From Chryseobacterium shigense (GTDB taxonomy: Bacteria > Bacteroidota > Bacteroidia > Flavobacteriales > Weeksellaceae): 64,000 nucleotides of DNA. Position 1 is the first letter of the stretch, and each line of letters begins with the position of its first letter. Position numbers and translations under genes: made by a program. Location: positions 1,488,001 to 1,552,000 of the forward strand of contig NZ_JACHLC010000001.1 in the NCBI RefSeq assembly GCF_014207845.1. Reading direction: 5' to 3'. The notes beneath the pieces are model-generated. The model was not told the origin of the DNA. It saw only the letters and a list, made by a program, of their open reading frames with translations, and ran no database searches. This document shows, piece by piece, positions 1 through 64,000 of this stretch.

Positions 1-191
1 TGTATATATCTTTGAGCGCTTCTTCCCCTAATGGCAAAACTGATAATCTTCTTAGAGCTAAACAGGCAATTCACATTGCAGGTGTTGATCTCAATGCTCA
101 AATTACAGCAAGTATATGGGCCGGCCCATTCGCTGGCATAATTGCAAGTTCCGCTTCTGCCAAAGAAGCTAAAAGAATAGGTTATAAATAA
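1..191 (+). CDS. C-terminal end of an unidentified protein (partial)
   Basis: The reading frame is open from the window edge (first full codon at 3) to a TAA at 189-191, giving the last ~62 residues of a protein that begins outside the window. The tail is rich in Ala, Ser and Ile and ends in KRIGYK. A stretch of small residues (AGPFAGIIASSASAKEAK) could be a short hydrophobic helix followed by a basic end. I do not recognise the family. No terminator hairpin is evident in the 131 bases before the next gene. Confidence 0.5.
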   Translation, partial: YISLSASSPNGKTDNLLRAKQAIHIAGVDLNAQITASIWAGPFAGIIASSASAKEAKRIGYK

Positions 192-322
192 ATCATTACT
201 TAATATTTAAAGATCATTTATTTTCCAGAATTTCTTATTTGTTCTTTATTTCAAATTACCCTCACAAAATATTAATTCTTAAAGTTTTTATTGGTTTTTG
301 ATTTATAAAACCAAGCTATATT

Positions 323-1564
323 ATGGTAAGAATATATTTTCTTGCAATTTATTTGCTTTTGGGATGCCTTGCCTTGAATGCACAGGCTCCGTGCTCAGAT
401 TTTAATGCCTCTTCCAATTCAGGAGGCAACTGGGGTCCCTCACCTGCCCCTAATGGAAATGTATCGGTAAACTTCGGTTCCGCCAATACATTAGACGGAT
501 CTCAATATCTTATTTTAGGAGATCAGTCCGGGGGTTCGTGGTATCAGAACTCTACAGATTACAGAGATCTTGGAAAAAGATTCCTTGGCCAGTGCCTGTT
601 TTTTGATGTTTATCTGAAAAATGACAGTGATTCCGGACAGCCTTACCACCCTTTCATCACTATTTCCAATGGGGTTCACAATGCTACATTTACGGCCAAT
701 GTAACAATCACACCCGGAAGCGGATGGGTACGTATTAAAGCTCCCATACAGCTTTCAAGCAGCGGAATACTCCCAAGTAATTCAGACGGAAGCTGGGTAC
801 TGAACACTTCTACCAACCCTGCAGATTTTGACAATATGATGATGACTTCCACCACACTGGCCATTTCTCCTGATATTACCAGCACCCAGCAGGAAATTAT
901 ATATTTTGATAACATTTGCGTAAAACCATGCAGCGACTGTACGGCAGATTTTACACTTGATACTTCGTTCAGTACAGTAACCAACACGGCTAATGCCAAT
1001 GTAACGATAATCAATCCTATCCTGTATTCCACTCCAGGAAATCCCGGACCTACTTATTTAATAGATTGGGGAGATGGTTCCTCGTCTAATTTTATTTACC
1101 CTACTACTCCACATACCTATTCTACAGCTGGAACCTACACCGTTTGTGTAAGCGAGAACCAGGGTAAATCTTCGAAATGCAAGAGATGCTTTACTTTCTG
1201 CTACAGGCCGTCTGTTATTCCGTCAAAAGAGAGCAGCCCGGTTATAAAGACACCGTCAACGATGTCCGAAATTGAAACAATTATAAAAGAAGAGATCAGA
1301 AATAATGAACAGAAGGACTTTTTCCTTGTTCCCAATCCTGCAAATGAATATGTAGAGCTACAAACAACACTTGCCGGAAGAGAGGTTGTATCAGTAAGGC
1401 TTATAGATGTATCCGGAAAAGTGGTACTGGAAAAATCAGAAAACCTTGACAGCGGAAGACAAAGCATTAAGCTCAATATAGAAAAAATGAATCAGGGAAC
1501 CTATGTTGTTGAATTGAAATCAAAAGATAAAATCAGTTCACAAAAGCTGATTGTCTCAAAATAA
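323..1564 (+). CDS. T9SS-exported protein with PKD domain and C-terminal sorting domain
   Basis: A 413-residue secreted protein. Residues 1-21 are a signal peptide ending ...LALNAQ|AP. Residues ~25-200 form a beta-rich module with the layout of a carbohydrate-binding or laminin-G-like domain (Trp/Tyr/Asp-rich, ending IYFDNICVKPC). Residues ~205-295 hold a PKD-like domain (YLIDWGDGSSS ... HTYSTAGTYTVCV). A charged linker leads to a type A T9SS sorting domain at ~335-413 (FFLVPNPANEYVEL ... GTYVVELKSKDK). By the known role of such tails it should cross the outer membrane through the type IX system and be anchored or released. Cysteine pairs around 205 and 285-295 may form disulfides. No catalytic module is visible, so a binding or adhesion role is inferred only. 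Confidence 0.8.
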   Translation: MVRIYFLAIYLLLGCLALNAQAPCSDFNASSNSGGNWGPSPAPNGNVSVNFGSANTLDGSQYLILGDQSGGSWYQNSTDYRDLGKRFLGQCLFFDVYLKNDSDSGQPYHPFITISNGVHNATFTANVTITPGSGWVRIKAPIQLSSSGILPSNSDGSWVLNTSTNPADFDNMMMTSTTLAISPDITSTQQEIIYFDNICVKPCSDCTADFTLDTSFSTVTNTANANVTIINPILYSTPGNPGPTYLIDWGDGSSSNFIYPTTPHTYSTAGTYTVCVSENQGKSSKCKRCFTFCYRPSVIPSKESSPVIKTPSTMSEIETIIKEEIRNNEQKDFFLVPNPANEYVELQTTLAGREVVSVRLIDVSGKVVLEKSENLDSGRQSIKLNIEKMNQGTYVVELKSKDKISSQKLIVSK

Positions 1565-1597
1565 CTGATTCTTACTTCATAAGATATACCATACAAT

Positions 1598-1632
1598 AAA
1601 TTGAGAAGAGCTTCTTGAACTCTTCTCAATTT
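1598..1632 (+). terminator. Hairpin after the T9SS protein gene
   Basis: A 13-bp perfect stem (AAATTGAGAAGAG / CTCTTCTCAATTT) encloses a 9-nt loop 34 bases after the stop. The tail has only a short T run, so it may act as a 3' stability hairpin as well as a terminator. Confidence 0.6.
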
Positions 1633-1711
1633 ACAACCCTTTAGATTTTTAGCTTTTTATCCTTCAAAAAATGAAAAGTTTAAATTCTGTATAACACTTA
1701 AAATCAAAAAA

Positions 1712-3424
1712 ATGAAAAAAATCACGATCTATATTGCTGTGGTTTCTCTTTTTGCTGCATCCTGCTCGAATGCAATAGAAGAATACGAAGCCGAAGCTTC
1801 CACTTCTCAAGTTATAAAGAGTAATAAGCTGGATGATGAGACACAGTATGCGGAAGAAGGAGAACCTACTGTGTTGGGAAGGCAGATTCCTATTCCTTAC
1901 ACTATTGAAAACATGACTTCAGCCTATGAATCATTAATGGCAGAGCCAAAAAAAGAAGGCAACAGGTCATTAAACCATGTGAATATCCGCACCACCCACA
2001 GATATATAAAGTTTAATCCCACTACCGAAGAAGAGCTGGAAACATTGCTTCAATCGGATCTTATTCTTTATGATACACCATTGGACAGGGAAATACTGGT
2101 AGCAGGTAAATATTACCATGATCCCCAGGTGCCCGACAGCCAGCCTACACCACAATATGCAACTGTGCGTAACGGAATTAAATTACCTGAAGGAATTGAT
2201 TACGAAGTGCTGAAAGATGTATATATTCCTGAAGAAGACATTAATCTTTTAGGAGCCAGCAATACCAACTATAAATTCGTCTATAGCCTTGTTCAGAGGG
2301 CTGAATTGATTTCCGGTGTCATTCATCCTGAGGAGGCAGATCTTAACCCCTGGGATAACGTGGGAGAACCGGGACAGTGGTATCCTGAGCCCAATCCAGG
2401 TGGCGGCGGCGGTGGTGCTGCCATTTATGGAGCCATCCGTATCTTTGATACACGTCTAAATACACTGATCCCTTTTGAAGGAGCAAAAGTTACTGCCAGA
2501 AGAGGCCTGAGAACAAGAGAAGGCATTACCAATGCCAATGGCCAGTACGGATTAAGCGGCACCCCTTTCCAAAACAATAGAAGAGTGGATTTTAAACTTC
2601 ACATGGATAGAAAACATTTTGTGATAAAAGATAACTGGCTAATACCAGCGAAAGTTGTAAAAAACAACATACTGAGTAACCACTGGAGCCACGACATCAT
2701 GCCGGGTTATGAAAATATGCAGGGGCATATGTTCAGGGCAGCTTACAGGTATTTTGACAAGGATATTGGAGGTTTACGAAGACCTACCAGACCTGGTGGA
2801 AACCGCTCTCACATTGTGGCCAAAAATACAGATAAAAACTGGCAGGGTATAAATTATATCGTCTTTCCATATCTCAAAATTGCAAGATTCAGAAATAGTG
2901 CAGGTACAGAATTTCAGTCTGATGAGTATTTTTCAACAACGGTACATGAGCTGGCACATACTACCCACGTTATAACAATGAATGCCGGGGCAGTCCAGTA
3001 TTCTCAGGTTAATTCCATGTTCCAGGAAAGCTGGCCTTGTGCTGTGGAATGGTTCATAACAGGGATAGAATACAGAGAAAGAGGCATTCCAAACTATGGG
3101 ACACCGACTTATAATCCGGCAAACCCTCCAGGATTTCCTAATCAATTTGGCTATCAGAACTGGAATTCAGCTATAAGTTCTGATTACACAAGTTTATTCA
3201 TTAATGTAGTGGATAATTTTAATGAATTTGGACAATCATTAGTTCCCAATTCATCCCCTGTAGGTACAATCAATGATCAGGTTACCGGCTATACTTTAGC
3301 AACTATTGAAACCAATTTTCTAAAATATTGCTATGGATTAAATAGTTTAAGCACACAGCTTAAAGCCAACAAACCAACCGGAGTAACCGACCCGCAGATT
3401 GATTTACTATTAAGCTTTTATTAA
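1712..3424 (+). CDS. Lipoprotein zinc metallopeptidase-like protein
   Basis: A 570-residue predicted SpII lipoprotein (lipobox FAASC, Cys18). The N-terminal half (~20-225) is acidic and not recognised. It is followed by a Pro-rich stretch and a six-Gly linker at ~229-235. Residues ~237-310 resemble a carboxypeptidase-regulatory-like beta sandwich (FEGAKVTARRG ... GITNANGQYGL). The C-terminal domain carries the zinc-binding motif HELAHTTH at 412-419, with Glu413 as the likely general base. A conserved-looking FQESWPCAVEW segment follows ~25 residues later and could supply a third ligand. I infer a cell-surface peptidase whose substrate cannot be told from sequence. The start is the only ATG giving a signal sequence. 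Confidence 0.72.
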   Translation: MKKITIYIAVVSLFAASCSNAIEEYEAEASTSQVIKSNKLDDETQYAEEGEPTVLGRQIPIPYTIENMTSAYESLMAEPKKEGNRSLNHVNIRTTHRYIKFNPTTEEELETLLQSDLILYDTPLDREILVAGKYYHDPQVPDSQPTPQYATVRNGIKLPEGIDYEVLKDVYIPEEDINLLGASNTNYKFVYSLVQRAELISGVIHPEEADLNPWDNVGEPGQWYPEPNPGGGGGGAAIYGAIRIFDTRLNTLIPFEGAKVTARRGLRTREGITNANGQYGLSGTPFQNNRRVDFKLHMDRKHFVIKDNWLIPAKVVKNNILSNHWSHDIMPGYENMQGHMFRAAYRYFDKDIGGLRRPTRPGGNRSHIVAKNTDKNWQGINYIVFPYLKIARFRNSAGTEFQSDEYFSTTVHELAHTTHVITMNAGAVQYSQVNSMFQESWPCAVEWFITGIEYRERGIPNYGTPTYNPANPPGFPNQFGYQNWNSAISSDYTSLFINVVDNFNEFGQSLVPNSSPVGTINDQVTGYTLATIETNFLKYCYGLNSLSTQLKANKPTGVTDPQIDLLLSFY

Positions 3425-3455
3425 CGAAGCATATACAATACAAACCCTGACCTCA

Positions 3456-3491
3456 AGCAGTAGAAATTTATGTTTTCTACTGCTTTTTTGT
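3456..3491 (+). terminator. Rho-independent terminator after the lipoprotein gene
   Basis: AGCAGTAGAAA pairs with TTTCTACTGCT around a short loop and is followed directly by TTTTTTG, 32 bases past the stop codon. Confidence 0.85.
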
Positions 3492-3613
3492 GCTTCCGTC
3501 CAACCCTAAACTGAAAATTACTTCTTTAGTCCATTTCAATTAATTAATATCTCTCATTATATATTGTATTATAATCAATCAAATTCTATATTTACATTAT
3601 TATTCAATACGAA

Positions 3614-6547
3614 GTGAAAAAAATATTTATATTTTTCATAATCCTTTTCATTCTGCCTTTTTCATCATTATTTTTTGCACAGATTCCCGGAATGGTAAAT
3701 TATAATGACCAGAATGGCCTGAATAATTCATATACCTACTCGATCACCCAGGATTCGTCCGGATTTTTATGGGTGGGAAGCGATAACGGATTATTCCGTT
3801 TTGACGGTAAAGAATTCAAACATTTCAACAATAAGCAAGGCCTGAAAAATATTGAAGCGCTTTCATGCATTCCTTTAGCAAACGGGGAAATTTTTATAGT
3901 TCCTTTTTTGAATGATTTTGCTTATCTGAAAAATGGCAGAATTATTAATTCAGATTCAAACAGTGAACTGAAAAAAATGCAGTTTGCCCATAATCCTGAT
4001 GGTTATGTTAACGGTAACTCTCTATACCTGCATTCCGCTTATAATCCAGACCATATTTACATCTACAGAAACGGAAAAGTTAAAAAAATTCCTGTAGCCA
4101 TCAGGTTCAGGCGTGGAGACTCCTACTCTACCTTTGGCCTGAGTGCCGATCATATCCTTTACCTGTTCAATCAAGATGATGGAGGAAATATTCAGGCCTA
4201 TGATATCATCAGTAAAAACAGGACTACCTGCAATATTTCAGTTAATAAAAGGACATTCATCCTTAGAAAAGGGAATATTTTCGTTTTCAGAAACCAGAAG
4301 AATATTGATGTTTATCAGCTTTACAATAAATTCTATTTCAAGAAAATTAAAAGTTACAAAGCCCAGGAAGAGGTCGACAGGATTGTCATAGACAATAATT
4401 ACCGACTTTGGCTCTGCCTGGAGGAAGGCGGAACCCTTTACTTCAGGCATTCACTTCTGGAAAAAGGCGACCTCTCCAGTCCTGTTAAGATGATGGAAAA
4501 ATATATCATCAGCGATATTCTGGTGGATAAAGATAATAATACCTGGTTTTCTACCCGAAATAACGGGCTTTTCTTTATTACCGATCTCTTTTTTAAAAAC
4601 TATGTTCACCGCACCTTAAAAAATAATTCATCATATATTACAGCGATTGCCAAGAATGACCGCGATATTTACCTGGGGTATAATGAAGCTAAAGGCAGTG
4701 TTTACCGTAACGGTAAGATCACTGATATTGTTTTTGAAAAAAATATCAAATTAGAGAATAAAGCTATTTTCTGTGACGGAAATACTATAATATTCGGGTT
4801 TACAAGAAGGCTTTTTCAATACAATACTGCAATTAGGGAAAAACATTTTCTGAAAGATTTTGTTTTGAAAAATATTGTACCCTATACAGCGGAATCCTTA
4901 CTTCTCTGCACATCGGAAGGACTTACTTCCTATAATTACCACACAAAAAGCTATGCCGACATCCTCAGCAAAGAAAGGATTTACACCGCGCTTCCTTATG
5001 CCAGTGACAGTCTGTTTGCCGGCAATTTTAAAGATCTTTATAAAGTGAACACCCTTACAAAAAAGAAAACCCTATTTCTGGAAGGGTATTATTTCACAGA
5101 TATTAAAAAACTGGGGGACAATCTTTATGTTGGAGCCACCAATGTTAAAGGGATCATACTTTTTAATAATTCTAAAATTCTACGGAAAATTTCAGAAAAC
5201 ACAGGTCTTGTTACCAGTCAGATTAAAAAAATAGAAATAGAAAATAAGAATGTTTTCTGGGCAAGCACCAATTACGGACTCAGCAGAATAGAGCTTAAAG
5301 AAAATACTATAAAGATCAATAATTTTACCCAGGCGGATGGACTTCCATCGAATACTGTCGCAGGATGCGTTTTGTCAGGCGATACAATCTATGTGGGAAC
5401 ATCAAAAGGACTGGGGATTCTTTCTGTTAAAAGCCTGATGGAACAAAAGAATTTCATCAACAAAAAAGTAATCATTAACTCTGTGATGATCGGAGGTAAA
5501 GAAGTCTTTGATACCCGGCAGGCGTTAACGGGACAAACTCCGGATAATGATATCATATTCAATGTAAGCTTCCCGGATTTTACTTCACAGGGAGAAATAA
5601 GCTACCGTTATAAAATTGAAGGACTCAGCAGCGGATGGCAGACAGGCAGTTCGCAGAAAATTATTTTCTCTTCCCTTCCACCGGGAAAATATACGTTTAA
5701 AGTTTTCGGGATTGGCTATAACGGAAAACAGTCTTACACTTCTACCGACCTGAATTTTGAAATTCTCCCCAAATTCTGGCAGACCTGGTGGTTTAAACTG
5801 ATGATGATCGCTTTTGGAGCCATTTTATTATTTATTTTCATCACTTTCTATTTCCAGAAAAAAAGAAATAAAAAACTGGAAACCTTATATTATGAAAAGA
5901 AAATAGCCGAGCTGGAGCTGCAGGCAATAAAAGCACAGATCAATCCCCATTTCATTTATAATTGCCTTAACTCTATCCAGTTTCTCCTTTATAAAAAGGA
6001 TTATAAAGAAACGGAGAACTACCTTGAGATATTTGCCCGGATGATCAGAAAAACCCTTCATTATTCAGAGAAGACCTTCATGTCCATCAAAGACGAGGCA
6101 GATTATCTTTCATTATACCTGAATATGGAAAAACTCAGATTAAAAGATGCTTTTGATTATAAAATTGATATATCTGAGAACGTGAATGAAAACTGGGTGA
6201 TACCTTCCCTTCTCATACAGCCTTTTGTGGAAAACGCCATTAAACATGGAATTGCCGGTTTAAAAGACAGAAAAGGAAATATACAGATTTCTTTTAACTA
6301 TACCGGAAACTCCCTTTCTATCACTATAGAAGACAACGGTGTTGGCATTGGCCGTGAAATACAGACAAGGCCGGATTCTTTCGGGGTAAAATTATCTCAG
6401 AAAAGAATTGAAACATTCAGGCAGCTTTTTGAGACTCATATCATACTGGAAATTTGTGATTTGTCTGAAAAGGAGCAAAGACCGGGAACCCAGATCAAAC
6501 TTTATATCAAGCCTTATGAAAACCAAAATACAAGCATGCATCATTGA
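3614..6547 (+). CDS. Propeller-type sensor histidine kinase, LytS class
   Basis: A 977-residue inner-membrane sensor. A signal peptide (1-22) leads to a large periplasmic sensor made of two-component-regulator propeller repeats (e.g. ITQDSSGFLWVGSDNGLFRFD at ~37, DKDNNTWFSTRNNGLFFI at ~300). A Y_Y_Y-type beta domain precedes one membrane helix (residues ~737-757). The cytoplasmic part is a His_kinase/HATPase pair with the phospho-acceptor in INPHFIYNCLNSIQ (His779) and an ATP-lid N box FVENAIKHG. The start is GTG at 3614; it gives an uninterrupted signal peptide and there is no better ATG. It overlaps the response regulator gene by 32 bases, so the pair is co-transcribed and probably translationally coupled. 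The inducing ligand is unknown; related propeller sensors often detect glycans. Confidence 0.88.
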   Translation: MKKIFIFFIILFILPFSSLFFAQIPGMVNYNDQNGLNNSYTYSITQDSSGFLWVGSDNGLFRFDGKEFKHFNNKQGLKNIEALSCIPLANGEIFIVPFLNDFAYLKNGRIINSDSNSELKKMQFAHNPDGYVNGNSLYLHSAYNPDHIYIYRNGKVKKIPVAIRFRRGDSYSTFGLSADHILYLFNQDDGGNIQAYDIISKNRTTCNISVNKRTFILRKGNIFVFRNQKNIDVYQLYNKFYFKKIKSYKAQEEVDRIVIDNNYRLWLCLEEGGTLYFRHSLLEKGDLSSPVKMMEKYIISDILVDKDNNTWFSTRNNGLFFITDLFFKNYVHRTLKNNSSYITAIAKNDRDIYLGYNEAKGSVYRNGKITDIVFEKNIKLENKAIFCDGNTIIFGFTRRLFQYNTAIREKHFLKDFVLKNIVPYTAESLLLCTSEGLTSYNYHTKSYADILSKERIYTALPYASDSLFAGNFKDLYKVNTLTKKKTLFLEGYYFTDIKKLGDNLYVGATNVKGIILFNNSKILRKISENTGLVTSQIKKIEIENKNVFWASTNYGLSRIELKENTIKINNFTQADGLPSNTVAGCVLSGDTIYVGTSKGLGILSVKSLMEQKNFINKKVIINSVMIGGKEVFDTRQALTGQTPDNDIIFNVSFPDFTSQGEISYRYKIEGLSSGWQTGSSQKIIFSSLPPGKYTFKVFGIGYNGKQSYTSTDLNFEILPKFWQTWWFKLMMIAFGAILLFIFITFYFQKKRNKKLETLYYEKKIAELELQAIKAQINPHFIYNCLNSIQFLLYKKDYKETENYLEIFARMIRKTLHYSEKTFMSIKDEADYLSLYLNMEKLRLKDAFDYKIDISENVNENWVIPSLLIQPFVENAIKHGIAGLKDRKGNIQISFNYTGNSLSITIEDNGVGIGREIQTRPDSFGVKLSQKRIETFRQLFETHIILEICDLSEKEQRPGTQIKLYIKPYENQNTSMHH

Positions 6548-7247
6548 TGATGAACAGGACGGGAGAGATTATATCGCTCTTCTGCTGGAAAACGAATTTC
6601 CGGAAATAGAATCCGCATTTCAGGCATCAGGTGTGGAGGAAGCCTATATTTATCTTTCTAGGAATACACCGGATATACTTTTTCTGGATGTGCAGCTGAA
6701 AGACGGTACTGCCTTTGATCTTCTTTCAGAATTCAGGGACATCAATTCCCGGATTATTTTCATTACCGCATTTGAAAATTTTGCGATTCAGGCTATTAAA
6801 AACGGTGCAGCAGATTATTTGCTTAAGCCTATCAGGAAAATGGATTTTATCATTGCCGTGAATAAAGTGCTGGAAACCATTAAAAAAAGTAAAAACCCTT
6901 CCCATATTCCTATCAATGAAAATAAGATCAGCCTTCCTACCCTTCAGGGATTCAAATTAACCAACATCAGCGATATTATCCGTTGTGAAGCAGATTCCAG
7001 TTATACAACCTTTTATCTTACGGATAAAACCAGGGTTATTGTTTCCAAAACACTGCATGAGTTTGAAGAACAGCTTACGAAATACAATTTTTTCAGGATT
7101 CATCATAAGCATCTGATCAATCTTTTTCATCTTAAAGAATATATCAAAGGGAAAGGCGGGCAGGTAGTGATGGCAGACCATTCCGTACTGGATGTTTCGG
7201 TACGCAAAAAGAATGATTTTTTACATAAAATTGAAAATATAGAATAG
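6516..7247 (+). CDS. LytTR-family response regulator
   Basis: A 243-residue regulator. Residues 3-120 are a receiver domain with the acidic pocket IIDDE (Asp11/Asp12), phospho-acceptor Asp58 (ILFLDVQL), Thr84 region (IFITAF) and Lys104 (LLKPI). Residues ~143-243 are a LytTR DNA-binding domain (IRCEADSSYTTFYL ... FFRIHHKHLINL). I chose the internal ATG at 6516, because residues before it match no receiver domain and lie inside the kinase gene. It is the cognate partner of the overlapping kinase. The next gene on this strand is the small GG-leader peptide gene at 7366, a candidate target. Confidence 0.92.
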   Translation: MKTKIQACIIDDEQDGRDYIALLLENEFPEIESAFQASGVEEAYIYLSRNTPDILFLDVQLKDGTAFDLLSEFRDINSRIIFITAFENFAIQAIKNGAADYLLKPIRKMDFIIAVNKVLETIKKSKNPSHIPINENKISLPTLQGFKLTNISDIIRCEADSSYTTFYLTDKTRVIVSKTLHEFEEQLTKYNFFRIHHKHLINLFHLKEYIKGKGGQVVMADHSVLDVSVRKKNDFLHKIENIE

Positions 7248-7365
7248 CTCAATTGGTGCAAAAAGAATCGCATTTATTACCTCAAAAACCGCACTTATTA
7301 GTTGGGGATATTTTCTCTGCGTTTACTTTTCTATTTTCGTCATGTTAATCAATAAATAAATTATC

Positions 7366-7569
7366 ATGAAAAAAATTACAGGAAAGACGCTTAAGAAAGC
7401 TCAAATGAATTCAATTGTAGGAGGAACAGCCGTTATTACAGCGAGCAATCCTGGTTACAACCCACCCGTAAATTCAACATTACTGCTTGGGCCTATTGAC
7501 CGTATACCTTATATCTACACAATGCCCTGGAATGGACTTCCAAATAACGGCTGGGTTGAACCAAAATAA
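7366..7569 (+). CDS. Small double-glycine-leader peptide (bacteriocin-like or RiPP-like precursor)
   Basis: 67 residues. The N-terminus (MKKITGKTLKKAQMNSIVGG) has a basic amphipathic stretch, then Met-Asn-Ser-Ile-Val and Gly19-Gly20, the layout of leaders cleaved by C39-peptidase transporters. The remaining 47 residues are rich in Pro, Asn, Gly and aromatic residues (PGYNPPVNS, IPYIYTMPW), contain no Cys and end WVEPK. It lies 118 bases after the LytTR regulator on the same strand and is closed by a strong terminator. No maturation enzyme or C39 transporter is in the window. An antimicrobial, signalling or modified-peptide role is possible; none is shown. Confidence 0.65.
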   Translation: MKKITGKTLKKAQMNSIVGGTAVITASNPGYNPPVNSTLLLGPIDRIPYIYTMPWNGLPNNGWVEPK

Positions 7570-7576
7570 TGAAAAT

Positions 7577-7613
7577 CTAAGCTCCGGTCTCTGGATCGGA
7601 GCTTAGTTAAATA
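7577..7613 (+). terminator. Terminator after the GG-leader peptide gene
   Basis: A perfect 10-bp stem CTAAGCTCCG / CGGAGCTTAG with a 10-nt loop begins 8 bases past the peptide stop and is followed by TTAAAT. Confidence 0.75.
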
Positions 7614-7746
7614 GTAACTATTTATTATAGAATGATCTCCAAATTGTATTAATTGACGGGTCTAAGGATGGTTTATCAAACCGTCCTTTTTTCATATCCA
7701 TTTCTCTAATTATTTCCTTAAATTCGGTTAAATAAAAAATCGTTTA

Positions 7747-8895
7747 ATGATACAACTTCCATTATCCAAGCTATCCAATGTAGGAACTACTATTTTCAGT
7801 CAGATGACGCAGCTCGCCAATGAAAATGAAGCCGTTAACCTTTCTCAGGGATTTCCTGATTTTATGCCGGATTCTGAATTGCTGGATCATGTAACCCATT
7901 TTATTCAAAAAGGTTTTAACCAATATGCCCCGCTTGGAGGAATGATGCCGCTAAAAGAGGAAATTGCAAGGAAAATAGAGAACAGTCATCAGGCGGTTTA
8001 CCATCCTGACACTGAGATTACTGTCACTGCGGGAGGAACCCAGGCTATTTTTACAGCCATTGCTACCTTTGTAAAAAAAGATGATGAAGTAATCATTTTT
8101 GAACCTGCTTACGACTGTTATGAGCCTACCGTGGAGCTTTTTGGAGGAATTGTAAAACGTTTTGAAATGAAAGCCCCGGATTATGAAATAGATTGGAATG
8201 CAGTAAAAAATCTGGTGAGTGATACAACCAAAATGATTATCCTCAATAATCCGAATAATCCTTCCGGGAAGATTTTAAAAGAAAATGATTTGCAGGAACT
8301 GATCAGCATTGTAAAAGACACTCATATTCTTATTTTAAGTGATGAAGTGTATGAGAATATTGTTTTTGACGGAAAGCAGCATTTAAGCATCTGTAAATAT
8401 CCTGAATTGAAAGAAAGAAGCCTACTTGTTGCTTCCTTTGGAAAGCTTTTCCATGTTACAGGCTGGAAAACAGGTTATTGTGCCGCCCCTAAAAACCTTA
8501 CTGATGAATTCAGGAAAGTACATCAGTTCAATGTTTTCTGCGTAAATACCCCTATCCAGCTTGCCCTGGCTGAATACATGAAAAATGATGAGCACTACAA
8601 GCAGCTGAACAGCTTTTTCCAGGAAAAGAGAGATTTTATGAGGAACGGACTTTCAGGCACTTCTTTCGGACTTCTGGATTGTGAAGGAACCTATTTCCAG
8701 GCGCTTACCTACGATAAAATATCTGACAAAAATGATTTTGATTTCGCTTCGGAGCTAACGATCAATCATAAAGTGGCAAGTGTTCCTTTTTCTTCATTTT
8801 ATAAAAACAAACGAAATGACCATGTGATCCGTTTATGTTTCGCAAAAAAACAGGAAACTTTAGAGAAAGCCATTGAAAACCTTTCCAAACTATAG
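7747..8895 (+). CDS. PLP-dependent methionine/aromatic aminotransferase
   Basis: A 382-residue fold-type I (class I/II) aminotransferase of the kind annotated as methionine aminotransferase or kynurenine-oxoglutarate transaminase. Visible signatures are the substrate-binding segment SQGFPDF (33-39), TAGGTQAIF for the cofactor phosphate (~94-102), NNPNNPSG (167-174), SDEVYE (198-203) and the PLP lysine Lys233 in SFGKLFHVTGWK. It should move the amino group from methionine or an aromatic amino acid to a 2-oxo acid in the cytosol, as in the last step of methionine salvage. Length fits the family. It is monocistronic and convergent with the SDR gene. Confidence 0.88.
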   Translation: MIQLPLSKLSNVGTTIFSQMTQLANENEAVNLSQGFPDFMPDSELLDHVTHFIQKGFNQYAPLGGMMPLKEEIARKIENSHQAVYHPDTEITVTAGGTQAIFTAIATFVKKDDEVIIFEPAYDCYEPTVELFGGIVKRFEMKAPDYEIDWNAVKNLVSDTTKMIILNNPNNPSGKILKENDLQELISIVKDTHILILSDEVYENIVFDGKQHLSICKYPELKERSLLVASFGKLFHVTGWKTGYCAAPKNLTDEFRKVHQFNVFCVNTPIQLALAEYMKNDEHYKQLNSFFQEKRDFMRNGLSGTSFGLLDCEGTYFQALTYDKISDKNDFDFASELTINHKVASVPFSSFYKNKRNDHVIRLCFAKKQETLEKAIENLSKL

Positions 8896-8911
8896 ATTTT
8901 TAATCATGAAA

Positions 8912-8958
8912 AAAGCAAAGAAGGCAAATATGAAAAGTAAATTTGTCTTCTTTGCTTT
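8912..8958. terminator. Bidirectional terminator between convergent genes
   Basis: A long imperfect inverted repeat (AAAGCAAAGAAG ... CTTCTTTGCTTT with matching inner CAAAT/ATTTG) lies between the stop of the aminotransferase and the stop of the SDR gene; A and T runs flank both sides. Confidence 0.7.
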
Positions 8959-8978
8959 CAACTTTTCAGATTTTTAGC

Positions 8979-9743
8979 CTATAAAAACATTCCTCCTGAA
9001 ACTTCAATTCTCTGGCCGTTGATCCATCTTGCATCTTCAGTACAAAGGAAAGCCACTACTCCACCGATATCATCAGGAAGTCCTGCTCTGCCTAAAGCCG
9101 TATTGGCAGCAATCATTGAGTTGATTTGCGCATCATCCCTTGTTCTTCCACCTCCGAAATCTGTTTCTATAGCGCCCGGAGCAACAACGTTAGATTTAAT
9201 TTTTCTTGCTCCAAGTTCCTTCGCCTGGTATTTTGTCAGCATATCAATAGCTGCCTTCATAGAACCATACACAGAAGATCCCGGAACAGCAAATCTTGCC
9301 AGCCCTGAAGACACGTTAATAATTCCTCCTCCATCATTAATGAATGGCAAAAGTTTCTGAGTCAGGAAAAATACTCCTTTGAAATGAATATCAACCATAT
9401 CATCCAATTGTTCTTCCGTCACATCCGGAATCGGAGCATGTAAAGCCGTTCCTGCATTGTTCACCAGATAATCAATATTTCTGCTGCCCGTTTTTTCTTC
9501 CAGGTAATCTCCCAGAGTTTTAACAAAAGCCTCAAAACTTTTTGTATCTTTTGTATCCAATTGATAAGCAACTGCTTTTCTTCCTAACGACTGAATTTCT
9601 TCCACTACCTTATCTGCCTCTTCCTTATTGCTTTTATAAGTAATGACAACGTCCAGTCCTTTTTGAGCAATCTTAAGTGCTGAGTTTTTACCCAATCCAC
9701 GGCTTCCTCCGGTTACCAGTGCGATATTTGTTTTTGTGTTCAT
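8979..9743 (-). CDS. Short-chain dehydrogenase/reductase
   Basis: A 254-residue classical SDR. It has the NAD(P)-binding motif TGGSRGLG (11-18), an NNAG motif (LVNNAGTA), a catalytic Ser in INVSSG and Tyr-x3-Lys in SVYGSMKAA. The C-terminal SGGMFL ending is typical. The Ser-Arg after TGG suggests NADPH preference. The ATG at 9743 is preferred over an upstream TTG because the Rossmann fold starts a few residues later. The AraC gene lies 89 bases upstream in the same direction, so the two may form a regulator-target pair. The substrate is not evident. Confidence 0.85.
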   Translation of the reverse strand: MNTKTNIALVTGGSRGLGKNSALKIAQKGLDVVITYKSNKEEADKVVEEIQSLGRKAVAYQLDTKDTKSFEAFVKTLGDYLEEKTGSRNIDYLVNNAGTALHAPIPDVTEEQLDDMVDIHFKGVFFLTQKLLPFINDGGGIINVSSGLARFAVPGSSVYGSMKAAIDMLTKYQAKELGARKIKSNVVAPGAIETDFGGGRTRDDAQINSMIAANTALGRAGLPDDIGGVVAFLCTEDARWINGQRIEVSGGMFL

Positions 9744-9832
9744 TTTATTTTGATTATTTTGATGGTACAAAGTTGGGATATTTTCAGATTAAAGTGTTTG
9801 CCTGAATCAATCTGAAATTTGCAAAATTCAAA

Positions 9833-10771
9833 TCATGAACGGAATTCCACTGGGGTAAATGAAGTTTTTCTTTTGAAAAAATTTGAGAAATGGGCAATTT
9901 CTTCAAAACCCAGTGCATAAGAAATCTCCGAAACATTCCATTTGGTCTGTCTTAAAAGGATTTTAGCTTCCTGAATCATTCGGTCCGCAATAAATTCGGT
10001 AGTTGTTTTCCCGGTACTTTCCTTTAATTTTTTATTCAGATAATTGACATGAACGGCTAATCTGTCGGCATAATCTTTTGCTGTTTTCAGCTGTAACCTC
10101 TGATCTGAGGATTCTATTGGGAACTGCCTTTCCAGGAGCTCTATGAATAATGATACTACTCTCAGCGAAGCATCGTTTGAAGCTGAAAGTTTTGCGGCAG
10201 GCTGCAATTTCTGTCCATAATGGATCAGTTCCAGCACATAGTTCCTGATCAGGTCATATTTGAAAATATAATCGGAATCTATTTCCTTTTTTATTTTTGT
10301 GAACAGGATTTCTATTTCCTCTGCCAGTTCATCCTCTATTTCAAACACAGGAATATTGCCCGGCTGAAAAATAGGCAGGTCTTCCAGTGAAAACCGGGAT
10401 TGTGCCTTGATAAAAAAATCTTCTGTAAACACACAGAAGCTTCCGGATTGGTCCGGATCTTCCGGAACCCAGTGATAAGGAACTTTTGGAGTCGCAAACA
10501 GTAAAGCATTTTTCCTGATAGCAATGATTTTGTCTGCATACTCTGCTCTGTTTTTCCCCCTGATAAGGCTTATTTTGTAGTATTTCCTCCTGTTATAAGG
10601 CATTTCTGAAGTGGTTCTTACTCTTTCAATAGTCTGCCTGATATCAAATACATTAAAATGCCCGATATCTTTATGAAGCCCTTTTGGAAAAATACTTTCA
10701 AGATCTTTTCCTAGTTTGGCTGCCATCTCTCTGTAAAAATCTTCAAGGGACGAATGAGTGATCTTTTCCAT
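9833..10771 (-). CDS. AraC-family transcriptional regulator
   Basis: About 312 residues. The N-terminal half is a cupin-like effector domain (YNRRKYYKISLI ... KNALLFATPKVPYHW). The C-terminal ~100 residues hold the two helix-turn-helix motifs of AraC proteins (YADRLAVHVNYLNKKLKESTG; WNVSEISYALGFEEIAHFSNFFKRKT). The ATG at 10771 is chosen over 10777 and an upstream TTG because a -7 element lies only 20 bases before it. It probably controls the SDR gene just downstream. It is a clear paralogue of the AraC protein at 27236. Confidence 0.87.
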   Translation of the reverse strand: MEKITHSSLEDFYREMAAKLGKDLESIFPKGLHKDIGHFNVFDIRQTIERVRTTSEMPYNRRKYYKISLIRGKNRAEYADKIIAIRKNALLFATPKVPYHWVPEDPDQSGSFCVFTEDFFIKAQSRFSLEDLPIFQPGNIPVFEIEDELAEEIEILFTKIKKEIDSDYIFKYDLIRNYVLELIHYGQKLQPAAKLSASNDASLRVVSLFIELLERQFPIESSDQRLQLKTAKDYADRLAVHVNYLNKKLKESTGKTTTEFIADRMIQEAKILLRQTKWNVSEISYALGFEEIAHFSNFFKRKTSFTPVEFRS

Positions 10772-10790
10772 AACCATTGTTTGCAAAATT

Positions 10791-10798
10791 CAAATATA
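10791..10798 (-). promoter_or_regulatory. -7 promoter element of the AraC gene
   Basis: TATATTTG on the minus strand matches the Bacteroidota consensus TAnnTTTG, 20 bases before the ATG at 10771. Confidence 0.6.
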
Positions 10799-10917
10799 CA
10801 AAGTTAACCTGATTTGAAAAGTGAATATATTTATTTCTACTTTTTTCCACATAATGTGATATATATTCAGATGTTTTCCTTATCTTGGTTTTCAACTAAC
10901 TCACTAACAATCAAACC

Positions 10918-11076
10918 ATGAAAAATTCAAACTTACACAACGGAAAAAAACTAAACAAAAGAGAATTAAGAACGATCAGAGGAGGAAAAGAAATGTGTGT
11001 TGATCCTGCTACAGGGCAATGCAGAAAATATGGAATTGGCTGCGCCGAATTAAAATGCCAGCTAATAGATCTATAG
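10918..11076 (+). CDS. Small Cys-containing double-glycine-leader peptide
   Basis: A 52-residue peptide. The leader (KKLNKRELRTIRGG, Gly22-Gly23) has the basic helix plus Leu-x2-Ile-x-Gly-Gly layout of C39-cleaved precursors and of the bacteriocin-like peptides known from Chryseobacterium. The predicted mature part starts at Lys24, is 29 residues long and has four cysteines (27, 35, 42, 47), which could form two disulfides or be modified. A strong terminator follows 30 bases after the stop, and an imperfect -7 element (TATCTTGG at 10881-10888) precedes it, so it looks like its own transcription unit. No modifying enzyme, immunity gene or exporter is adjacent. Function is unknown. Confidence 0.7.
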   Translation: MKNSNLHNGKKLNKRELRTIRGGKEMCVDPATGQCRKYGIGCAELKCQLIDL

Positions 11077-11106
11077 AGTTAATATAATTACCCAGAAATG
11101 CAAATT

Positions 11107-11145
11107 AAAAAACGCTCCGGAGATATACCCTGGAGCGTTTTTCTT
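11107..11145. terminator. Terminator between the Cys peptide gene and ychF
   Basis: AAAACGCTCC pairs with GGAGCGTTTT (loop ~13 nt), followed on the plus strand by a T run and preceded by an A run, so it can serve both convergent genes. Confidence 0.8.
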
Positions 11146-11167
11146 TATAACTAACTTTAATATTTTC

Positions 11168-12259
11168 TTATACGTTGAATCTGAAGTGCATGATGTCACC
11201 ATCCTGAACAATATATTCTTTACCTTCTACGGCAAGTTTTCCTGCTTCTTTAATTTTCACTTCGGAGCCATAGGTTACATAATCATTATACTTGATTACT
11301 TCTGCACGGATGAATCCTTTTTCGAAATCTGTGTGGATTACTCCGGCAGCCTGTGGAGCTGTCCATCCCTGCCCGATTGTCCAGGCTCTTACTTCTTTCA
11401 CACCGGCTGTAAAGTAAGTATGAAGTTTTAGCAAGTCATAAGCCTTTCTGATCAGACGGTTTACGCCCGGCTCTTCAAGTCCCAATTCTTCAAGGAAAAT
11501 CTCTCTTTCTTCAAAAGTTTCCAGCTCGTTGATATCTGCCTCAATCTGTGCTGCCAAAACAACAATTTCCGCTCCTTCATTTTTAGCCATCGCTTCAATT
11601 TTTCCTATCCATTCATTTCCGTTTTTGATAGAATTCTCATCAACATTACAAACATATAATACCGGCTTTTTCGTTAAAAGCAGAATATCATCAATAATAG
11701 GTCTGGTTAAATCATTTACCGGAAATTCTCTTGCATTTTTACCGTCCTCAATGAATTTTTCAAGGCTTTGAAGGGTTTCATAAACCAGGATATCGTCTTT
11801 TTTTCCGGATTTGATGAATTTTTTGGCTTTTTCAACAGCTTTTCCTACTGTTTCAAGGTCTTTAAGCTGTAACTCGATATCGATAATTTCTTTATCTCTT
11901 AAAGGGTCTACAGAACCTTCAACATGGATGATATTCCCGTTATCAAAACATCTTAAAACATGGATAATTGCCTCACACTCACGGATGTTGGCAAGGAACT
12001 GGTTTCCTAACCCTTCTCCTTTGCTGGCCCCTTTTACAAGACCTGCAATGTCAACAATTTCAACTACAGCCGGCAATACTCTTTCCGGGTTAACTATTTT
12101 TTCAAGTTCAAACAGTCTGGGATCCGGTACAGATACTGTTCCCAAATTCGGTTCTATCGTACAGAAAGGATAGTTAGCGGATTGTGCTTTAGCATTGCTC
12201 AAGCAGTTAAAGAGAGTTGATTTACCTACATTCGGAAGGCCTACAATTCCACATTTCAT
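11168..12259 (-). CDS. ychF: Ribosome-associated ATPase YchF/Obg-like
   Basis: A 363-residue OBG-family P-loop protein. G1 is GLPNVGKST (7-15), G3 is DIAGLVKGAS, and a central coiled coil is followed by the C-terminal TGS domain (ending QDGDIMHFRFNV). YchF proteins lack the G4 specificity motif NKxD, and CNVDE stands there, in line with ATP rather than GTP use. Known members bind ribosomes and modulate oxidative-stress responses. The gene stands alone between a terminator on each side, with a consensus promoter ~110 bases upstream. Confidence 0.95.
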   Translation of the reverse strand: MKCGIVGLPNVGKSTLFNCLSNAKAQSANYPFCTIEPNLGTVSVPDPRLFELEKIVNPERVLPAVVEIVDIAGLVKGASKGEGLGNQFLANIRECEAIIHVLRCFDNGNIIHVEGSVDPLRDKEIIDIELQLKDLETVGKAVEKAKKFIKSGKKDDILVYETLQSLEKFIEDGKNAREFPVNDLTRPIIDDILLLTKKPVLYVCNVDENSIKNGNEWIGKIEAMAKNEGAEIVVLAAQIEADINELETFEEREIFLEELGLEEPGVNRLIRKAYDLLKLHTYFTAGVKEVRAWTIGQGWTAPQAAGVIHTDFEKGFIRAEVIKYNDYVTYGSEVKIKEAGKLAVEGKEYIVQDGDIMHFRFNV

Positions 12260-12370
12260 ATTGTAAAATTCAAAGTTTAATATTCAATGATGCTATTCAG
12301 GTTCAAGGTCTAAAATGTGATGTTTAAAAGTTTATTTTTTATCAATTCCGACTACTGAACTTTCAGCCTG

Positions 12371-12378
12371 CAAAGATA
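12371..12378 (-). promoter_or_regulatory. -7 promoter element of ychF
   Basis: TATCTTTG on the minus strand, an exact TAnnTTTG match, implying a leader of ~105 bases before the ychF ATG. Confidence 0.6.
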
Positions 12379-12407
12379 GTGATTTTAAAGGGAGTTTCAT
12401 AATAAAA

Positions 12408-12433
12408 AAATCTGCCATATTCCGGCAGATTTT
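12408..12433 (-). terminator. Terminator of the ferritin gene
   Basis: AAATCTGCC / GGCAGATTT stem with 7-nt loop, followed on the minus strand by a run of T residues (plus-strand A run 12404-12410). Confidence 0.8.
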
Positions 12434-12459
12434 AAATAATTTTTGTTCAAAAATTGTGT

Positions 12460-13011
12460 TTATGGGTTATCTCCGGTAGCATTCTGAGCCAGAGGTATGT
12501 CATTGGGAGCTTCCTGCAGTGTTTTATCTAAAGTAAATAAGGATTCATCCGTAGCGCGGTCTCCTCCTGCAATTTTCAATTTATCAATCAGGTTGGAAGC
12601 CAGTGTTTCTTCTTCTATCTGTTCCTGAACAAACCACTGCATGAAATTCCATGTAGCCCAGTCTTTTTCTTCCAGTGCCATATCTACAATCCTGTAAATT
12701 GCTGTAGTGTTATCAACTTCATGTTTAAAAACACCGTCAAAACAGGCTGTTAAAGATTCCGGATCGGCAGGGGGAGCGGGTATGGCATCTACTTTCGGTT
12801 TCCCGCCTCTGTTCAGCACATATTCCATGAATTTGATGGAATGGTTTCTTTCTTCCTGTGCATGCCTGTAAAGGAAATTGGCTATTCCCTGATATCCTTT
12901 ATCATCCGCCCATATTCCATACGACAGAAAAACGTGTGATGCGTGAATTTCTTTGTTCATCTGATCACTGAGTGCTTTTTCAATAGTCGTGGAAAGTCTG
13001 TTGGTATTCAT
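12460..13011 (-). CDS. Non-haem ferritin
   Basis: A 183-residue four-helix-bundle ferritin that stores iron as ferric mineral in a 24-mer. Ferroxidase-type residues are visible: Glu21 region (NKEIHASH), Glu53/Glu54 and His57 (AQEERNH), and further Glu/Gln in the EEKDWATWNFMQWFVQEQIEEE stretch of helices C and D. The C-terminus (~165-183, ending NATGDNP) is longer and more polar than in E. coli FtnA. It is monocistronic, with a terminator just downstream. Confidence 0.93.
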   Translation of the reverse strand: MNTNRLSTTIEKALSDQMNKEIHASHVFLSYGIWADDKGYQGIANFLYRHAQEERNHSIKFMEYVLNRGGKPKVDAIPAPPADPESLTACFDGVFKHEVDNTTAIYRIVDMALEEKDWATWNFMQWFVQEQIEEETLASNLIDKLKIAGGDRATDESLFTLDKTLQEAPNDIPLAQNATGDNP

Positions 13012-13157
13012 AATGTTATATTTTGGTGATTATAGAAATAATGATGCAAAAATGATTCCGATAAAGCTTTATTTTTTAATCAATAATGAAAATTTAACTT
13101 ACAAATAATTGAATTACATTATTTTAAACGAATAATTTATAGTAATTCTAAAATAAA

Positions 13158-13182
13158 AACCAGTCCTGCTAAAGAACTGGTT
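13158..13182 (-). terminator. Terminator of the GH10-like lipoprotein gene
   Basis: AACCAGT / ACTGGTT stem followed on the minus strand by TTTTATTTT. Confidence 0.7.
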
Positions 13183-13205
13183 CATTTTATTTTTAAAACT
13201 GACCT

Positions 13206-14816
13206 TTATTTTATTTTTTTTGCCATATAGTCACTTTCATTTCCAAGTCTGTCGACTGCTTTTATAGCTACTGCATTCAGCTTTCTGCCTCCTTTGGATT
13301 TTGGAATATCTCTTGAAAGGTTATCCAGTGTAAGTATTTCGGTTTCCCAAACTCCGTTGTACTGGGTGAAAAGTACCCATTGGAATACGTTTCCTATATT
13401 TTTAGTACTCCAGCCGGCCTGGATAAAATTTCCGTTATCCGTTGTAAACAAAGTTGGAGTCTGCAATGGAGCTGCTTTTATCCACGGGGTTTTCGGAACT
13501 AATGCTTTCTCGCTGTACGGTCCATTCTTTAAAGTAGGCAGCATCGCTGCGTTTTTTGTTAATCCGGCAATACTCCAATGGATTTCTCCGGCATCATTCT
13601 TTAAGACCTGTCTGGAAATTTCGATCTGGTTTTTGATTTCTGCCGGACGGTCTGAAACTTTAATTTCAACGGTATTGAGCCCCGGCCAGAGATGGCGGTT
13701 CTTTGTATTTTCAGATTTCCACCAGTTCAGTAAAGGCTCAAAGCCCTGCCCTTTTGCATCAATCGGCCAGTACAGCTGTGGTGAAAAATAATCTACCCAG
13801 CCTTTATTCAGCCATAGTTTTGCATCAGCATATAATTCGTCGTATTGAGAAGAGCCTACAATTCCTTCGGGATATCCGGGCTTCCAGATTCCGAACGGGC
13901 TGATCCCGAATTTCACATAATCTTTTTCAGCATGAATTTCTTTATAAATTCTCTCCACGAATTTATTGACGTTGTCTCTTCTCCAGTCTGCTCTGGATAA
14001 TGTTCCTCCGTTTCTCAGATAGTCATTCCAGGTTGTATTGTCAGGAAAATCCGCTCCCCTGTTATAAGCAGCGTAAGGATAGAAATAGTCGTCAAAATGG
14101 ATGGCATCAATATCATACCTTTTCACAATATCTTTTACGACATTGGAAACATGTCCCTGTGTTTTAGGATTGGCAGGATCGAACCAGTACATTCCGTTTT
14201 TCAGTTTTACTACAATATCGGAAAGTTTGTTCACCATAGACAGACTGTTCACAGCGCCTCCGTTGGTATGGTGTGCACGGTAAGGATTCAGCCATACGTG
14301 CAGTTCCAGACCTCTTTTGTGTGCTTCTTCAATCCAGAACTGAAGGGGATCATAGTTCGGATAAGGAGCTGTTCCCGTTTGTCCTGTCAGAAAGGATGAC
14401 CATGGTTCTATACTACTTGTGTAAAGGGCATCTGCCGAAGGTCTGATCTGAAAAATTGCGGCATTGAAATTATTATCTTTCAACATATCGAGCATACTTA
14501 TTGCTTCCGCTTTCTGCTGATCAACGGTTAAATTATTTCTTGAAGGCCAGTTGATATTGGCTACACTTGCGATCCATGCTCCTCTGAATTCCCTTTTAAC
14601 TTCCGGAAGAACTGTTCTGAAGTTATCGTCAGCCGGAGGTACCGGGGTTGCAGGTTTTACTGTAGTAACCGGATTTTTAGGTTTTATGATATTGCTGTTA
14701 GGCTTTGATTCATTTTTTGTTGGTGCTGCTTTTACGGTATTGTTCTGTACGGAGCAACTGGTATATGATGCGAAGGCTCCCGCCAGAAAAGTAAGCTTTA
14801 TAATATTCATTTTCAT
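13206..14816 (-). CDS. GH10-like (DUF187/GHL10) lipoprotein glycosidase
   Basis: About 536 residues. The N-terminus (MKMNIIKLTFLAGAFASYTSC) is a lipoprotein-like signal with Cys21, then a low-complexity Lys/Pro/Thr linker. From ~60 the protein follows the family 10-like glycosylhydrolase pattern: REFRGAWIASVANINWPS, FNAAIFQIRPSADALY, LELHVWLNPYRAH, DAIHFDDYFYPY, KFGISPFGIWKPG and DYFSPQLYWP, with acidic residues at the ends of predicted barrel strands. A C-terminal fibronectin-like tail is possible. Relatives act on cell-wall or capsule glycans at the envelope, but the substrate here is unknown. The ATG at 14816 is used; a TTG three codons upstream is less likely. Confidence 0.82.
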   Translation of the reverse strand: MKMNIIKLTFLAGAFASYTSCSVQNNTVKAAPTKNESKPNSNIIKPKNPVTTVKPATPVPPADDNFRTVLPEVKREFRGAWIASVANINWPSRNNLTVDQQKAEAISMLDMLKDNNFNAAIFQIRPSADALYTSSIEPWSSFLTGQTGTAPYPNYDPLQFWIEEAHKRGLELHVWLNPYRAHHTNGGAVNSLSMVNKLSDIVVKLKNGMYWFDPANPKTQGHVSNVVKDIVKRYDIDAIHFDDYFYPYAAYNRGADFPDNTTWNDYLRNGGTLSRADWRRDNVNKFVERIYKEIHAEKDYVKFGISPFGIWKPGYPEGIVGSSQYDELYADAKLWLNKGWVDYFSPQLYWPIDAKGQGFEPLLNWWKSENTKNRHLWPGLNTVEIKVSDRPAEIKNQIEISRQVLKNDAGEIHWSIAGLTKNAAMLPTLKNGPYSEKALVPKTPWIKAAPLQTPTLFTTDNGNFIQAGWSTKNIGNVFQWVLFTQYNGVWETEILTLDNLSRDIPKSKGGRKLNAVAIKAVDRLGNESDYMAKKIK

Positions 14817-14895
14817 CGTCTGCAAACTACTTTAATTTTATTTTTTCTAAGAGATTATTATGCCAAAATAAACATTTTAAGATATAGTCTAATAA

Positions 14896-14922
14896 AAAAG
14901 CCCCGAAAAATTCGAGGCTTTT
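14896..14922 (-). terminator. Terminator of typA
   Basis: AAAAGCCcCGAA / TTCGaGGCTTTT stem-loop 19 bases beyond the typA stop, with a T run on the minus strand. Confidence 0.75.
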
Positions 14923-14940
14923 CTGATATATAAGGATTTC

Positions 14941-16746
14941 TTATGCTTTTGCTGATCTTTCCACTCTTTTTCTTTCTTCTTCGGAAAGGAGTTTTTTTCT
15001 CATTCTGATGAAGTTTGGAGTAACTTCAATGGCTTCATCACCCTGAATATATTCCATACATTCTTCCAGTGAGAATAAAATTTTCGGAGCAACACCGGTA
15101 TCTTTATCTTTTCCGGAAGCTCTCATGTTGTTCAGCTGTTTTGCTTCTACGATGTTTACTACAAGATCTCCAGGTTTGTTTTGCTCACCGATAATCATAC
15201 CTGCGTAGATTTCTTCACCCGGATCAACGAAGAATTTACCTCTATCCTGTAATTTAGCGATAGAATATTCTGTAGCCGGACCTTGGGTTTTGCTGATCAA
15301 TACTCCGTTATTTCTTCCAGGAATCGCACCTTTGAAAGGTTTATATTCTGTGAAACGGTGTGCCATAATAGCTTCACCGGCAGTAGCAGTCAACATCTGA
15401 GAACGCAACCCGATCAAACCTCTTGAAGGAATCTCGAATTCCATATGCTGCATTTCACCTTTAGTTTCCATAATGTGAAGGTCACCTTTTCTCTGTGTAG
15501 CCAAATCGATAACTCTTGAAGCATATTCTTCAGGAACGTCAACAACCAAAGATTCGTAAGGCTCACATTTTTCACCATCAATTTCTCTCAGGATTACCTG
15601 TGGCTGACCAATCGTCATTTCATACCCTTCTCTTCTCATCGTTTCAATTAAAACTGACAAGTGAAGAATACCTCTACCAAAAACAAGGAAAGTGTTGGCA
15701 TCATCAGTCTGCTGAACTCTTAATGCAAGGTTTTTCTCTAATTCTTTGGTTAATCTTTCTTTCAGGTGGTTAGAAGTAACATATTTACCGTCTTTACCGA
15801 AGAAAGGTGAATTGTTGATAGAGAACGTCATGTTCAGCGTAGGCTCATCAATTGCTGTTCTTTCCAACGGTTCAGGGTTTTCAAGATCTACGAATGAATC
15901 ACCGATCTGGAAAGCATCAAAACCTACCACGGCACAGATATCTCCTGCCTGTACTTCAGTTACTTTTTTCTTTCCTAAACCTTCAAAAACGTATAATTCT
16001 TTTACTTTTCCTTTTACAACTTTTCCGTCTGCCTGTGCAAGACCGATCCATTGAGATTCTTTAAGTTCACCTCTTGTTACTTTCCCGATCGCAATTCTTC
16101 CCAGGAATGAAGAGAAATCCAGCGAAGTGATCTGCATCTGAAGGTTACCTTCCGTTACCTGTGGTGCAGGAACATATTGTAAGATTCCATCTAATAATGG
16201 TAAAATATCTTCAGTCTGTTCTAATGAAGTATTAAACCAACCTTGTTTTGAAGATCCGTAGAATGTTGGAAAATCCAACTGTTCTTCGGTAGCTTCAAGG
16301 TTGAAGAATAAATCGAATACCTGATCGTGAACTTCATCAGGACGACAGTTTGGCTTATCTACTTTATTGATAACAACCAATGGTCTAAGTCCCAATTCCA
16401 ATGCTTTCTGAAGTACGAATCTTGTCTGAGGCATCGGTCCTTCAAATGCATCAACCAATAGAATTACTCCATCCGCCATTTTTAGAACTCTTTCTACCTC
16501 ACCACCGAAATCGGCGTGACCGGGAGTATCAATTACATTAATTTTAGTGTCTTTATAGGTAACAGAAATATTTTTGGATAAGATCGTGATGCCTCTTTCT
16601 CTTTCAAGATCATTGTTATCCATTATTAATTCTCCACTTTCCTGATTTTCTCTGAAAATGTTTGTAGCATGAATAATCTTGTCAACCAAAGTCGTCTTCC
16701 CGTGGTCAACGTGTGCGATAATCGCAATATTTCTAATGTTTTGCAT
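14941..16746 (-). CDS. typA: Translational GTPase TypA/BipA
   Basis: A 601-residue ribosome-binding GTPase. G1 AHVDHGKT (11-18), the switch I GITI (RERGITILSKN), G3 DTPGHADFG, G4 NKVD and the EF-G-like domains II, III and V, then the BipA-specific C-terminal domain (GKDKDTGVAPKILFSLEECMEYI). Known members assist 50S assembly and adaptation to stress and low temperature. It is preceded by an exact promoter element and has its own terminator. Confidence 0.96.
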   Translation of the reverse strand: MQNIRNIAIIAHVDHGKTTLVDKIIHATNIFRENQESGELIMDNNDLERERGITILSKNISVTYKDTKINVIDTPGHADFGGEVERVLKMADGVILLVDAFEGPMPQTRFVLQKALELGLRPLVVINKVDKPNCRPDEVHDQVFDLFFNLEATEEQLDFPTFYGSSKQGWFNTSLEQTEDILPLLDGILQYVPAPQVTEGNLQMQITSLDFSSFLGRIAIGKVTRGELKESQWIGLAQADGKVVKGKVKELYVFEGLGKKKVTEVQAGDICAVVGFDAFQIGDSFVDLENPEPLERTAIDEPTLNMTFSINNSPFFGKDGKYVTSNHLKERLTKELEKNLALRVQQTDDANTFLVFGRGILHLSVLIETMRREGYEMTIGQPQVILREIDGEKCEPYESLVVDVPEEYASRVIDLATQRKGDLHIMETKGEMQHMEFEIPSRGLIGLRSQMLTATAGEAIMAHRFTEYKPFKGAIPGRNNGVLISKTQGPATEYSIAKLQDRGKFFVDPGEEIYAGMIIGEQNKPGDLVVNIVEAKQLNNMRASGKDKDTGVAPKILFSLEECMEYIQGDEAIEVTPNFIRMRKKLLSEEERKRVERSAKA

Positions 16747-16764
16747 GAATGATTTTTACGGGTG

Positions 16765-16772
16765 CAAAAATA
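16765..16772 (-). promoter_or_regulatory. -7 promoter element of typA
   Basis: TATTTTTG on the minus strand, 18 bases before the typA ATG. Confidence 0.6.
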
Positions 16773-16899
16773 GTGTTTTTTAATGAATAATGAGCAAGAA
16801 TATGGATTAATTAACAAATTCATAATGAGAAATTTAGATAATTCCTTTTAAAAAAGCTGAATAAAATAATATACGTCAAGTTCTGTCGCTGGCTCCATT

Positions 16900-16907
16900 T
16901 ATCTTTG
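16900..16907 (+). promoter_or_regulatory. -7 promoter element of the beta-helix gene
   Basis: TATCTTTG, an exact TAnnTTTG match, ~53 bases before the ATG at 16961. Confidence 0.55.
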
Positions 16908-16960
16908 CTTCAGTAGTTTTCCTGCAGGAAACATATTTATTAACACCAAAAAAACAAAAA

Positions 16961-18604
16961 ATGGCAACAATTGAATTAAATGACCAGTTTACCAATGAAT
17001 GGACAGTTTTTGAAGAAGCTGAATATAAGTATTATGATCACAATCCGAACACTGTACCTCCTCTTATTACTCCTCCTCCGATTACCATAGATGATTGCGA
17101 TGGGATTATCTACAAAAATATTGATGATAAGTATTACAGAAGAGTATTGGTTGATGACACGGTAAATGTAAAGTGGTTTGGAGCTAAGGGTGATGGTGAA
17201 ACAGATGACACAGAAGCGATAAAAAACGCCATTGAATCTTACCATTCAGTAAGATTCGACCGTGGTCGATATATCATCAATTCTACTATTGAAATTCCAA
17301 TGGAATTTTCAGGACGTAGCATTTCAGGAAGCGGCAGTGATATATGGGATAAAAACAGCACTGTTCTTACAACGAAAAACTCAAATACAATTTTTACAGG
17401 TGCAGAAGGACTAAATACTTTCAAAATTTCAAATCTTATTTTTGACGGGAAACATAACGATCATGCTACTACATCAGGAACTATTGCAATGGATTTTACT
17501 GAAGGGGGCGGATTGATTCTAGACAGAGTAGTGGTAAAAAATTTCTCTGAATATGGTTTATATTCCAAAAGAGGTCTATTAAGAATAGAAAACTGTTATT
17601 TCAGAGATAATAAAGTGGGTGCTCAAATATATTCGGACAGCAGTATCTCGAATTCTGAATTCGCTGCAGGAGATATTCCTTTAAGACTGGTTGCCGGAGG
17701 TAACAGATTAGTCAATGTATGGTGTAATTCCGGAAAGGTCTCATGCCTGGATATTGAACCTCTGGATACTGATACAGGTCATCAAAACACGTCTATCACT
17801 AATTTATATATTGGTGAAGTGGAAAGCGATCAAACCGAAGCGTATGCTATCCGAATCAGGGGTAATGATATTAAAAGAGTACAGCAGGTACAGATCAGCA
17901 ATTCATTCTTTGTTCATGCTGCCGGTGACTCACTAAACGGATTCGTATATACAGATAAAGCTGACGAAATTATTTTGAACGGTATTAATGTTCTAGGCAG
18001 AGGCCTGTATTCAACCGCGAATGAATATACCAGTCATTTTGTTAAAGGAATTAATTCCAATAGAATTACAATTGCCTCAAGTGTAATTAATGGTATCAAT
18101 AAAAATGCTATATATCAAGGGAGCAATTGTTATGATTGGGAAATATTTAACAATACCTTCAATAACTGTGGTGATCATATTGCCGTTAATGATGAGGGAG
18201 CAAATATTTACGTAGCTGAAGCATTGGGAAGAACATCCGTGATCGGCAACAAGTTTTTAGTGGCAAGCGGGAGTTCCGTTCCATACGCTGCATACGTTTC
18301 CAGCATTGACAGTTTAAACTGGGACAGCAATTTCATTTCTTATCCTAACGCCATAATTGTAAAAGACCCTACTTATACAAGTTCGCCTGAAAACAACTTT
18401 TCCGGTTCTTTTTACAGAAATGGAAATGATTTTAAAACAGTAAACAAAGCAGCTTTGACAGCCAGTTACTTTGATCATGGGTTTGTACGTCCAAACAAAA
18501 ACTTAAAACATGCACAATTCTTTTATGACAGTAATCACAGAAAACCTATTTGGTATGATGGTCTGGATTCAACGTGGAAAGATAGCACAGGAGCAGTAAT
18601 ATAA
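16961..18604 (+). CDS. Pectate-lyase-superfamily beta-helix protein, tailspike-like
   Basis: A 547-residue protein with no signal peptide (starts MATIELNDQFTNEW). Residues ~70-90 hold the hallmark of Pectate_lyase_3/tailspike proteins (VKWFGAKGDGETDDTEAI), followed by ~350 residues of right-handed beta-helix coils (repeated I/V-S-N-x-x-F units such as FKISNLIFDG and RIENCYFRDN). The C-terminal residues (KPIWYDGLDSTWKDSTGAVI) resemble phage tail-protein tips. In phage such proteins bind or cut capsule glycans. The absence of a signal peptide and of a neighbouring structural operon makes this a solitary phage- or tailocin-derived gene, or a cytoplasmic protein of unknown export. It has its own promoter and terminator. 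Confidence 0.7.
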   Translation: MATIELNDQFTNEWTVFEEAEYKYYDHNPNTVPPLITPPPITIDDCDGIIYKNIDDKYYRRVLVDDTVNVKWFGAKGDGETDDTEAIKNAIESYHSVRFDRGRYIINSTIEIPMEFSGRSISGSGSDIWDKNSTVLTTKNSNTIFTGAEGLNTFKISNLIFDGKHNDHATTSGTIAMDFTEGGGLILDRVVVKNFSEYGLYSKRGLLRIENCYFRDNKVGAQIYSDSSISNSEFAAGDIPLRLVAGGNRLVNVWCNSGKVSCLDIEPLDTDTGHQNTSITNLYIGEVESDQTEAYAIRIRGNDIKRVQQVQISNSFFVHAAGDSLNGFVYTDKADEIILNGINVLGRGLYSTANEYTSHFVKGINSNRITIASSVINGINKNAIYQGSNCYDWEIFNNTFNNCGDHIAVNDEGANIYVAEALGRTSVIGNKFLVASGSSVPYAAYVSSIDSLNWDSNFISYPNAIIVKDPTYTSSPENNFSGSFYRNGNDFKTVNKAALTASYFDHGFVRPNKNLKHAQFFYDSNHRKPIWYDGLDSTWKDSTGAVI

Positions 18605-18611
18605 ATCATAA

Positions 18612-18749
18612 AATATTCCAGGAATACATGATGTTTGCCAAGTATCATATTTACGTAGCAACCTATCTGATGATATTTTTGGTAAAAACCCATCTACAAA
18701 AGATTTTGCAAATACACAGGTAACTTCTAACGTACAGCTCATTGTTTAA
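18612..18749 (+). pseudogene. Possible coding remnant downstream of the beta-helix gene
   Basis: A 45-codon open stretch with no start codon lies in another frame than the gene before it and ends in TAA at 18747-18749, immediately before the terminator. Its composition looks protein-like (SDDIFGKNPSTKDFANTQV). It may be the tail of a deleted or frameshifted phage-type gene, or chance. Confidence 0.3.
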
Positions 18750-18753
18750 ATAT

Positions 18754-18781
18754 AAAGCACCTCAATTGAGGTGCTTTTTTT
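18754..18781. terminator. Strong palindromic terminator
   Basis: AAAGCACCTCAA / TTGAGGTGCTTT is a perfect palindrome followed by TTTTTTT on the plus strand. It ends the beta-helix unit and may also stop the convergent DUF1294 gene. Confidence 0.85.
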
Positions 18782-18822
18782 ATTCATCACATCAGGTTCC
18801 AATAAAATTCATATTTCCTATA

Positions 18823-19101
18823 TCAGATAAAATTTTGGATTGCACCAGAATTCCACCACCAATAAATAATTCCGGTCTGAACCAAAACTACTAATGAAAA
18901 TTTTAACAAAAAAGATATTTTTGAAATCTTATGCCTGAAAATAAACATCCCTAATATCGCTCCCAGCGTCCCTCCTATGAAGGTCATTCCCAGAAGTGTA
19001 TTTTCCGGGATTCTTCTTTTGTGTTTAATTGAAAGCTTTTTATCCCATCCGAAAATAATAAATGTTAACAGATTTATTATAAGAAGAATATATATCATCA
19101 T
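18823..19101 (-). CDS. DUF1294 small membrane protein
   Basis: About 92 residues with three or four hydrophobic helices. The core WDKKLSIKHKRRIPENTLLGMTFIGGTLGAILGMFIFRHKISK is the DUF1294 signature: a basic loop with RIPE, then a Gly-rich helix and a conserved His-Lys. I place the start at 19101 (Met-Met-Ile-Tyr). The frame stays open up to a TTG at 19200, but the added residues do not fit the family. It lies just after the YceI gene on the same strand and may be co-transcribed. Function is unknown. Confidence 0.78.
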   Translation of the reverse strand: MMIYILLIINLLTFIIFGWDKKLSIKHKRRIPENTLLGMTFIGGTLGAILGMFIFRHKISKISFLLKFSLVVLVQTGIIYWWWNSGAIQNFI

Positions 19102-19200
19102 GACTGCAAAAGTAGTGAATTGAATAATAGTTGATACTTCATCAATATAAAAAGCTGCCTTATAAAAAGCAGCTCTTCCTATTTGTATTGTATCTAACAA

Positions 19201-19878
19201 TTATTTTTTAGCCTTTACATCAACAGCAATCTCGATGTCTTTGCTGATCATCCATTCAGCAGGATCTGCTTCTGAAGTACCGAATTTGATTCCCCAGTCC
19301 GCTCTGTTCACAGTAAATTTAGCATGGATAGACGCTGAATTTTCCGTTACATCCACTTTAGCAGGGAAAGTTACGTTCACTGTTTTTCCTGATAAAGTAA
19401 GGTTTCCGCTTACTGTTTTATTGGCTCCTGCAACTGCATCTTTAGGTGCATCTTTCAAATCTGCAACACTTGTAATTTTGAAGTCTGAGGTTGGATTTTT
19501 TGCCGTATCAAAGAAATCAGGATTTTTTAAGTGAGCTTCAAGATCTGCCGGTTTTTTATCTTTTTCTGTTACTGAAGCTGGATCTACTTTAATGGAATTC
19601 ATATCAATAACAAAGTTTCCTGCAGCTAACTGACCACCTTCAACGCTAAGATCTCCTGATTTTACGTTAAGTGTTCCCCAACGAGGAGCCATACCTCCTT
19701 TATGAGTTGCTTTCCAGTTTACTACAGAAGAAGCAACATCAACTGCTAAAACTTCACCTTTGCTTTCAGCTACTTTCTGTTCTGTAGCTGTAGCCGCAGT
19801 TTCTGCAGATTTTTCTTTATTACATGATGCTGCAAGCAATCCTACTCCTACCAATGCAATTACACTAAGTTTTTTCAT
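19201..19878 (-). CDS. YceI-family lipoprotein
   Basis: A 225-residue lipoprotein (lipobox LLAASC, Cys19) followed by an Ala/Glu/Thr-rich linker and a YceI domain (~48-223): VDVASSVVNWKATHKGG ... FVIDMNSIKVD ... HLKNPDFFDTAKNPTSDFKITSV ... NRADWGIKFG. YceI beta-barrels bind isoprenoid-type lipids in the periplasm; the lipid here is unknown. An exact -7 element lies ~50 bases upstream. Confidence 0.92.
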   Translation of the reverse strand: MKKLSVIALVGVGLLAASCNKEKSAETAATATEQKVAESKGEVLAVDVASSVVNWKATHKGGMAPRWGTLNVKSGDLSVEGGQLAAGNFVIDMNSIKVDPASVTEKDKKPADLEAHLKNPDFFDTAKNPTSDFKITSVADLKDAPKDAVAGANKTVSGNLTLSGKTVNVTFPAKVDVTENSASIHAKFTVNRADWGIKFGTSEADPAEWMISKDIEIAVDVKAKK

Positions 19879-19928
19879 ATTATTTATTTGTTTAAAAAAA
19901 TTTAATTAATATTTTAAATTTCAAGTTT

Positions 19929-19936
19929 CAAAAATA
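19929..19936 (-). promoter_or_regulatory. -7 promoter element of the YceI gene
   Basis: TATTTTTG on the minus strand, 50 bases before the ATG. Confidence 0.55.
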
Positions 19937-20078
19937 GAAAAACCATACCATTTATTATCTTAACATACATCAAGAAACAAAAAACTTCAGTTTTTATTGT
20001 TCATTATGCCTGAAAAGGACAGACCAAAATATTTCACTCCATAGCAAAATTACCTATTTTAGCTGTTTAAAATTTAAC

Positions 20079-22202
20079 ATGAACGTTACAAGCTATATAA
20101 AACAGATACTCGACATCCCTGAAAAAAATATCAACAGTACCCTTCAATTACTGGCCGAAGACTGTACAATCCCCTTTATTTCCCGTTACAGAAAAGACAA
20201 GACCGGAAATCTTGATGAAGTTCAGATTGAACAGATTTCAAAGATCAGCAAGCAGTTTGAAGAAATTATAAAACGAAAGGAAAGCATCTTAAAATCAATT
20301 GAGGAGCAAAATGCCCTGACCCCTGAGCTAAAGCAGAGAATTAAAGAAAGCTTTGATATCCAGGAACTTGAAGACCTTTATTTACCATTCAAAAAACGCA
20401 GAAAAACAAAGGCAGATGCTGCTAAAGAAAAAGGACTGGAACCTCTGGCGAAAATTATAATGAGTCAGAAAAACAATGACCTGCAGTTCCTTGCCTCCAA
20501 ATACATAAACAATGAAGTTCCGTCTGAAGAAGAAGCGCTTCAGGGAGTGAGAGATATTATGGCTGAATGGATTAACGAAAATATGTATGTGCGTAAAAAT
20601 CTCCGCCGTTTGTTCCAGCGCAAGGCTGCAATTACTTCCAAAGCAGTCAAAGCTAAAAAAGATGAAGAAGAAGCACAGAAATTCTCCCAGTATTTCGAGT
20701 GGGAAGAACAGCTTAACAGAACACCTTCTCACAGGCTTTTGGCTATGCTCAGAGCCGAATCGGAAGGTTTTGTGAAACTGAATATAGGAATAGATAAGGA
20801 AGAAGCAGTGGATTTTATTGAAAAAGCCATCATCAAATCCAATAATGAAAGTTCAGAACAAATTTCCATAGCCATAAAGGATAGTTACAAACGTCTTTTA
20901 GAGCCTGCTATTTCCAACGAAGCTTTACAGGAAGCCAAAGAAAAAGCAGATAAAAAAGCAATTGAAATATTTTCTGAAAACCTGAGCCAGCTTCTTCTTG
21001 CCCCACCTTTAGGCGAAAAGAGAATTTTAGCAATTGATCCGGGCTACAGAAGTGGCTGCAAGGTGGTGTGCATTGACGAAAAAGGAGATCTTCTCCATAA
21101 TGAAACCCTCTACCCTCACGCCCCTCAAAATGAAAGCGGAATGGCCATGAAAAAAATACGTTCTATGGTAAATGCTTACAATATTGAGGCAATTTCCATC
21201 GGAAACGGAACGGCAAGCCGTGAAACAGAATTTTTCATTAAAAAAATTGCTTTTGATAAACCATTGCAGGTTTTTGTGGTTTCGGAAGCGGGAGCATCAA
21301 TATATTCTGCCAGTAAAATTGCAAGAGATGAATTTCCGTCTTATGATGTAACTGTCCGTGGCGCTGTTTCTATCGGAAGAAGACTGGCCGATCCGCTGGC
21401 GGAACTGGTAAAAATTGATGCAAAATCCATTGGTGTCGGACAGTATCAGCATGATGTAGACCAAACCCAATTAAAGAATGAGCTTGATTCTACCGTGATG
21501 AAGTGTGTAAACTCTGTAGGAATCAATTTAAATACAGCAAGCAAATCATTATTAAGCTATGTTTCCGGGATTGGTGAGAAAATGGCAGAGAATATTGTAA
21601 GCTACCGAACAGAAAATGGTCCTTTTGAAGACAGAAAAGAGCTTAAAAAGGTTCCCAGACTTGGAGAAAAGGCTTACCAGCAGGCTGCTGCTTTTGTGAG
21701 AATTACCAATGCTAAAAATCCTCTCGACAATTCAGCCGTGCATCCGGAAGCCTATGGAATTGTAGAAAAAATGGCTAAAGATTTAGGTATCAAAACTAAT
21801 GAACTGATTGCCGGCAAAGAAAAAATAGCTCTGGTAAAACCTGAAAATTACATTACAGAGGAAATAGGAATTTTAGGAATCAAAGACATTTTGAAAGAGC
21901 TTGAAAAACCCGGATTAGACCCCAGAAAGGCTGCTAAAGTATTTGAATTCGATCCTAATGTAAAAAGCATAAAAGACCTGAAGCCTGGAATGATCCTTCC
22001 CGGAATTGTCAATAATATTACGGCTTTCGGATGCTTTGTAGATATGGGGATTAAAGAAAGCGGGCTTGTCCATATTTCCCAGCTTAAAGACGGCTTTGTT
22101 TCTGATGTAAATGAGGTGGTGAAACTTCATCAGCATGTACGCGTAAAGGTAACGGAAGTGGATGAAGCAAGAAAAAGAGTTCAGCTGAGCATGATTTTGT
22201 AA
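20079..22202 (+). CDS. tex: Tex-family RNA-binding transcription accessory protein
   Basis: 707 residues in the usual Tex order: N-terminal helical domain (FISRYRKDKTGNLDE near 30), YqgF/RNase H-like domain beginning at Asp320 (LAIDPGYRSGCK), helix-hairpin-helix pair at ~484-550 (INLNTASKSLLSYVSGIGEKMA) and C-terminal S1 RNA-binding domain (~636-707, FGCFVDMGIKESGLVHISQL). Known members bind RNA and associate with transcription; the YqgF domain usually lacks nuclease activity. It is followed after 60 bases by the HAD gene, with no terminator between. Confidence 0.95.
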   Translation: MNVTSYIKQILDIPEKNINSTLQLLAEDCTIPFISRYRKDKTGNLDEVQIEQISKISKQFEEIIKRKESILKSIEEQNALTPELKQRIKESFDIQELEDLYLPFKKRRKTKADAAKEKGLEPLAKIIMSQKNNDLQFLASKYINNEVPSEEEALQGVRDIMAEWINENMYVRKNLRRLFQRKAAITSKAVKAKKDEEEAQKFSQYFEWEEQLNRTPSHRLLAMLRAESEGFVKLNIGIDKEEAVDFIEKAIIKSNNESSEQISIAIKDSYKRLLEPAISNEALQEAKEKADKKAIEIFSENLSQLLLAPPLGEKRILAIDPGYRSGCKVVCIDEKGDLLHNETLYPHAPQNESGMAMKKIRSMVNAYNIEAISIGNGTASRETEFFIKKIAFDKPLQVFVVSEAGASIYSASKIARDEFPSYDVTVRGAVSIGRRLADPLAELVKIDAKSIGVGQYQHDVDQTQLKNELDSTVMKCVNSVGINLNTASKSLLSYVSGIGEKMAENIVSYRTENGPFEDRKELKKVPRLGEKAYQQAAAFVRITNAKNPLDNSAVHPEAYGIVEKMAKDLGIKTNELIAGKEKIALVKPENYITEEIGILGIKDILKELEKPGLDPRKAAKVFEFDPNVKSIKDLKPGMILPGIVNNITAFGCFVDMGIKESGLVHISQLKDGFVSDVNEVVKLHQHVRVKVTEVDEARKRVQLSMIL

Positions 22203-22247
22203 TTGTTTTTTTGTAAAACTGTTTTAAAATTATTAACCAAATACTAA

Positions 22248-22898
<651 letters not shown>

Positions 22899-22931
22899 CC
22901 ATCCTCAAAAATAGCATCCGAATAAAAAACA

Positions 22932-22966
22932 AAGGCTGTACATTTATCTGTACAGCCTTATTCTTT
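22932..22966. terminator. Bidirectional terminator between HAD and M28 genes
   Basis: AAGGCTGTACA / TGTACAGCCTT perfect 11-bp stem, 6-nt loop, T-rich tail on the plus strand and A run before it. Confidence 0.85.
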
Positions 22967-23006
22967 TAAAATTCATATCTGAAATCTAAGATCTTATATC
23001 TTCCCT

Positions 23007-24578
23007 CTATTTAAAATCCTTAGAATCTCTCTTCGGCTGTTTAGCATCCGGCCATTTTACCGTTTCCCCTTTTTCATCCTGAGGCAATACTCTTTTTGTC
23101 CTGCTTGTAAATTCAGGGTCTTCTGATGCCATGTAAGCCAATGCAGCCGTTAAAACCACATTATTTTTCACCTCATCAAAAACGATTTTATCATAGGTAT
23201 CTTTTGTAGTGTGCCATGTATAACCGAAATATCCCCAGTTCAGGGAGCTTAAAGAAAATCCGGGTACTCCTGCCGCTACAAATGATGCATGATCAGAGCC
23301 TCCGCCACCCGGCATTCCCGGAAAATCTGTTTTAATCTGGTCTCTCACGGTTTTTGGAACTCCGTTCAGCCATTTTCCGATATAGCTGTAAGAATCCACG
23401 AATCCCTGTCCGCTGATATTAATCACACGTCCGGTCCCGTTATCCTGGTTAAATACAGCCTGAACTCCTTTCATGATTTGCGGATTATCTGCCACAAAAC
23501 CTCTTGAACCGTTCAGTCCCTGCTCTTCACTTCCCCAAAGCCCAATAACGATAGTTCTTTTATTGTTCGGATAATATTTTTTCAATATTCTCATTGCTTC
23601 AAGCATGGTAAGTGTACCCGTTCCGTTATCGGTTGCACCCTGCGCTCCATCCCAGGAATCAAGATGGGCAGAAAGTATGACATATTCTTCCGGTTTTTCC
23701 TTTCCTTTGATGATACCAATTGTATTAAAACTTTTTGCATCAGGAAGAATTTTAGATTGAGCTTCTATTCTGACCTTTGGTTTAGCTCCTTTTTCAGCCA
23801 TTCTGTAAAGCATTCCGTAATCTTCCACATCAATATCAATCATTGGAATTTTTGCTGTTTTTGCTCCGAAAATCCTGTTCGCTCCCATAATGCCCGTCCA
23901 GTTGGAAATAGCAATTCCCGCTGCACCGGCTTTTTCTAAAGCTTCCGGAAGTGTGTTGTTATCATATCCGATATTCTTTACATAATCGCGGAAATCTTTC
24001 CCGGCCTGCTCTTTTTCTGCTTTCAGTTTTTCGTACAGTTCCGTAGTGGCAAATTCTTTAATCTGTTCATCGGAACGTCCGATCTTTTGATACTGCGCTA
24101 TTAGTACTATTTTCCCTTTTACAGAAGGAATCCATGCATCAAATTCGGCTTTGGAAGAAACTTTTGGAAGTACCACAACCTCGGCTTCTACTGCTTTTTT
24201 CGTTGCCGGGCTCCATGCAAGCTGTGTTGCAGCCAATGATTTCACGCGCGGATAAACCATATCTACATGAGTGATTCCGCGCTGCCATCCTTTCCATGTC
24301 CCGAACTGCTGAAGATTGGATTCTATACCCCACGAACGGAGTTTTTCTGCAGTCCATTCATTCGCAGCAAGCATTTCAGGGGTTCCTACAAGACGTGGCC
24401 CTATTCCGTCCAGAAGCTCATAGGCCATATTTTCCAGCTGTGAGCTGTTATTGATTTCATCTACAAAGCTTTTTACAACGGGATCAAGTTTTTCTTTCGG
24501 ATCTACCTTCACCTGGGCCCATGAGAACTGAGCAGCCAGTACAACCGCAGGCACGGCAAAAAATCTATTTATCTTCAT
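23007..24578 (-). CDS. Secreted M28-family zinc aminopeptidase
   Basis: 523 residues with a Sec signal peptide (1-21, ...AAQFSWAQ). A PA-type insertion (~130-290) precedes the M28 catalytic domain. Likely zinc ligands are His305 (SAHLDSWDG), Asp317 (GATDNGTG), Glu352 with catalytic Glu351 (GSEEQGLNGSRG), Asp379 (NQDNGTG) and His430 (GGGSDHASF). It should remove N-terminal residues from peptides in the periplasm or outside the cell. The gene is single, with a degenerate promoter TATCTTTA ~20 bases upstream. Confidence 0.92.
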   Translation of the reverse strand: MKINRFFAVPAVVLAAQFSWAQVKVDPKEKLDPVVKSFVDEINNSSQLENMAYELLDGIGPRLVGTPEMLAANEWTAEKLRSWGIESNLQQFGTWKGWQRGITHVDMVYPRVKSLAATQLAWSPATKKAVEAEVVVLPKVSSKAEFDAWIPSVKGKIVLIAQYQKIGRSDEQIKEFATTELYEKLKAEKEQAGKDFRDYVKNIGYDNNTLPEALEKAGAAGIAISNWTGIMGANRIFGAKTAKIPMIDIDVEDYGMLYRMAEKGAKPKVRIEAQSKILPDAKSFNTIGIIKGKEKPEEYVILSAHLDSWDGAQGATDNGTGTLTMLEAMRILKKYYPNNKRTIVIGLWGSEEQGLNGSRGFVADNPQIMKGVQAVFNQDNGTGRVINISGQGFVDSYSYIGKWLNGVPKTVRDQIKTDFPGMPGGGGSDHASFVAAGVPGFSLSSLNWGYFGYTWHTTKDTYDKIVFDEVKNNVVLTAALAYMASEDPEFTSRTKRVLPQDEKGETVKWPDAKQPKRDSKDFK

Positions 24579-24728
24579 AACATATATTGAATGCTTAAAG
24601 ATAGCAGAATTTACGTGAATAAGGAAGAAAATTCACAGATAAGAGGGATAATTTACGGATTTACCAATCTGATTTAAATAAAAAAGACCGCCCAAAACTG
24701 ACGATCCTGAAATGTATTCAAAAAACTG

Positions 24729-25877
24729 TTATTTTTCACTGATAAAAGCCTGTTCATCAGCTGAAAGGAGGATTGCATCTTCTTTTTCCTCTTTCACAGG
24801 AACATTTTCCCAGATGCTTTTACTGAAATCCACTTTCTGGGAAAGGCCTTCCTTTCCGGACTTTTCAAAAGTATTATAAATAATTTCCCGGCTGAATTTT
24901 CTTTCATGTTTCTTGCCAAGATAAAAAGCTGAGTATTTATCCCCTTCAAACCTGGTTGAGGCAGGCAGATACATGCCGTCTTTTTTATAAAAATCAAAAA
25001 TAAGAGAGGCATCCCCAAGCTGATAATCATACTCTACCCCTTCTGCTGTTGTTCTTCTGACCGGAGGATAATCTGCCTGCAAATACTGTACTTCAAAGTA
25101 AGTGATGACCTTATCGGTTTTATTGTATTTAAACTCTCCTTTCAATTCAATTCCAACACCGGATTTGACTTTAAACGTGATCAGTTGCTCATCACCTTCT
25201 TCAGATATCATCTTCGCTGAATATTTTGCCCCGATGCTCCTTACATGATTGAGGGTACGGTTCAGTTCGAAGCTGAAAAAATAATTTCCCATATACTCAT
25301 GAGAAAATTCATTGTTTCCCGTGGTAAAGATACTGTCTGCCTTTATATTTTTCAGGTATTTTACATTGTTCAGCTGTATCTGCAGGATCTCATCATAGTT
25401 TTTCCTGATGCCGTCTTTATAATTATACTGATTGCTTTTGCTCCATAATTTTGCTTCGGCGATCGCCAGAAAGTAGAGCTTATTATTATCTAACTTCTTC
25501 TCTTTGTATATTACATCATAAAGGGAAGGCTCATTATAATACCTCTTATGGTAATTTTTACTTACATCTCCAAGAAGCTTCCTGAGATCTATGCTCACTA
25601 TCTTTACTTCTCCAACATTTTTGTAAGCACGAGCCAGTTTGATCAGGGAATTAAAAGCAGTAATTTTCTTTTTCTGATAACCGGAAGCTGAAATTTCAAA
25701 GTTTTCCGCATCCTCTCCCACCGGGGCAAAACCATCCTCATTGGTATAAACAATCTGATCCTTGAGAATAATTCTCGCATGAGATACAGGTTTTCCGTTT
25801 TCGGAATCGACCACTTTCAATTTCTGGGCAGAAAAGAATCCAAAAATGAAAATGAATAAAAAGTAAGAGTGTTTCAT
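24729..25877 (-). CDS. Exported protein with carboxypeptidase-like regulatory domain
   Basis: 382 residues. A signal peptide (1-17, ...FGFFSAQ) is followed by a short carboxypeptidase-regulatory-like beta sandwich (~19-80: KLKVVDSENGKPVSHARIIL ... TNEDGFA). Residues ~95-382 are a beta-rich region of repeated Tyr/Lys/Asp-containing strands that I do not recognise. Similar proteins in Bacteroidota are periplasmic or outer-membrane proteins of unknown function. No lipobox and no T9SS tail are visible. An exact promoter element stands 34 bases upstream. Confidence 0.7.
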   Translation of the reverse strand: MKHSYFLFIFIFGFFSAQKLKVVDSENGKPVSHARIILKDQIVYTNEDGFAPVGEDAENFEISASGYQKKKITAFNSLIKLARAYKNVGEVKIVSIDLRKLLGDVSKNYHKRYYNEPSLYDVIYKEKKLDNNKLYFLAIAEAKLWSKSNQYNYKDGIRKNYDEILQIQLNNVKYLKNIKADSIFTTGNNEFSHEYMGNYFFSFELNRTLNHVRSIGAKYSAKMISEEGDEQLITFKVKSGVGIELKGEFKYNKTDKVITYFEVQYLQADYPPVRRTTAEGVEYDYQLGDASLIFDFYKKDGMYLPASTRFEGDKYSAFYLGKKHERKFSREIIYNTFEKSGKEGLSQKVDFSKSIWENVPVKEEKEDAILLSADEQAFISEK

Positions 25878-25910
25878 GGTGAGTATAATTAATTTTTAAA
25901 ATTAACTATA

Positions 25911-25918
25911 CAAATATA
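25911..25918 (-). promoter_or_regulatory. -7 promoter element
   Basis: TATATTTG on the minus strand, 34 bases before the ATG at 25877. Confidence 0.6.
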
Positions 25919-26017
25919 TATCCCGACGGTGAAATGAGATTATTTCTAATAAAATTTAATAGTATTTAACTTATACAGTAGTTAAAGCCGAATATTTTAA
26001 ACCTGAGGATAGGTCAT

Positions 26018-26043
26018 AAAAAAAGCCGGCTCAATGAGCCGGC
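26018..26043 (-). terminator. Terminator of the H1-like gene
   Basis: GCCGGCTC / GAGCCGGC stem followed on the minus strand by TTTTTTT, 12 bases past the stop. Confidence 0.85.
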
Positions 26044-26054
26044 CCGGGAACGAA

Positions 26055-26231
26055 TTATTTTTTAGCTTCTTCTACAGAAACTTTTCTGAATTCTTTGAAC
26101 AGTTTGCTAAGTTCCAAAGCTGATTTACGAGCTCTTGTACCAGCAGCTTTGTTTCCTTTTTCTGCTTGTTGGTTAGCTTCAGTTGCAAACGCTTCGAATT
26201 CAGCGTTGATTTTTTCAATTAGTTCTTTCAT
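26055..26231 (-). CDS. Histone H1-like (Hc1-type) small DNA-binding protein
   Basis: A 58-residue basic, helical protein: MKELIEKINAEFEAFATEAN at the start, then a Lys/Ala/Arg-rich half (KGNKAAGTRARKSALELSKL) and an end VEEAKK. This is the short histone-H1-like family seen in most Bacteroidota, thought to bind and compact DNA. It has an exact promoter element 21 bases upstream and its own strong terminator, so it is a complete monocistronic unit. Confidence 0.88.
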   Translation of the reverse strand: MKELIEKINAEFEAFATEANQQAEKGNKAAGTRARKSALELSKLFKEFRKVSVEEAKK

Positions 26232-26251
26232 TATTTTAAAAATTTAGGCTG

Positions 26252-26259
26252 CAAATATA
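26252..26259 (-). promoter_or_regulatory. -7 promoter element of the H1-like gene
   Basis: TATATTTG followed by GC on the minus strand, 21 bases before the ATG at 26231. Confidence 0.65.
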
Positions 26260-26580
26260 GGTTTTATGGTAATTCCAGCCTAACTCAGGCAGAAAAAGTT
26301 TGAGCTGAAATGTGTTTTTTTTCTACTTTTTTCTTATCCATCTGATTTTCTTTGCATTTCTATTAAAAATTTATGGCTTTTATTAAATTCCATAGGGCAT
26401 CCGGGCAATTATCCGGATATTTTTTCATCCGCTGATCTTCTCTATTTATTCTTATTCCAAAGTTGAATTAATAGCGGAAATACAGGAAACTCATTTTTAC
26501 CTAATGCATAGATTTTAAAATAAATAACTGTATCGGTTAAATTAATGGGAATTGTATCCTTTTTAAATGCAATAATCTTC
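26260..26580. other. Intergenic region without a gene
   Basis: No open frame of protein-like composition was found on either strand. The only structured element is the hairpin at 26399-26425. Confidence 0.5.
26399..26425 (+). terminator. Orphan terminator-like hairpin
   Basis: ATCCGG / CCGGAT stem with 8-nt loop followed by ATTTTTT on the plus strand. No plus-strand gene precedes it. Confidence 0.4.
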
Positions 26581-26588
26581 TAATTTTG
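26581..26588 (+). promoter_or_regulatory. -7 promoter element of the GNAT-like gene
   Basis: TAATTTTG, an exact TAnnTTTG match, 14 bases before the ATG at 26603, implying a very short leader. Confidence 0.55.
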
Positions 26589-26602
26589 AATAAAAAAGAT
26601 TC

Positions 26603-27109
26603 ATGAATATAATATCAAAATTTACCGTAGGTTCTGAAGATGGGATTTCTGATCTTATAAGTATTATTGATTCTTCGGTGTACACTATGTACAAGGGATT
26701 GGTTCCTGACGAGGACATCAAAAAATATATTGCCAATGATATTGATCCCCGAAAAATGATCAATGACCTGAATGATCTTTCCAACCAGCTTATTATAACT
26801 TATGCAGACGATAAACCCGTAGGTTACAGCATTTTGAAAAGCGGCTCCGGCCATCCTGCGCTGCCTGAAGGAAAAAGAGCAACGGAAATCAGTTTTGTGA
26901 TACTTCCTGAATTTGATTCACCGGAAATCAGGCAGTCACTTTGGAAAAAAAGCAGGTCCGCAGCCAGCTTTACAGATATGATATGGCTCAATATGATGGC
27001 ACACGATCCTCTTCTGGAATTTCTGAAAGAATCAGGTTTTGTTACTGTTGCCGATACTACAGCCGGACCTTTTCAACTTCCATCCCACATATTGAAACTG
27101 GAGTTTTAG
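26603..27109 (+). CDS. GNAT-like N-acetyltransferase
   Basis: 168 residues with the order of a GNAT fold: an N-terminal helix pair (VYTMYKGLVPDEDIKKYI), central strands (LIITYADDKPVGYSIL; ATEISFVILPEF) and a C-terminal helix-strand (WLNMMAHDPLLEFLKESGF). The acetyl-CoA loop is weak: the usual Q/R-x-x-G-x-G/A is replaced by SPEIRQSLWKKS, so acetyl transfer is not certain. It stands alone, ~125 bases before the AraC gene on the same strand. Confidence 0.6.
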   Translation: MNIISKFTVGSEDGISDLISIIDSSVYTMYKGLVPDEDIKKYIANDIDPRKMINDLNDLSNQLIITYADDKPVGYSILKSGSGHPALPEGKRATEISFVILPEFDSPEIRQSLWKKSRSAASFTDMIWLNMMAHDPLLEFLKESGFVTVADTTAGPFQLPSHILKLEF

Positions 27110-27207
27110 AACGGCTCAAATTTTTAAAAGATTCAAAATTGAGAATAACTATAATGTTCATTTTCATTTCATTCCTTAAAGCAATTTTAAATTAACAGCA
27201 GTTTACG

Positions 27208-27215
27208 TATCTTTG
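27208..27215 (+). promoter_or_regulatory. -7 promoter element of the second AraC gene
   Basis: TATCTTTG, exact TAnnTTTG match, 20 bases before the ATG at 27236. Confidence 0.6.
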
Positions 27216-27235
27216 ATTTTTATAATTTATACATC

Positions 27236-28150
27236 ATGAGCGATCAGCTGGAAACTATTGAAGATTATTACAGGCGCATCCGGAAAGATCAGATAAAAAT
27301 GTTCGATTCCGATGAATTTGAAACGGGAAAGTCACATTTCAATGTTTCAATGCGGAGGTACTGCAGTTTTAAAAGCCCATACAACCGCCGTGATTATTAC
27401 AAAATAAGTTTCATTATTGGAAAAGGGACGTTCCAGTACGGGCATCATAAACTGTATGTTGACCGGCCCGCCCTCTTTTTCCCTTCGCCTAATATTCCGT
27501 ACTCCTGGGAATGTGACGGGGATCTTCAGGAAGGATATTTCTGCCTGTTTAACCAGGAATTTTTCAGCGGAAATACTGAATTCAACCTTTTTAAAAAGAC
27601 TTCTCTGTTTAAGGAATGGAGCACGCCTCTTATCTTTTTAACCGATGAGCAGACACAGCTGGCAACTCTTTATTTTGAACAGATGTATAAGCTGAACAAT
27701 TCACCGTACCCGTTCCGATGCAGCAGCATTAAAAGCCATCTGGCCTCTGTAATGCACCTTGCTCTTGAAAACCGTGTGGATGACATCAACCCTAATGAAC
27801 TTCCTGCCAATATCCGTCTGTACCGTTTATTTGATGAGCTTCTCAATAAGCAGTTTCCACTGGATTCACCGGCCTATCCCCTGGCACTGAAAACGGCTTC
27901 CGATTTTGCGGATCATCTTAATGTGCATGTTAATCATTTAAATTCATCGGTAAAATCGGTTACTCAGCTTACCACTACACAAATTATAAAGGAAAGGGTG
28001 TTTGAAGAGTCCAAAAACCTGTTGAAATACACCAATTGGGATATTGCTGAAATAGGATATACCCTGGGATTTGAGCAACCTTCCCATTTCAATAATTTCT
28101 TTAAAAAACATGCTGAGGTTTCCCCTTTAAAATTTAAAAATACATTTTAA
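27236..28150 (+). CDS. AraC-family transcriptional regulator
   Basis: 304 residues; paralogue of the regulator at 9833 (compare YNRRDYYKISFIIGKG and RPALFFPSPNIPYSW with YNRRKYYKISLIRGKN and KNALLFATPKVPYHW). The N-terminal effector domain is cupin-like. The C-terminal ~100 residues carry two HTH motifs (FADHLNVHVNHLNSSVKSV; WDIAEIGYTLGFEQPSHFNNFFKK). The Bcr/CflA-type exporter gene begins 83 bases downstream on the same strand with its own promoter and is the likely target. The inducer is unknown. Confidence 0.88.
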   Translation: MSDQLETIEDYYRRIRKDQIKMFDSDEFETGKSHFNVSMRRYCSFKSPYNRRDYYKISFIIGKGTFQYGHHKLYVDRPALFFPSPNIPYSWECDGDLQEGYFCLFNQEFFSGNTEFNLFKKTSLFKEWSTPLIFLTDEQTQLATLYFEQMYKLNNSPYPFRCSSIKSHLASVMHLALENRVDDINPNELPANIRLYRLFDELLNKQFPLDSPAYPLALKTASDFADHLNVHVNHLNSSVKSVTQLTTTQIIKERVFEESKNLLKYTNWDIAEIGYTLGFEQPSHFNNFFKKHAEVSPLKFKNTF

Positions 28151-28209
28151 TCTTTGATTTTTGTAATTTTTACTTTGTCTTTTAAAATTAAACTCATGCA
28201 TTCCTGATC

Positions 28210-28217
28210 TATTTTTG
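28210..28217 (+). promoter_or_regulatory. -7 promoter element of the MFS gene
   Basis: TATTTTTG followed by C, 16 bases before the ATG at 28234. Confidence 0.6.
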
Positions 28218-28233
28218 CATAGTAAAATAACGA

Positions 28234-29448
28234 ATGAATATGTTGTTGAAAGAAGCATCTGAAAAAAGAATCAGATTAATAACCATTATGGCCTTTGTGT
28301 CGATCCCGCTTTCCGGGTTTGTCACTGATATTTATTTACCATCATTTCCATCGATGGCAAAAGAAATGAACGTATCTGAAAAGGATATCCAGATTACTTT
28401 AACCTCTTACTTATTAAGTTATGGGATCTCACAGCTTTTTGTCGGGGGAATCCTGGACAGTATCGGGCGTTACCGTCCAAAGCTGGTCGCCCTGTTCTTA
28501 CTTATAGTCAGCAGTATCCTGATTACAATGACGGACAGCATTCTGCTGATCTGTCTTCTCCGTATTCTTCAGGGAGCCGCCGTTTCCGTACTGGTTGTAG
28601 CGACCAGAGCTATTTTTGTAGATCTTTATGATTCTGAAAAAGTAAAGCATTATCTGAGCTATTTCACCATTGTCTGGTCATGTGGGCCTATCCTCGCTCC
28701 TTTCCTCGGAGGATATCTCGAAAAACTGTTTAACTGGCATGCCAATTTCCATTTCCTTGCCTTATATGCAGGAATTTTATTTTTGTTCGAATGGTTTTTC
28801 AGTGGCGAAAGTTTACCGGAAAGAAAAAAACTCAACCTTTCTGAAAATATCGGCCTGTATAAGATGATGCTGAAAAACAGGATATTTATGTTAGGAATTT
28901 TTATTCTGGGATTAAGCTATTCTATTGTTATGCTTTTCAATATCACAGGTCCTTTTATTATTGAAAATACGTTTCATTTCACGCCGGTAGTTATCGGCTA
29001 CTGTACCCTGATCTTAGGATTTTCATGGATGATTGGCGGATTTATAGGAAAAAGAAGGCTTAAACTTGACTTTAAGGAAAGAATCCTTCACCCTATCATT
29101 TTACAGCTGATTCTGATCACCGGACTAATTACTACCAGCTTCTATGCGGAAAACCTGTTCATTATGATTCCTTTTGCATTTTTCATTCATATCTGTTCAG
29201 GCATCTTGTTTACGTCATTTTTTACAACCAGTATGCTTTATTTTCCTAAAAATGCAGGAACAGCAGGCGGACTGATGGGCGGACTGGTGTATGTAATTAC
29301 CTCTATTACGAGTTTTATTATTTCGGTGAGTGGAACTGTTACAGAACAGGATGGTCTTGCCTGGCGTTATCTGGCGATTGCGATGATACTTTTAGGAATT
29401 ATCCTGGTCATGCACCAGGCCGTTAAAAAAGAAAAAGCAGAGAATTGA
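28234..29448 (+). CDS. MFS transporter, Bcr/CflA drug-resistance type
   Basis: 404 residues with 12 predicted membrane helices. The helix 1-2 region SGFVTDIYLPSFPSMAKE and motif A-like QLFVGGILDSIGRYRPKL are typical of Bcr/CflA proton-coupled exporters. Helix 5 holds the antiporter motif C-like GPILAPFLGGYL. Likely substrates are small drugs or metabolites such as bicyclomycin-like compounds, sulfonamides or cysteine, but sequence does not decide. It follows the AraC regulator. Confidence 0.88.
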   Translation: MNMLLKEASEKRIRLITIMAFVSIPLSGFVTDIYLPSFPSMAKEMNVSEKDIQITLTSYLLSYGISQLFVGGILDSIGRYRPKLVALFLLIVSSILITMTDSILLICLLRILQGAAVSVLVVATRAIFVDLYDSEKVKHYLSYFTIVWSCGPILAPFLGGYLEKLFNWHANFHFLALYAGILFLFEWFFSGESLPERKKLNLSENIGLYKMMLKNRIFMLGIFILGLSYSIVMLFNITGPFIIENTFHFTPVVIGYCTLILGFSWMIGGFIGKRRLKLDFKERILHPIILQLILITGLITTSFYAENLFIMIPFAFFIHICSGILFTSFFTTSMLYFPKNAGTAGGLMGGLVYVITSITSFIISVSGTVTEQDGLAWRYLAIAMILLGIILVMHQAVKKEKAEN

Positions 29449-29463
29449 TCTCTGCTTTTTTAT
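29433..29463 (+). terminator. Terminator overlapping the end of the MFS gene
   Basis: AAAAGCAGAGA / TCTCTGCTTTT stem whose left arm lies inside the last codons and whose loop contains the stop codon; followed by TTTTTATTT. Confidence 0.8.
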
Positions 29464-29515
29464 TTCAATAAAATGAATTTTAAATATACCTGAATTAACC
29501 AATGCAGATTAAATC

Positions 29516-30571
29516 TTATTTTTCATTCCCATCAGTAAGCCCGGTAAGCAAACCACTTTTTAAAATAATATTTTTAATTAAGGCTTCCTTATAGCTCCAG
29601 TAATCACTGTTTCTTGGCATTTGATTTTCCAGGATGATCAGATTGACATCGTCTGAAGGAAAATGAACATTCAGGCAAGTAAAACCATCGCCAAGCCCGG
29701 TTACTGCATAATAACTGAGCCCTGATTCTTTAATGATACGAACGTTATAACCGAATCCCATATCTTCTTTTCCAAAAACATCATGCTGTGATTTTGTTGT
29801 AGGCGAAGTCATCATTTTAAATGTTCCTGATTTTAGTAATCCTCCTTCAAATAGTGCCGTGTTCCATAATGAAAGATCATGAACTGTTGATACAATTCCG
29901 GCTGCAGGTAAATTATCATTATTTATGAATGATTTTTCTACCTTTTCAAAGTTATTTTCTTTGTTCATGTAACCGTTTACAAGGCCCCGCTTGTTATCTT
30001 TATTGTAACAGAAGGTATTTTTCATGTTCAGTTTTCTGAATAATTCATCCGCCAGTTCAACATATGTTTTACCTGATATTTTTGCAAGGATTTCGCCTAA
30101 AAGCATATAAGACAGGTTACCGTACTTGAATTGTGAACCGGGCTTAAAAACAAGCGGTTTCTCGGTATCCACAATTCCGTGGGTATGATTAAGAAGCTGA
30201 TGAACCGTAACCAAATCTGCCCAACTCTCCGTTAAATCCGGAAGGTATTTTTTGATGGGAGACTGAAGGTTTATATTTCCCTTTTCCACTTCTTTCAATA
30301 TCAGAACGGCTGTAACCTGTTTTGAGTTTGACATAATTTCAAACTGGTCATCAGATTTTAACGGAATATTGTTACTGAAGTTGCTATAACCAAAGGTTTT
30401 AGCATATTTTACTTTTCCGGCTTTTGTTACCAGAACCGTCCCGTTAAATTTTATAGGATCTGAATTCGTAATAACACTGTCAATTTTTTTTGAAAAATCA
30501 TCTGTTTTCTGGGCTTTGGTTATTGAAAGACTAAGTAAAGTGAATAAAAATCCGGTAAGTTTTAACTGCAT
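29516..30571 (-). CDS. Serine hydrolase of the beta-lactamase/PBP4* (class C-like) family
   Basis: 351 residues with a Sec signal peptide (1-20, ...SITKAQ). The nucleophile motif S-x-x-K is Ser81-Asn-Ser-Lys84, the Y-x-N motif is Tyr150-Gly-Asn152, and a C-terminal GLGDGF replaces the usual KTG-type triad with a H/G-x-G variant. This is the family of AmpC-like lactamases, D-aminopeptidases and esterases; true lactamase activity is uncertain. Its ATG overlaps the stop of the preceding beta-lactamase gene by one base, so it is translationally coupled to the lactamase pair. Confidence 0.83.
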   Translation of the reverse strand: MQLKLTGFLFTLLSLSITKAQKTDDFSKKIDSVITNSDPIKFNGTVLVTKAGKVKYAKTFGYSNFSNNIPLKSDDQFEIMSNSKQVTAVLILKEVEKGNINLQSPIKKYLPDLTESWADLVTVHQLLNHTHGIVDTEKPLVFKPGSQFKYGNLSYMLLGEILAKISGKTYVELADELFRKLNMKNTFCYNKDNKRGLVNGYMNKENNFEKVEKSFINNDNLPAAGIVSTVHDLSLWNTALFEGGLLKSGTFKMMTSPTTKSQHDVFGKEDMGFGYNVRIIKESGLSYYAVTGLGDGFTCLNVHFPSDDVNLIILENQMPRNSDYWSYKEALIKNIILKSGLLTGLTDGNEK

Positions 30572-31467
30572 TAATTCTGTTTTTTATTTGTATAATAATT
30601 CCACACTGCTTTGGTTATATCAGCAATTGTTTTTTCTGTTTCTGCTCTTTCTTCGGTAATATTTTTCAGATATACGGAAAGGATAAAATGTTTTCCGTTA
30701 GGAAGTTTAACAATTCCTACATCATTCATTGCTGCCCTGAGATTCTGGTCATTCGTTCCGGAAATTCCTGTTCTGTGAGCAAGCTCTGTATCTTTTGGCA
30801 ATCCTGCCTTCATCCAGGTAAGGCCGCGTGATGTTTCCACCATAATCTGGTATAAATATTTTGTTGTTTCCTTTTTCAGGACTTTTCCTTTATAAAATTT
30901 CTCCAGAAGCCCGGTCGTTGCCAAAGGTGTTGAGGTATTTATGTATAAATTATCCCAGGAAGACATTCCCTGTTCATCCACTTTAATTGTAAAATCCCGG
31001 ATTCCCTGCTTATTGATAAACTTCTGAACGGCTTCAGTACCCCCTACTCTCTTTATAAGTATATCGCAGCCGTTATTATCGCTGTGCGAAACGGTATATC
31101 TCAGTATCTGGTCTAATGTCAGGTAAACATTTCCATTCGGATATTCATCCCGCATGGGGCTCCATGTATCAGGAAGAAGTTCTTCTTTTTTTACAAAGAT
31201 CTTCTGGTTTAATTTTAATTTTCCTTTATCCACCTGATCCAGGACAGTTAGTGCAATATGAAATTTAAAAACGCTCATCATAGGCATTTTCAAATTTCCG
31301 TTGATGCTTACCGTATCTTTATCTTCAATACCTTTCACAGATATTCCGGCGGTTGCATTTTTTGTTGAGATGATCTGCTGTATTTCTTTTCTAAGGTTTT
31401 CAGTGGATTGTGCTTTTACAGTAAGGTTGAGTGACAGAAGGACTGTAAGAGGTATAAGCTTCTTCAT
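30571..31467 (-). CDS. Class A beta-lactamase, subclass A2 (second of a tandem pair)
   Basis: 298 residues with a signal peptide (1-19). Active-site motifs are complete: Ser65-Val-Phe-Lys68 (Ambler Ser70 motif), Ser129-Asp-Asn131 (SDN), Glu165 in DEQGM (the Glu166 position, placed as in PER-type enzymes) and Arg232-Thr-Gly234 in HRTG (KTG position). These features put it in subclass A2 with the CIA/CGA/PER/VEB group of Bacteroidota, periplasmic enzymes that open the beta-lactam ring. It lies 31 bases after a second class A gene and overlaps the serine hydrolase by one base. Confidence 0.9.
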   Translation of the reverse strand: MKKLIPLTVLLSLNLTVKAQSTENLRKEIQQIISTKNATAGISVKGIEDKDTVSINGNLKMPMMSVFKFHIALTVLDQVDKGKLKLNQKIFVKKEELLPDTWSPMRDEYPNGNVYLTLDQILRYTVSHSDNNGCDILIKRVGGTEAVQKFINKQGIRDFTIKVDEQGMSSWDNLYINTSTPLATTGLLEKFYKGKVLKKETTKYLYQIMVETSRGLTWMKAGLPKDTELAHRTGISGTNDQNLRAAMNDVGIVKLPNGKHFILSVYLKNITEERAETEKTIADITKAVWNYYTNKKQN

Positions 31468-31498
31468 TAAATTTATAATTTCAGTTAGTGTTTTATAT

Positions 31499-32392
31499 TT
31501 ATTTTTTTAAATAAAAATCATAGGTAAGTCTGGAAATATCGGCAATTATCTTTTCAGAATCTTCAAAGCTTTCAAAAGTATTGTGAACAAAAACAGCAAT
31601 GTATATTTTCTGTTTACCCGGAAGCTCTATAATTCCAAAATCATTAATTGCCCCGGTCATTCCTTTTTCATTAGTAAAAGATGTTCCGGTTCTGTGTGCA
31701 ACGTTTATATTTTCAGGAAGTTTTCCTTTAAGTCTTTTTCCCCCGGTAGTATTGTTCACCATTGTGTCATAAAGCCATTTTGTATTTTCTTTATTAAGAA
31801 GTTTTCCTTTATGGAATTCTTTAAGAAGATGCACTGCTTCATTGGGAGTGATTTTGTTTACAAACTGGGAATCCCAATCCTTATGCATATCCTCTTCATT
31901 GTTTTTTATGATGAAATTTTTACCAGCTATAAATTTCTGTACCTGTTCCGTGCCGCCAATTAATCTTAAAAGAATATCAGTCAAGTTATTATCACTATAG
32001 GAAATCATCCATTTCATAGCCTCTTCCAGGCTTATTGATATATCTCCTTCGGGATGCTCTTTTTTAAACGGACTCCATGTATTTTCCAAAAGCTCTTCTT
32101 TTCTAATAAAAATTTTCTGGTTCATGGATAATTCATTGTGTTCCACTTTGCTGAGAACGGTTAATGCAATCGGAAACTTTACTGTACTCAGCATTGGATA
32201 CAATTTTCCACCATTAATTTCAATAAAATCATTCTTTCCTGCTCCGGAAATTGAAACTGCGACATCTGCTTTTTTTCCGGAAAGTAATGCCTCAATTTTC
32301 TTTTTTAATACTATACTTTGGGCATTCTGAGCAAATAGATTTAGGCTCAATAAAGCCATGAACAAAGAAAAAATTATTTTTCCGGGAATCAT
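31499..32392 (-). CDS. Class A beta-lactamase, subclass A2 (first of a tandem pair)
   Basis: 297 residues with a signal peptide (1-21, ...LNLFAQ). Motifs are Ser69-Thr-Val-Lys72, Ser133-Asp-Asn135, Glu166 or Glu167 in NNEEDM, and HRTGTS at 233-238. It is a divergent paralogue of the next gene; the same motif order and spacing are kept but much of the surface differs. It is the first gene of the three-gene unit, so the unit's promoter must lie in 32393-32515. No AmpR- or BlaI-type regulator is adjacent. Confidence 0.88.
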   Translation of the reverse strand: MIPGKIIFSLFMALLSLNLFAQNAQSIVLKKKIEALLSGKKADVAVSISGAGKNDFIEINGGKLYPMLSTVKFPIALTVLSKVEHNELSMNQKIFIRKEELLENTWSPFKKEHPEGDISISLEEAMKWMISYSDNNLTDILLRLIGGTEQVQKFIAGKNFIIKNNEEDMHKDWDSQFVNKITPNEAVHLLKEFHKGKLLNKENTKWLYDTMVNNTTGGKRLKGKLPENINVAHRTGTSFTNEKGMTGAINDFGIIELPGKQKIYIAVFVHNTFESFEDSEKIIADISRLTYDFYLKK

Positions 32393-32429
32393 TTGGGAAA
32401 TTATTTGTGTTTTGGGTTTATCGGGTACT

Positions 32430-32437
32430 CAAATATT
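32430..32437 (-). promoter_or_regulatory. Possible -7 element of the beta-lactamase unit
   Basis: AATATTTG on the minus strand, one mismatch to TAnnTTTG, ~38 bases before the first lactamase ATG. Confidence 0.35.
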
Positions 32438-32515
32438 TTATGAAAAATAGAAAATATTATTCAATACCAAAATTTTTATTTCTTTTCTAGTGAATATCGT
32501 TCAGCTTTTCAGATA

Positions 32516-33145
32516 TTACAGATTCTCATAAGTCTGATCAACCAGAAAAGATATTGCTTTTTTTATTTTTTCGCGTCCATCGGCAGTATTGAGATCTATC
32601 CCGCAAAAAACACTTCCATTTACGGAAGCATACATATTAAGATAATAAAGTCCTGAAACCATAATAGCAGCTATTGCACGGAAGTCCCACGAACGTTCTC
32701 CAAAATAAGGATCAATAACCAGTTTCAAAAGACTTTCTCCGCTTTCTTCCTGCATATTGGTGAGCTTCGTCAAAGATTTCCGGGATTCGGATAAACGCCA
32801 GAGCAGCAGCTTTTGAAATTCCTTATTAGTATGTACATAATCAAATTGCTGAAGCAGCATTTTTTCCATAAACAACCTTCCTCCATCTCCTGTATCCGGC
32901 ATTATCTGATCGGTTGTTACATTACTCCAGTAATCCTGCGAACGGATATATTCGTCCATCAGGCCATCCATCCCGCCAAAATAGGTGTAGATCATCTTTT
33001 TGTCTACTCCTGCCGTAGCAGCAATATCATTGATTTTCAATGCTGCATATCCTTTTGTTTTCAGAATTTTTCCAACTGCATCCAGAAACTTTTTTTTACT
33101 GCGTTCCTTATTACGGATGCTGCCTGCTGCTGATTTTCTTTCCAT
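32516..33145 (-). CDS. TetR/AcrR-family transcriptional regulator
   Basis: 209 residues. The N-terminal HTH (KKKFLDAVGKILKTKGYAALKINDIAATAGVDKKMIYTYFGG, ~18-58 in parts) is a standard TetR DNA-binding domain; the rest is the helical ligand domain. A perfect 14-bp palindrome lies 49 bases upstream of its ATG between its own promoter region and an opposite promoter, the classical layout for a TetR repressor controlling itself and a divergent gene. The divergent gene is missing (see 33231-33536). Confidence 0.9.
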   Translation of the reverse strand: MERKSAAGSIRNKERSKKKFLDAVGKILKTKGYAALKINDIAATAGVDKKMIYTYFGGMDGLMDEYIRSQDYWSNVTTDQIMPDTGDGGRLFMEKMLLQQFDYVHTNKEFQKLLLWRLSESRKSLTKLTNMQEESGESLLKLVIDPYFGERSWDFRAIAAIMVSGLYYLNMYASVNGSVFCGIDLNTADGREKIKKAISFLVDQTYENL

Positions 33146-33193
33146 GATTAAGCATTCAATTATACAAGTTTATGAAAAATTTTATTAATTTAA

Positions 33194-33207
33194 ACACTAA
33201 TTAGTGT
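33194..33207. promoter_or_regulatory. Candidate TetR operator
   Basis: ACACTAATTAGTGT is a perfect 14-bp palindrome, placed just upstream of the plus-strand -7 element at 33217 and of the TetR promoter region (TATAATTG, 33157-33164). The half-site ACACTA recurs at 33252, 33433 and 33519. Confidence 0.6.
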
Positions 33208-33216
33208 CTTATTTTG

Positions 33217-33224
33217 TATATTTG
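33217..33224 (+). promoter_or_regulatory. Plus-strand -7 element divergent from TetR
   Basis: TATATTTG followed by C, an exact match, immediately after the palindromic operator. The expected start of transcription is near 33231. Confidence 0.6.
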
Positions 33225-33230
33225 CCGAAA

Positions 33231-33536
33231 CTAAACCATTCTACATATATAAACACTATTTAGGTTGAAAAAAACTAGGAACAATTCCGCGCAGGAATAG
33301 TCATTAACATTGAGTCTGTAAAAGAACATAAATGACCTTCATAAAACGGCCCCCTTAGTTTATTTCCTTTAGTTTAAAAATGTTTCAGAAATAATGACAG
33401 AATGAAGCGTTGGAGAAATAATGATTTGAACACACTAATGATGATGTATTAAAAGAGTTAGAAAGTAATTGTTTCCATAGCAAAAAAGGCAATTTCGAAC
33501 ACCAAATACTAAGGTAAAAACACTAAATGTAAGCGG
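33231..33536 (+). pseudogene. Transcript unit without an intact gene (decayed gene or ncRNA)
   Basis: Between the divergent promoter and the terminator at 33537 no open frame reaches normal length. A TTG at 33264 would open MKKTRNNSAQE and then stop. A later open stretch (~33427-33513) reads like coding sequence (DDVLKELESNCFHSKKGNF) but has no start. The layout fits a TetR-controlled gene lost by deletion and point mutation, or a small regulatory RNA. The rest of the intergenic region up to 33668 shows nothing else. Confidence 0.45.
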
Positions 33537-33570
33537 CAGCATTAGAACCCTAATGCTGTTGTTTTATTTT
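33537..33570 (+). terminator. Terminator of the orphan transcript
   Basis: CAGCATTAG / CTAATGCTG perfect 9-bp stem, 4-nt loop, then TTGTTTTATTTT. Confidence 0.8.
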
Positions 33571-33667
33571 ATGGTAAAAAATAACATACGTTTTCATTAA
33601 TCTATTTCTAAACTTTCTTTTCTGATCCATTAAGAGGTGATGAGTTATTAAGAAAATTAAGCTTCCT

Positions 33668-33711
33668 TGAAAAATAAAAAAGAAGATGACCATTTCAAAA
33701 TGGTCACTTCT
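33668..33711 (-). terminator. Terminator of the polysaccharide operon
   Basis: AGAAG.TGACCATTT / AAATGGTCA.CTTCT long stem; on the minus strand it is followed by CTTTTTTATTTTTC, 64 bases past the last gene of the locus. Confidence 0.8.
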
Positions 33712-33774
33712 AATCGTATTATATCAATGATTTGGTGTTCATACTGTTTTTAAATAGCCATACAAAATATATTA

Positions 33775-34932
33775 TCACAGGACAGAATATTCTTTCTTAT
33801 CTGAAAAGACATCAATCATCACTTTCGCAATTCTCTCTTTCTCATCATCCGAAAGATTGGATCCTGAAGGCAGACATAAGCTGTTTCCGAAAAGTTCTTC
33901 AGCTACTTTTCTTCCGTAATACGGGGCGTCTTTAAATATCGGCTGCAGGTGCATTGGTTTCCAGATAGGACGGGATTCAATGTCGTCTTTCAAAAATTCC
34001 AGACGTAAGTCTTCAGGAGTTATTGATGATTTTGTTTCGTCAATGGTAATAACAGACAGCCAGTGATTGCTGTAGAAATCTGAACTTGGTTCTGAGAAAA
34101 GTGTTACTCCATCTAAATTCCTGCAAAGTTCATCATAAAAGCGGTGTACATTTCTTCGTCCTTCTACTCTTTCTTCCAAAACTTCCATTTGTCCCCGCCC
34201 GATTCCAGCACTGATATTGCTCATCCTGTAGTTATAACCAATCTGGGAGTGCTGATAATGCGGCGCTTTGTCCCTGGCCTGCGTAGATAAAAATACGGCT
34301 TTGTCTTTATCTTCCTGGGAATGGCAGACCAGTGCACCACCTCCGGAGGTCGTAATAATTTTATTTCCATTGAATGATAAAATACCAAAACGTCCGAAAG
34401 TGCCGCAAGATTTCCCTTTGTATCTGGAACCTAACGATTCGGCAGCATCTTCAATTAAAGGAATTCCGTAATTGTCTGCAACGGTTAAAATTTCATCCAT
34501 TTTTGCGGGCATTCCATAAAGATTAACCACAATTATAGCTTTCGGCTTTTTACCTTTTGAAATCCTGTCTTCTATTGCTTCCTTCAAAGCAGCCGGGCAC
34601 ATGTTCCAGGTATCTTTTTCAGAGTCTATAAATACGGGAACAGCTCCCAGATAAACGATAGGATTTGCAGAGGCTGAAAATGTCATGGACTGACATATCA
34701 CCTCATCTCCAGCGCTTACATTACACTCAATTAATGCCAGATGTAAAGCGGCAGTTCCCGCAGAAAGTGCAGCTACCTTAATTTTTTCATTCAGGAATAT
34801 TTCCAGATCCTGTTCAAAACCGTCAACGTTCGGACCCAAAGGAGCTACCCAGTTTGCATCGAGTGCCTCTTTGATATACTTTAATTCGCTGCCCCCCAGA
34901 TGAGGAGATGATAGCCATATTTTCGATTTCAT
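33775..34932 (-). CDS. DegT/DnrJ/EryC1-type sugar aminotransferase (PglE-like)
   Basis: 385 residues. PLP-dependent enzyme of the DegT family that aminates 4-keto nucleotide sugars. The PLP lysine is Lys191 (SFNGNKIITTSGGG); EDAAES (161-166) holds the cofactor aspartate; NWVAPLGPNVDGFE (28-40) and LSAGTAALHLAL (56-67) are family signatures. With the WbpM/PglF-type dehydratase at 51627 and the PglD-type acetyltransferase next to it, it most likely makes UDP-4-amino-4,6-dideoxy-GlcNAc on the way to di-N-acetylbacillosamine. It is the last gene of the locus. Confidence 0.88.
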   Translation of the reverse strand: MKSKIWLSSPHLGGSELKYIKEALDANWVAPLGPNVDGFEQDLEIFLNEKIKVAALSAGTAALHLALIECNVSAGDEVICQSMTFSASANPIVYLGAVPVFIDSEKDTWNMCPAALKEAIEDRISKGKKPKAIIVVNLYGMPAKMDEILTVADNYGIPLIEDAAESLGSRYKGKSCGTFGRFGILSFNGNKIITTSGGGALVCHSQEDKDKAVFLSTQARDKAPHYQHSQIGYNYRMSNISAGIGRGQMEVLEERVEGRRNVHRFYDELCRNLDGVTLFSEPSSDFYSNHWLSVITIDETKSSITPEDLRLEFLKDDIESRPIWKPMHLQPIFKDAPYYGRKVAEELFGNSLCLPSGSNLSDDEKERIAKVMIDVFSDKKEYSVL

Positions 34933-34950
34933 ATTTCTACTTTTACTATT

Positions 34951-35553
34951 CTAGATTTTTAAACTTTTACTCTTTATAATTTTCCCGGGATTGCCTACTA
35001 CTGTAGCACCATCCGGAACATCAGCGATGATAACGGCTCCTGCACCAATGGTACACCATTTGCCAATTTCTATTCCCGGGATCACACTGGCCCCGATTCC
35101 GATGTGGGTTCCTTCACCTACATATACATTTCCGGCCAGCGCGACATTGGGAGATATATGAACAAAGTCTTCAATGATGCAATCGTGGTCAATAGAGGCA
35201 TTGGTATTGATAATACAGTGCGCTCCTATTTTAACTGCCGCATTTATGGTAACTCCCGGCATGGCAATGGTTCCCTCCCCGATCTTTACTCTTTTGGAGA
35301 TTGCCGATTTGGGATGGATGAGCGTAATATAATTGAACAATCCTCCCTGCTTCACTATTCTTTTCCGAATTCTGTTATTTCCGATAGAAATAAGTATGTC
35401 TATTTCATGCGGGGGAATTTCGTGAAGAACACGATAGCTTAATACTCTTTCCTTTAAAGGGTTATCATCGATATAAGCTTCAATCTTATAACCGGTTTCT
35501 TCAGCTATTTCAGCTACCACTTTGCCATGACCACTTGCTCCGAATAAATACAT
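34951..35553 (-). CDS. Left-handed beta-helix sugar N-acetyltransferase (PglD/NeuD type)
   Basis: 200 residues. The N-terminal Rossmann-like domain (MYLFGASGHGKVVAEIAEE) binds the UDP-sugar; hexapeptide repeats from ~85 (IGEGTIAMPGVTINAAVKIG ... VGEGTHIGIGASVIPGIEIG) form the acetyl-CoA-binding beta-helix. The likely catalytic His is in ASIDHDCIIED, as in PglD. It would acetylate the 4-amino group made by the neighbouring aminotransferase. It is 18 bases from both flanking genes, consistent with one operon. Confidence 0.88.
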   Translation of the reverse strand: MYLFGASGHGKVVAEIAEETGYKIEAYIDDNPLKERVLSYRVLHEIPPHEIDILISIGNNRIRKRIVKQGGLFNYITLIHPKSAISKRVKIGEGTIAMPGVTINAAVKIGAHCIINTNASIDHDCIIEDFVHISPNVALAGNVYVGEGTHIGIGASVIPGIEIGKWCTIGAGAVIIADVPDGATVVGNPGKIIKSKSLKI

Positions 35554-35571
35554 ACTCTGTCTACATTTAAA

Positions 35572-36177
35572 TTAATTACTCCCATTAAAAATTTCTGCCG
35601 TTGCCTGCCCTGCCTGGTTTATTCCTTCTTTTTTTATCACTTTTTTTAAAGTAAGAAGAATCACCCTGCAGTCTGTTTCAAATGACAAATGATCTATATA
35701 CCATATGTCCAGTTCAAATTTTTTTGTCCACGAAATAGTATTTCTTCCATTCACCTGTGCCCAGCCCGTAATACCGGGGCGTATATTGTGTCTTCTTTTC
35801 TGATCTTCATTGTATAAAGGAATATATTGTGGCAGCAGGGGTCTCGGACCTATAAGTGCCATATCTCCTTTTAATACATTAATTAGCTGCGGAAGCTCAT
35901 CCAGGGAAGTCTGGCGGATAAAACGCCCGATAGCCGTCAAACGTTCCGAATCCGGCAGGTAATGGCCCTGTCTGTCTTTTTTATCATTCATTGTTTTGAA
36001 CTTGATGATGCTGAACATTTTTTCATTCAGGCCCGGTCTGGTCTGAACAAAAAAAGGCTTACCCTGATTTGCGATGTACAGTAACACTGTTACCACGATA
36101 AAAACAGGAGATAACAAAATCAGGCCTGTTAATGCAACCGTAAAGTCTATCATCCGTTTAAAAAAAAATTTATACAC
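35572..36177 (-). CDS. Initiating sugar-1-phosphate transferase (PglC/WcaJ family)
   Basis: About 201 residues. A single N-terminal membrane hairpin (FFFKRMIDFTVALTGLILLSPVFIVV) is followed by the catalytic domain of small monotopic phosphoglycosyl transferases (FKTMNDKK, TSLDELPQLINVLKGDMALIGPRPLL, RPGITGWAQVNGRN). It moves a sugar-1-phosphate from a UDP-sugar to undecaprenyl phosphate to start each repeat unit. The small size and the adjacent PglD/PglE genes favour a diNAcBac-type substrate. I use GTG at 36177 (8-base overlap with the glycosyltransferase stop); an ATG 12 codons upstream would lie inside that gene. Confidence 0.85.
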   Translation of the reverse strand: MYKFFFKRMIDFTVALTGLILLSPVFIVVTVLLYIANQGKPFFVQTRPGLNEKMFSIIKFKTMNDKKDRQGHYLPDSERLTAIGRFIRQTSLDELPQLINVLKGDMALIGPRPLLPQYIPLYNEDQKRRHNIRPGITGWAQVNGRNTISWTKKFELDIWYIDHLSFETDCRVILLTLKKVIKKEGINQAGQATAEIFNGSN

Positions 36178-37339
36178 GATATTTTCTTTCTTTAAGCAGT
36201 TTGTTATATTCACTTAATAAGGCATCCCAAACCACGGACTGCTCATAGCGGGACTGAATCATTGGCCGGGCATTCATTTTCAGCTGATGATAATAATCCA
36301 CATCTGATATCATTCTTATCATTGCTTCTTTGAGCTTCTCACTATTCTTTGCCGGAACTATGACTCCGTTCCTGTTTTCTACAATAATTTCGTTGCAGCC
36401 ATTGATATTGGAAACGATACTTGGCAATCCCATCGCTCCGGCCTGCATTACCACATTGGGAAAACCTTCCCGGTAACTTGGAAAAACCAATGCATCAGCA
36501 ATTGCAAAATAAGGGCGGACATCTTTCTGAAAGCCTACAGATATGATATCAGGATTATTTTTAATCTCTTCCAAGGTGTTCTGTTCCAGCGGATCCAGTT
36601 CCTGTTCCAGCGGACCAACCAATAATAATTTAGGCCGGTATTGTGTGCTTCCTGTTTTATTTAAAAAGGAAAATGCTTTAACCAGTTCATTAATTCCTTT
36701 GTCTCCTACCAAACGTCCTACAAATACAAAAACAAAATGAGTGTCTTTGATATTCAGTTCCTGCTTTAGAAGCTGTCTCTGTTCTGCAGTAATCTGCCCA
36801 TGTGAAAAATAGGTCAGGTCGATCCCATTTACATTTCCGTTCCCGATCACTTTTAACGATTTTGAAGTGATTCTGTATTGCATCAAATCTTTTTTCACTC
36901 CTTCTCCTTCCGGATAAACATGGGTAGCAGCCCAGCACAACAACTGGTCCATGCTGATAAGAAGTTTCTGCACCGCTCCTTTCCTGGTTGGAAAAATAAG
37001 CCCTGTAAATGTGTGCATACGGATAGGTACTCCGGCAATTTTACCCGCCAGCATTGTTAAAAGCCCTGCTTTAGGGGTAATGGAATGTACAATAAGGGGT
37101 TTTTCTATTTTTAAAATTTTATATAACTGATAGAGAGAAGTCAGGTCTTTTAAAGGACTTATTCCTCTTTCCATATTGACTTCAATTGTTTTTATACCTT
37201 CTCTCTGCTCTACTTCATCAAGCAAATGACCTTTGGAAGCTATTCCCACAACTTCATAAAATCCATTTAAAAACTTTAACTGTCCTTTTAACAAAACATT
37301 TAAAGACAATGGTATTGTTGATGTCCGGATTAGTTTCAT
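36170..37339 (-). CDS. Glycosyltransferase family 4
   Basis: 389 residues, GT-B fold. The C-terminal domain shows the retaining GT4 signature (FVFVGRLVGDKGINELVKAF and the E-x7-E motif in PSYREGFPNVVMQAGAMGLP). The N-terminal part (HSITPKAGLLTMLAGKIAGV, HTFTGLIFPT) resembles transferases that add the second sugar, such as PglA or CapM. It overlaps the PglC-type gene and likely acts next after it. The sugar donor cannot be told. Confidence 0.86.
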   Translation of the reverse strand: MKLIRTSTIPLSLNVLLKGQLKFLNGFYEVVGIASKGHLLDEVEQREGIKTIEVNMERGISPLKDLTSLYQLYKILKIEKPLIVHSITPKAGLLTMLAGKIAGVPIRMHTFTGLIFPTRKGAVQKLLISMDQLLCWAATHVYPEGEGVKKDLMQYRITSKSLKVIGNGNVNGIDLTYFSHGQITAEQRQLLKQELNIKDTHFVFVFVGRLVGDKGINELVKAFSFLNKTGSTQYRPKLLLVGPLEQELDPLEQNTLEEIKNNPDIISVGFQKDVRPYFAIADALVFPSYREGFPNVVMQAGAMGLPSIVSNINGCNEIIVENRNGVIVPAKNSEKLKEAMIRMISDVDYYHQLKMNARPMIQSRYEQSVVWDALLSEYNKLLKERKYRV

Positions 37340-37341
37340 AT

Positions 37342-38667
37342 TTAATATAAGGATTGAATGTCTTTTATTAATCTGTTTCTGCTCTCTGCAACCAGGCTCA
37401 TAGACTGATCCAGCTTCAGTTTGATCTGATCGTATTCTGAAATAGCCTTATCAAACATTTTTATCAGCAGGTCCGGCTGTACATCCTGAATCTGAATAAC
37501 ATAATCGTCCAGATTAAAATCTCCCATAATTCCCAGCGCCTTGTTGCCTCCATACCCTATTGCAATGGAAGGAACTAAGGAGGTAAGTGAAAATATGATG
37601 GAATGAAAACGTGTCCCTATGAAAAAATAAAAATTGGAATAAACTGCTTTCAGGACATCACAGGATAGGTTTTCATTGATCCAGATGATATCGGGATGCT
37701 GGATTTTCTCAAGCAAATCTTTTATGGCATTACGGTCATCTTCATGAGAATTCGGGCCTAAAGACTGGTTACATAAAGCAACCTTGTATCCTTTGCTTAA
37801 GAGATGCTTGGTAAGCTCCACAACCGAGTCGATGTATTTTTTGTACAATGCTTCCGGATTTGGTAAGCCCGGGAAACGCCACGGCCGGATGGTAACTCCT
37901 ACAATTTTATCTTCTTTTGTTATATTATATTTCTGTAATATTTTCAGTGCTTCTTCCTGACTTCCTTTTTCCAGGAAAAATCCAAGATCCATTTCTACAG
38001 GAATATTTTTGCCCAATAACTCACTTAAGCTTTTTGCAGATACATTTTCACGTGCATACACCAAATCCAGCTGATTGAATACTGTACGTACCTGTTGTTT
38101 AACCGTCAGCCCTATAAACGGTCCATAAGAATTGGGCAGAAAAACTACTTTTTTTCCCAACGCTTTGGCAAGTCTTACATAAAACAGGAAATACCACATT
38201 AAATACGGAGCTGTTTTTTCACCATAAGCATGGATAAAACCTCCGCCTTTCACAAAAACGGTTTTCGCCTCATGAAACTGCTTAACGGTTTGGTAGGTCT
38301 TATCATCAAAGTTTTTCTTTACTTTTTCAAGATCGCTGCATATTTTAATGAGATGCCTGGTGTTTTTAAAATCCATTCCTGCATTTTTAATCTGCTTCAA
38401 AAGCTCAAATCCGGATTCTTTTATATGCTGATCGGCTTTATGCTGCCCTCTTCGCGGATGCTTTAAAATATTATCCAATAGTTTGAAGCCGTGTTCCTCG
38501 GACTGCTTGCATAACAGTGCCCTTTCTTCGTCATTATCTCCGGCGTCCAGTATGTACACTTCATCATAAAGCCCGGTATCTTTTGCCAGCCTCCAGCTTT
38601 CCCAGACCAATGCCTGATCTCCTTTATTCAAATCCGTTACTCCCGGTACTATTATAGCATTGTTCAT
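37342..38667 (-). CDS. Polysaccharide pyruvyl transferase family protein
   Basis: 441 residues. Signatures of the CsaB/WcaK-type pyruvyl transferase family: NKGDQALVWESW near the N-terminus, FVKGGGFIHAYG, VFLPNSYGPFIG, and GTRFHSIIFSLTSLVPSIAIGYGGNKA near the C-terminus. It would transfer a pyruvate ketal from phosphoenolpyruvate to a sugar of the repeat unit, adding negative charge. Two bases separate it from the GT4 gene and one from the GT2 gene, so it is a tight operon member. Confidence 0.85.
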   Translation of the reverse strand: MNNAIIVPGVTDLNKGDQALVWESWRLAKDTGLYDEVYILDAGDNDEERALLCKQSEEHGFKLLDNILKHPRRGQHKADQHIKESGFELLKQIKNAGMDFKNTRHLIKICSDLEKVKKNFDDKTYQTVKQFHEAKTVFVKGGGFIHAYGEKTAPYLMWYFLFYVRLAKALGKKVVFLPNSYGPFIGLTVKQQVRTVFNQLDLVYARENVSAKSLSELLGKNIPVEMDLGFFLEKGSQEEALKILQKYNITKEDKIVGVTIRPWRFPGLPNPEALYKKYIDSVVELTKHLLSKGYKVALCNQSLGPNSHEDDRNAIKDLLEKIQHPDIIWINENLSCDVLKAVYSNFYFFIGTRFHSIIFSLTSLVPSIAIGYGGNKALGIMGDFNLDDYVIQIQDVQPDLLIKMFDKAISEYDQIKLKLDQSMSLVAESRNRLIKDIQSLY

Positions 38668-38668
38668 T

Positions 38669-39580
38669 CTAAATCAGTTTTCCTTGTTTAATCCTTTGTG
38701 TGTTCTGTTTTACTTTATGGCTGATGTATACATTGAGTGCTATTCCGAAGGGAATGGCTATGAGCGTATAAAACCTGTTGGGGGAATCTTTAAAGAAATT
38801 CCATTTTTTGGCAAAAAGACATGAGGAGATATAATGTACTGAGTTCTTCAGCACTATTTTTTTACTGATTCCGTATTTCATTTTTACTTTTCTGTATTCG
38901 ATAAATGAATTGGGACTGTCTTTATATCTTTTGTAGAGTCCATTGGACAGGCCGTCCTGCTGGTATTCTATGATACAGTAAATTTCATTTGAGAGAAGGA
39001 ATTTATACTCCTGGTCAATCAGGGTAAAGATCCAGCTGACTTCATGAAAAATTTCATTTTCAAAATAGGGATACGGCAGGTACTTTTTGTACACTTCCGT
39101 ATCAAAAATATATTTCTTGTCTCCTTTAATTTTGTAGTGATCTACCAGTTCAGAATATGTAGATTCTTTAATATCCGGTAAGTGTTCGCCTGCCACGGAA
39201 CCATCTTCATAGGCATCCAGACCAATAATCCCTGCGGAATTGGCTTTTTTATTGGTTTTCCAAAATTTTAATATGTTTTCGATGCTGTCATCCGGCATGT
39301 AATCATCTGAATCGATACAGGTGAATAATTCAGTATCTATATAATTCAAAGCTAAAATCTGGGCGGCCAGTTTTCCTTTATTCTTCTGGTAATAATATTG
39401 TATTTCAATGCTGCCTTCTTCTATCCATTGCTGAACCTGAGCGGAAGTATTATCACCTGAGCCATCGTCTACAATGATCCATTTAAAATCCTGGCTGCTT
39501 TGGCTGCACAGGGAATTATAAAGCCTGGCTAGAGTCTTTTCTCTATCGAAAGTAGGTGTAAAAACGGTAATTGACTTCAT
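38669..39580 (-). CDS. Glycosyltransferase family 2
   Basis: 303 residues, GT-A fold: SITVFTPTFDREKTLARLY at the start, WIIVDDGSGDNTS (~35-47) and the DxD-type CIDSDDYMPDD (~92-102) for metal and UDP-sugar binding. The C-terminal ~80 residues are basic with a weakly hydrophobic stretch (FYTLIAIPFGIALNVYI) that may touch the membrane. It overlaps the next GT4 gene by 4 bases. Confidence 0.86.
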   Translation of the reverse strand: MKSITVFTPTFDREKTLARLYNSLCSQSSQDFKWIIVDDGSGDNTSAQVQQWIEEGSIEIQYYYQKNKGKLAAQILALNYIDTELFTCIDSDDYMPDDSIENILKFWKTNKKANSAGIIGLDAYEDGSVAGEHLPDIKESTYSELVDHYKIKGDKKYIFDTEVYKKYLPYPYFENEIFHEVSWIFTLIDQEYKFLLSNEIYCIIEYQQDGLSNGLYKRYKDSPNSFIEYRKVKMKYGISKKIVLKNSVHYISSCLFAKKWNFFKDSPNRFYTLIAIPFGIALNVYISHKVKQNTQRIKQGKLI

Positions 39581-40743
39581 GCTTTACCCAATTTTTTAAA
39601 GATTTTATCGAACTCCTCTACCTGGTTTTTCCTGTCGTAATTATTGAGGATCAGCGATTTTCCGTTGCCGGCGATAAACTGATACAATTCCCTGTCATAA
39701 TAGAGTTTACAGATATATTCATAATAATCATCCACGTTATTGTGGGTAGCAATATATCCGGTAAAATTGTGCAGGATATAATCTGTAACTCCTCCCACGG
39801 GATTGGCAATAACAGGTATTTCAAATGCCAAGGCTTCCATAATTACACGGGGCAAACCCTCGGTATCGGACGGATGTATGAGAATATCACTGTTTTTAAA
39901 AATACTGTACGGATCTTTCTGGTTGAGCAGAATCTCTACATGATTATCCAGCTTATACTGATTAATTTCAGCCCTGATTTTATTTAAAAAATTCTCTGAA
40001 ACGGGTGTATCATATACAGCTCCCATCAGAATCATCTTAAAATTAATACTGTTATCCTTTAGCTTCTTTGCCAAAGAAATTGACAGATCCTGACCTTTTG
40101 CCGGTAAAAAGCCGCCACAATGCAGGATCACCATAGGATCATTATCCTTACGCTCCGGTTTTTCTTTTTTGTACCGATCTACTTTCGTCAGATCAATAGC
40201 ATTGGGTACAACAAAGATTTTTTCCAAAGGAGCCAAACCGCCCGTATAGATGGCCTGTCTTGTAGACTGGGATACTCCGATGAAATAATCGGAATTATAC
40301 TTAAACATTAATTTTTTAAGGAAACCTATAGAATTATAAGCAAACCAGCCTCTTGCAAAATAAGCTATCTTATAGTCTTTCCCTTTCTTTAAGAGCGAAT
40401 TGGTTTTGATGTTATTGATGATCACCACATCCGGCTTAAAGGTGCTCTGAAATTTTTTAAATTCTTTTTTCAGCCTGATCCAGTCCAATAAAAACAAAAT
40501 GATATTGATCCCTATCTTAAAGGGATTTCTGGTACCAAAAATTGCAATTGGGCTATCATTTTTCTTTAAAATCTGTATTGGGATCTTATTGGCCTGCACA
40601 TCTTCTATAAATTCACTGCAACTGCCCCAGAAATCTACGATAACCGAATTATGCCCCTCTTCATTTAGTCGTTTTGCCAATTCTATGGTGCTTTTACGAG
40701 CACCACCATGAATCTGAACGGCTTCAAGGAAAATTATATTCAT
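39577..40743 (-). CDS. Glycosyltransferase family 4
   Basis: 388 residues, GT-B fold with N-terminal VQIHGGARKSTIELAKRLNE and the C-terminal GT4 core (MVILHCGGFLPAKGQDLSI, DILIHPSDTEGLPRVIMEAL). It is the first gene of the downstream half of the locus after a 368-base gap, with only a one-mismatch -7 element (CAATTTTG, 40778-40785) before it. Confidence 0.85.
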   Translation of the reverse strand: MNIIFLEAVQIHGGARKSTIELAKRLNEEGHNSVIVDFWGSCSEFIEDVQANKIPIQILKKNDSPIAIFGTRNPFKIGINIILFLLDWIRLKKEFKKFQSTFKPDVVIINNIKTNSLLKKGKDYKIAYFARGWFAYNSIGFLKKLMFKYNSDYFIGVSQSTRQAIYTGGLAPLEKIFVVPNAIDLTKVDRYKKEKPERKDNDPMVILHCGGFLPAKGQDLSISLAKKLKDNSINFKMILMGAVYDTPVSENFLNKIRAEINQYKLDNHVEILLNQKDPYSIFKNSDILIHPSDTEGLPRVIMEALAFEIPVIANPVGGVTDYILHNFTGYIATHNNVDDYYEYICKLYYDRELYQFIAGNGKSLILNNYDRKNQVEEFDKIFKKLGKA

Positions 40744-41111
40744 TTTATATCACTTTCATTATTGTTGTATAATCAGACAAAATTGAGTTATAAGTTTTTT
40801 AAAGCTAAGTTTCACATGAGTGAACAATTACAATATCTTCAAAGCTAAAAGCCTGAAAATGTTGTCAGTATTTTCAATAATTAAAATGATTTTTTTTCAA
40901 ATCTGTGTGTGCAGATATAGTAAAGATGTAGTAAAATTATTTTTAAAATAATATAATTATGTAAACTATTTATTAATATAATTTAATTATGAATGAATTT
41001 TTCACTACATAAAGCAAATATACAAAAAAATAATATATCACAAATATTTGAATCAAAGATTATTTTTAATATCTTATGGCAAAATGAAAAAATATCAGAA
41101 AAATATTAGGT
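40744..41111. other. AT-rich gap inside the polysaccharide locus
   Basis: No open frame was found. It contains a TTTCAC-N4-GTGAAC inverted repeat (40810-40825) and a long run of A/T-rich sequence. It separates two blocks of tightly overlapping genes and may carry a promoter for the lower block. Confidence 0.5.
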
Positions 41112-42140
41112 TTATGGAAACTTATTTAAAAAACTATTAACAATTTCATATTCAAGATTAACTCCGGATTCATTCCAGCTCAGCGACTTATCGTAAAAAC
41201 CTAAGCAACGGTCATAAACATAAGGCTGGAATCCATAACTGATCTCTACCATCAAGGGATTATCCCCGGAATCAAAGATAAAGTCATACGCAACACATAC
41301 CATATTCAATTGCTGAGCAGTTTTAAAAGCAATACTCACTGATTCCAGGTTAAATTTTCCGGGCGCAAATTCCAGCATACCACTTCCGGAAGCCCTGAAA
41401 TCGTTATCTCTGGTATTTCTTTTCAGATAATAACATTTATCGCCAATCACGATGAGTCTTATATCATAGGTAAGTCCGGGAATAAACTCCTGGAAGTAAA
41501 CATAGTTTCTCTGTTTGGGAAAAACTTTGTACTGTTTATCTACAAAAATCCCTTTAAAACCCCATTTTACAACTCTTAAAAAATTATGCACTGTTTTCTG
41601 TCTCCAGAATCTTTCGATGGTATCTGTAAAAACCGTCCAGGAATCAAAAGCGTTAAATCCACATCCAAAAGCCTGATTTATAATCTTTCTTGCCTGGCTT
41701 TTTGTTTTAATAAGCTTTACATTAATGGATCCGGCTCCTCCCTTTAATTTAAAAACCTTCGGGAATGACGTATTTTCTATATATTCTTCCGCTTCTTTCC
41801 GGTGATAAAAAACGTCTGCTTTTACCAATGGTACCCCCAAAGCTTCCAGGAGATACTTCTGGGCTACTTTATCGTCAAAATGCCAGTAAGCATCCTCTTC
41901 CGGAAAGGTTTCGATCCCGATCTGCTTAAGGGATCTGAACAAGGTTTTTGCATGCAGCATATCTTCATAATAATTCTGATTGAAATGCCACATAAAATGG
42001 GTTACTTTATTTTCTTTTACCTGCCCGATAATATCATTATCAAATGCATTCAATATCACATAAGGTATATTTTTTTCTTCCAGATATTCAATCCAGCGGT
42101 CAGAAAAGCTTCCTTTACGGTGATGTACTGCTATCTTCAT
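41112..42140 (-). CDS. ATP-grasp-fold enzyme in the polysaccharide locus
   Basis: 342 residues. The N-terminal ~100 residues form a Rossmann-like preATP-grasp domain (HHRKGSFSDRWIEYLEEKNIPYV). From ~100 the ATP-grasp fold follows: FPKVFKLKGGAGSINVKLI (ATP-binding strand and Gly-rich loop), YVYFQEFIPGLTYDIRLIVIG (the E/D-x-R segment) and PLMVEISYGFQP (metal-binding Glu with following residues). Such enzymes join a carboxylate to an amine or amino acid through an acyl phosphate. In a polysaccharide locus it may attach an amino acid to a uronic acid; this is inference. It overlaps the flippase gene by 4 bases. Confidence 0.78.
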   Translation of the reverse strand: MKIAVHHRKGSFSDRWIEYLEEKNIPYVILNAFDNDIIGQVKENKVTHFMWHFNQNYYEDMLHAKTLFRSLKQIGIETFPEEDAYWHFDDKVAQKYLLEALGVPLVKADVFYHRKEAEEYIENTSFPKVFKLKGGAGSINVKLIKTKSQARKIINQAFGCGFNAFDSWTVFTDTIERFWRQKTVHNFLRVVKWGFKGIFVDKQYKVFPKQRNYVYFQEFIPGLTYDIRLIVIGDKCYYLKRNTRDNDFRASGSGMLEFAPGKFNLESVSIAFKTAQQLNMVCVAYDFIFDSGDNPLMVEISYGFQPYVYDRCLGFYDKSLSWNESGVNLEYEIVNSFLNKFP

Positions 42141-43375
42141 TTCTTCGTTTTAAAAAATTTATAAAATAATCCTCCGCCCATAATGCATCTTGCCAGGGAT
42201 AAATTAATAGCAGCCCCAAGAACAGAATAAAAGTGAATCAGGGGATAAGCCAAAATAAAACCCAGGACAGAGGCCAGTAAGGTATTTTTCATAACTAATT
42301 TATCCTGACGGTGCACAATAAAATAATTGAGTCCGAAAATATTATATAAGGTGTAACCAAACAATCCTATCGCCAATATGAATAAGATCCAGAATGCATT
42401 TTCATAGTTTATATTCAGGTACCAGAAGATTAATTTATTAAAAGCCAGCACGCCAATAATCATTGCGCTTATGGTAATGAGCATCATGTTCTTATACCAT
42501 TGGAATGCATCTTTTTTGCGGTTCAGGAATGGGAAGAATACACGGGAAAGAATTTCAATCAGGGTTACAATCAGGTTAACTACCGTTAAAATAGCCTGGT
42601 AAATCCCCACCAGCTTTGGTGTTCCTAAAATTCCCAACAGAAAAGTACTGGTATTGTTGTAGAGATTCGGGACAAACTGGTTGATGAAAATGGGCGAATT
42701 GGTTTTTATCGTTTTAACAATCAGCTTATAAGGCAGAAATATGAATTTCAGTTTGTATTTCTTTACCAGCACATATTGCCCTACCAAGCCTGCTCCCACA
42801 TATCCGGCGCTTTGCAGAAGAGGATAAATCCAGAAATCACTTTCCTTTTTAATAAAAATAAAGACACATAAGGTAAAAAAGAGTTTAATTCCCAAATTCA
42901 GATAAGTGATATAGCGCATCTTTTCAATACCTTGAAAAAACCATTCGGGAAATAATACATAGCCTAATAAAAGCAAGCTTGTATAAAAATAAATTTCCCT
43001 GTTCTCGTAGAACGGCGGATACAGATAAACCGCTATAGCAATGATAAGCCAGGATAACAACAGGAAAAGTGTTTTAATTGTTAAAACCTTACTGTAGATG
43101 ATATTCAGCCTTTTCGGGCTATCCCTGTAAATGGCCACGTCACGGGTTGCTGTAATCCTGAAGCTAAAATCCGTCAGGGCAGTAAAGTAAGCAATAAGTG
43201 ATGCTGAAAAAACAATGACTCCATATTTTTCAAAGCCTATTACCCTCAGAATATAAGGCAGAGTAACTAACGGCAGTACCATACCTATCAGTTGCAATGC
43301 GGATAATGAAACGAAGTTTTCCAACAGCGCTTTTTTATCTTTGGTATTAAAAATTTTCTTTATTCTGTTAACCAT
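42137..43375 (-). CDS. wzx: Polysaccharide flippase (Wzx-type)
   Basis: 412 residues with about 12 membrane helices and the N-terminal pattern of Wzx proteins (NFVSLSALQLIGMVLPLVTLPYILRVIGFEKYG). It should move undecaprenyl-linked repeat units across the inner membrane. It sits between the ATP-grasp and the beta-helix genes with 4- and 1-base overlaps. The symbol is by function, not by close similarity. Confidence 0.85.
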   Translation of the reverse strand: MVNRIKKIFNTKDKKALLENFVSLSALQLIGMVLPLVTLPYILRVIGFEKYGVIVFSASLIAYFTALTDFSFRITATRDVAIYRDSPKRLNIIYSKVLTIKTLFLLLSWLIIAIAVYLYPPFYENREIYFYTSLLLLGYVLFPEWFFQGIEKMRYITYLNLGIKLFFTLCVFIFIKKESDFWIYPLLQSAGYVGAGLVGQYVLVKKYKLKFIFLPYKLIVKTIKTNSPIFINQFVPNLYNNTSTFLLGILGTPKLVGIYQAILTVVNLIVTLIEILSRVFFPFLNRKKDAFQWYKNMMLITISAMIIGVLAFNKLIFWYLNINYENAFWILFILAIGLFGYTLYNIFGLNYFIVHRQDKLVMKNTLLASVLGFILAYPLIHFYSVLGAAINLSLARCIMGGGLFYKFFKTKK

Positions 43376-44472
43376 TATTTCAAGGTAATCGTTTCGGCAT
43401 TGTTTTTAAATTTCTGGCCAAAGCCATTTGCATTTTTGGAAGATGCACCCAGTTTTCCAAAATCCATATTCACATTCACCTGGTGCGAAGCTCCTTTAAA
43501 TGACCTGAATTTTGCCGTTGCATTATTTTGTGAAGAAAAATTGCTTACGCTGATATTCCCGTTAAGCTGAGGGAAGCCTGCATTGGGCTTGTCCCTGGTT
43601 ACAGCCAGCCCGAAGCCGATCCTGGAACCGTTATCTTTAAAATTATTAATCGCCACTGAAATGGCCTTCTGCTGTTTTCCAACCATATTTCCGGGAGAAA
43701 TGATGATTCCGTAGTTGCCGTTGTTTTCAGTTTCGATATTGTTAAGCTTAACGTTTTTTACTTCGTAGGAATTACTGTCCGGCTCAATATCTATTCCCGC
43801 CTGAGGATTAGTTCCGGATGTATTGGCGATGTAAGCATTCTCCAACAGCAGATTAACGACACCCCCAATAGTTAATCCGTTTCTGCGGTTATCTTTTAAA
43901 ATTACATTCTTAATCGTTATGTCTGAAGAGTTAATATTATTTCTGCTGCCTATACAAATACCATCGCCCCAGTTGCTTTCAATATAAGAACCAATGATAT
44001 TGATTTTGCCTGATGACAGTATATAGATTCCCATTCCCCATTCTCCGGCAGCCGATAAATGCTTGTGTTTATCTCCTGTAATATTGGGATAATAGATATC
44101 TACATTCTGAATATTGAACAAATTAAGCATCCCGTTACGGTCCTTACCGTTAGGCTTCATGATAAGTTTTGAGCTTTTCTGAAAAAGAATTTTCTGGTTG
44201 GATTTCAGTACCAATCCGTTTTCATTGATAAGAACAGGAAAATCAGGCATTATAAGGGCAGAATTTTCGTTGAGTCCTTTCTGGATGTAAGAAGTATAAT
44301 CCGTATCTCCGTTTTTAGAATACCCTTCCGGAAGATAGGAAGTTATGTCTTTTGCCTTTTGAAAATATTTGCTTCTGACTGTTTCATACCCTGAAAAACG
44401 GTCTTTAACATAATATTGACAATTTCCTAAAAAATATATCAAGACAAAAAATAAGAATATCAGCTTTTTCAT
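43375..44472 (-). CDS. Exported right-handed beta-helix protein of the polysaccharide locus
   Basis: 365 residues with a signal peptide (1-18, ...FLGNCQ). Residues ~90-340 show parallel beta-helix repeats (FNIQNVDIYYPNITGD, SDITIKNVILKDNRRNGLTIGG, VKNVKLNNIETENNGNYGI), as in pectate lyase C-like and mannuronan epimerase-like proteins. It lies between the Wzx and Wzy genes with 1- and 4-base overlaps, so it belongs to the operon. It may cut, epimerise or bind the polymer in the periplasm, as AlgG or AlgL do for alginate. Catalytic residues were not identified. Confidence 0.75.
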   Translation of the reverse strand: MKKLIFLFFVLIYFLGNCQYYVKDRFSGYETVRSKYFQKAKDITSYLPEGYSKNGDTDYTSYIQKGLNENSALIMPDFPVLINENGLVLKSNQKILFQKSSKLIMKPNGKDRNGMLNLFNIQNVDIYYPNITGDKHKHLSAAGEWGMGIYILSSGKINIIGSYIESNWGDGICIGSRNNINSSDITIKNVILKDNRRNGLTIGGVVNLLLENAYIANTSGTNPQAGIDIEPDSNSYEVKNVKLNNIETENNGNYGIIISPGNMVGKQQKAISVAINNFKDNGSRIGFGLAVTRDKPNAGFPQLNGNISVSNFSSQNNATAKFRSFKGASHQVNVNMDFGKLGASSKNANGFGQKFKNNAETITLK

Positions 44473-45848
44473 TTTGTCAGATTTAATTTGTTAATTATTG
44501 TAAAGAATGGTATAAATACAACCAGGTTAATAAATAATGTAGCGGAAAGGGAACCAATATTAATCATCATGGATGTTGCACAGCCAAAAGCTAAAATGAT
44601 GTATAAAAAAAATAAAACAGGGGAATTTACAGTATAAGCTTTTGTTTCAAATCTAAAGGCCAAGACAGTTAACACAAATATATAGATGTAAAAAAAGTAC
44701 TTTGAAAAATGATAAAGCCCCGCTACCGAAACCGGTACAATCTGGTCCCTGGAACGGCCTGCCCCATAGATATGATTATTGAACCTGATGTTTGTCTTAT
44801 AATTGTCGTTGGAAAACTTCGAGAGTACAGGGATATTCTGCGTGATATCAGAAACGAAATAATAATATTTGTCAAAAGGGTTTACCTGGTTCTTTTGATA
44901 GGAATCATAGCCAATGGCATAATTGGCCACCCCTCCAAAATAAGCATTCAGCTGGTGAAGTGTAAAAAAGCCTCCCACATCGGCATTTTTGGTATTCCCG
45001 GAAAACTTGGCCAATGAAGCTATCATTAAGATCAACCCAAAGAAAACAGATGTATACGTCACAACCTTTTTCCTGTAATCCGGGTAGAAATAAACCAGCA
45101 ACAGGATCAGAGGAAAGGAAGCATACACAATACTGAACCGGCTGATCCCGATAATAACAGTCGCATTGATCAATACAACAAGCATGGAAAGCATCAGCTT
45201 TGTCCCTTGTTTTAATTTAAATGAATTGATCAGTGAAAAAATAAATAGAACGATGTATGCCCTCATCACAGGGAACATAATACTTACCAGCGGGGAAATA
45301 TTTTCCAGATCCCCGGAAACCTTAAGTTTTAAATAGGTAGCAATATCCCATACAAAACTTAATTTATGCAGAAAGCTTCTGTTCGATGCAATAATCAGTA
45401 CAAACAGGAAAAATAAACCGGTTGTAATGGTATTCAACGGTAGAAAATCCAATTTCCTTTTCTTAGGTTTTCCTTCTTTTGAAAAGGTACAGATATGATA
45501 GGCAATCAATATGAACAACAGCTCAATAAGCATCATTGAAACTGCATAGGCTTCATTCACCGTTGTACTTCCGAATTTTAATTTATCACCCGTTATAAAA
45601 AGAAAAGGAATAACAATATACCGTATAAGCTGCTGAATGGTTATCACCCAGAAAATAAAATAAGATTTAAGCTTTACAAATATGTTGGAAATAAATAATG
45701 TAAAAAAGCCCAACCCTATGGGCAAAAAGTAAACATCCTGATAGGAAGTATTGCTGATTTTCCCATAGATAAAAAAACCTATGCAGAAAAACAGAAAACT
45801 TAAAGTGAATAAAACTAATTTATATGATTTATTTACCTCCATGCTCAA
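44469..45848 (-). CDS. wzy: Polysaccharide polymerase (Wzy-type)
   Basis: 459 residues, 10-12 membrane helices with one large extracytoplasmic loop (~300-370: FFTLHQLNAYFGGVANYAIGYDS ... SNDNYKTNIRFNNHIYGAGR), the layout of Wzy proteins and O-antigen polymerases. It would join flipped repeat units into the polymer. Wzy proteins are highly variable, so naming relies on topology and place next to the flippase. Confidence 0.75.
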   Translation of the reverse strand: MSMEVNKSYKLVLFTLSFLFFCIGFFIYGKISNTSYQDVYFLPIGLGFFTLFISNIFVKLKSYFIFWVITIQQLIRYIVIPFLFITGDKLKFGSTTVNEAYAVSMMLIELLFILIAYHICTFSKEGKPKKRKLDFLPLNTITTGLFFLFVLIIASNRSFLHKLSFVWDIATYLKLKVSGDLENISPLVSIMFPVMRAYIVLFIFSLINSFKLKQGTKLMLSMLVVLINATVIIGISRFSIVYASFPLILLLVYFYPDYRKKVVTYTSVFFGLILMIASLAKFSGNTKNADVGGFFTLHQLNAYFGGVANYAIGYDSYQKNQVNPFDKYYYFVSDITQNIPVLSKFSNDNYKTNIRFNNHIYGAGRSRDQIVPVSVAGLYHFSKYFFYIYIFVLTVLAFRFETKAYTVNSPVLFFLYIILAFGCATSMMINIGSLSATLFINLVVFIPFFTIINKLNLTK

Positions 45849-45973
45849 CAGACAGCTTACTTCCCAGTTAATAAATAATAATACGGCACAAACATTTCAA
45901 GACCGGAAAAGATTCCGGAAAACTGAGAGAAAAACAAAATTTACTCTTCTCCCGGCTTTTATTTTAAACTTTA

Positions 45974-47266
45974 TTATAACCTGGAATCACATTCCTCCAG
46001 AACTCCCTTCACGTCATAAATGATCCCGTCTTCTTTTAGATAATGGTTCAGGTCAATGCCCATAAATTCGTTATGTGCTACTGTAAGGATAATGGCATCG
46101 AACTTTTCATTTGGAATTTCATTCACAACGCTAAGGCCGTATTCGTGCTTTACTTCTTCAGGCTTGGCCCACGGATCAAAAGTAGTGACATGCAAAGCAT
46201 AGTCTTCAAGTCCGTGGATAACATCTACCGCTTTGGTATTACGCACATCAGGACAGTTTTCTTTAAAGGTGATTCCAAGATTTAAAACCCTTGCCCCATT
46301 GATCGTAATTTTCTTTTTAATCATGGTTTTTACCAGCTGGGAAGCCACATACTGCCCCATAGAATCATTGAGACGGCGTCCGGCAAGGATAATTTCCGGG
46401 TGATATCCGTTTTCCTGGGCTTTCTGCGCCAGATAATAAGGATCAACACCGATGCAGTGACCGCCTACCAATCCGGGTTTAAATGGTAAAAAGTTCCATT
46501 TCGTTCCTGCAGCCGCCAATACAGCGTGGGTATCAATATCCAGAAGGTTGAAAATTTTTGCCAGCTCGTTTACAAACGCTATATTAATATCTCTCTGTGA
46601 ATTTTCAATAACTTTAGCAGCTTCTGCAACTTTAATGGTTGGAGCTAAATGAGTTCCGGCAACGATTACAGATTTATACAAACCATCTACCACCTCACCT
46701 ATTTCCGGTGTAGAGCCTGAGGTAACCTTCAATATCTTTTCCACCGTATGCTCTTTATCTCCGGGATTGATTCTTTCCGGTGAATATCCTGCAAAAAAGT
46801 CCTCATTGAATTTTAATCCTGAAACCTTTTCCAGGACAGGAATACATTCTTCTTCAGTAACGCCCGGATATACGGTAGATTCATAAATCACGATATCTCC
46901 TTTGGACAATACTTTGCCAACAGTTTCCGAAGATTTGTATAATGGAGTCAAATCAGGACGGTTATGCTTATCAACCGGTGTCGGAACGGTAACAATGTAA
47001 ATGTTCGCATCCTGAATATCCTTTATATCATCAGAACAGTACAATCCTTTTTCATTGGTCTGATTAAAAGGATTTTCATTTTTTAATACAGCTTTCAATA
47101 CTTCATTTTCTACCTCCAGAGTACTGTCTGTACCTGTATTTAACTCCTCAATTCTTTTCTGATTGATATCAAAGCCCACAACCGGATACTGTGTTGCAAA
47201 TAGTCGTGCTAAAGGCAATCCTACATATCCTAATCCGATAACGGCAATTTTATATTGTTTTTCCAC
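45974..47266 (-). CDS. Nucleotide-sugar dehydrogenase (TviB/WbpO-like)
   Basis: 430 residues of the UDP-glucose/GDP-mannose dehydrogenase family. The NAD-binding motif is [10 protein letters not shown] (11-20), the catalytic Cys271 lies in [11 protein letters not shown], and [13 protein letters not shown] (158-170) is the substrate segment. Best fit by motifs is the TviB/WbpO branch that oxidises UDP-N-acetylhexosamine to the uronic acid. With the TviC-like epimerase directly upstream it should give UDP-GalNAcA or UDP-GlcNAcA, so the polymer is expected to carry an N-acetylated uronic acid. Confidence 0.88.
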
Positions 47267-47287
47267 AAAAACTTGATTTAAACTTGT

Positions 47288-48256
47288 TTATTTTAAATTT
47301 TCCCAATACCAGCTGATTGCTTCCTTCAACCCCTTTTCTATGGTATGGGTAGGCTGATATCCTAATAATTTTTCTGCTTTTTCAACGGAAGCCAATGAAT
47401 GCGGTATATCACCGATACGATTCGGACCATGAATAACATTAACACCTGCAATTTTTTCATCGAATTCACTTAAATATTTTTTAAGATACCCTACCAGGTC
47501 ATTCAATGTAGTGCGGTCTCCTACTGCCGTATTGTAAACCGTATTCACTGCTTCCGGGTTATCCGTAAGCATCGCCAGCTCATTCATCTGAATAACATTG
47601 TCGATGTAGGTAAAATCACGTGAATAATCTCCCGTTCCGTTAATTGTCGGGGATTCATGATTGATTAACTGTTTTACAAATAAGGGAATCACAGCAGCAT
47701 AAGCACCGTTTGGGTCCTGTCTGCGCCCGAATACATTGAAATATCTTAAGCCGATACATTCCATCCCGTAGGTTTTCCCAAATACATCAGCATACAGTTC
47801 GTTTACATATTTGGTAATGGCGTATGGCGATAATGGTTTCCCGATCACGTCCTCTACTTTAGGTAATGAAGCAGAATCCCCGTAGGTTGATGATGAAGCA
47901 GCGTATACAAAACGCTTTACTTTCGCATCACGTGCAGCAACCAGCATATTTAAAAACCCGGAAACGTTAACATCGTTACTCGTAACAGGATCTTTAATGG
48001 ATCTCGGAACCGAACCCAATGCCGCCTGATGCAATATATAATCTACATTTTCCACTGCTTTCTGACAAACTTCCAAATCACGGATATCACCTTCAATGAG
48101 TTTATAGTTTGGATTTTCAAGAAAAGGATCGATATTATGGCGGTGTCCTGTTGCAAAATTATCCAGGCAAACTACATGACAGCCCTTATTTAAAAAATAC
48201 TCCGTTAAGTTAGAGCCAATAAACCCCGCTCCTCCTGTAATTAAAATTTTATTCAT
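47288..48256 (-). CDS. UDP-sugar 4-epimerase (TviC/WbpP-like)
   Basis: 322 residues, extended SDR. NAD-binding GGAGFIGSN (8-16), catalytic Ser in AASSSTYGD and Tyr145-x3-Lys149 (YAITK). FNVFGRRQDPNGAYAAVIP is the substrate-binding segment typical of UDP-GlcNAc/GlcNAcA 4-epimerases. It pairs with the TviB-like dehydrogenase 21 bases downstream. Confidence 0.87.
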   Translation of the reverse strand: MNKILITGGAGFIGSNLTEYFLNKGCHVVCLDNFATGHRHNIDPFLENPNYKLIEGDIRDLEVCQKAVENVDYILHQAALGSVPRSIKDPVTSNDVNVSGFLNMLVAARDAKVKRFVYAASSSTYGDSASLPKVEDVIGKPLSPYAITKYVNELYADVFGKTYGMECIGLRYFNVFGRRQDPNGAYAAVIPLFVKQLINHESPTINGTGDYSRDFTYIDNVIQMNELAMLTDNPEAVNTVYNTAVGDRTTLNDLVGYLKKYLSEFDEKIAGVNVIHGPNRIGDIPHSLASVEKAEKLLGYQPTHTIEKGLKEAISWYWENLK

Positions 48257-48258
48257 TT

Positions 48259-50595
48259 CTATGATTTAAAAATTTTGTTCCACCAGCTTTTCTTGTCTTT
48301 GGTCTGGCTGTAACCGTAGCCGTAGCTGTAGTTGTATCCGTATCCTCCCGCACGTTTCGAAACATCATTAATAATAAAGGATACATTGGTAAGTTTAGAG
48401 TCCCTCACCAGGTCATTGGCAAAATCCACCAATATATTTTTCGATACTCCGGACCGCAAAACATACAATGTTGCATCGGCAGTATCAGCAATACTCAATG
48501 TATCCGAAACCAGCATGAGCGGAGCGGAATCTATAATGATATAAGCGTACTGAGAAGACATCTGTTCAATAAGTTTCTGATATCTTCCATTGGAAAGCAG
48601 TTCCTGAGGATTGGGTGGAATTGTTCCCGCATAAATAACATCGCAGAAAGGATTGGTAGTTGATGCATGGATAAGATCTTCCACATTTACCGAATCATCG
48701 TATAAAAATTCGGTGAGACCTTTGCGTTTTACGGGCTCGCTGTCATACCGCTGGATCTGGGGATTACGGATGTCCGAACCAATCAGAAGGGCTCTTCCGT
48801 TTTTATTTGCTATGGTTAGGGCCAGATTAACAGATACGAGGGTTTTCCCTTCCCCTTTCACGGAAGAAGTTACCATGATTACTTTGGCAGAATCTTTTGC
48901 CGGCAAAACAAATTTCAGATTGGAAACAAGCACCCTGAATGCTTCCGCCAGCTCTGAAAAATCGTTTTTCTGTACCAGATGGTTTTCATTGTCTTTAAGT
49001 GAAGGTATATCAACCAGTACCCCCAGCCCTGAACGCTCTTTAATATCGTCCCTGCTGTATATTTTATCATCCAGAAGGAAGAGTAAATAGAAAATTGCAA
49101 AAGGAATCAATAACCCGAGGAAAAAAGCTCCCGGAAAAATAATATCTTTTTTAGGTGACACCGGAGCATCTTCTGTAAACGCGGGGTTTACAATTTTAGC
49201 TTTCGGAACATCTACCGACAGATTGATTGCGTTTTCCTCTCTTTTTTGCAGAAGAAACAGGAAGAGCTGCTCTTTAAGATTCTGCTGGCGCTCTATTCCC
49301 CTGTAAACTTTAGATTGCCCCGGAACCTTCTCTATAACACCGTTGTTTGTTGTGATCTGGTTTTGCAGCTGTGAAATACCCGTTTGCACCGTTTGTTTCT
49401 GCTCATGGATATTATCACGGATTACATCTTTCAGGGAAGCAATTTCCCGGTTCATTTCTATAACAGCAGGGTTTTCATTGGTTGCCTGCTTAAGGGTTTT
49501 GTTTCTGGTGATAATAAGTGAATTGTACTGGGAAATCGTTTGTTCCAATGAAGGATTCAGCCCCAGATTGGACGGCATCAACTGACTGTTTCCTTTTGAA
49601 GCCTCTGATGAAAGAGAGTTCAGAAGATCCAGCTGGGCCTGCTGCTGAAGAAGCGCTTTTGTATTTTCGCTGGTATTCTGCAATGCCAGTTCTGCCTGCG
49701 CCTGCAGATCTACAATACGGTTACGGTTTTGAAAGTCTTCTTTCTGGTTTTCTACCCCGGAAAGGTCTTTGGTAATAACCTCCAGTCTTTTATCAATAAA
49801 TTCCTGGGTATTCTGAGCCTGGAGATTTTTATCTCTCTGCCCGTCCAGATTATACTGTTTGGTAATTTCATTGAGAATGGCTTCTGATTTTTCAGGGAGA
49901 GATCCTATCAGGCTGATGTCCATCAACATTGCTTTTTCATCCGGCAAATTGACCTGTATTGTTTTTTCCAGTTTTTTAACTTTCTCAACAGGGTTCCAGA
50001 AAACAATTTTATACTCTGATTTTGGAGTAATTTCAGAATTTTTCCGGAGAACTACAATTCCAAAATCCAGCCGTACAGGAACATTAAATTCTCCTGTAAT
50101 ATTCTTTTTTTTCTCAGTGTGAAGGGTAAACTGATTTCCCTTTATTTCCGTTATGCTATATCCGGAAGAAACAAACTTTTCTTTAGTGTAAGCCAATACT
50201 TCGGCAGTAACAGGTACTTTAACAAAGAGTTGGGAATCTTTAATTTCGCCTGCACTGAAATACTCTACATTAAGGTTAAGGTTTTTCACCACCTGCATAA
50301 GTATGGGCCTCGAATTTACAACTGCCGCCTCGCTTTTCAACTCATCAGCATTTCCCAGTCCTATCCCGAGATTATCCAGATCTGCCAAAGCAGAGGAAAG
50401 ATCGTTTTGCTTTTTATCAAATTTAAGGGTGGTCTTCGATTGGTATTTAGGAATGCTGTACCTGAGGTAAGTATATGCGCCTGCTACAAAGATCAAAACA
50501 GAGGCAATAAACCACGGCCATTTATAGAGATATTTAGAAATAGCCTTTCTTATATTCAACTTTTCATCTTTTGCCTGAAATTCTGTCTGCTGCAT
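48259..50595 (-). CDS. wzc: Wzc-type polysaccharide co-polymerase and tyrosine autokinase
   Basis: 778 residues. A Wzz domain between two membrane helices (~30-46 and ~490-510) with a long periplasmic coiled coil, then a cytoplasmic BY-kinase domain: Walker A SSVKGEGKT with Lys584, Walker A' IGSDIRNPQ and Walker B YIIIDSAPL (~689). The C-terminus has a Tyr cluster (GGYGYNYSYGYGYS), the autophosphorylation tail. It controls chain length and export together with the Wza protein encoded 3 bases upstream. No Wzb-type phosphatase gene was found in the locus. Confidence 0.94.
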   Translation of the reverse strand: MQQTEFQAKDEKLNIRKAISKYLYKWPWFIASVLIFVAGAYTYLRYSIPKYQSKTTLKFDKKQNDLSSALADLDNLGIGLGNADELKSEAAVVNSRPILMQVVKNLNLNVEYFSAGEIKDSQLFVKVPVTAEVLAYTKEKFVSSGYSITEIKGNQFTLHTEKKKNITGEFNVPVRLDFGIVVLRKNSEITPKSEYKIVFWNPVEKVKKLEKTIQVNLPDEKAMLMDISLIGSLPEKSEAILNEITKQYNLDGQRDKNLQAQNTQEFIDKRLEVITKDLSGVENQKEDFQNRNRIVDLQAQAELALQNTSENTKALLQQQAQLDLLNSLSSEASKGNSQLMPSNLGLNPSLEQTISQYNSLIITRNKTLKQATNENPAVIEMNREIASLKDVIRDNIHEQKQTVQTGISQLQNQITTNNGVIEKVPGQSKVYRGIERQQNLKEQLFLFLLQKREENAINLSVDVPKAKIVNPAFTEDAPVSPKKDIIFPGAFFLGLLIPFAIFYLLFLLDDKIYSRDDIKERSGLGVLVDIPSLKDNENHLVQKNDFSELAEAFRVLVSNLKFVLPAKDSAKVIMVTSSVKGEGKTLVSVNLALTIANKNGRALLIGSDIRNPQIQRYDSEPVKRKGLTEFLYDDSVNVEDLIHASTTNPFCDVIYAGTIPPNPQELLSNGRYQKLIEQMSSQYAYIIIDSAPLMLVSDTLSIADTADATLYVLRSGVSKNILVDFANDLVRDSKLTNVSFIINDVSKRAGGYGYNYSYGYGYSQTKDKKSWWNKIFKS

Positions 50596-50598
50596 ATT

Positions 50599-51390
50599 TT
50601 ATCGTCGTGTTAAAGCAATAATAAGTGTACCTGCCGTTAGTAATGCACCAATAATCTGGAATGTAAGCGCCCTGTTCGGATTGGAGTTTGCCTGAACCTG
50701 CTTGTTTTTGTCCGGCTGCACGTACAATATGTCGTTTTGCCTCATATAATAGTATGGTGAGCTTACGATATCCGATCTGGTAAGATCAATATTCACTACC
50801 TGGTCTACCCCATCATCACCGGTACGGATAAGCTTTACATTGGTACGGTCTCCAAAATCCGTCATGTCCCCGGCAAGGCCAAGTGCCTGAAAAACATTGA
50901 TTTTCTGGGAAACACTTTCTTTCTGTCCGGGTTCCTTCACTTCACCTAAAATACTTACGTTGAAGTTTTTAAGGGTAATTGATACCATAGGATCTGTAAG
51001 ATATCTTTTCAGGCGGGATTCCAGGTCCTGTTTCAGCTGCACTTGGGTCATTCCTTTAGTATAAACATTTCCCAGTACCGGGAAAGAGATATAGCCTTCT
51101 TCATTCACAAGGTATTCGCTGGGCTGTACATATTGGTTAATTCCGGTATTTGTTTCGCTCCCGACCTTATTGGCTGTATTAAGGTTGAAAGGTTTTACCG
51201 CAATTTCATCAAGAGCGGAAACAAGAATCAGAAGAACATCTCCTTCCTGAATATGCAAACCCTGAAATTTCGCCTTTGAAACTTCCTCCTCCATATTATG
51301 CTTTGACATGTATACCATATTCTGCTTAGGCTTACATGACAGTAAGGTGACCGATAGCAGGATTAGGTATGTGATAATGGTTCTCTTCAT
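50599..51390 (-). CDS. wza: Wza-type outer-membrane polysaccharide export lipoprotein
   Basis: 263 residues. SpII signal with Cys19 (VTLLSC), polysaccharide-export domain (~45-135: LHIQEGDVLLILVSA ... LVNEEGYISFPVLG), SLBB domain (FNVSILGEVKEPGQK) and a C-terminal membrane helix (ALTFQIIGALLTAGTLIIALTRR in parts). It forms the exit channel through the outer membrane. The short C-terminal helix differs from the amphipathic barrel helix of E. coli Wza but is usual in Bacteroidota. Confidence 0.93.
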   Translation of the reverse strand: MKRTIITYLILLSVTLLSCKPKQNMVYMSKHNMEEEVSKAKFQGLHIQEGDVLLILVSALDEIAVKPFNLNTANKVGSETNTGINQYVQPSEYLVNEEGYISFPVLGNVYTKGMTQVQLKQDLESRLKRYLTDPMVSITLKNFNVSILGEVKEPGQKESVSQKINVFQALGLAGDMTDFGDRTNVKLIRTGDDGVDQVVNIDLTRSDIVSSPYYYMRQNDILYVQPDKNKQVQANSNPNRALTFQIIGALLTAGTLIIALTRR

Positions 51391-51626
51391 ATGTTTTTAA
51401 ATCTACTGTGGTGTTTGCATTGAATTTCATCAAAACATTAATGATACAGAATCGTATAATAAATATTTTTTTGAATTATAAAAATTTCACTTAAACGTGA
51501 AAATATTTACAGTACTGTATTATTTTTAAGATTAATTCTTTTTGCAGCAATTTTCGTTCCGATTAAATAAAATTGATAAAAATATTTATTTATTTTTAAA
51601 TTATTTTTTCCATAATTTAAACTATG
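51391..51626. other. Intergenic region with an inverted repeat
   Basis: TTTCAC-N6-GTGAAA (51485-51502) lies in very AT-rich sequence. No gene is visible. It may contain a second promoter for the locus, but no exact -7 element was found close to the Wza ATG. Confidence 0.45.
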
Positions 51627-53540
51627 TTATTGATATACTTCATGTTTTGATATTATATCAAGAATTTCAAATTCTGAATTATTGCTTTTAAATTCCGGAA
51701 CAATCTCCTTCAATATTTTAACAACCTGCAGACTGTCTTTTTTTATAGCCGAACGCATAATCTGTTTACACAACATTTCTATCTCTTCAAATTCCATCAC
51801 CGGATCCCTGGAAATCATTATCTTTTCGTGATGCGTAGGAATTGTAGTGGAATTATCCGTTAAAAGCTCTTCATAAAGTTTTTCCCCGGGCCGCAAACCG
51901 ATAAAATCAATTTTAATATCAACATCAAGTGTATATCCGGACAGTTTTATCATTCTTTTAGCCAGATCCAGGATTTTAACGGGTTCCCCCATATCAAAAA
52001 CATAAATTTCACCTCCATTCCCCATCGTTCCGGCCTGAAGCACCAATTCACAAGCCTCAGGAATTGTCATAAAATAGCGAATGATATCAGGATGGGTAAT
52101 TGTAACCGGACCTCCTTTTTCAATCTGCTTTTTAAAATGGGGAATTACGGAACCATTGGAACCCAGCACATTTCCAAAACGAGTGGTGATAAATTTCGTT
52201 GTATTATCCGGGGAGTTTTGCAAAGACTGCACAAAAAGCTCAGCAGCTCTCTTGGAGGCACCCATTACATTGGTAGGGTTCACAGCTTTATCCGTAGATA
52301 CCATCACAAAATAATCAACGTTATATTGCCTGGACAGTAAAGCCAAGTTTTTGGTCCCTCCAATATTCACAAAAACAGCTTCATGCGGGTTATCCTCTAT
52401 TAAAGGAACATGTTTATAGGCAGCAGCGTGATATACTATCGAGAAACTATAATCCTTAAACAGTTTTTCAAGCCTGTAATGATTTGAAATATCCGCCAAT
52501 ACAAATTTGAAGTTCTGATCGGGAAACCTCTCCAACAGTTCAAGCTTCAGCTCATGCAAAGGAGATTCAGCCTGATCCACCACTACAATAAGTGATGAGT
52601 TCAACCGGGCAACCTGCCGGACAATTTCACTTCCAATAGACCCGGCCCCTCCGGTTACCAGAACACTTTTATTACAATGACGGTTTTTCACCGCTTCGCT
52701 TTCTATTTTTATGGGAGCACGGTCCAGCAGATCTTCAATCTGAAGCGGACGGATACTTCCTGCAACACCATTTTCCTTCATTTTATGAATACAGGGTGCT
52801 TTCAACACTTTCAAACCTTTATCCAGCGCAAGAGTTGTCCACTCTTCCATTTTCTGCCTGCTCATCATCTCCCTGATTAAAACGGCATCAAACTGATTCG
52901 CCAAACGATCATTTTTAAGAAGGTCTTTTTTATTATGAATTTTATAACCAAGCAGCATTGCCTTTTTAGAATCCGATCTTGCACTGAAGAAACCCACCAG
53001 CTGATAAGGATGGCCGGGATTATGAATGATAGCATTTGCCAATAATACAGACTCATCTTCTACTCCAGCAATAGCAATCCTCAGCCTGGGCAACCTCCTC
53101 TCAGACCCTGCAAACGACCTAAAAAGTCTCTTGGCAGACATCCTTAAAAAGAACATCAGAAAGACAGAAGTCAAGAAAAACAGAAAAAGAGCCGGGTACA
53201 GATACATAGGTTTTCCCAGCAGCATATGCGACATAAGATTTACGCCCAACAACACAACAAGAGCGCAGCCAGACGCCCAGAGAATTCTAAAAAAATCAAA
53301 AAAAGTGGAATATCTTATAATTCCCGCATATGTTTTAAAGAGAAACATAAACAGAATATTGACGATAATTATTACAAAAAAATTCCCATTGAAATATTCA
53401 GTAAAATTAATTTTTACATGCAGGTTTTTTAAGAATAAATACGTGGTTAAAACAGAAAAAGAAACAATTGAAATATCAATAAAAAAAATCAACCACCTGG
53501 GTATATATCTTAATTCTTTGATTTTAAAAACATTCACCAT
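51627..53540 (-). CDS. Membrane-bound nucleotide-sugar 4,6-dehydratase (WbpM/PglF type)
   Basis: 637 residues. Four or five N-terminal membrane helices (~15-135), a first Rossmann-like domain (~150-260) and the catalytic extended SDR domain with TGGAGSIGSE (296-305). The active site has Thr416-Asp417 and a Met426-x3-Lys430 (VMGASK) in place of the usual Tyr-x3-Lys, the variant known for WbpM and PglF. It converts UDP-GlcNAc to the 4-keto-6-deoxy sugar used by the aminotransferase at 33775. It is the first gene of the locus, with an exact promoter element upstream. Confidence 0.93.
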   Translation of the reverse strand: MVNVFKIKELRYIPRWLIFFIDISIVSFSVLTTYLFLKNLHVKINFTEYFNGNFFVIIIVNILFMFLFKTYAGIIRYSTFFDFFRILWASGCALVVLLGVNLMSHMLLGKPMYLYPALFLFFLTSVFLMFFLRMSAKRLFRSFAGSERRLPRLRIAIAGVEDESVLLANAIIHNPGHPYQLVGFFSARSDSKKAMLLGYKIHNKKDLLKNDRLANQFDAVLIREMMSRQKMEEWTTLALDKGLKVLKAPCIHKMKENGVAGSIRPLQIEDLLDRAPIKIESEAVKNRHCNKSVLVTGGAGSIGSEIVRQVARLNSSLIVVVDQAESPLHELKLELLERFPDQNFKFVLADISNHYRLEKLFKDYSFSIVYHAAAYKHVPLIEDNPHEAVFVNIGGTKNLALLSRQYNVDYFVMVSTDKAVNPTNVMGASKRAAELFVQSLQNSPDNTTKFITTRFGNVLGSNGSVIPHFKKQIEKGGPVTITHPDIIRYFMTIPEACELVLQAGTMGNGGEIYVFDMGEPVKILDLAKRMIKLSGYTLDVDIKIDFIGLRPGEKLYEELLTDNSTTIPTHHEKIMISRDPVMEFEEIEMLCKQIMRSAIKKDSLQVVKILKEIVPEFKSNNSEFEILDIISKHEVYQ

Positions 53541-53605
53541 ACTACAAGCCTAAAAACATTATATTTTTATTCTTAATTCAACATTTGGTGGTTTTTAATT
53601 TTAAG

Positions 53606-53613
53606 CAAATATA
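53606..53613 (-). promoter_or_regulatory. Promoter of the polysaccharide locus
   Basis: TATATTTG followed by C on the minus strand is an exact -7 element ~66 bases before the ATG at 53540. A TTG triplet 22 bases further upstream (53636-53638) fits the -33 element. Confidence 0.6.
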
Positions 53614-53985
53614 ATTAATTATTAATAATATTTTTCAATATTATTTGTTAATTTTTATAAATACTGCTACAAAAATTACTATATTTTTAACCGAAAAATA
53701 TTCATATCTTATTGCAGTACAATATTTTCCAGCCTGGAAACAGCACGCTAAAATGCCACACAAAATTTATGATTTAAACCGATAAAATGCGTATGTCCCG
53801 GTTCTCTTTGAAGAGATGAGTTCAGTGATAAAGTATGTAATTTTCCTTAAGCAATAGTACTTGACAGCGTTTTTATACACTCAGCCTTTATTTTATATTT
53901 TTTAAGAACGATTTAAAAAATTAACATTAAAAATCATTTATCATTATTAAAATTCATAAAAGTACTTACAGCTGAAGTATTTGCA
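53614..53985. other. Upstream region of the polysaccharide locus without a gene
   Basis: No coding frame of usable length on either strand. The sequence is AT-rich, with no clear repeat or RNA structure that I could support. Confidence 0.45.
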
Positions 53986-54022
53986 TAAAAAAAACAGCAC
54001 CAATAAAACTATGGTACTGTTT
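53986..54022 (-). terminator. Terminator of the HTH gene
   Basis: AAACAG.ACCA / TGGT.CTGTTT stem with one internal mismatch; on the minus strand an eight-T run follows. Confidence 0.6.
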
Positions 54023-54145
54023 AATACTTCTATAAAAAAACTAACTCAACCTGCAAAGTAAATTGCATATCAGGAGAGTGATCGGATGAATTACAGTCAG
54101 GAAAAATTTCGGGCCCAACTGTTATAAAAGAGAAAGAATATTTTT

Positions 54146-54511
54146 TTAATTTCGGATTCTCATTGAGGCAATATTTAAATCATTGGATGAAAGCAGTTTA
54201 TTCCATCTGGCTATGGTATTTCTGCTTAATTTGAAATGTATTGCCAGCTGTGTGTTATTAAGCTTGTTTTTTCTCTGGTAATCTAAAATTTCGCGTATTG
54301 TTGAGATATCATAGGATTTATGCCTCTGATTTGCTACGAATCTTTCTTTATTTTTTTCCTCAAACAACAAAGAATTCAGCTTAATAATATCTAAAAAAGA
54401 CAATTCTTTCTTTTCCAGAATAGATTTACACAGTTCTTTTTTTTCCGGATATTTTTCTTCTACAATATCATTATATATTTTCTTGTAATCTGGTGATCCT
54501 GGTCTTTGCAT
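54146..54511 (-). CDS. Transposase-type helix-turn-helix protein
   Basis: 121 residues, basic. The C-terminal half holds an HTH of the transposase-derived type (ILDYQRKNKLNNTQLAIHFKLSRNTIARWNKL). The N-terminal part (YKKIYNDIVEEKYPEKKELCKSIL ... LSFLDIIKLNSLLF) is helical. There is no DDE catalytic domain. Small proteins of this kind are frequent in Chryseobacterium and relatives, and are probably domesticated DNA-binding proteins. It sits between the polysaccharide locus and the secreted-protein array. The array-type promoter at 54836 points toward it but through a decayed gene. Confidence 0.7.
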   Translation of the reverse strand: MQRPGSPDYKKIYNDIVEEKYPEKKELCKSILEKKELSFLDIIKLNSLLFEEKNKERFVANQRHKSYDISTIREILDYQRKNKLNNTQLAIHFKLSRNTIARWNKLLSSNDLNIASMRIRN

Positions 54512-54702
54512 GACTTATTAACAATTTAATTTATTTAAGTTTATCTTTACATACTCATTTTCCTCTTACATATTTCCGTACTGTGTTTTTTAAAAGGGCC
54601 GAAGTGTGGCTGATCTCCGGCCAATAACAACAAAAAAACTATGCAGCCACAAACAAATATCAATTTTTTCGGGTACGTTATATTTTAAACCTGATCTGTT
54701 TT

Positions 54703-54795
54703 TTAAACTTTTTTCAGGATAATTTCCAGATCAAAACAAAACGCCTGTGCTGGTAAAAATGTACCTGCCGGAAACAGCAGCCTTATTTCACCCAT
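54703..54795 (-). pseudogene. Decayed start of an array-family gene
   Basis: A 30-codon frame beginning with ATG at 54795 reads RLLFPAGTFLPAQAF at residues 5-19, which aligns with the array signal peptide KTLFWAGTLLLSAQAY (member at 59704). The match then ends and a stop follows. It starts 41 bases after the array-type promoter at 54836, the same distance as in intact members (44 and 51). I take it as the leftover 5' end of a lost member. The rest of 54512-54702 holds a GGCCG/CGGCC hairpin (54597-54622) and no gene. Confidence 0.6.
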
Positions 54796-54835
54796 CTGCT
54801 TTTTGTTACAAAATAATACTGGTTTTAAGAGCTGG

Positions 54836-54895
54836 TGCAAATATGTACCATTCATTTTTTTTATGAAAAAAAACAGATATTACATATCTATGACA
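54836..54895 (-). promoter_or_regulatory. Array-type promoter P3
   Basis: On the minus strand: TGTCAT (54895-54890), 5 bases, TGTAAT (54884-54879), 29 bases, then GGTACATATTTGCA (54849-54836). The same design occurs at 58023 and 62673. Confidence 0.65.
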
Positions 54896-55091
54896 TATTC
54901 ACATTACCTGTCAATTGTATCCGGGTGGATCTGCAAACTTTCTTCAGATCATTAAAAAAATCCAGTCTCATCCACCTGCATTACCTATAAATGATAGCAT
55001 CTTAGGTTATTTGTTAAAAGAAAACCAGGTGATTGCTCTTAAGTATAACAGTTGAAATAAAATTTCAATAATATTATATTTACGATATTCT

Positions 55092-56000
55092 TTATTTAAG
55101 ATAAACATCAGCCCTGCCTATGGCATGGTAAACTCTAACATCACCTACAGTACCTCCTTCATATTCTCTTTTTGCCTGTAAAGTAAATGTATAAGTTCCG
55201 GGGGTAAGACCTGAAATGGAATATAGTGTTCCGAAATTAGAATAAGCAATAGGAGTAGGATTGGGAGTATTATTCTGGTACCAGCTTACCATACTTACTG
55301 AACCATATGTTGTTGTTGCTGTTCCCGTTTGGGCAATTTGGAAACGTAACGAGCCATATGCATTTATTGAGGAGCCATATACCATTGTATACCCCGTAAA
55401 ATTCAACACTACTTTTGCATTGGAAGAAGGTACGGTCACAGTAACTGAAGAGCCAGGTATCGTAACATAATTGTTTCCTGCAGGCAAACCTGACAATTGC
55501 CCTCCTGTAACTGGTGTACTGGAGTTATAATCAACAAGACTTTGGTTAACATCAGCGTCCAGATCCCATCCATTGATTCCACTGGCCGTAAGTGTGGCAA
55601 ATTTTCCTGGCCGTAAAACAAAAGTACCGGTATTGGCGATGTAGCCTCCCAAACGCATGATCTGGCCGGATGCTGCAGTTAAGGTTAAGATATTAGACGT
55701 ACTGTTGTTCTTGATATAGTATTTTCTACCCATGAAATCTGCTGCTGTACCGTCAGTTGCAGATTTTGAAGGAAGGCTCAGAGTAAGGTCTGCTGTTCCT
55801 GAAAAGGAAACATGATAGTCTTTAGGATTAAGCACCTCTGTTGCTGGTATTGTTGTTGTTATAATTTCACGGAAATTGCCTTCAACAGACCCTCTTACAT
55901 CCATTGTACTGGAGGGTGTCGGTGTATTTATACCGACCTGAGAATAGGCATGGGCAGATAAAAATAGTATGCCTGCCCAAAATAACAGTTTTGTTTTCAT
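55092..56000 (-). CDS. Secreted array-family protein, member 1
   Basis: 302 residues. Signal peptide 1-20 (...SAHAYSQ), then VGINTPTPSSTMDVRGSVEGN, the N-terminal module shared by all six close members and common in Bacteroidota surface or tail-fibre-like proteins. Residues ~50-155 are a conserved beta region (DYHVSFSGTADLTLSLPSKS, GRKYYIKNNSTSN, LTLTAASGQIMRLGG, GINGWDLDAD). Residues ~160-245 are variable; the end (PGTYTFTLQAKRE ... GRADVYLK) is conserved again. There is no T9SS tail, lipobox or catalytic motif, so it is predicted to be exported, with unknown function. Last gene of the P2 group, 71 bases after member 2. Confidence 0.72.
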   Translation of the reverse strand: MKTKLLFWAGILFLSAHAYSQVGINTPTPSSTMDVRGSVEGNFREIITTTIPATEVLNPKDYHVSFSGTADLTLSLPSKSATDGTAADFMGRKYYIKNNSTSNILTLTAASGQIMRLGGYIANTGTFVLRPGKFATLTASGINGWDLDADVNQSLVDYNSSTPVTGGQLSGLPAGNNYVTIPGSSVTVTVPSSNAKVVLNFTGYTMVYGSSINAYGSLRFQIAQTGTATTTYGSVSMVSWYQNNTPNPTPIAYSNFGTLYSISGLTPGTYTFTLQAKREYEGGTVGDVRVYHAIGRADVYLK

Positions 56001-56071
56001 TGTGTTTTTTTAAATCTTTATTATATAATACGGATCAAAATAAAATTGTAATGATCCATAAGACGTATTGT

Positions 56072-56980
56072 TTATTTTATATAAACTTCTGCTTTGCCTG
56101 TAGAACCCAAAATTCTGACTGCAGTTACAGTGCCTGTTTCGAAGGCTCTCTGTACTGCAAAAGAAAATGTGTACGTTCCGGGATCAAGATTGGTAACAGA
56201 ATAGGTTGTGGAGAAATTAAATCTAGGGCCATTAGTTCCGTTATAATTGTACCATTGGTCTTGTATTATCTGAGCATTACTGGCTCCATACTCTGCCAAT
56301 GCCGTACCTGTCTGTTTAATATAGTATTTTAAATAACCGCCTGAACCAGCTGAACCGGTAGTCTCTCCATATCCTGTAAAAATTAATTCTACCTTTGCAC
56401 CTTTAAAAGGCACGGTTACAGTAACAGGAGAATCAGTCATGATATATCGGTCATAGCTTCCGGGAGTTGGAGGTACATTTTGTGGTGTTGCAAGTATAGG
56501 TCCTTTAAAATCCATATCTACAAGCTTCCAGTCTACCTTGGTATCCACATCCCATCCATTAGCTCCGCCAGCTGTAATTACGGCAAATGTTCCCGGCTGT
56601 AAAACATAGGTGTTTGTACTGGTTCCGTACCCTCCTAAACGTATAATGTCTCCGGATGCCGCAGTTAAGGTTAAAATACTGGCTGTGCTGTTATTGCTGA
56701 CATAATATTTTCTTCCCCTGAAATCTGCTGCTGTATTATCTGTAGCCGATTTTGAAGGAATGCTCAGAACAGCATTCGATGTCCCCGAAAAAGAAACATT
56801 ATAATCTGTATTAGTAAGAGTGTATGGTCCTGTAATTTCTGTAATTTCGCGAAAATTACCTTCAATAGATCCTCTTATATCCAGGGTACTGGAAGGTGTA
56901 GCTGTGGTAATACCCACCTGAGAGTAAGCATGTACCGATAAAAATAAAGTACCTGCCCAAAATAACAGTTTTGTTTTCAT
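56072..56980 (-). CDS. Secreted array-family protein, member 2
   Basis: 302 residues, same order as member 1: signal peptide, VGITTATPSSTLDIRGSIEGN, conserved beta region to ~155 (NGWDVDTKVDWKLVDMDFKGP), a variable part, and PGTYTFSFAVQRAFETG with GKAEVYIK at the end. The segment WKLVDMDFKGP also occurs in member 5 (WELYDVDFKGP), suggesting these two are closest or exchanged sequence. It shares the P2 transcript with members 1 and 3. Confidence 0.72.
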   Translation of the reverse strand: MKTKLLFWAGTLFLSVHAYSQVGITTATPSSTLDIRGSIEGNFREITEITGPYTLTNTDYNVSFSGTSNAVLSIPSKSATDNTAADFRGRKYYVSNNSTASILTLTAASGDIIRLGGYGTSTNTYVLQPGTFAVITAGGANGWDVDTKVDWKLVDMDFKGPILATPQNVPPTPGSYDRYIMTDSPVTVTVPFKGAKVELIFTGYGETTGSAGSGGYLKYYIKQTGTALAEYGASNAQIIQDQWYNYNGTNGPRFNFSTTYSVTNLDPGTYTFSFAVQRAFETGTVTAVRILGSTGKAEVYIK

Positions 56981-57106
56981 TGTGTTTTTCTTTTTTGTAA
57001 ATTTTGTTTTTGAATTTTACGGTATACATTAAAATTCCGTTCAAAATTTATGTGTTGTTTTGTATGCTCCGGATTGAAATAAATCCCGCTAATTGAATAG
57101 AATGTA

Positions 57107-57979
57107 TTATTTATAATAAACCTGTGCTGTGCTTGCCGAGCTCCAGATGGTAACATCACTTATACTTCCCGCTTCTGCTTCTCTTTTTGTCTGTAAAGAA
57201 AATGTATAAGTTCCGGGAGCAAGATTGGTAACGGAGTATGCCGCTTTGAAACTAAAACAGACAGGAAAAACTCCACTGTAGTTGTACCAGCTTATCATAT
57301 TTACTGAAGGATATGTTGCCACTGCTGTACCTGATTGGGCAAGTTGAAAACGTAATGTACCCAATGAATTGGCTGATCCGCCTGCAGTTCCCAAACCTGT
57401 AAAATAGAATACTATTTTTGTACCCGCAGTAGGCACGTTCAAAGTAATCGGAGAATCGTTCAGTGTATAATAGCCGCTTGCGGGTACAGTTTGTGCTACA
57501 ACCTTTGGTCCGTTGGCATAGGAGTCAATAATAGTCACATAGGAGTCAGTACTCAGATCCCATCCGTTGGTTCCGTTTGCCGTAAGTACTGCAATTTTAC
57601 CGGGCTTTAGAACGTAGGAATTATTATTTGTGATATTGCTTCCTAAACGCAAAGTCTGTCCGGTGGCTGCATTTAAAGCTAAAGTACTTGTTGTACTGTT
57701 ATTCTTTATGTAGTACTTTCTGCCGGTGAAATCTGTTGCGGAACCATCTGTTGCAGCTATTGCAGGAAGGTTCAGAGTTGAATTTAATGCTCCGGAAAAA
57801 GAAACATGATAATCTTTAGCGTCAAGATCATATGTTGTTGTGATTTCACGAAAATTCCCTTCAATAGACCCACTTACATCCAGGGTGCTGGAAGGTGTTG
57901 GTGTATTAATACCTATTTGGGAATAAATGGGTGCCGATAAAAAAAATGCACTTGCCAAGAATACTAATTTTGTTTTCAT
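57107..57979 (-). CDS. Secreted array-family protein, member 3
   Basis: 290 residues from the ATG at 57979; the frame is open 16 codons further upstream, but those codons overlap the leader and P2. Signal peptide (...SAPIYSQ), IGINTPTPSSTLDVSGSIEGN, conserved region to NGWDLSTD, then a variable part with YTLNDSPITLNVPTAGTK and the end GTYTFSLQTKREAEAGS ... TAQVYYK. Similar variable-part segments occur in member 6 (YYTLTDSPVTVTVPAPGAK). It is the first gene after P2. Confidence 0.72.
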   Translation of the reverse strand: MKTKLVFLASAFFLSAPIYSQIGINTPTPSSTLDVSGSIEGNFREITTTYDLDAKDYHVSFSGALNSTLNLPAIAATDGSATDFTGRKYYIKNNSTTSTLALNAATGQTLRLGSNITNNNSYVLKPGKIAVLTANGTNGWDLSTDSYVTIIDSYANGPKVVAQTVPASGYYTLNDSPITLNVPTAGTKIVFYFTGLGTAGGSANSLGTLRFQLAQSGTAVATYPSVNMISWYNYSGVFPVCFSFKAAYSVTNLAPGTYTFSLQTKREAEAGSISDVTIWSSASTAQVYYK

Positions 57980-58022
57980 TATGTGTGTTTTGTTCTTGAG
58001 GTAGGCTGGTTTAAAAACCTGC

Positions 58023-58083
58023 TGCAAATTTGTATCTTTTTATCTTTTCCTACCAAAGAAATGCCTATTACATAGATATGACA
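58023..58083 (-). promoter_or_regulatory. Array-type promoter P2
   Basis: On the minus strand: TGTCAT (58083-58078), 5 bases, TGTAAT (58072-58067), 30 bases, GATACAAATTTGCA (58036-58023); 44 bases before the ATG of member 3. Confidence 0.7.
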
Positions 58084-58503
58084 CCGTTATAAAGAACTGA
58101 TTTTCAACACACAATAAAAGCAATTTTTAAAACTATATATCCATTAATAATTTAATAAATTAATCTTTTTTTTAATTATGATTGATATTATAAAGAAATA
58201 GGTAACACCTGTTTTTGTAAAAAGAAACATATGTTACCTATTTGAAATACCTGCGTTATCATCCGGATAAAATCAAAAACTTTCAAATTATTTGAAAAAC
58301 CAGGTTTCAGTTATCCGGACCAACAATACCTATAACAAGTTTACCCGTTTGTAAAAAGATGAATCTAAACCAGTCCGTAATTTTTTCATCCCGCTTTATG
58401 ATTTAACAGAATGCATGCATTATAATTTTGCCCAGGCTTTGTTTGTTAATCATTTTTTTAGAATCTATTATATCATTCGGACTGAATAAGTATACTACCC
58501 TTT
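58084..58503. other. Region between P2 and a decayed member
   Basis: No coding frame is visible on either strand; AT-rich sequence, probably what remains after deletion of an array member. Confidence 0.4.
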
Positions 58504-58566
58504 CTATTTTAAATAAACTTCTGCTCTTGGCCATGCAGAGGCATTATAAATTAGAGGCTTATTTCT
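58504..58566 (-). pseudogene. Decayed 3' end of an array-family gene
   Basis: Read on the minus strand, the last ~17 codons are LIYNASAWPRAEVYLK plus TAG, matching the ends of intact members (VVPRAEVYLK in member 4; IWSSASTAQVYYK in member 3). A stop codon lies two codons beyond the matching part, and no upstream family sequence is found. The 58570-58744 stretch that follows shows no gene. Confidence 0.7.
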
Positions 58567-58744
58567 CTAATTATTTGACCGCTCATGCCCAATAATATTA
58601 AAACTTTATTAATACTGATTGATTAAGTTAATTTGTATAGCACATATATCTTACCCGGCAAAATTATTTTTATGTAATATTACTGTTGTATTAGTTATTT
58701 AAAGTCTCCCTAAAGGGGAAATTAAAAAAATCATGTCACTTTAC

Positions 58745-59539
58745 CTATAACTCATATATAGATAAGAAAGTACGGCCATTTTGTATGGTACGGGCAACAT
58801 TATTATTATACATCCATCCTCTAATTGTCAGTTGCTGACCCGCATTCATTGAAACAAGACCATTAATACTTAGTGTCGGACCTTCACTGGAGGTATTACT
58901 GGAAACAGAAAATACATTACTGTTTGATAAAGCAACGGTTCCGTTTACCACAGCATCAAAATAGAATTCATTACTTGAAGTACTCCAATTAGCGGAAGGG
59001 GCTAATAAAATATTAGCATTGACCATATAATAGCCTGTTCTGGGTGCTGTAAATGTATTTGTCGCAAAATTATTGCCTATATCAAAAGCTTCAGTATAGG
59101 AAAGTACGGTAAAAGAGCCTCCCGATGAACTTCCATTAGCCGGAAAACTTACTGTGCTTACACTTCCTTTAAACATAGCTTTTTGAGTAACACCTGCCAC
59201 TACTACATTTCCCGTAGTATCAACTCCCAGCCCTGCCGCATTGGCAACCGGAGTTGATGAGCTATTCATATTGGTAAACTTTAATCCTGATGAGCCATTG
59301 ACTCCGGATGAAATTTCCAGTTTGGATGTAGGGATATTTATTCCAATACCTACATTTCCTGTAGCTGTTGCTACAACATCGTTAAGTTGCTGGGTTGCAT
59401 CGGGAGCTCCTGTTAAAGGATTATCTTTACCTCCGTCAATGTGGAACATAGCCTGTGGATTTGAGGTATTTATTCCAACTTGCGAATACCCAAATAAAGA
59501 AACAAGCATAAAACAAAAAATTGTAATTTTTTTCATCAT
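58745..59539 (-). CDS. Secreted C1q-like protein, divergent array neighbour
   Basis: 264 residues. Signal peptide (...LFGYSQ), then VGINTSNPQAMFHIDGG and a second GNVGIGINIPTSKLEISSG unit, repeats common in Bacteroidota fibre-like proteins. Residues ~125-264 look like a C1q/TNF-like jelly roll (ATNTFTAPRTGYYMVNANILL ... LTIRGWMYNNN). It shares only the signal peptide and the first module style with the six close members. It may be controlled from the P1 side by read-through or have its own promoter in 59540-59703. A trimeric adhesin-like role is possible. Confidence 0.72.
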   Translation of the reverse strand: MMKKITIFCFMLVSLFGYSQVGINTSNPQAMFHIDGGKDNPLTGAPDATQQLNDVVATATGNVGIGINIPTSKLEISSGVNGSSGLKFTNMNSSSTPVANAAGLGVDTTGNVVVAGVTQKAMFKGSVSTVSFPANGSSSGGSFTVLSYTEAFDIGNNFATNTFTAPRTGYYMVNANILLAPSANWSTSSNEFYFDAVVNGTVALSNSNVFSVSSNTSSEGPTLSINGLVSMNAGQQLTIRGWMYNNNVARTIQNGRTFLSIYEL

Positions 59540-59703
59540 GAATATATTTAGAAATTTATAAAAATGTACCCCCTTTTAATTGAGATATCTCTTTCTTTCG
59601 TAACTAAGCGGTACATTTCAGGTAGAGTAATAAAAAAGGGGTAGTAAAAATATTTTGGAATCTATGATGTTATAATTCTGATCTAATGATTATCCTAAGT
59701 TTT

Positions 59704-60600
59704 CTATTTTAAATAAACTTCCGCTCTGGGAACTACTAAGTAATTCCAGATCTGCAAACCCGCAGCCCCAGCTGACTCAGATTCCCTTATCGCCTGCAAA
59801 GAAAATGTATAAGTTCCCGGTGCAAGATTAGAAACAGGGTACATTATTGAGTAATCTACTGCACATGCGGTTGAAACACTATTAGGCTCAACCCAGCTTA
59901 GCAAGCTCACATTATCATAAGTTGCAGATGCTGAGCCCGTCTGAGCAATCCGGAAACGCACTGTACCATATACACCAAGTGCTGATTGCGACTGTATATT
60001 TAAACTACCTATAAAACTTACTACTGCTTTTGTGTTTGAAGAAGGGACAGTAACAGTAATCTGGGAGCCATTCAATGTAGTATATGAAGTTGCATTAACT
60101 GCATTTTGAAGAGAGAGATCCTTAGTAGGTGCTACGTAAGGTAAATTTACAAGCTCCGCATTGACATTAACATCCAGATCCCAGCCATTGGCATTTCCAG
60201 CTGTAAGTGTTGCAGATTTTCCGGCTTTTAAAACAAAAGTATTACTGTCCGGAGTACCACCACCCAAACGAAGGATCTGTCCGCTTGCCGCAGTTAAGGT
60301 TAAAGTAGCTGTTGTACTGTTATTCTTGATATAATACTTTCTGCCTCTAAAATCTGCTGTAGATCCATCTATGGCAGATGCTGCAGGAATGTTCAAATTT
60401 GAATTGGATGTTCCTGAGAAGGAAACATGGTAGTCAGTACCAAGAAGAGTATCTGTACCTGTAATTTCACGATAGCTTCCTTCAACAGATCCTCTTACAT
60501 CAAGAGTACTTGAAGGCGTTGGTGTGGTAATACCTATCTGAGAATAGGCCTGTGCTGACAACAATAAGGTGCCGGCCCAAAATAATGTTTTTATATTCAT
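59704..60600 (-). CDS. Secreted array-family protein, member 4
   Basis: 298 residues: signal peptide (...SAQAYSQ), IGITTPTPSSTLDVRGSVEGS, conserved region to NGWDLDVNVNAELV, variable part (LNGSQITVTVPSSNTK ...), and end PGTYTFSLQAIRESES ... PRAEVYLK. Its 3' end is closest to the remnant at 58504. It follows member 5 after 74 bases with no terminator between. Confidence 0.72.
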   Translation of the reverse strand: MNIKTLFWAGTLLLSAQAYSQIGITTPTPSSTLDVRGSVEGSYREITGTDTLLGTDYHVSFSGTSNSNLNIPAASAIDGSTADFRGRKYYIKNNSTTATLTLTAASGQILRLGGGTPDSNTFVLKAGKSATLTAGNANGWDLDVNVNAELVNLPYVAPTKDLSLQNAVNATSYTTLNGSQITVTVPSSNTKAVVSFIGSLNIQSQSALGVYGTVRFRIAQTGSASATYDNVSLLSWVEPNSVSTACAVDYSIMYPVSNLAPGTYTFSLQAIRESESAGAAGLQIWNYLVVPRAEVYLK

Positions 60601-60674
60601 TGTGTGTATTTCCTGATTATGATATAGTGAATAATAGATTGAAAAAAAAATCAGCAGTCATATGGCATACTTTA

Positions 60675-61547
60675 TTATTTTATATAAACTTCTGCCTTGC
60701 CCGTGGAACCCATAATATTAACCGAGCTATAAGGGTAATTAGTCAACCCCTGATTTGTTGGAGTGATATTAAACGTATATATTCCGGGGGATAGACCTGA
60801 AATAGAATATCCTACTGTGAAATTAAATTTGGGGTTACTGCTTCCTGTATAATCATACCATGACTTTAAACCCACATTTGAGTTGTAATATGCCGGTGTC
60901 GGACCTTGTTGATTTATTTGAAATACTATTCTGCCATTTCCATCAGATCCTGCATTAATCCCTTGTCCATACCCTGTAAACTCAAGTAATACTATTGCAT
61001 CTGAAGAAGGTACAGTCACCGTAACCTGGGAATCAGCTAATGGGGGGACTCCAACAAGTACTGGTGTCAAATTCGGACCTTTGAAATCTACATCATATAG
61101 CTCCCAACCGGTATCGGCTTCTAGATCCCAGCCATTAACTCCTCCAGCCGTAACGATTGAAAACCTTCCCGGCCTCAAAGTAAATGTGTTGCTATCGGCT
61201 ATACTGCCTCCCAGACGAAGAATCTGCCCGCTTGCCGCAGCTAAAGTTAAAGTAGCCGTTGTGCTGTTATTCTTAATATAATATTTTCTGCCCCTGAAAT
61301 CTGCCGTTGTATTATCTGTAGCGGATTTTGAAGGAAGCGTAAAAGTAGAATTTCCGGTACCGGAGAAAGAAACATGGTAATCATTAGCCAGAAGAGTATA
61401 TGAACCTGTAATTTCACGATAACTCCCTTCAATAGATCCTCTTACATCCAGGGTGCTGGAAGGTGTGGATGTGCTGATACCTGCCTGAGAATAAGCCTGT
61501 ACTGATAAAAACAGAGTGCCTGTCAGGATTAATATTTTTTTATTCAT
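60675..61547 (-). CDS. Secreted array-family protein, member 5
   Basis: 290 residues: signal peptide (...SVQAYSQ), AGISTSTPSSTLDVRGSIEGS, conserved region to NGWDLEADTGWELYDVDFKGP, variable part, and GIYTFNITPTNQGL ... GKAEVYIK. The late segment differs most from the other members, lacking the usual Arg-Glu after YTF. A partial promoter core (CAGATTTGCA on the minus strand, 61573-61582) precedes it, but no TGTCAT repeats, so it may depend on read-through from P1. Confidence 0.72.
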   Translation of the reverse strand: MNKKILILTGTLFLSVQAYSQAGISTSTPSSTLDVRGSIEGSYREITGSYTLLANDYHVSFSGTGNSTFTLPSKSATDNTTADFRGRKYYIKNNSTTATLTLAAASGQILRLGGSIADSNTFTLRPGRFSIVTAGGVNGWDLEADTGWELYDVDFKGPNLTPVLVGVPPLADSQVTVTVPSSDAIVLLEFTGYGQGINAGSDGNGRIVFQINQQGPTPAYYNSNVGLKSWYDYTGSSNPKFNFTVGYSISGLSPGIYTFNITPTNQGLTNYPYSSVNIMGSTGKAEVYIK

Positions 61548-61663
61548 TGTGTGTATTTTGTTTTTAAATTGTGCAAATCTGAAACGATCCGTAAATTTTC
61601 ACTGTTTGCTTTTGATAAAGCAGATTAAATTTTTTCATCTTCATTCTGCCTGCAGCTTTACAT

Positions 61664-61683
61664 CAATTGAAAAAATTCAATTG
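61664..61683. repeat. 20-bp inverted repeat between members 6 and 5
   Basis: CAATTGAA / TTCAATTG with a 4-base spacer lies 66 bases after the stop of member 6. It is too AT-rich and lacks a T run on the minus strand for a clear terminator. Confidence 0.4.
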
Positions 61684-61749
61684 TTGTTGTCTGTTGTTCT
61701 GTGCCAGAATGTGTTGAAATAAAATGATAATATGAAGCTGAATTGCCTT

Positions 61750-62622
61750 TTATTTGATGATGACTTCTGCTTTTCCTGCCGATCCCCAGACATTCACACT
61801 ACTTACAGTACCTCCTTCTGCTTCTCTTACGATCTGCAAAGAGAATGTATAAGTGCCGGGAGCAAGATTGGTAATGGCATACGCCGTTTTGAAATCATAA
61901 GCTGTGGTCCCTCCGGTTCTGGTGTACCAGCTTTGTGCAGCTGCCAGAGCATATATTGCAGCCGATGTACCTGTCTGTGAAAGTCTTAAACGTACGGTAC
62001 CACGGGAATTAGCCGATCCTGCTGCAGTTCCGTAACCCGTAAACTTCAATATTACTTTAGCCCCCGGAGCAGGTACAGTTACGGTAACCGGAGAATCGGT
62101 GAGCGTATAATAACTGGTGCCGGCAGATATAGCCTGTGCTGCAATTTTTGGCCCATTAGTAGCCACATCGAAAAGTCCCCACTTGATTTCTTCCAGATCC
62201 CAGCCATTAGCTTCACCCGCTGTAAGTACAGCGAGTTTTCCCGGCTGTAGAACAATAGTATTGCTATTTACGTTAACCAAACCACCTGAGCGGATGATCT
62301 GTCCCGATGTTGCTGTTAGGGTTAAAGTACTGCCTGCACTGTTGTTTTTGATGTAATACTTTCTGCCTCTGAAGTCTGCTGCCGAACCGTCTGTGGCAGA
62401 TTTTGAAGGAAGATTCAGCATTGAATTTGATGTTCCGGCAAAAGAAACATGATAATCCTCACTTTTAAGATTATCCGTGGCTGTAATTTCCCGGTAATTA
62501 CCTTCAAGAGACCCTCTTACATCTAGAGTACTGGAAGGTGTTGGCGTTGTAATACCCACTTGCGAATAGGCTGCTGCAGATAAAAAAAATGCACATGCCA
62601 TTAGTAATGGTTTTGTTCTCAT
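61750..62622 (-). CDS. Secreted array-family protein, member 6
   Basis: 290 residues: signal peptide (...SAAAYSQ), VGITTPTPSSTLDVRGSLEGN, conserved region (DYHVSFAGTSNSMLNLPSKS, GRKYYIKNNSAGS, NGWDLEEIKWGLFDV), variable part and end PGTYTFSLQIVREAEGG ... GKAEVIIK. It is the first gene of the array after the strongest promoter (P1, four repeats), and lies next to the TPR/LuxR-type regulator. Confidence 0.73.
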   Translation of the reverse strand: MRTKPLLMACAFFLSAAAYSQVGITTPTPSSTLDVRGSLEGNYREITATDNLKSEDYHVSFAGTSNSMLNLPSKSATDGSAADFRGRKYYIKNNSAGSTLTLTATSGQIIRSGGLVNVNSNTIVLQPGKLAVLTAGEANGWDLEEIKWGLFDVATNGPKIAAQAISAGTSYYTLTDSPVTVTVPAPGAKVILKFTGYGTAAGSANSRGTVRLRLSQTGTSAAIYALAAAQSWYTRTGGTTAYDFKTAYAITNLAPGTYTFSLQIVREAEGGTVSSVNVWGSAGKAEVIIK

Positions 62623-62672
62623 CCTTATTTGTGTTGTGTTTTCGTTATTAAATTATTGATCTAAAAACAGGA

Positions 62673-62754
62673 TGCAAATTTGTACCATTTGTTCTTTTTC
62701 TACCTAAAATCAGGTATGACATGAATATGACACAAACATGACATAGATATGACA
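62673..62754 (-). promoter_or_regulatory. Array-type promoter P1 with four periodic TGTCAT repeats
   Basis: On the minus strand TGTCAT occurs at 62754-62749, 62743-62738, 62732-62727 and 62721-62716, each exactly 11 bases apart. After 29 bases comes the core GGTACAAATTTGCA (62686-62673), 51 bases before the ATG of member 6. The spacing of one helical turn puts all repeats on the same DNA face, as expected for sites bound by a multimeric activator. Confidence 0.75.
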
Positions 62755-62974
62755 CATGTGCAACAACTTAAAAATCAACACACAGAAATTAAATTATTTC
62801 TGTCTTCAGGTTTACAAAAAACAGAATAAGACCAGCCAGCAGCCAAAATCATCATGATAAATGATAAAATTTTAATTCTGTCTTCATTAGCAGATGCATA
62901 GTTTCGGGCAATCCCGGAATGAAACAGAACTGATTTTATATGGGTATTTTTTAATCGGAAAAGTGTGAAGTACG
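62755..62974. other. Region between the regulator gene and P1
   Basis: No gene and no clear terminator for the regulator gene were found; only AT-rich sequence upstream of the repeats. Confidence 0.4.
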
Positions 62975-64000
62975 TCAGAGGTTCTTCATCCAGATATAAA
63001 TGTCTTCATCTGAAGTGATATTCAGCCTTTTTCTCAACCTGTTTTTCCTGGTTTGGATAGATTGAGGCTGCACAAAGGTATAGGCAGCGATATCTTTTGT
63101 AGAGAAATTGAGAAACAGCAGGGCACAAAATTTCAGTTCTGTATTCATAAGCTGTGGCTCAATTTTCAGCAGTTTCGGAAATAATTCAGGATAAACTTCC
63201 TGAAAACGGGCAAGAAATTCAGGGTCATTTTTTTTGGCCAGCTGTATGACCTCTTCAAAGGCAACGTTCAGTTGTTGGTTAAGTTTCTGGGTTTCCTGCT
63301 CTTTTACATTTAATACTTTATCATTGTTTTTTATCCGTTTATACACAAAAAAGACAATTACAGCTGTACCCGCAATTCCTGCAAGTATAATATACAATAA
63401 AAGATTATTCTTATCCTCCAAAGGTTTTTGCTTTTCCTCCACAAGAACTCCAACGGTATCTTTCAGGTTATTTTCATCTACTGTTTTCAGACTGTCATTC
63501 AGAGCGTTGTATTTAAGCTCATATTTTTTTTGATTATCAGTCTGTCCTGTTTTTTCATATACCGTGGATATTAAACCGTACAGCTCTGCCAGTTTTCTAA
63601 AATTCTTTATTTTTGCAGCAAGCTCTATTGCTTTTTTATAGTCTACAATAGCAGAATCATATTGTTTTCTCGCATCGTGAATCTGTCCTAAAAGCTTGAA
63701 TGCTGCAAATTCATTATTACCTAGTTTTATGGGTACGGATTGAGCGGATTTTACATAAAATTCAGCAGAATCAGTTTTATTCTGATTAATCTTTGCCTCA
63801 CCCAAAAGTAATGTTACAATTTTTAAGTTTGTATTCAGGCCTATATCCATTTTTTTAGCCCTTTTAAACTCCTGAATAACACTCTTTCCATAATAGGTAG
63901 CAGAGTCATAATTTTTTTTCTCTATATAATTTCTGGTGATCTGGGTGAGGAGAATTCCTTTCAGCGAATATCTGGCGGAATCGTTTTTTATATTGTCAGC
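62975..64000 (-). CDS. TPR sensor with LuxR-type HTH (partial, 5' end outside window)
   Basis: The frame is open to the window edge (341 codons visible), so the Met at 63850 is internal. Tetratricopeptide repeats fill the N-terminal part (DSATYYGKSVIQEFKRAKKMD, DSAEFYVKSAQSVPIKLG, DSAIVDYKKAIELAAKIKN). A membrane helix (LLLYIILAGIAGTAVIVFFVY) and a coiled coil follow, and the C-terminal ~70 residues form a LuxR/GerE-like HTH (LNFSTKDIAAYTFVQPQSIQ, then TRKNRLRKRLNI). Such one-protein membrane regulators are frequent in Flavobacteriia. It lies directly upstream of the array on the same strand, with P1 in between, and is the obvious candidate to bind the TGTCAT repeats. Confidence 0.82.
   Translation of the reverse strand, partial: ADNIKNDSARYSLKGILLTQITRNYIEKKNYDSATYYGKSVIQEFKRAKKMDIGLNTNLKIVTLLLGEAKINQNKTDSAEFYVKSAQSVPIKLGNNEFAAFKLLGQIHDARKQYDSAIVDYKKAIELAAKIKNFRKLAELYGLISTVYEKTGQTDNQKKYELKYNALNDSLKTVDENNLKDTVGVLVEEKQKPLEDKNNLLLYIILAGIAGTAVIVFFVYKRIKNNDKVLNVKEQETQKLNQQLNVAFEEVIQLAKKNDPEFLARFQEVYPELFPKLLKIEPQLMNTELKFCALLFLNFSTKDIAAYTFVQPQSIQTRKNRLRKRLNITSDEDIYIWMKNL

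Follow-up and report, generated by a model that had tools for sequence, protein, structure and literature searches.

Among the features of this stretch of Chryseobacterium shigense DNA (64,000 nucleotides, hereafter the window), one raises a simple question: why should a single hexamer recur four times, at a strict period of 11 bp, just ahead of a row of genes for secreted proteins, and which protein would read it? The answer that we favour, at a probability of somewhat less than four in five, is that the repeats form the operator of a membrane-anchored one-component activator, which would control its own gene together with the secreted-protein array. This reading was assembled from comparisons of sequence across the window, the rest of the source genome (G000) and related genomes. 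In a literature search, neither the regulator nor the motif turned up in any title or abstract and, to our knowledge, no operator is known for any such TPR-HTH protein.

Phased half-sites and their distance from the promoter

The four TGTCAT copies lie on the minus strand at 62749-62754, 62738-62743, 62727-62732 and 62716-62721, in the exact 11-bp period described by the first-pass annotation, and the 29 bases that it had counted between the last copy and the promoter core GGTACAAATTTGCA (starting at 62686) were found as well. Its further point, that such phasing would be hard to get by chance, also held. As a single word TGTCAT shows no excess in the window (28 copies vs 35.0 expected), and about 3e-10 sets of four exactly phased copies are expected from the word's own frequency; it is the sole hexamer in the real window with four copies at any fixed spacing of 8-24 bp, and none recurred four times at such a spacing in 40 Markov-resampled windows. 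A chance origin of the phased copies was rejected on these two results. Within positions 54000-64000, no Rfam family reached its gathering score.

Two more operators, each with two half-sites, occur in the window (Table 1), and both (at 58083 and 54895) are then followed by a TACAWATTTGCA core. Downstream of the third one, the next open reading frame of at least 60 aa begins 384 bp away and is a small HTH gene (54146-54511); a decayed remnant of the array may possibly lie between the two, according to a weak sequence match (E 0.68).

Table 1. Features of the locus (positions in the window, except where a stretch L012 is named)
Feature	Position	Strand	Remarks
473-aa TPR-TM-HTH regulator, N-terminal end beyond window	62975..64000 (full gene L012:976-2397)	minus	
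478-aa paralogue upstream of the 473-aa gene	L012:2540-3976		own operator, site L012:4159
First operator, four TGTCAT half-sites, period 11 bp	62716..62754	minus	5' ends 62754, 62743, 62732, 62721; from sequence and resampling
-33-like element TTTTAG, degenerate	62704..62709	minus	from site alignment; many related promoters have TTTG there
-7-type promoter core TACAAATTTGCA of first operator	62673..62684	minus	TTG starts 44 nt after proximal half-site
First array gene, 290-aa secreted 'QVGITTPTPSSTLDVRGS' protein	61750..62622	minus	
Array paralogue	60675..61547	minus	no TGTNATN5TGTNAT site upstream
Array paralogue	59704..60600	minus	no TGTNATN5TGTNAT site upstream
Secreted protein, only N-terminal part common with array	58745..59539	minus	no TGTNATN5TGTNAT site upstream
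Second operator TGTCATATCTATGTAAT	58067..58083	minus	two half-sites, before array gene starting 57979
Promoter core TACAAATTTGCA of second operator	58023..58034	minus	TTG 45 nt after proximal half-site
Array paralogue downstream of second operator	57107..57979	minus	
Array paralogue	56072..56980	minus	
Array paralogue	55092..56000	minus	
Third operator TGTCATAGATATGTAAT	54879..54895	minus	two half-sites
Promoter core TACATATTTGCA of third operator	54836..54847	minus	

The geometry was then followed over 51 sites from this and related genomes, gathered by half-site pattern and regulator loci rather than by distance to TTG; of sites sharing their first 45 bases one was kept, similar promoters from related species are still among them, and where a third copy read TGTNGT it could serve as the proximal half-site. 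The promoter TTG begins 44 or 45 nt past the proximal half-site in 46 of the 51, against a shuffled expectation of 2.0, both distances being near four helical turns; a motif strewn without regard to promoters is thus not what is seen. A TTTG-like peak stands 14-16 nt after the same half-site. Likewise, an exact hexamer repeat at 11 bp is found in 19 of 56 regions upstream of regulator or QVG genes (those coding for the secreted proteins described below), with 0-6 at the other spacings from 8 to 33. The original description needs widening in two respects: TGTCAT is indeed present, yet the general form of the half-site is TGT[C/A]AT and not TGTCAT only, and the four copies are real here, yet exceptional, two being the norm (two half-sites in 44 sites, three in six and four in one, the first operator of the window).

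In a study that maps start sites in F. psychrophilum, the -7 consensus is TAnnTTTG and the -7 box extends from -12 to -5 (PMC9723704). With the box so placed, the proximal half-site would cover approximately -51 to -46, and the TTTG peak would fall at the -33 element. This position upstream of -33 argues for an activator rather than a repressor. The same TPR-TM-HTH protein could bind and instead repress, or form a silencing complex that a signal relieves, and autoregulation through the same site is compatible with that; however, operators that lie upstream of -33, leave the -7 core free and keep a constant 44/45 spacing have the geometry of an activator contacting the polymerase, and we consider repression quite unlikely. 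The degenerate -33 element of the first operator counts against the reading favoured here.

Regulators, array and sites in the source genome

Directly upstream of the array, two regulator genes stand in tandem (Table 1), the one for the 478-aa protein with TGTAGT/TGTAAT/TGTAAT repeats before its start. Both proteins have a signal-peptide-like start (as seen by eye), TPR matches, a C-terminal HTH and, outside the start, one 19-residue stretch of hydropathy at least 1.6 followed by K/R-rich residues. The structure model of the 478-aa protein (mean pLDDT 89) comprises a TPR solenoid, a long helix (287-389) and the HTH, whose second helix (445-458) is the recognition helix. We propose that a signal peptide is followed by a TPR solenoid in the periplasm, a single transmembrane helix, a coiled coil in the cytoplasm and a GerE-like HTH, a layout in which the TPR part would sense something outside the inner membrane. 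A search of G000 with the regulator gave 19 matches, which include partial ones and cases where one gene accounts for two.

Modelled alone (pLDDT 93), the HTH resembles GerE-type domains with modest scores, a comparison of predicted folds that is suggestive. The PF00196 (GerE) profile gave 19.2 and 15.4 bits, below the curated cut-off of 23.5, and for this reason the regulator is not filed as a member of the GerE family. Two NCBIfam families show a weak likeness, both far below their curated cut-offs: NF053779 (BT3442 family) on the HTH, over residues 400-465 only (33.7 bits, E 1.6e-8; cut-off 940), and NF053520 (FimS TPR sensor) on the TPR part (21.6 bits, E 5.5e-5; cut-off 600), FimS being, unlike the regulator here, a histidine kinase of a two-component system. 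In the alignment with NarL (model 30-93 to 151-214), T450 falls on NarL residue 189, one of the three (188, 189 and 192) that we take to be its base contacts. The alignment with Listeria DegU (model 31-93 to DegU 161-223) places Q446, Q449 and T450 on K194, K197 and N198 by its end points. These three DegU residues were modelled as base contacts, and N198A lowered binding (PMC9263151).

The array consists of six paralogous secreted-protein genes, with 46-57% pairwise identity between their products, plus one gene that shares only the N-terminal part. This common part, a signal peptide followed by a QVGINTxxPxxTLDV-like stretch, covers only about the first 35 residues when array proteins are compared with three further secreted proteins encoded in the regulon or the array. 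A module of about 35 residues at the N-terminus is also what otherwise dissimilar secreted proteins have in common (window 55092-62622; L011:2491-3942; L012:5683-6345). Sixty homologues of the array protein are mostly named hypothetical protein, and every one with a stated organism comes from Chryseobacterium. A scan of two array genes and three further targets against Pfam and NCBIfam gave no family above its cut-off.

The genome-wide search suggested by the first-pass annotation turned out in favour of a promoter-linked motif. Over the 4.15-Mb genome, TACANATTTGCA occurs four times, three of them inside the window; TGTMATN5TGTMAT has 16 matches and its reversed control 4; and the half-site pattern with a promoter TTG at the fixed distance gives 7 + 4 = 11 matches, against none for the reversed control. 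Two of these 11 sites precede TPR-HTH regulator genes (C1:1554158, C2:254211) and five precede secreted QVG-type genes (62732, 58083, C1:1555590, C1:606732, C2:260052). One more (C10:19276) precedes an apparently broken QVG gene, and three have no intact gene close by: 54895, C2:260126, where the next open reading frame (842 aa) begins 804 bp downstream, and C1:305904, with no open reading frame of 60 aa within 1 kb.

Co-occurrence with a regulator clade and covariation at base 4

The sites follow one clade of regulators. Across 56 named regulator loci, 26 of the 27 sites fall in the 15 loci with a regulator at least 43% identical; 12 of these 15 have a site, as against one site in the other 41 loci, and the reversed pattern gives 4 matches over all 56. 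In a sample of 98 genomes of the genus, the strict motif TGTNATRYCTATGTNAT was found in 8 of 11 genomes with a close regulator vs 4 of 87 without (Fisher p = 5e-7), a count in which the match of G050 lies in coding context, this genome also having promoter-positioned sites. Promoter-positioned matches, counted by hand, were 47 in the 11 close-regulator genomes (reversed 2) and 57 in the other 87, mostly background given a reversed control of 43, with some belonging to clusters with more distant regulators (G012, G053, G067, G072). No 11-bp phased word stood out in 35 regions upstream of more distant TPR-HTH genes. Six stretches combine a QT-helix regulator with the lack of a strict site (L036, L068, L076, L079, L168, L169), and L068 has an imperfect copy of the motif. 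Matches in L056 and L058 (same coding context), L061 and L052 were set aside as background-like. Outside the genus, three of four matches (G149, G134, G154) are without a regulator or QVG gene in 12-19 kb, and the fourth (G214) has a regulator; G190 and G203 have one motif match in common.

The fourth base of TGTNAT changes in step with residues in the recognition helix of the regulator next to the site: QS..QT is accompanied by A or C, QA or RS..QI mainly by T, and RA..Q(I/M/L) by G. In G000, base 4 is only C or A in the C1 cluster (QSVQT, QSIQT), and the C2 paralogue (helix QAIQI) has TGTTAT in 8 of the 8 half-sites of its cluster. Over 24 clusters chosen by hand from loci with sites and a regulator, 16 QT clusters have C42 A31 G1 and eight non-QT clusters have G11 T10 A3; half-sites within a cluster are not independent, and by cluster the result is 15:0 for QT, with one tie (L072, which has no promoter-positioned half-site), vs 1:7 for non-QT (p = 3e-5). 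Left out of this set were L070 and L074, the latter holding QT and QI regulators, with TGTAAT/TGTCAT and TGTTAT/TGTAAT. This covariation points, at the level of sequence, to the HTH protein at 62975, already named as a candidate in the first-pass annotation, and to its tandem partner.

Six further TGTGAT clusters were approached with an expectation written before the sequences were read: five have a regulator, and an RA..Q(I/M/L) helix is present in all five, including G214, from another genus of the family; the sixth, G267, has none in 19 kb. The new C/A clusters G288a and G303a have a QT helix, and G303, outside the written expectation, has QT regulators with C/A sites except for one TGTTAT half-site (TGTTAT/TGTCAT). 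Four C/A cases were not counted as new (G211, G297, G299 and G261, on contigs of equal length to L073, L069, L079/L082 and L081): G211 and G297 are QT and repeat loci already used, and in the stretches of G299 and G261 a regulator is lacking. G288b matches L074 and was likewise not counted. Overall, a site is present with no regulator in the stretch in G267, G299a, G299b, G228, G261 and G303b.

In a tree built without the HTH, T450 changed to I on two separate branches, and both clusters are mainly TGTTAT. Supported branches give three independent pairs, two in the same direction and one with no base difference, a number with which a sign test cannot reach significance. There are also exceptions: L165 has TGTGAT/TGTGAT near QT regulators, at a spacing of 46 and not 44/45; the sediminis locus has one TGTGAT/TGTAAT site; G053 combines A-type half-sites with AAVQL; and in the TGTGAT cluster of G287 a KG..QT regulator lies beside an RA..QI one.

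These data bear on two other candidate binders. Many clusters, that of G000 on both flanks, are adjoined by small HTH proteins (of 140 aa and about 112 aa), which might themselves bind the repeats. However, the covariation, as followed in the TPR-HTH proteins, is with the helix of these, and no small HTH protein was detected by sequence pattern in L073 and L074 (13.4 kb each), nor in the 19-kb stretches L211 and L204 (same or very similar locus), all of which carry sites and regulators; they also occur beside distant regulators without the motif (e.g., L037, L039), and we judge such a role very unlikely.

The second candidate is a response regulator of the PhoB/OmpR type, with an array that answers to phosphate. 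The E. coli Pho box is made of CTGTCAT direct repeats with an 11-bp period, a match in both word and period, and OmpR-type winged helices bind direct repeats, as in the half-sites of KdpE. As in PhoB operators, head-to-tail TGTCAT-like half-sites lie upstream of a promoter. The resemblance ends there: the position just ahead of the proximal half-site reads A40 G10 T1 over the 51 sites, never the leading C; PhoU (PF01895) is absent in G000, although 13 of 14 control genomes were positive; the HTH is GerE-like; and the sites go together with the TPR-HTH genes, their base 4 differing according to the helix. The missing PhoU, the missing leading C and the helix covariation led us to reject a Pho box, a reading that we consider very unlikely.

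A candidate circuit among known regulators

Returning to the membrane-anchored activator, its HTH monomers may bind head to tail and cooperatively on TGT(C/A)AT every 11 bp, along one face of the DNA, so that the proximal half-site (about -51 to -46) adjoins the -33 element and RNA polymerase would be recruited to a TAnnTTTG-like -7 core. In this way the regulator would switch on both the gene that encodes it and a small set of genes for secreted 'QVGINT...LDV' proteins, those of the array included. Paralogous regulators would keep this geometry but have T or G as base 4, a position recognised by residues 446, 447 and 450 (478-aa numbering), two of which align with the contacts proposed for DegU, and this divergence could keep the paralogous circuits apart.

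ToxR, CadC and SusR are membrane-anchored one-component activators, and the DNA-binding domain of ToxR and CadC is a winged helix. The predicted regulator resembles them in having an extracytoplasmic part, a single membrane pass and a cytoplasmic DNA-binding domain in one chain, and differs from them in its TPR sensor and in a C-terminal, GerE-like DNA-binding HTH. In contrast to the NarL, DosR and DegU type of GerE (LuxR) domains, it has no receiver domain, and its sites, as read from the DNA, are direct instead of inverted repeats. GerE-type domains such as NarL prefer inverted repeats, which makes head-to-tail binding atypical; if true, the present case would be one of a GerE-like domain working on direct repeats in phase, a kind of site other than that preferred by NarL.

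On a wider scale, we would give even odds to the existence, in Chryseobacterium and at least one neighbouring genus, of a family of insulated circuits, each formed by a TPR-transmembrane-HTH regulator with its own secreted-protein cluster. One rigid geometry (11-bp head-to-tail half-sites, 44/45 nt to the -7 TTG) and a single base read by two or three helix residues would then make up a natural specificity code for a GerE-like domain on direct repeats. Fixed geometry and a base-to-residue code would make it possible to assign secreted-protein clusters to the regulators that drive them, and swaps of one base or one residue could probe the insulation of paralogous circuits. The operator also opens the question of what the periplasmic TPR domain senses.

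Some minor observations concern the genes around the operators. In some genomes, operators also precede a large gene of 922-931 aa (MKNKLIFA...; L074:9428, L204:5981, L205:17088), and the regulon is thus not only one of QVG proteins. The operator L013:2777/C10:19276, at the end of contig C10 after a tuf-like gene, precedes an apparently frameshifted QVG-type gene, which, from this one stretch, looks like a decayed QVG gene. The C1:305904 operator (L009:2921, minus), with no intact target, is 87% identical over 97 bp to that of G228 (L209:9368), which precedes a different gene in the other genome; this similarity ends shortly after the promoter, and the promoter seems to have been kept while the downstream part differs. 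Finally, the small HTH pair occurs beside many TPR-HTH regulators (window 54146-54511; L012:4839-5261; L034:3084-3892; L037:413-1149), and its 140-aa protein is weakly transposase-like.
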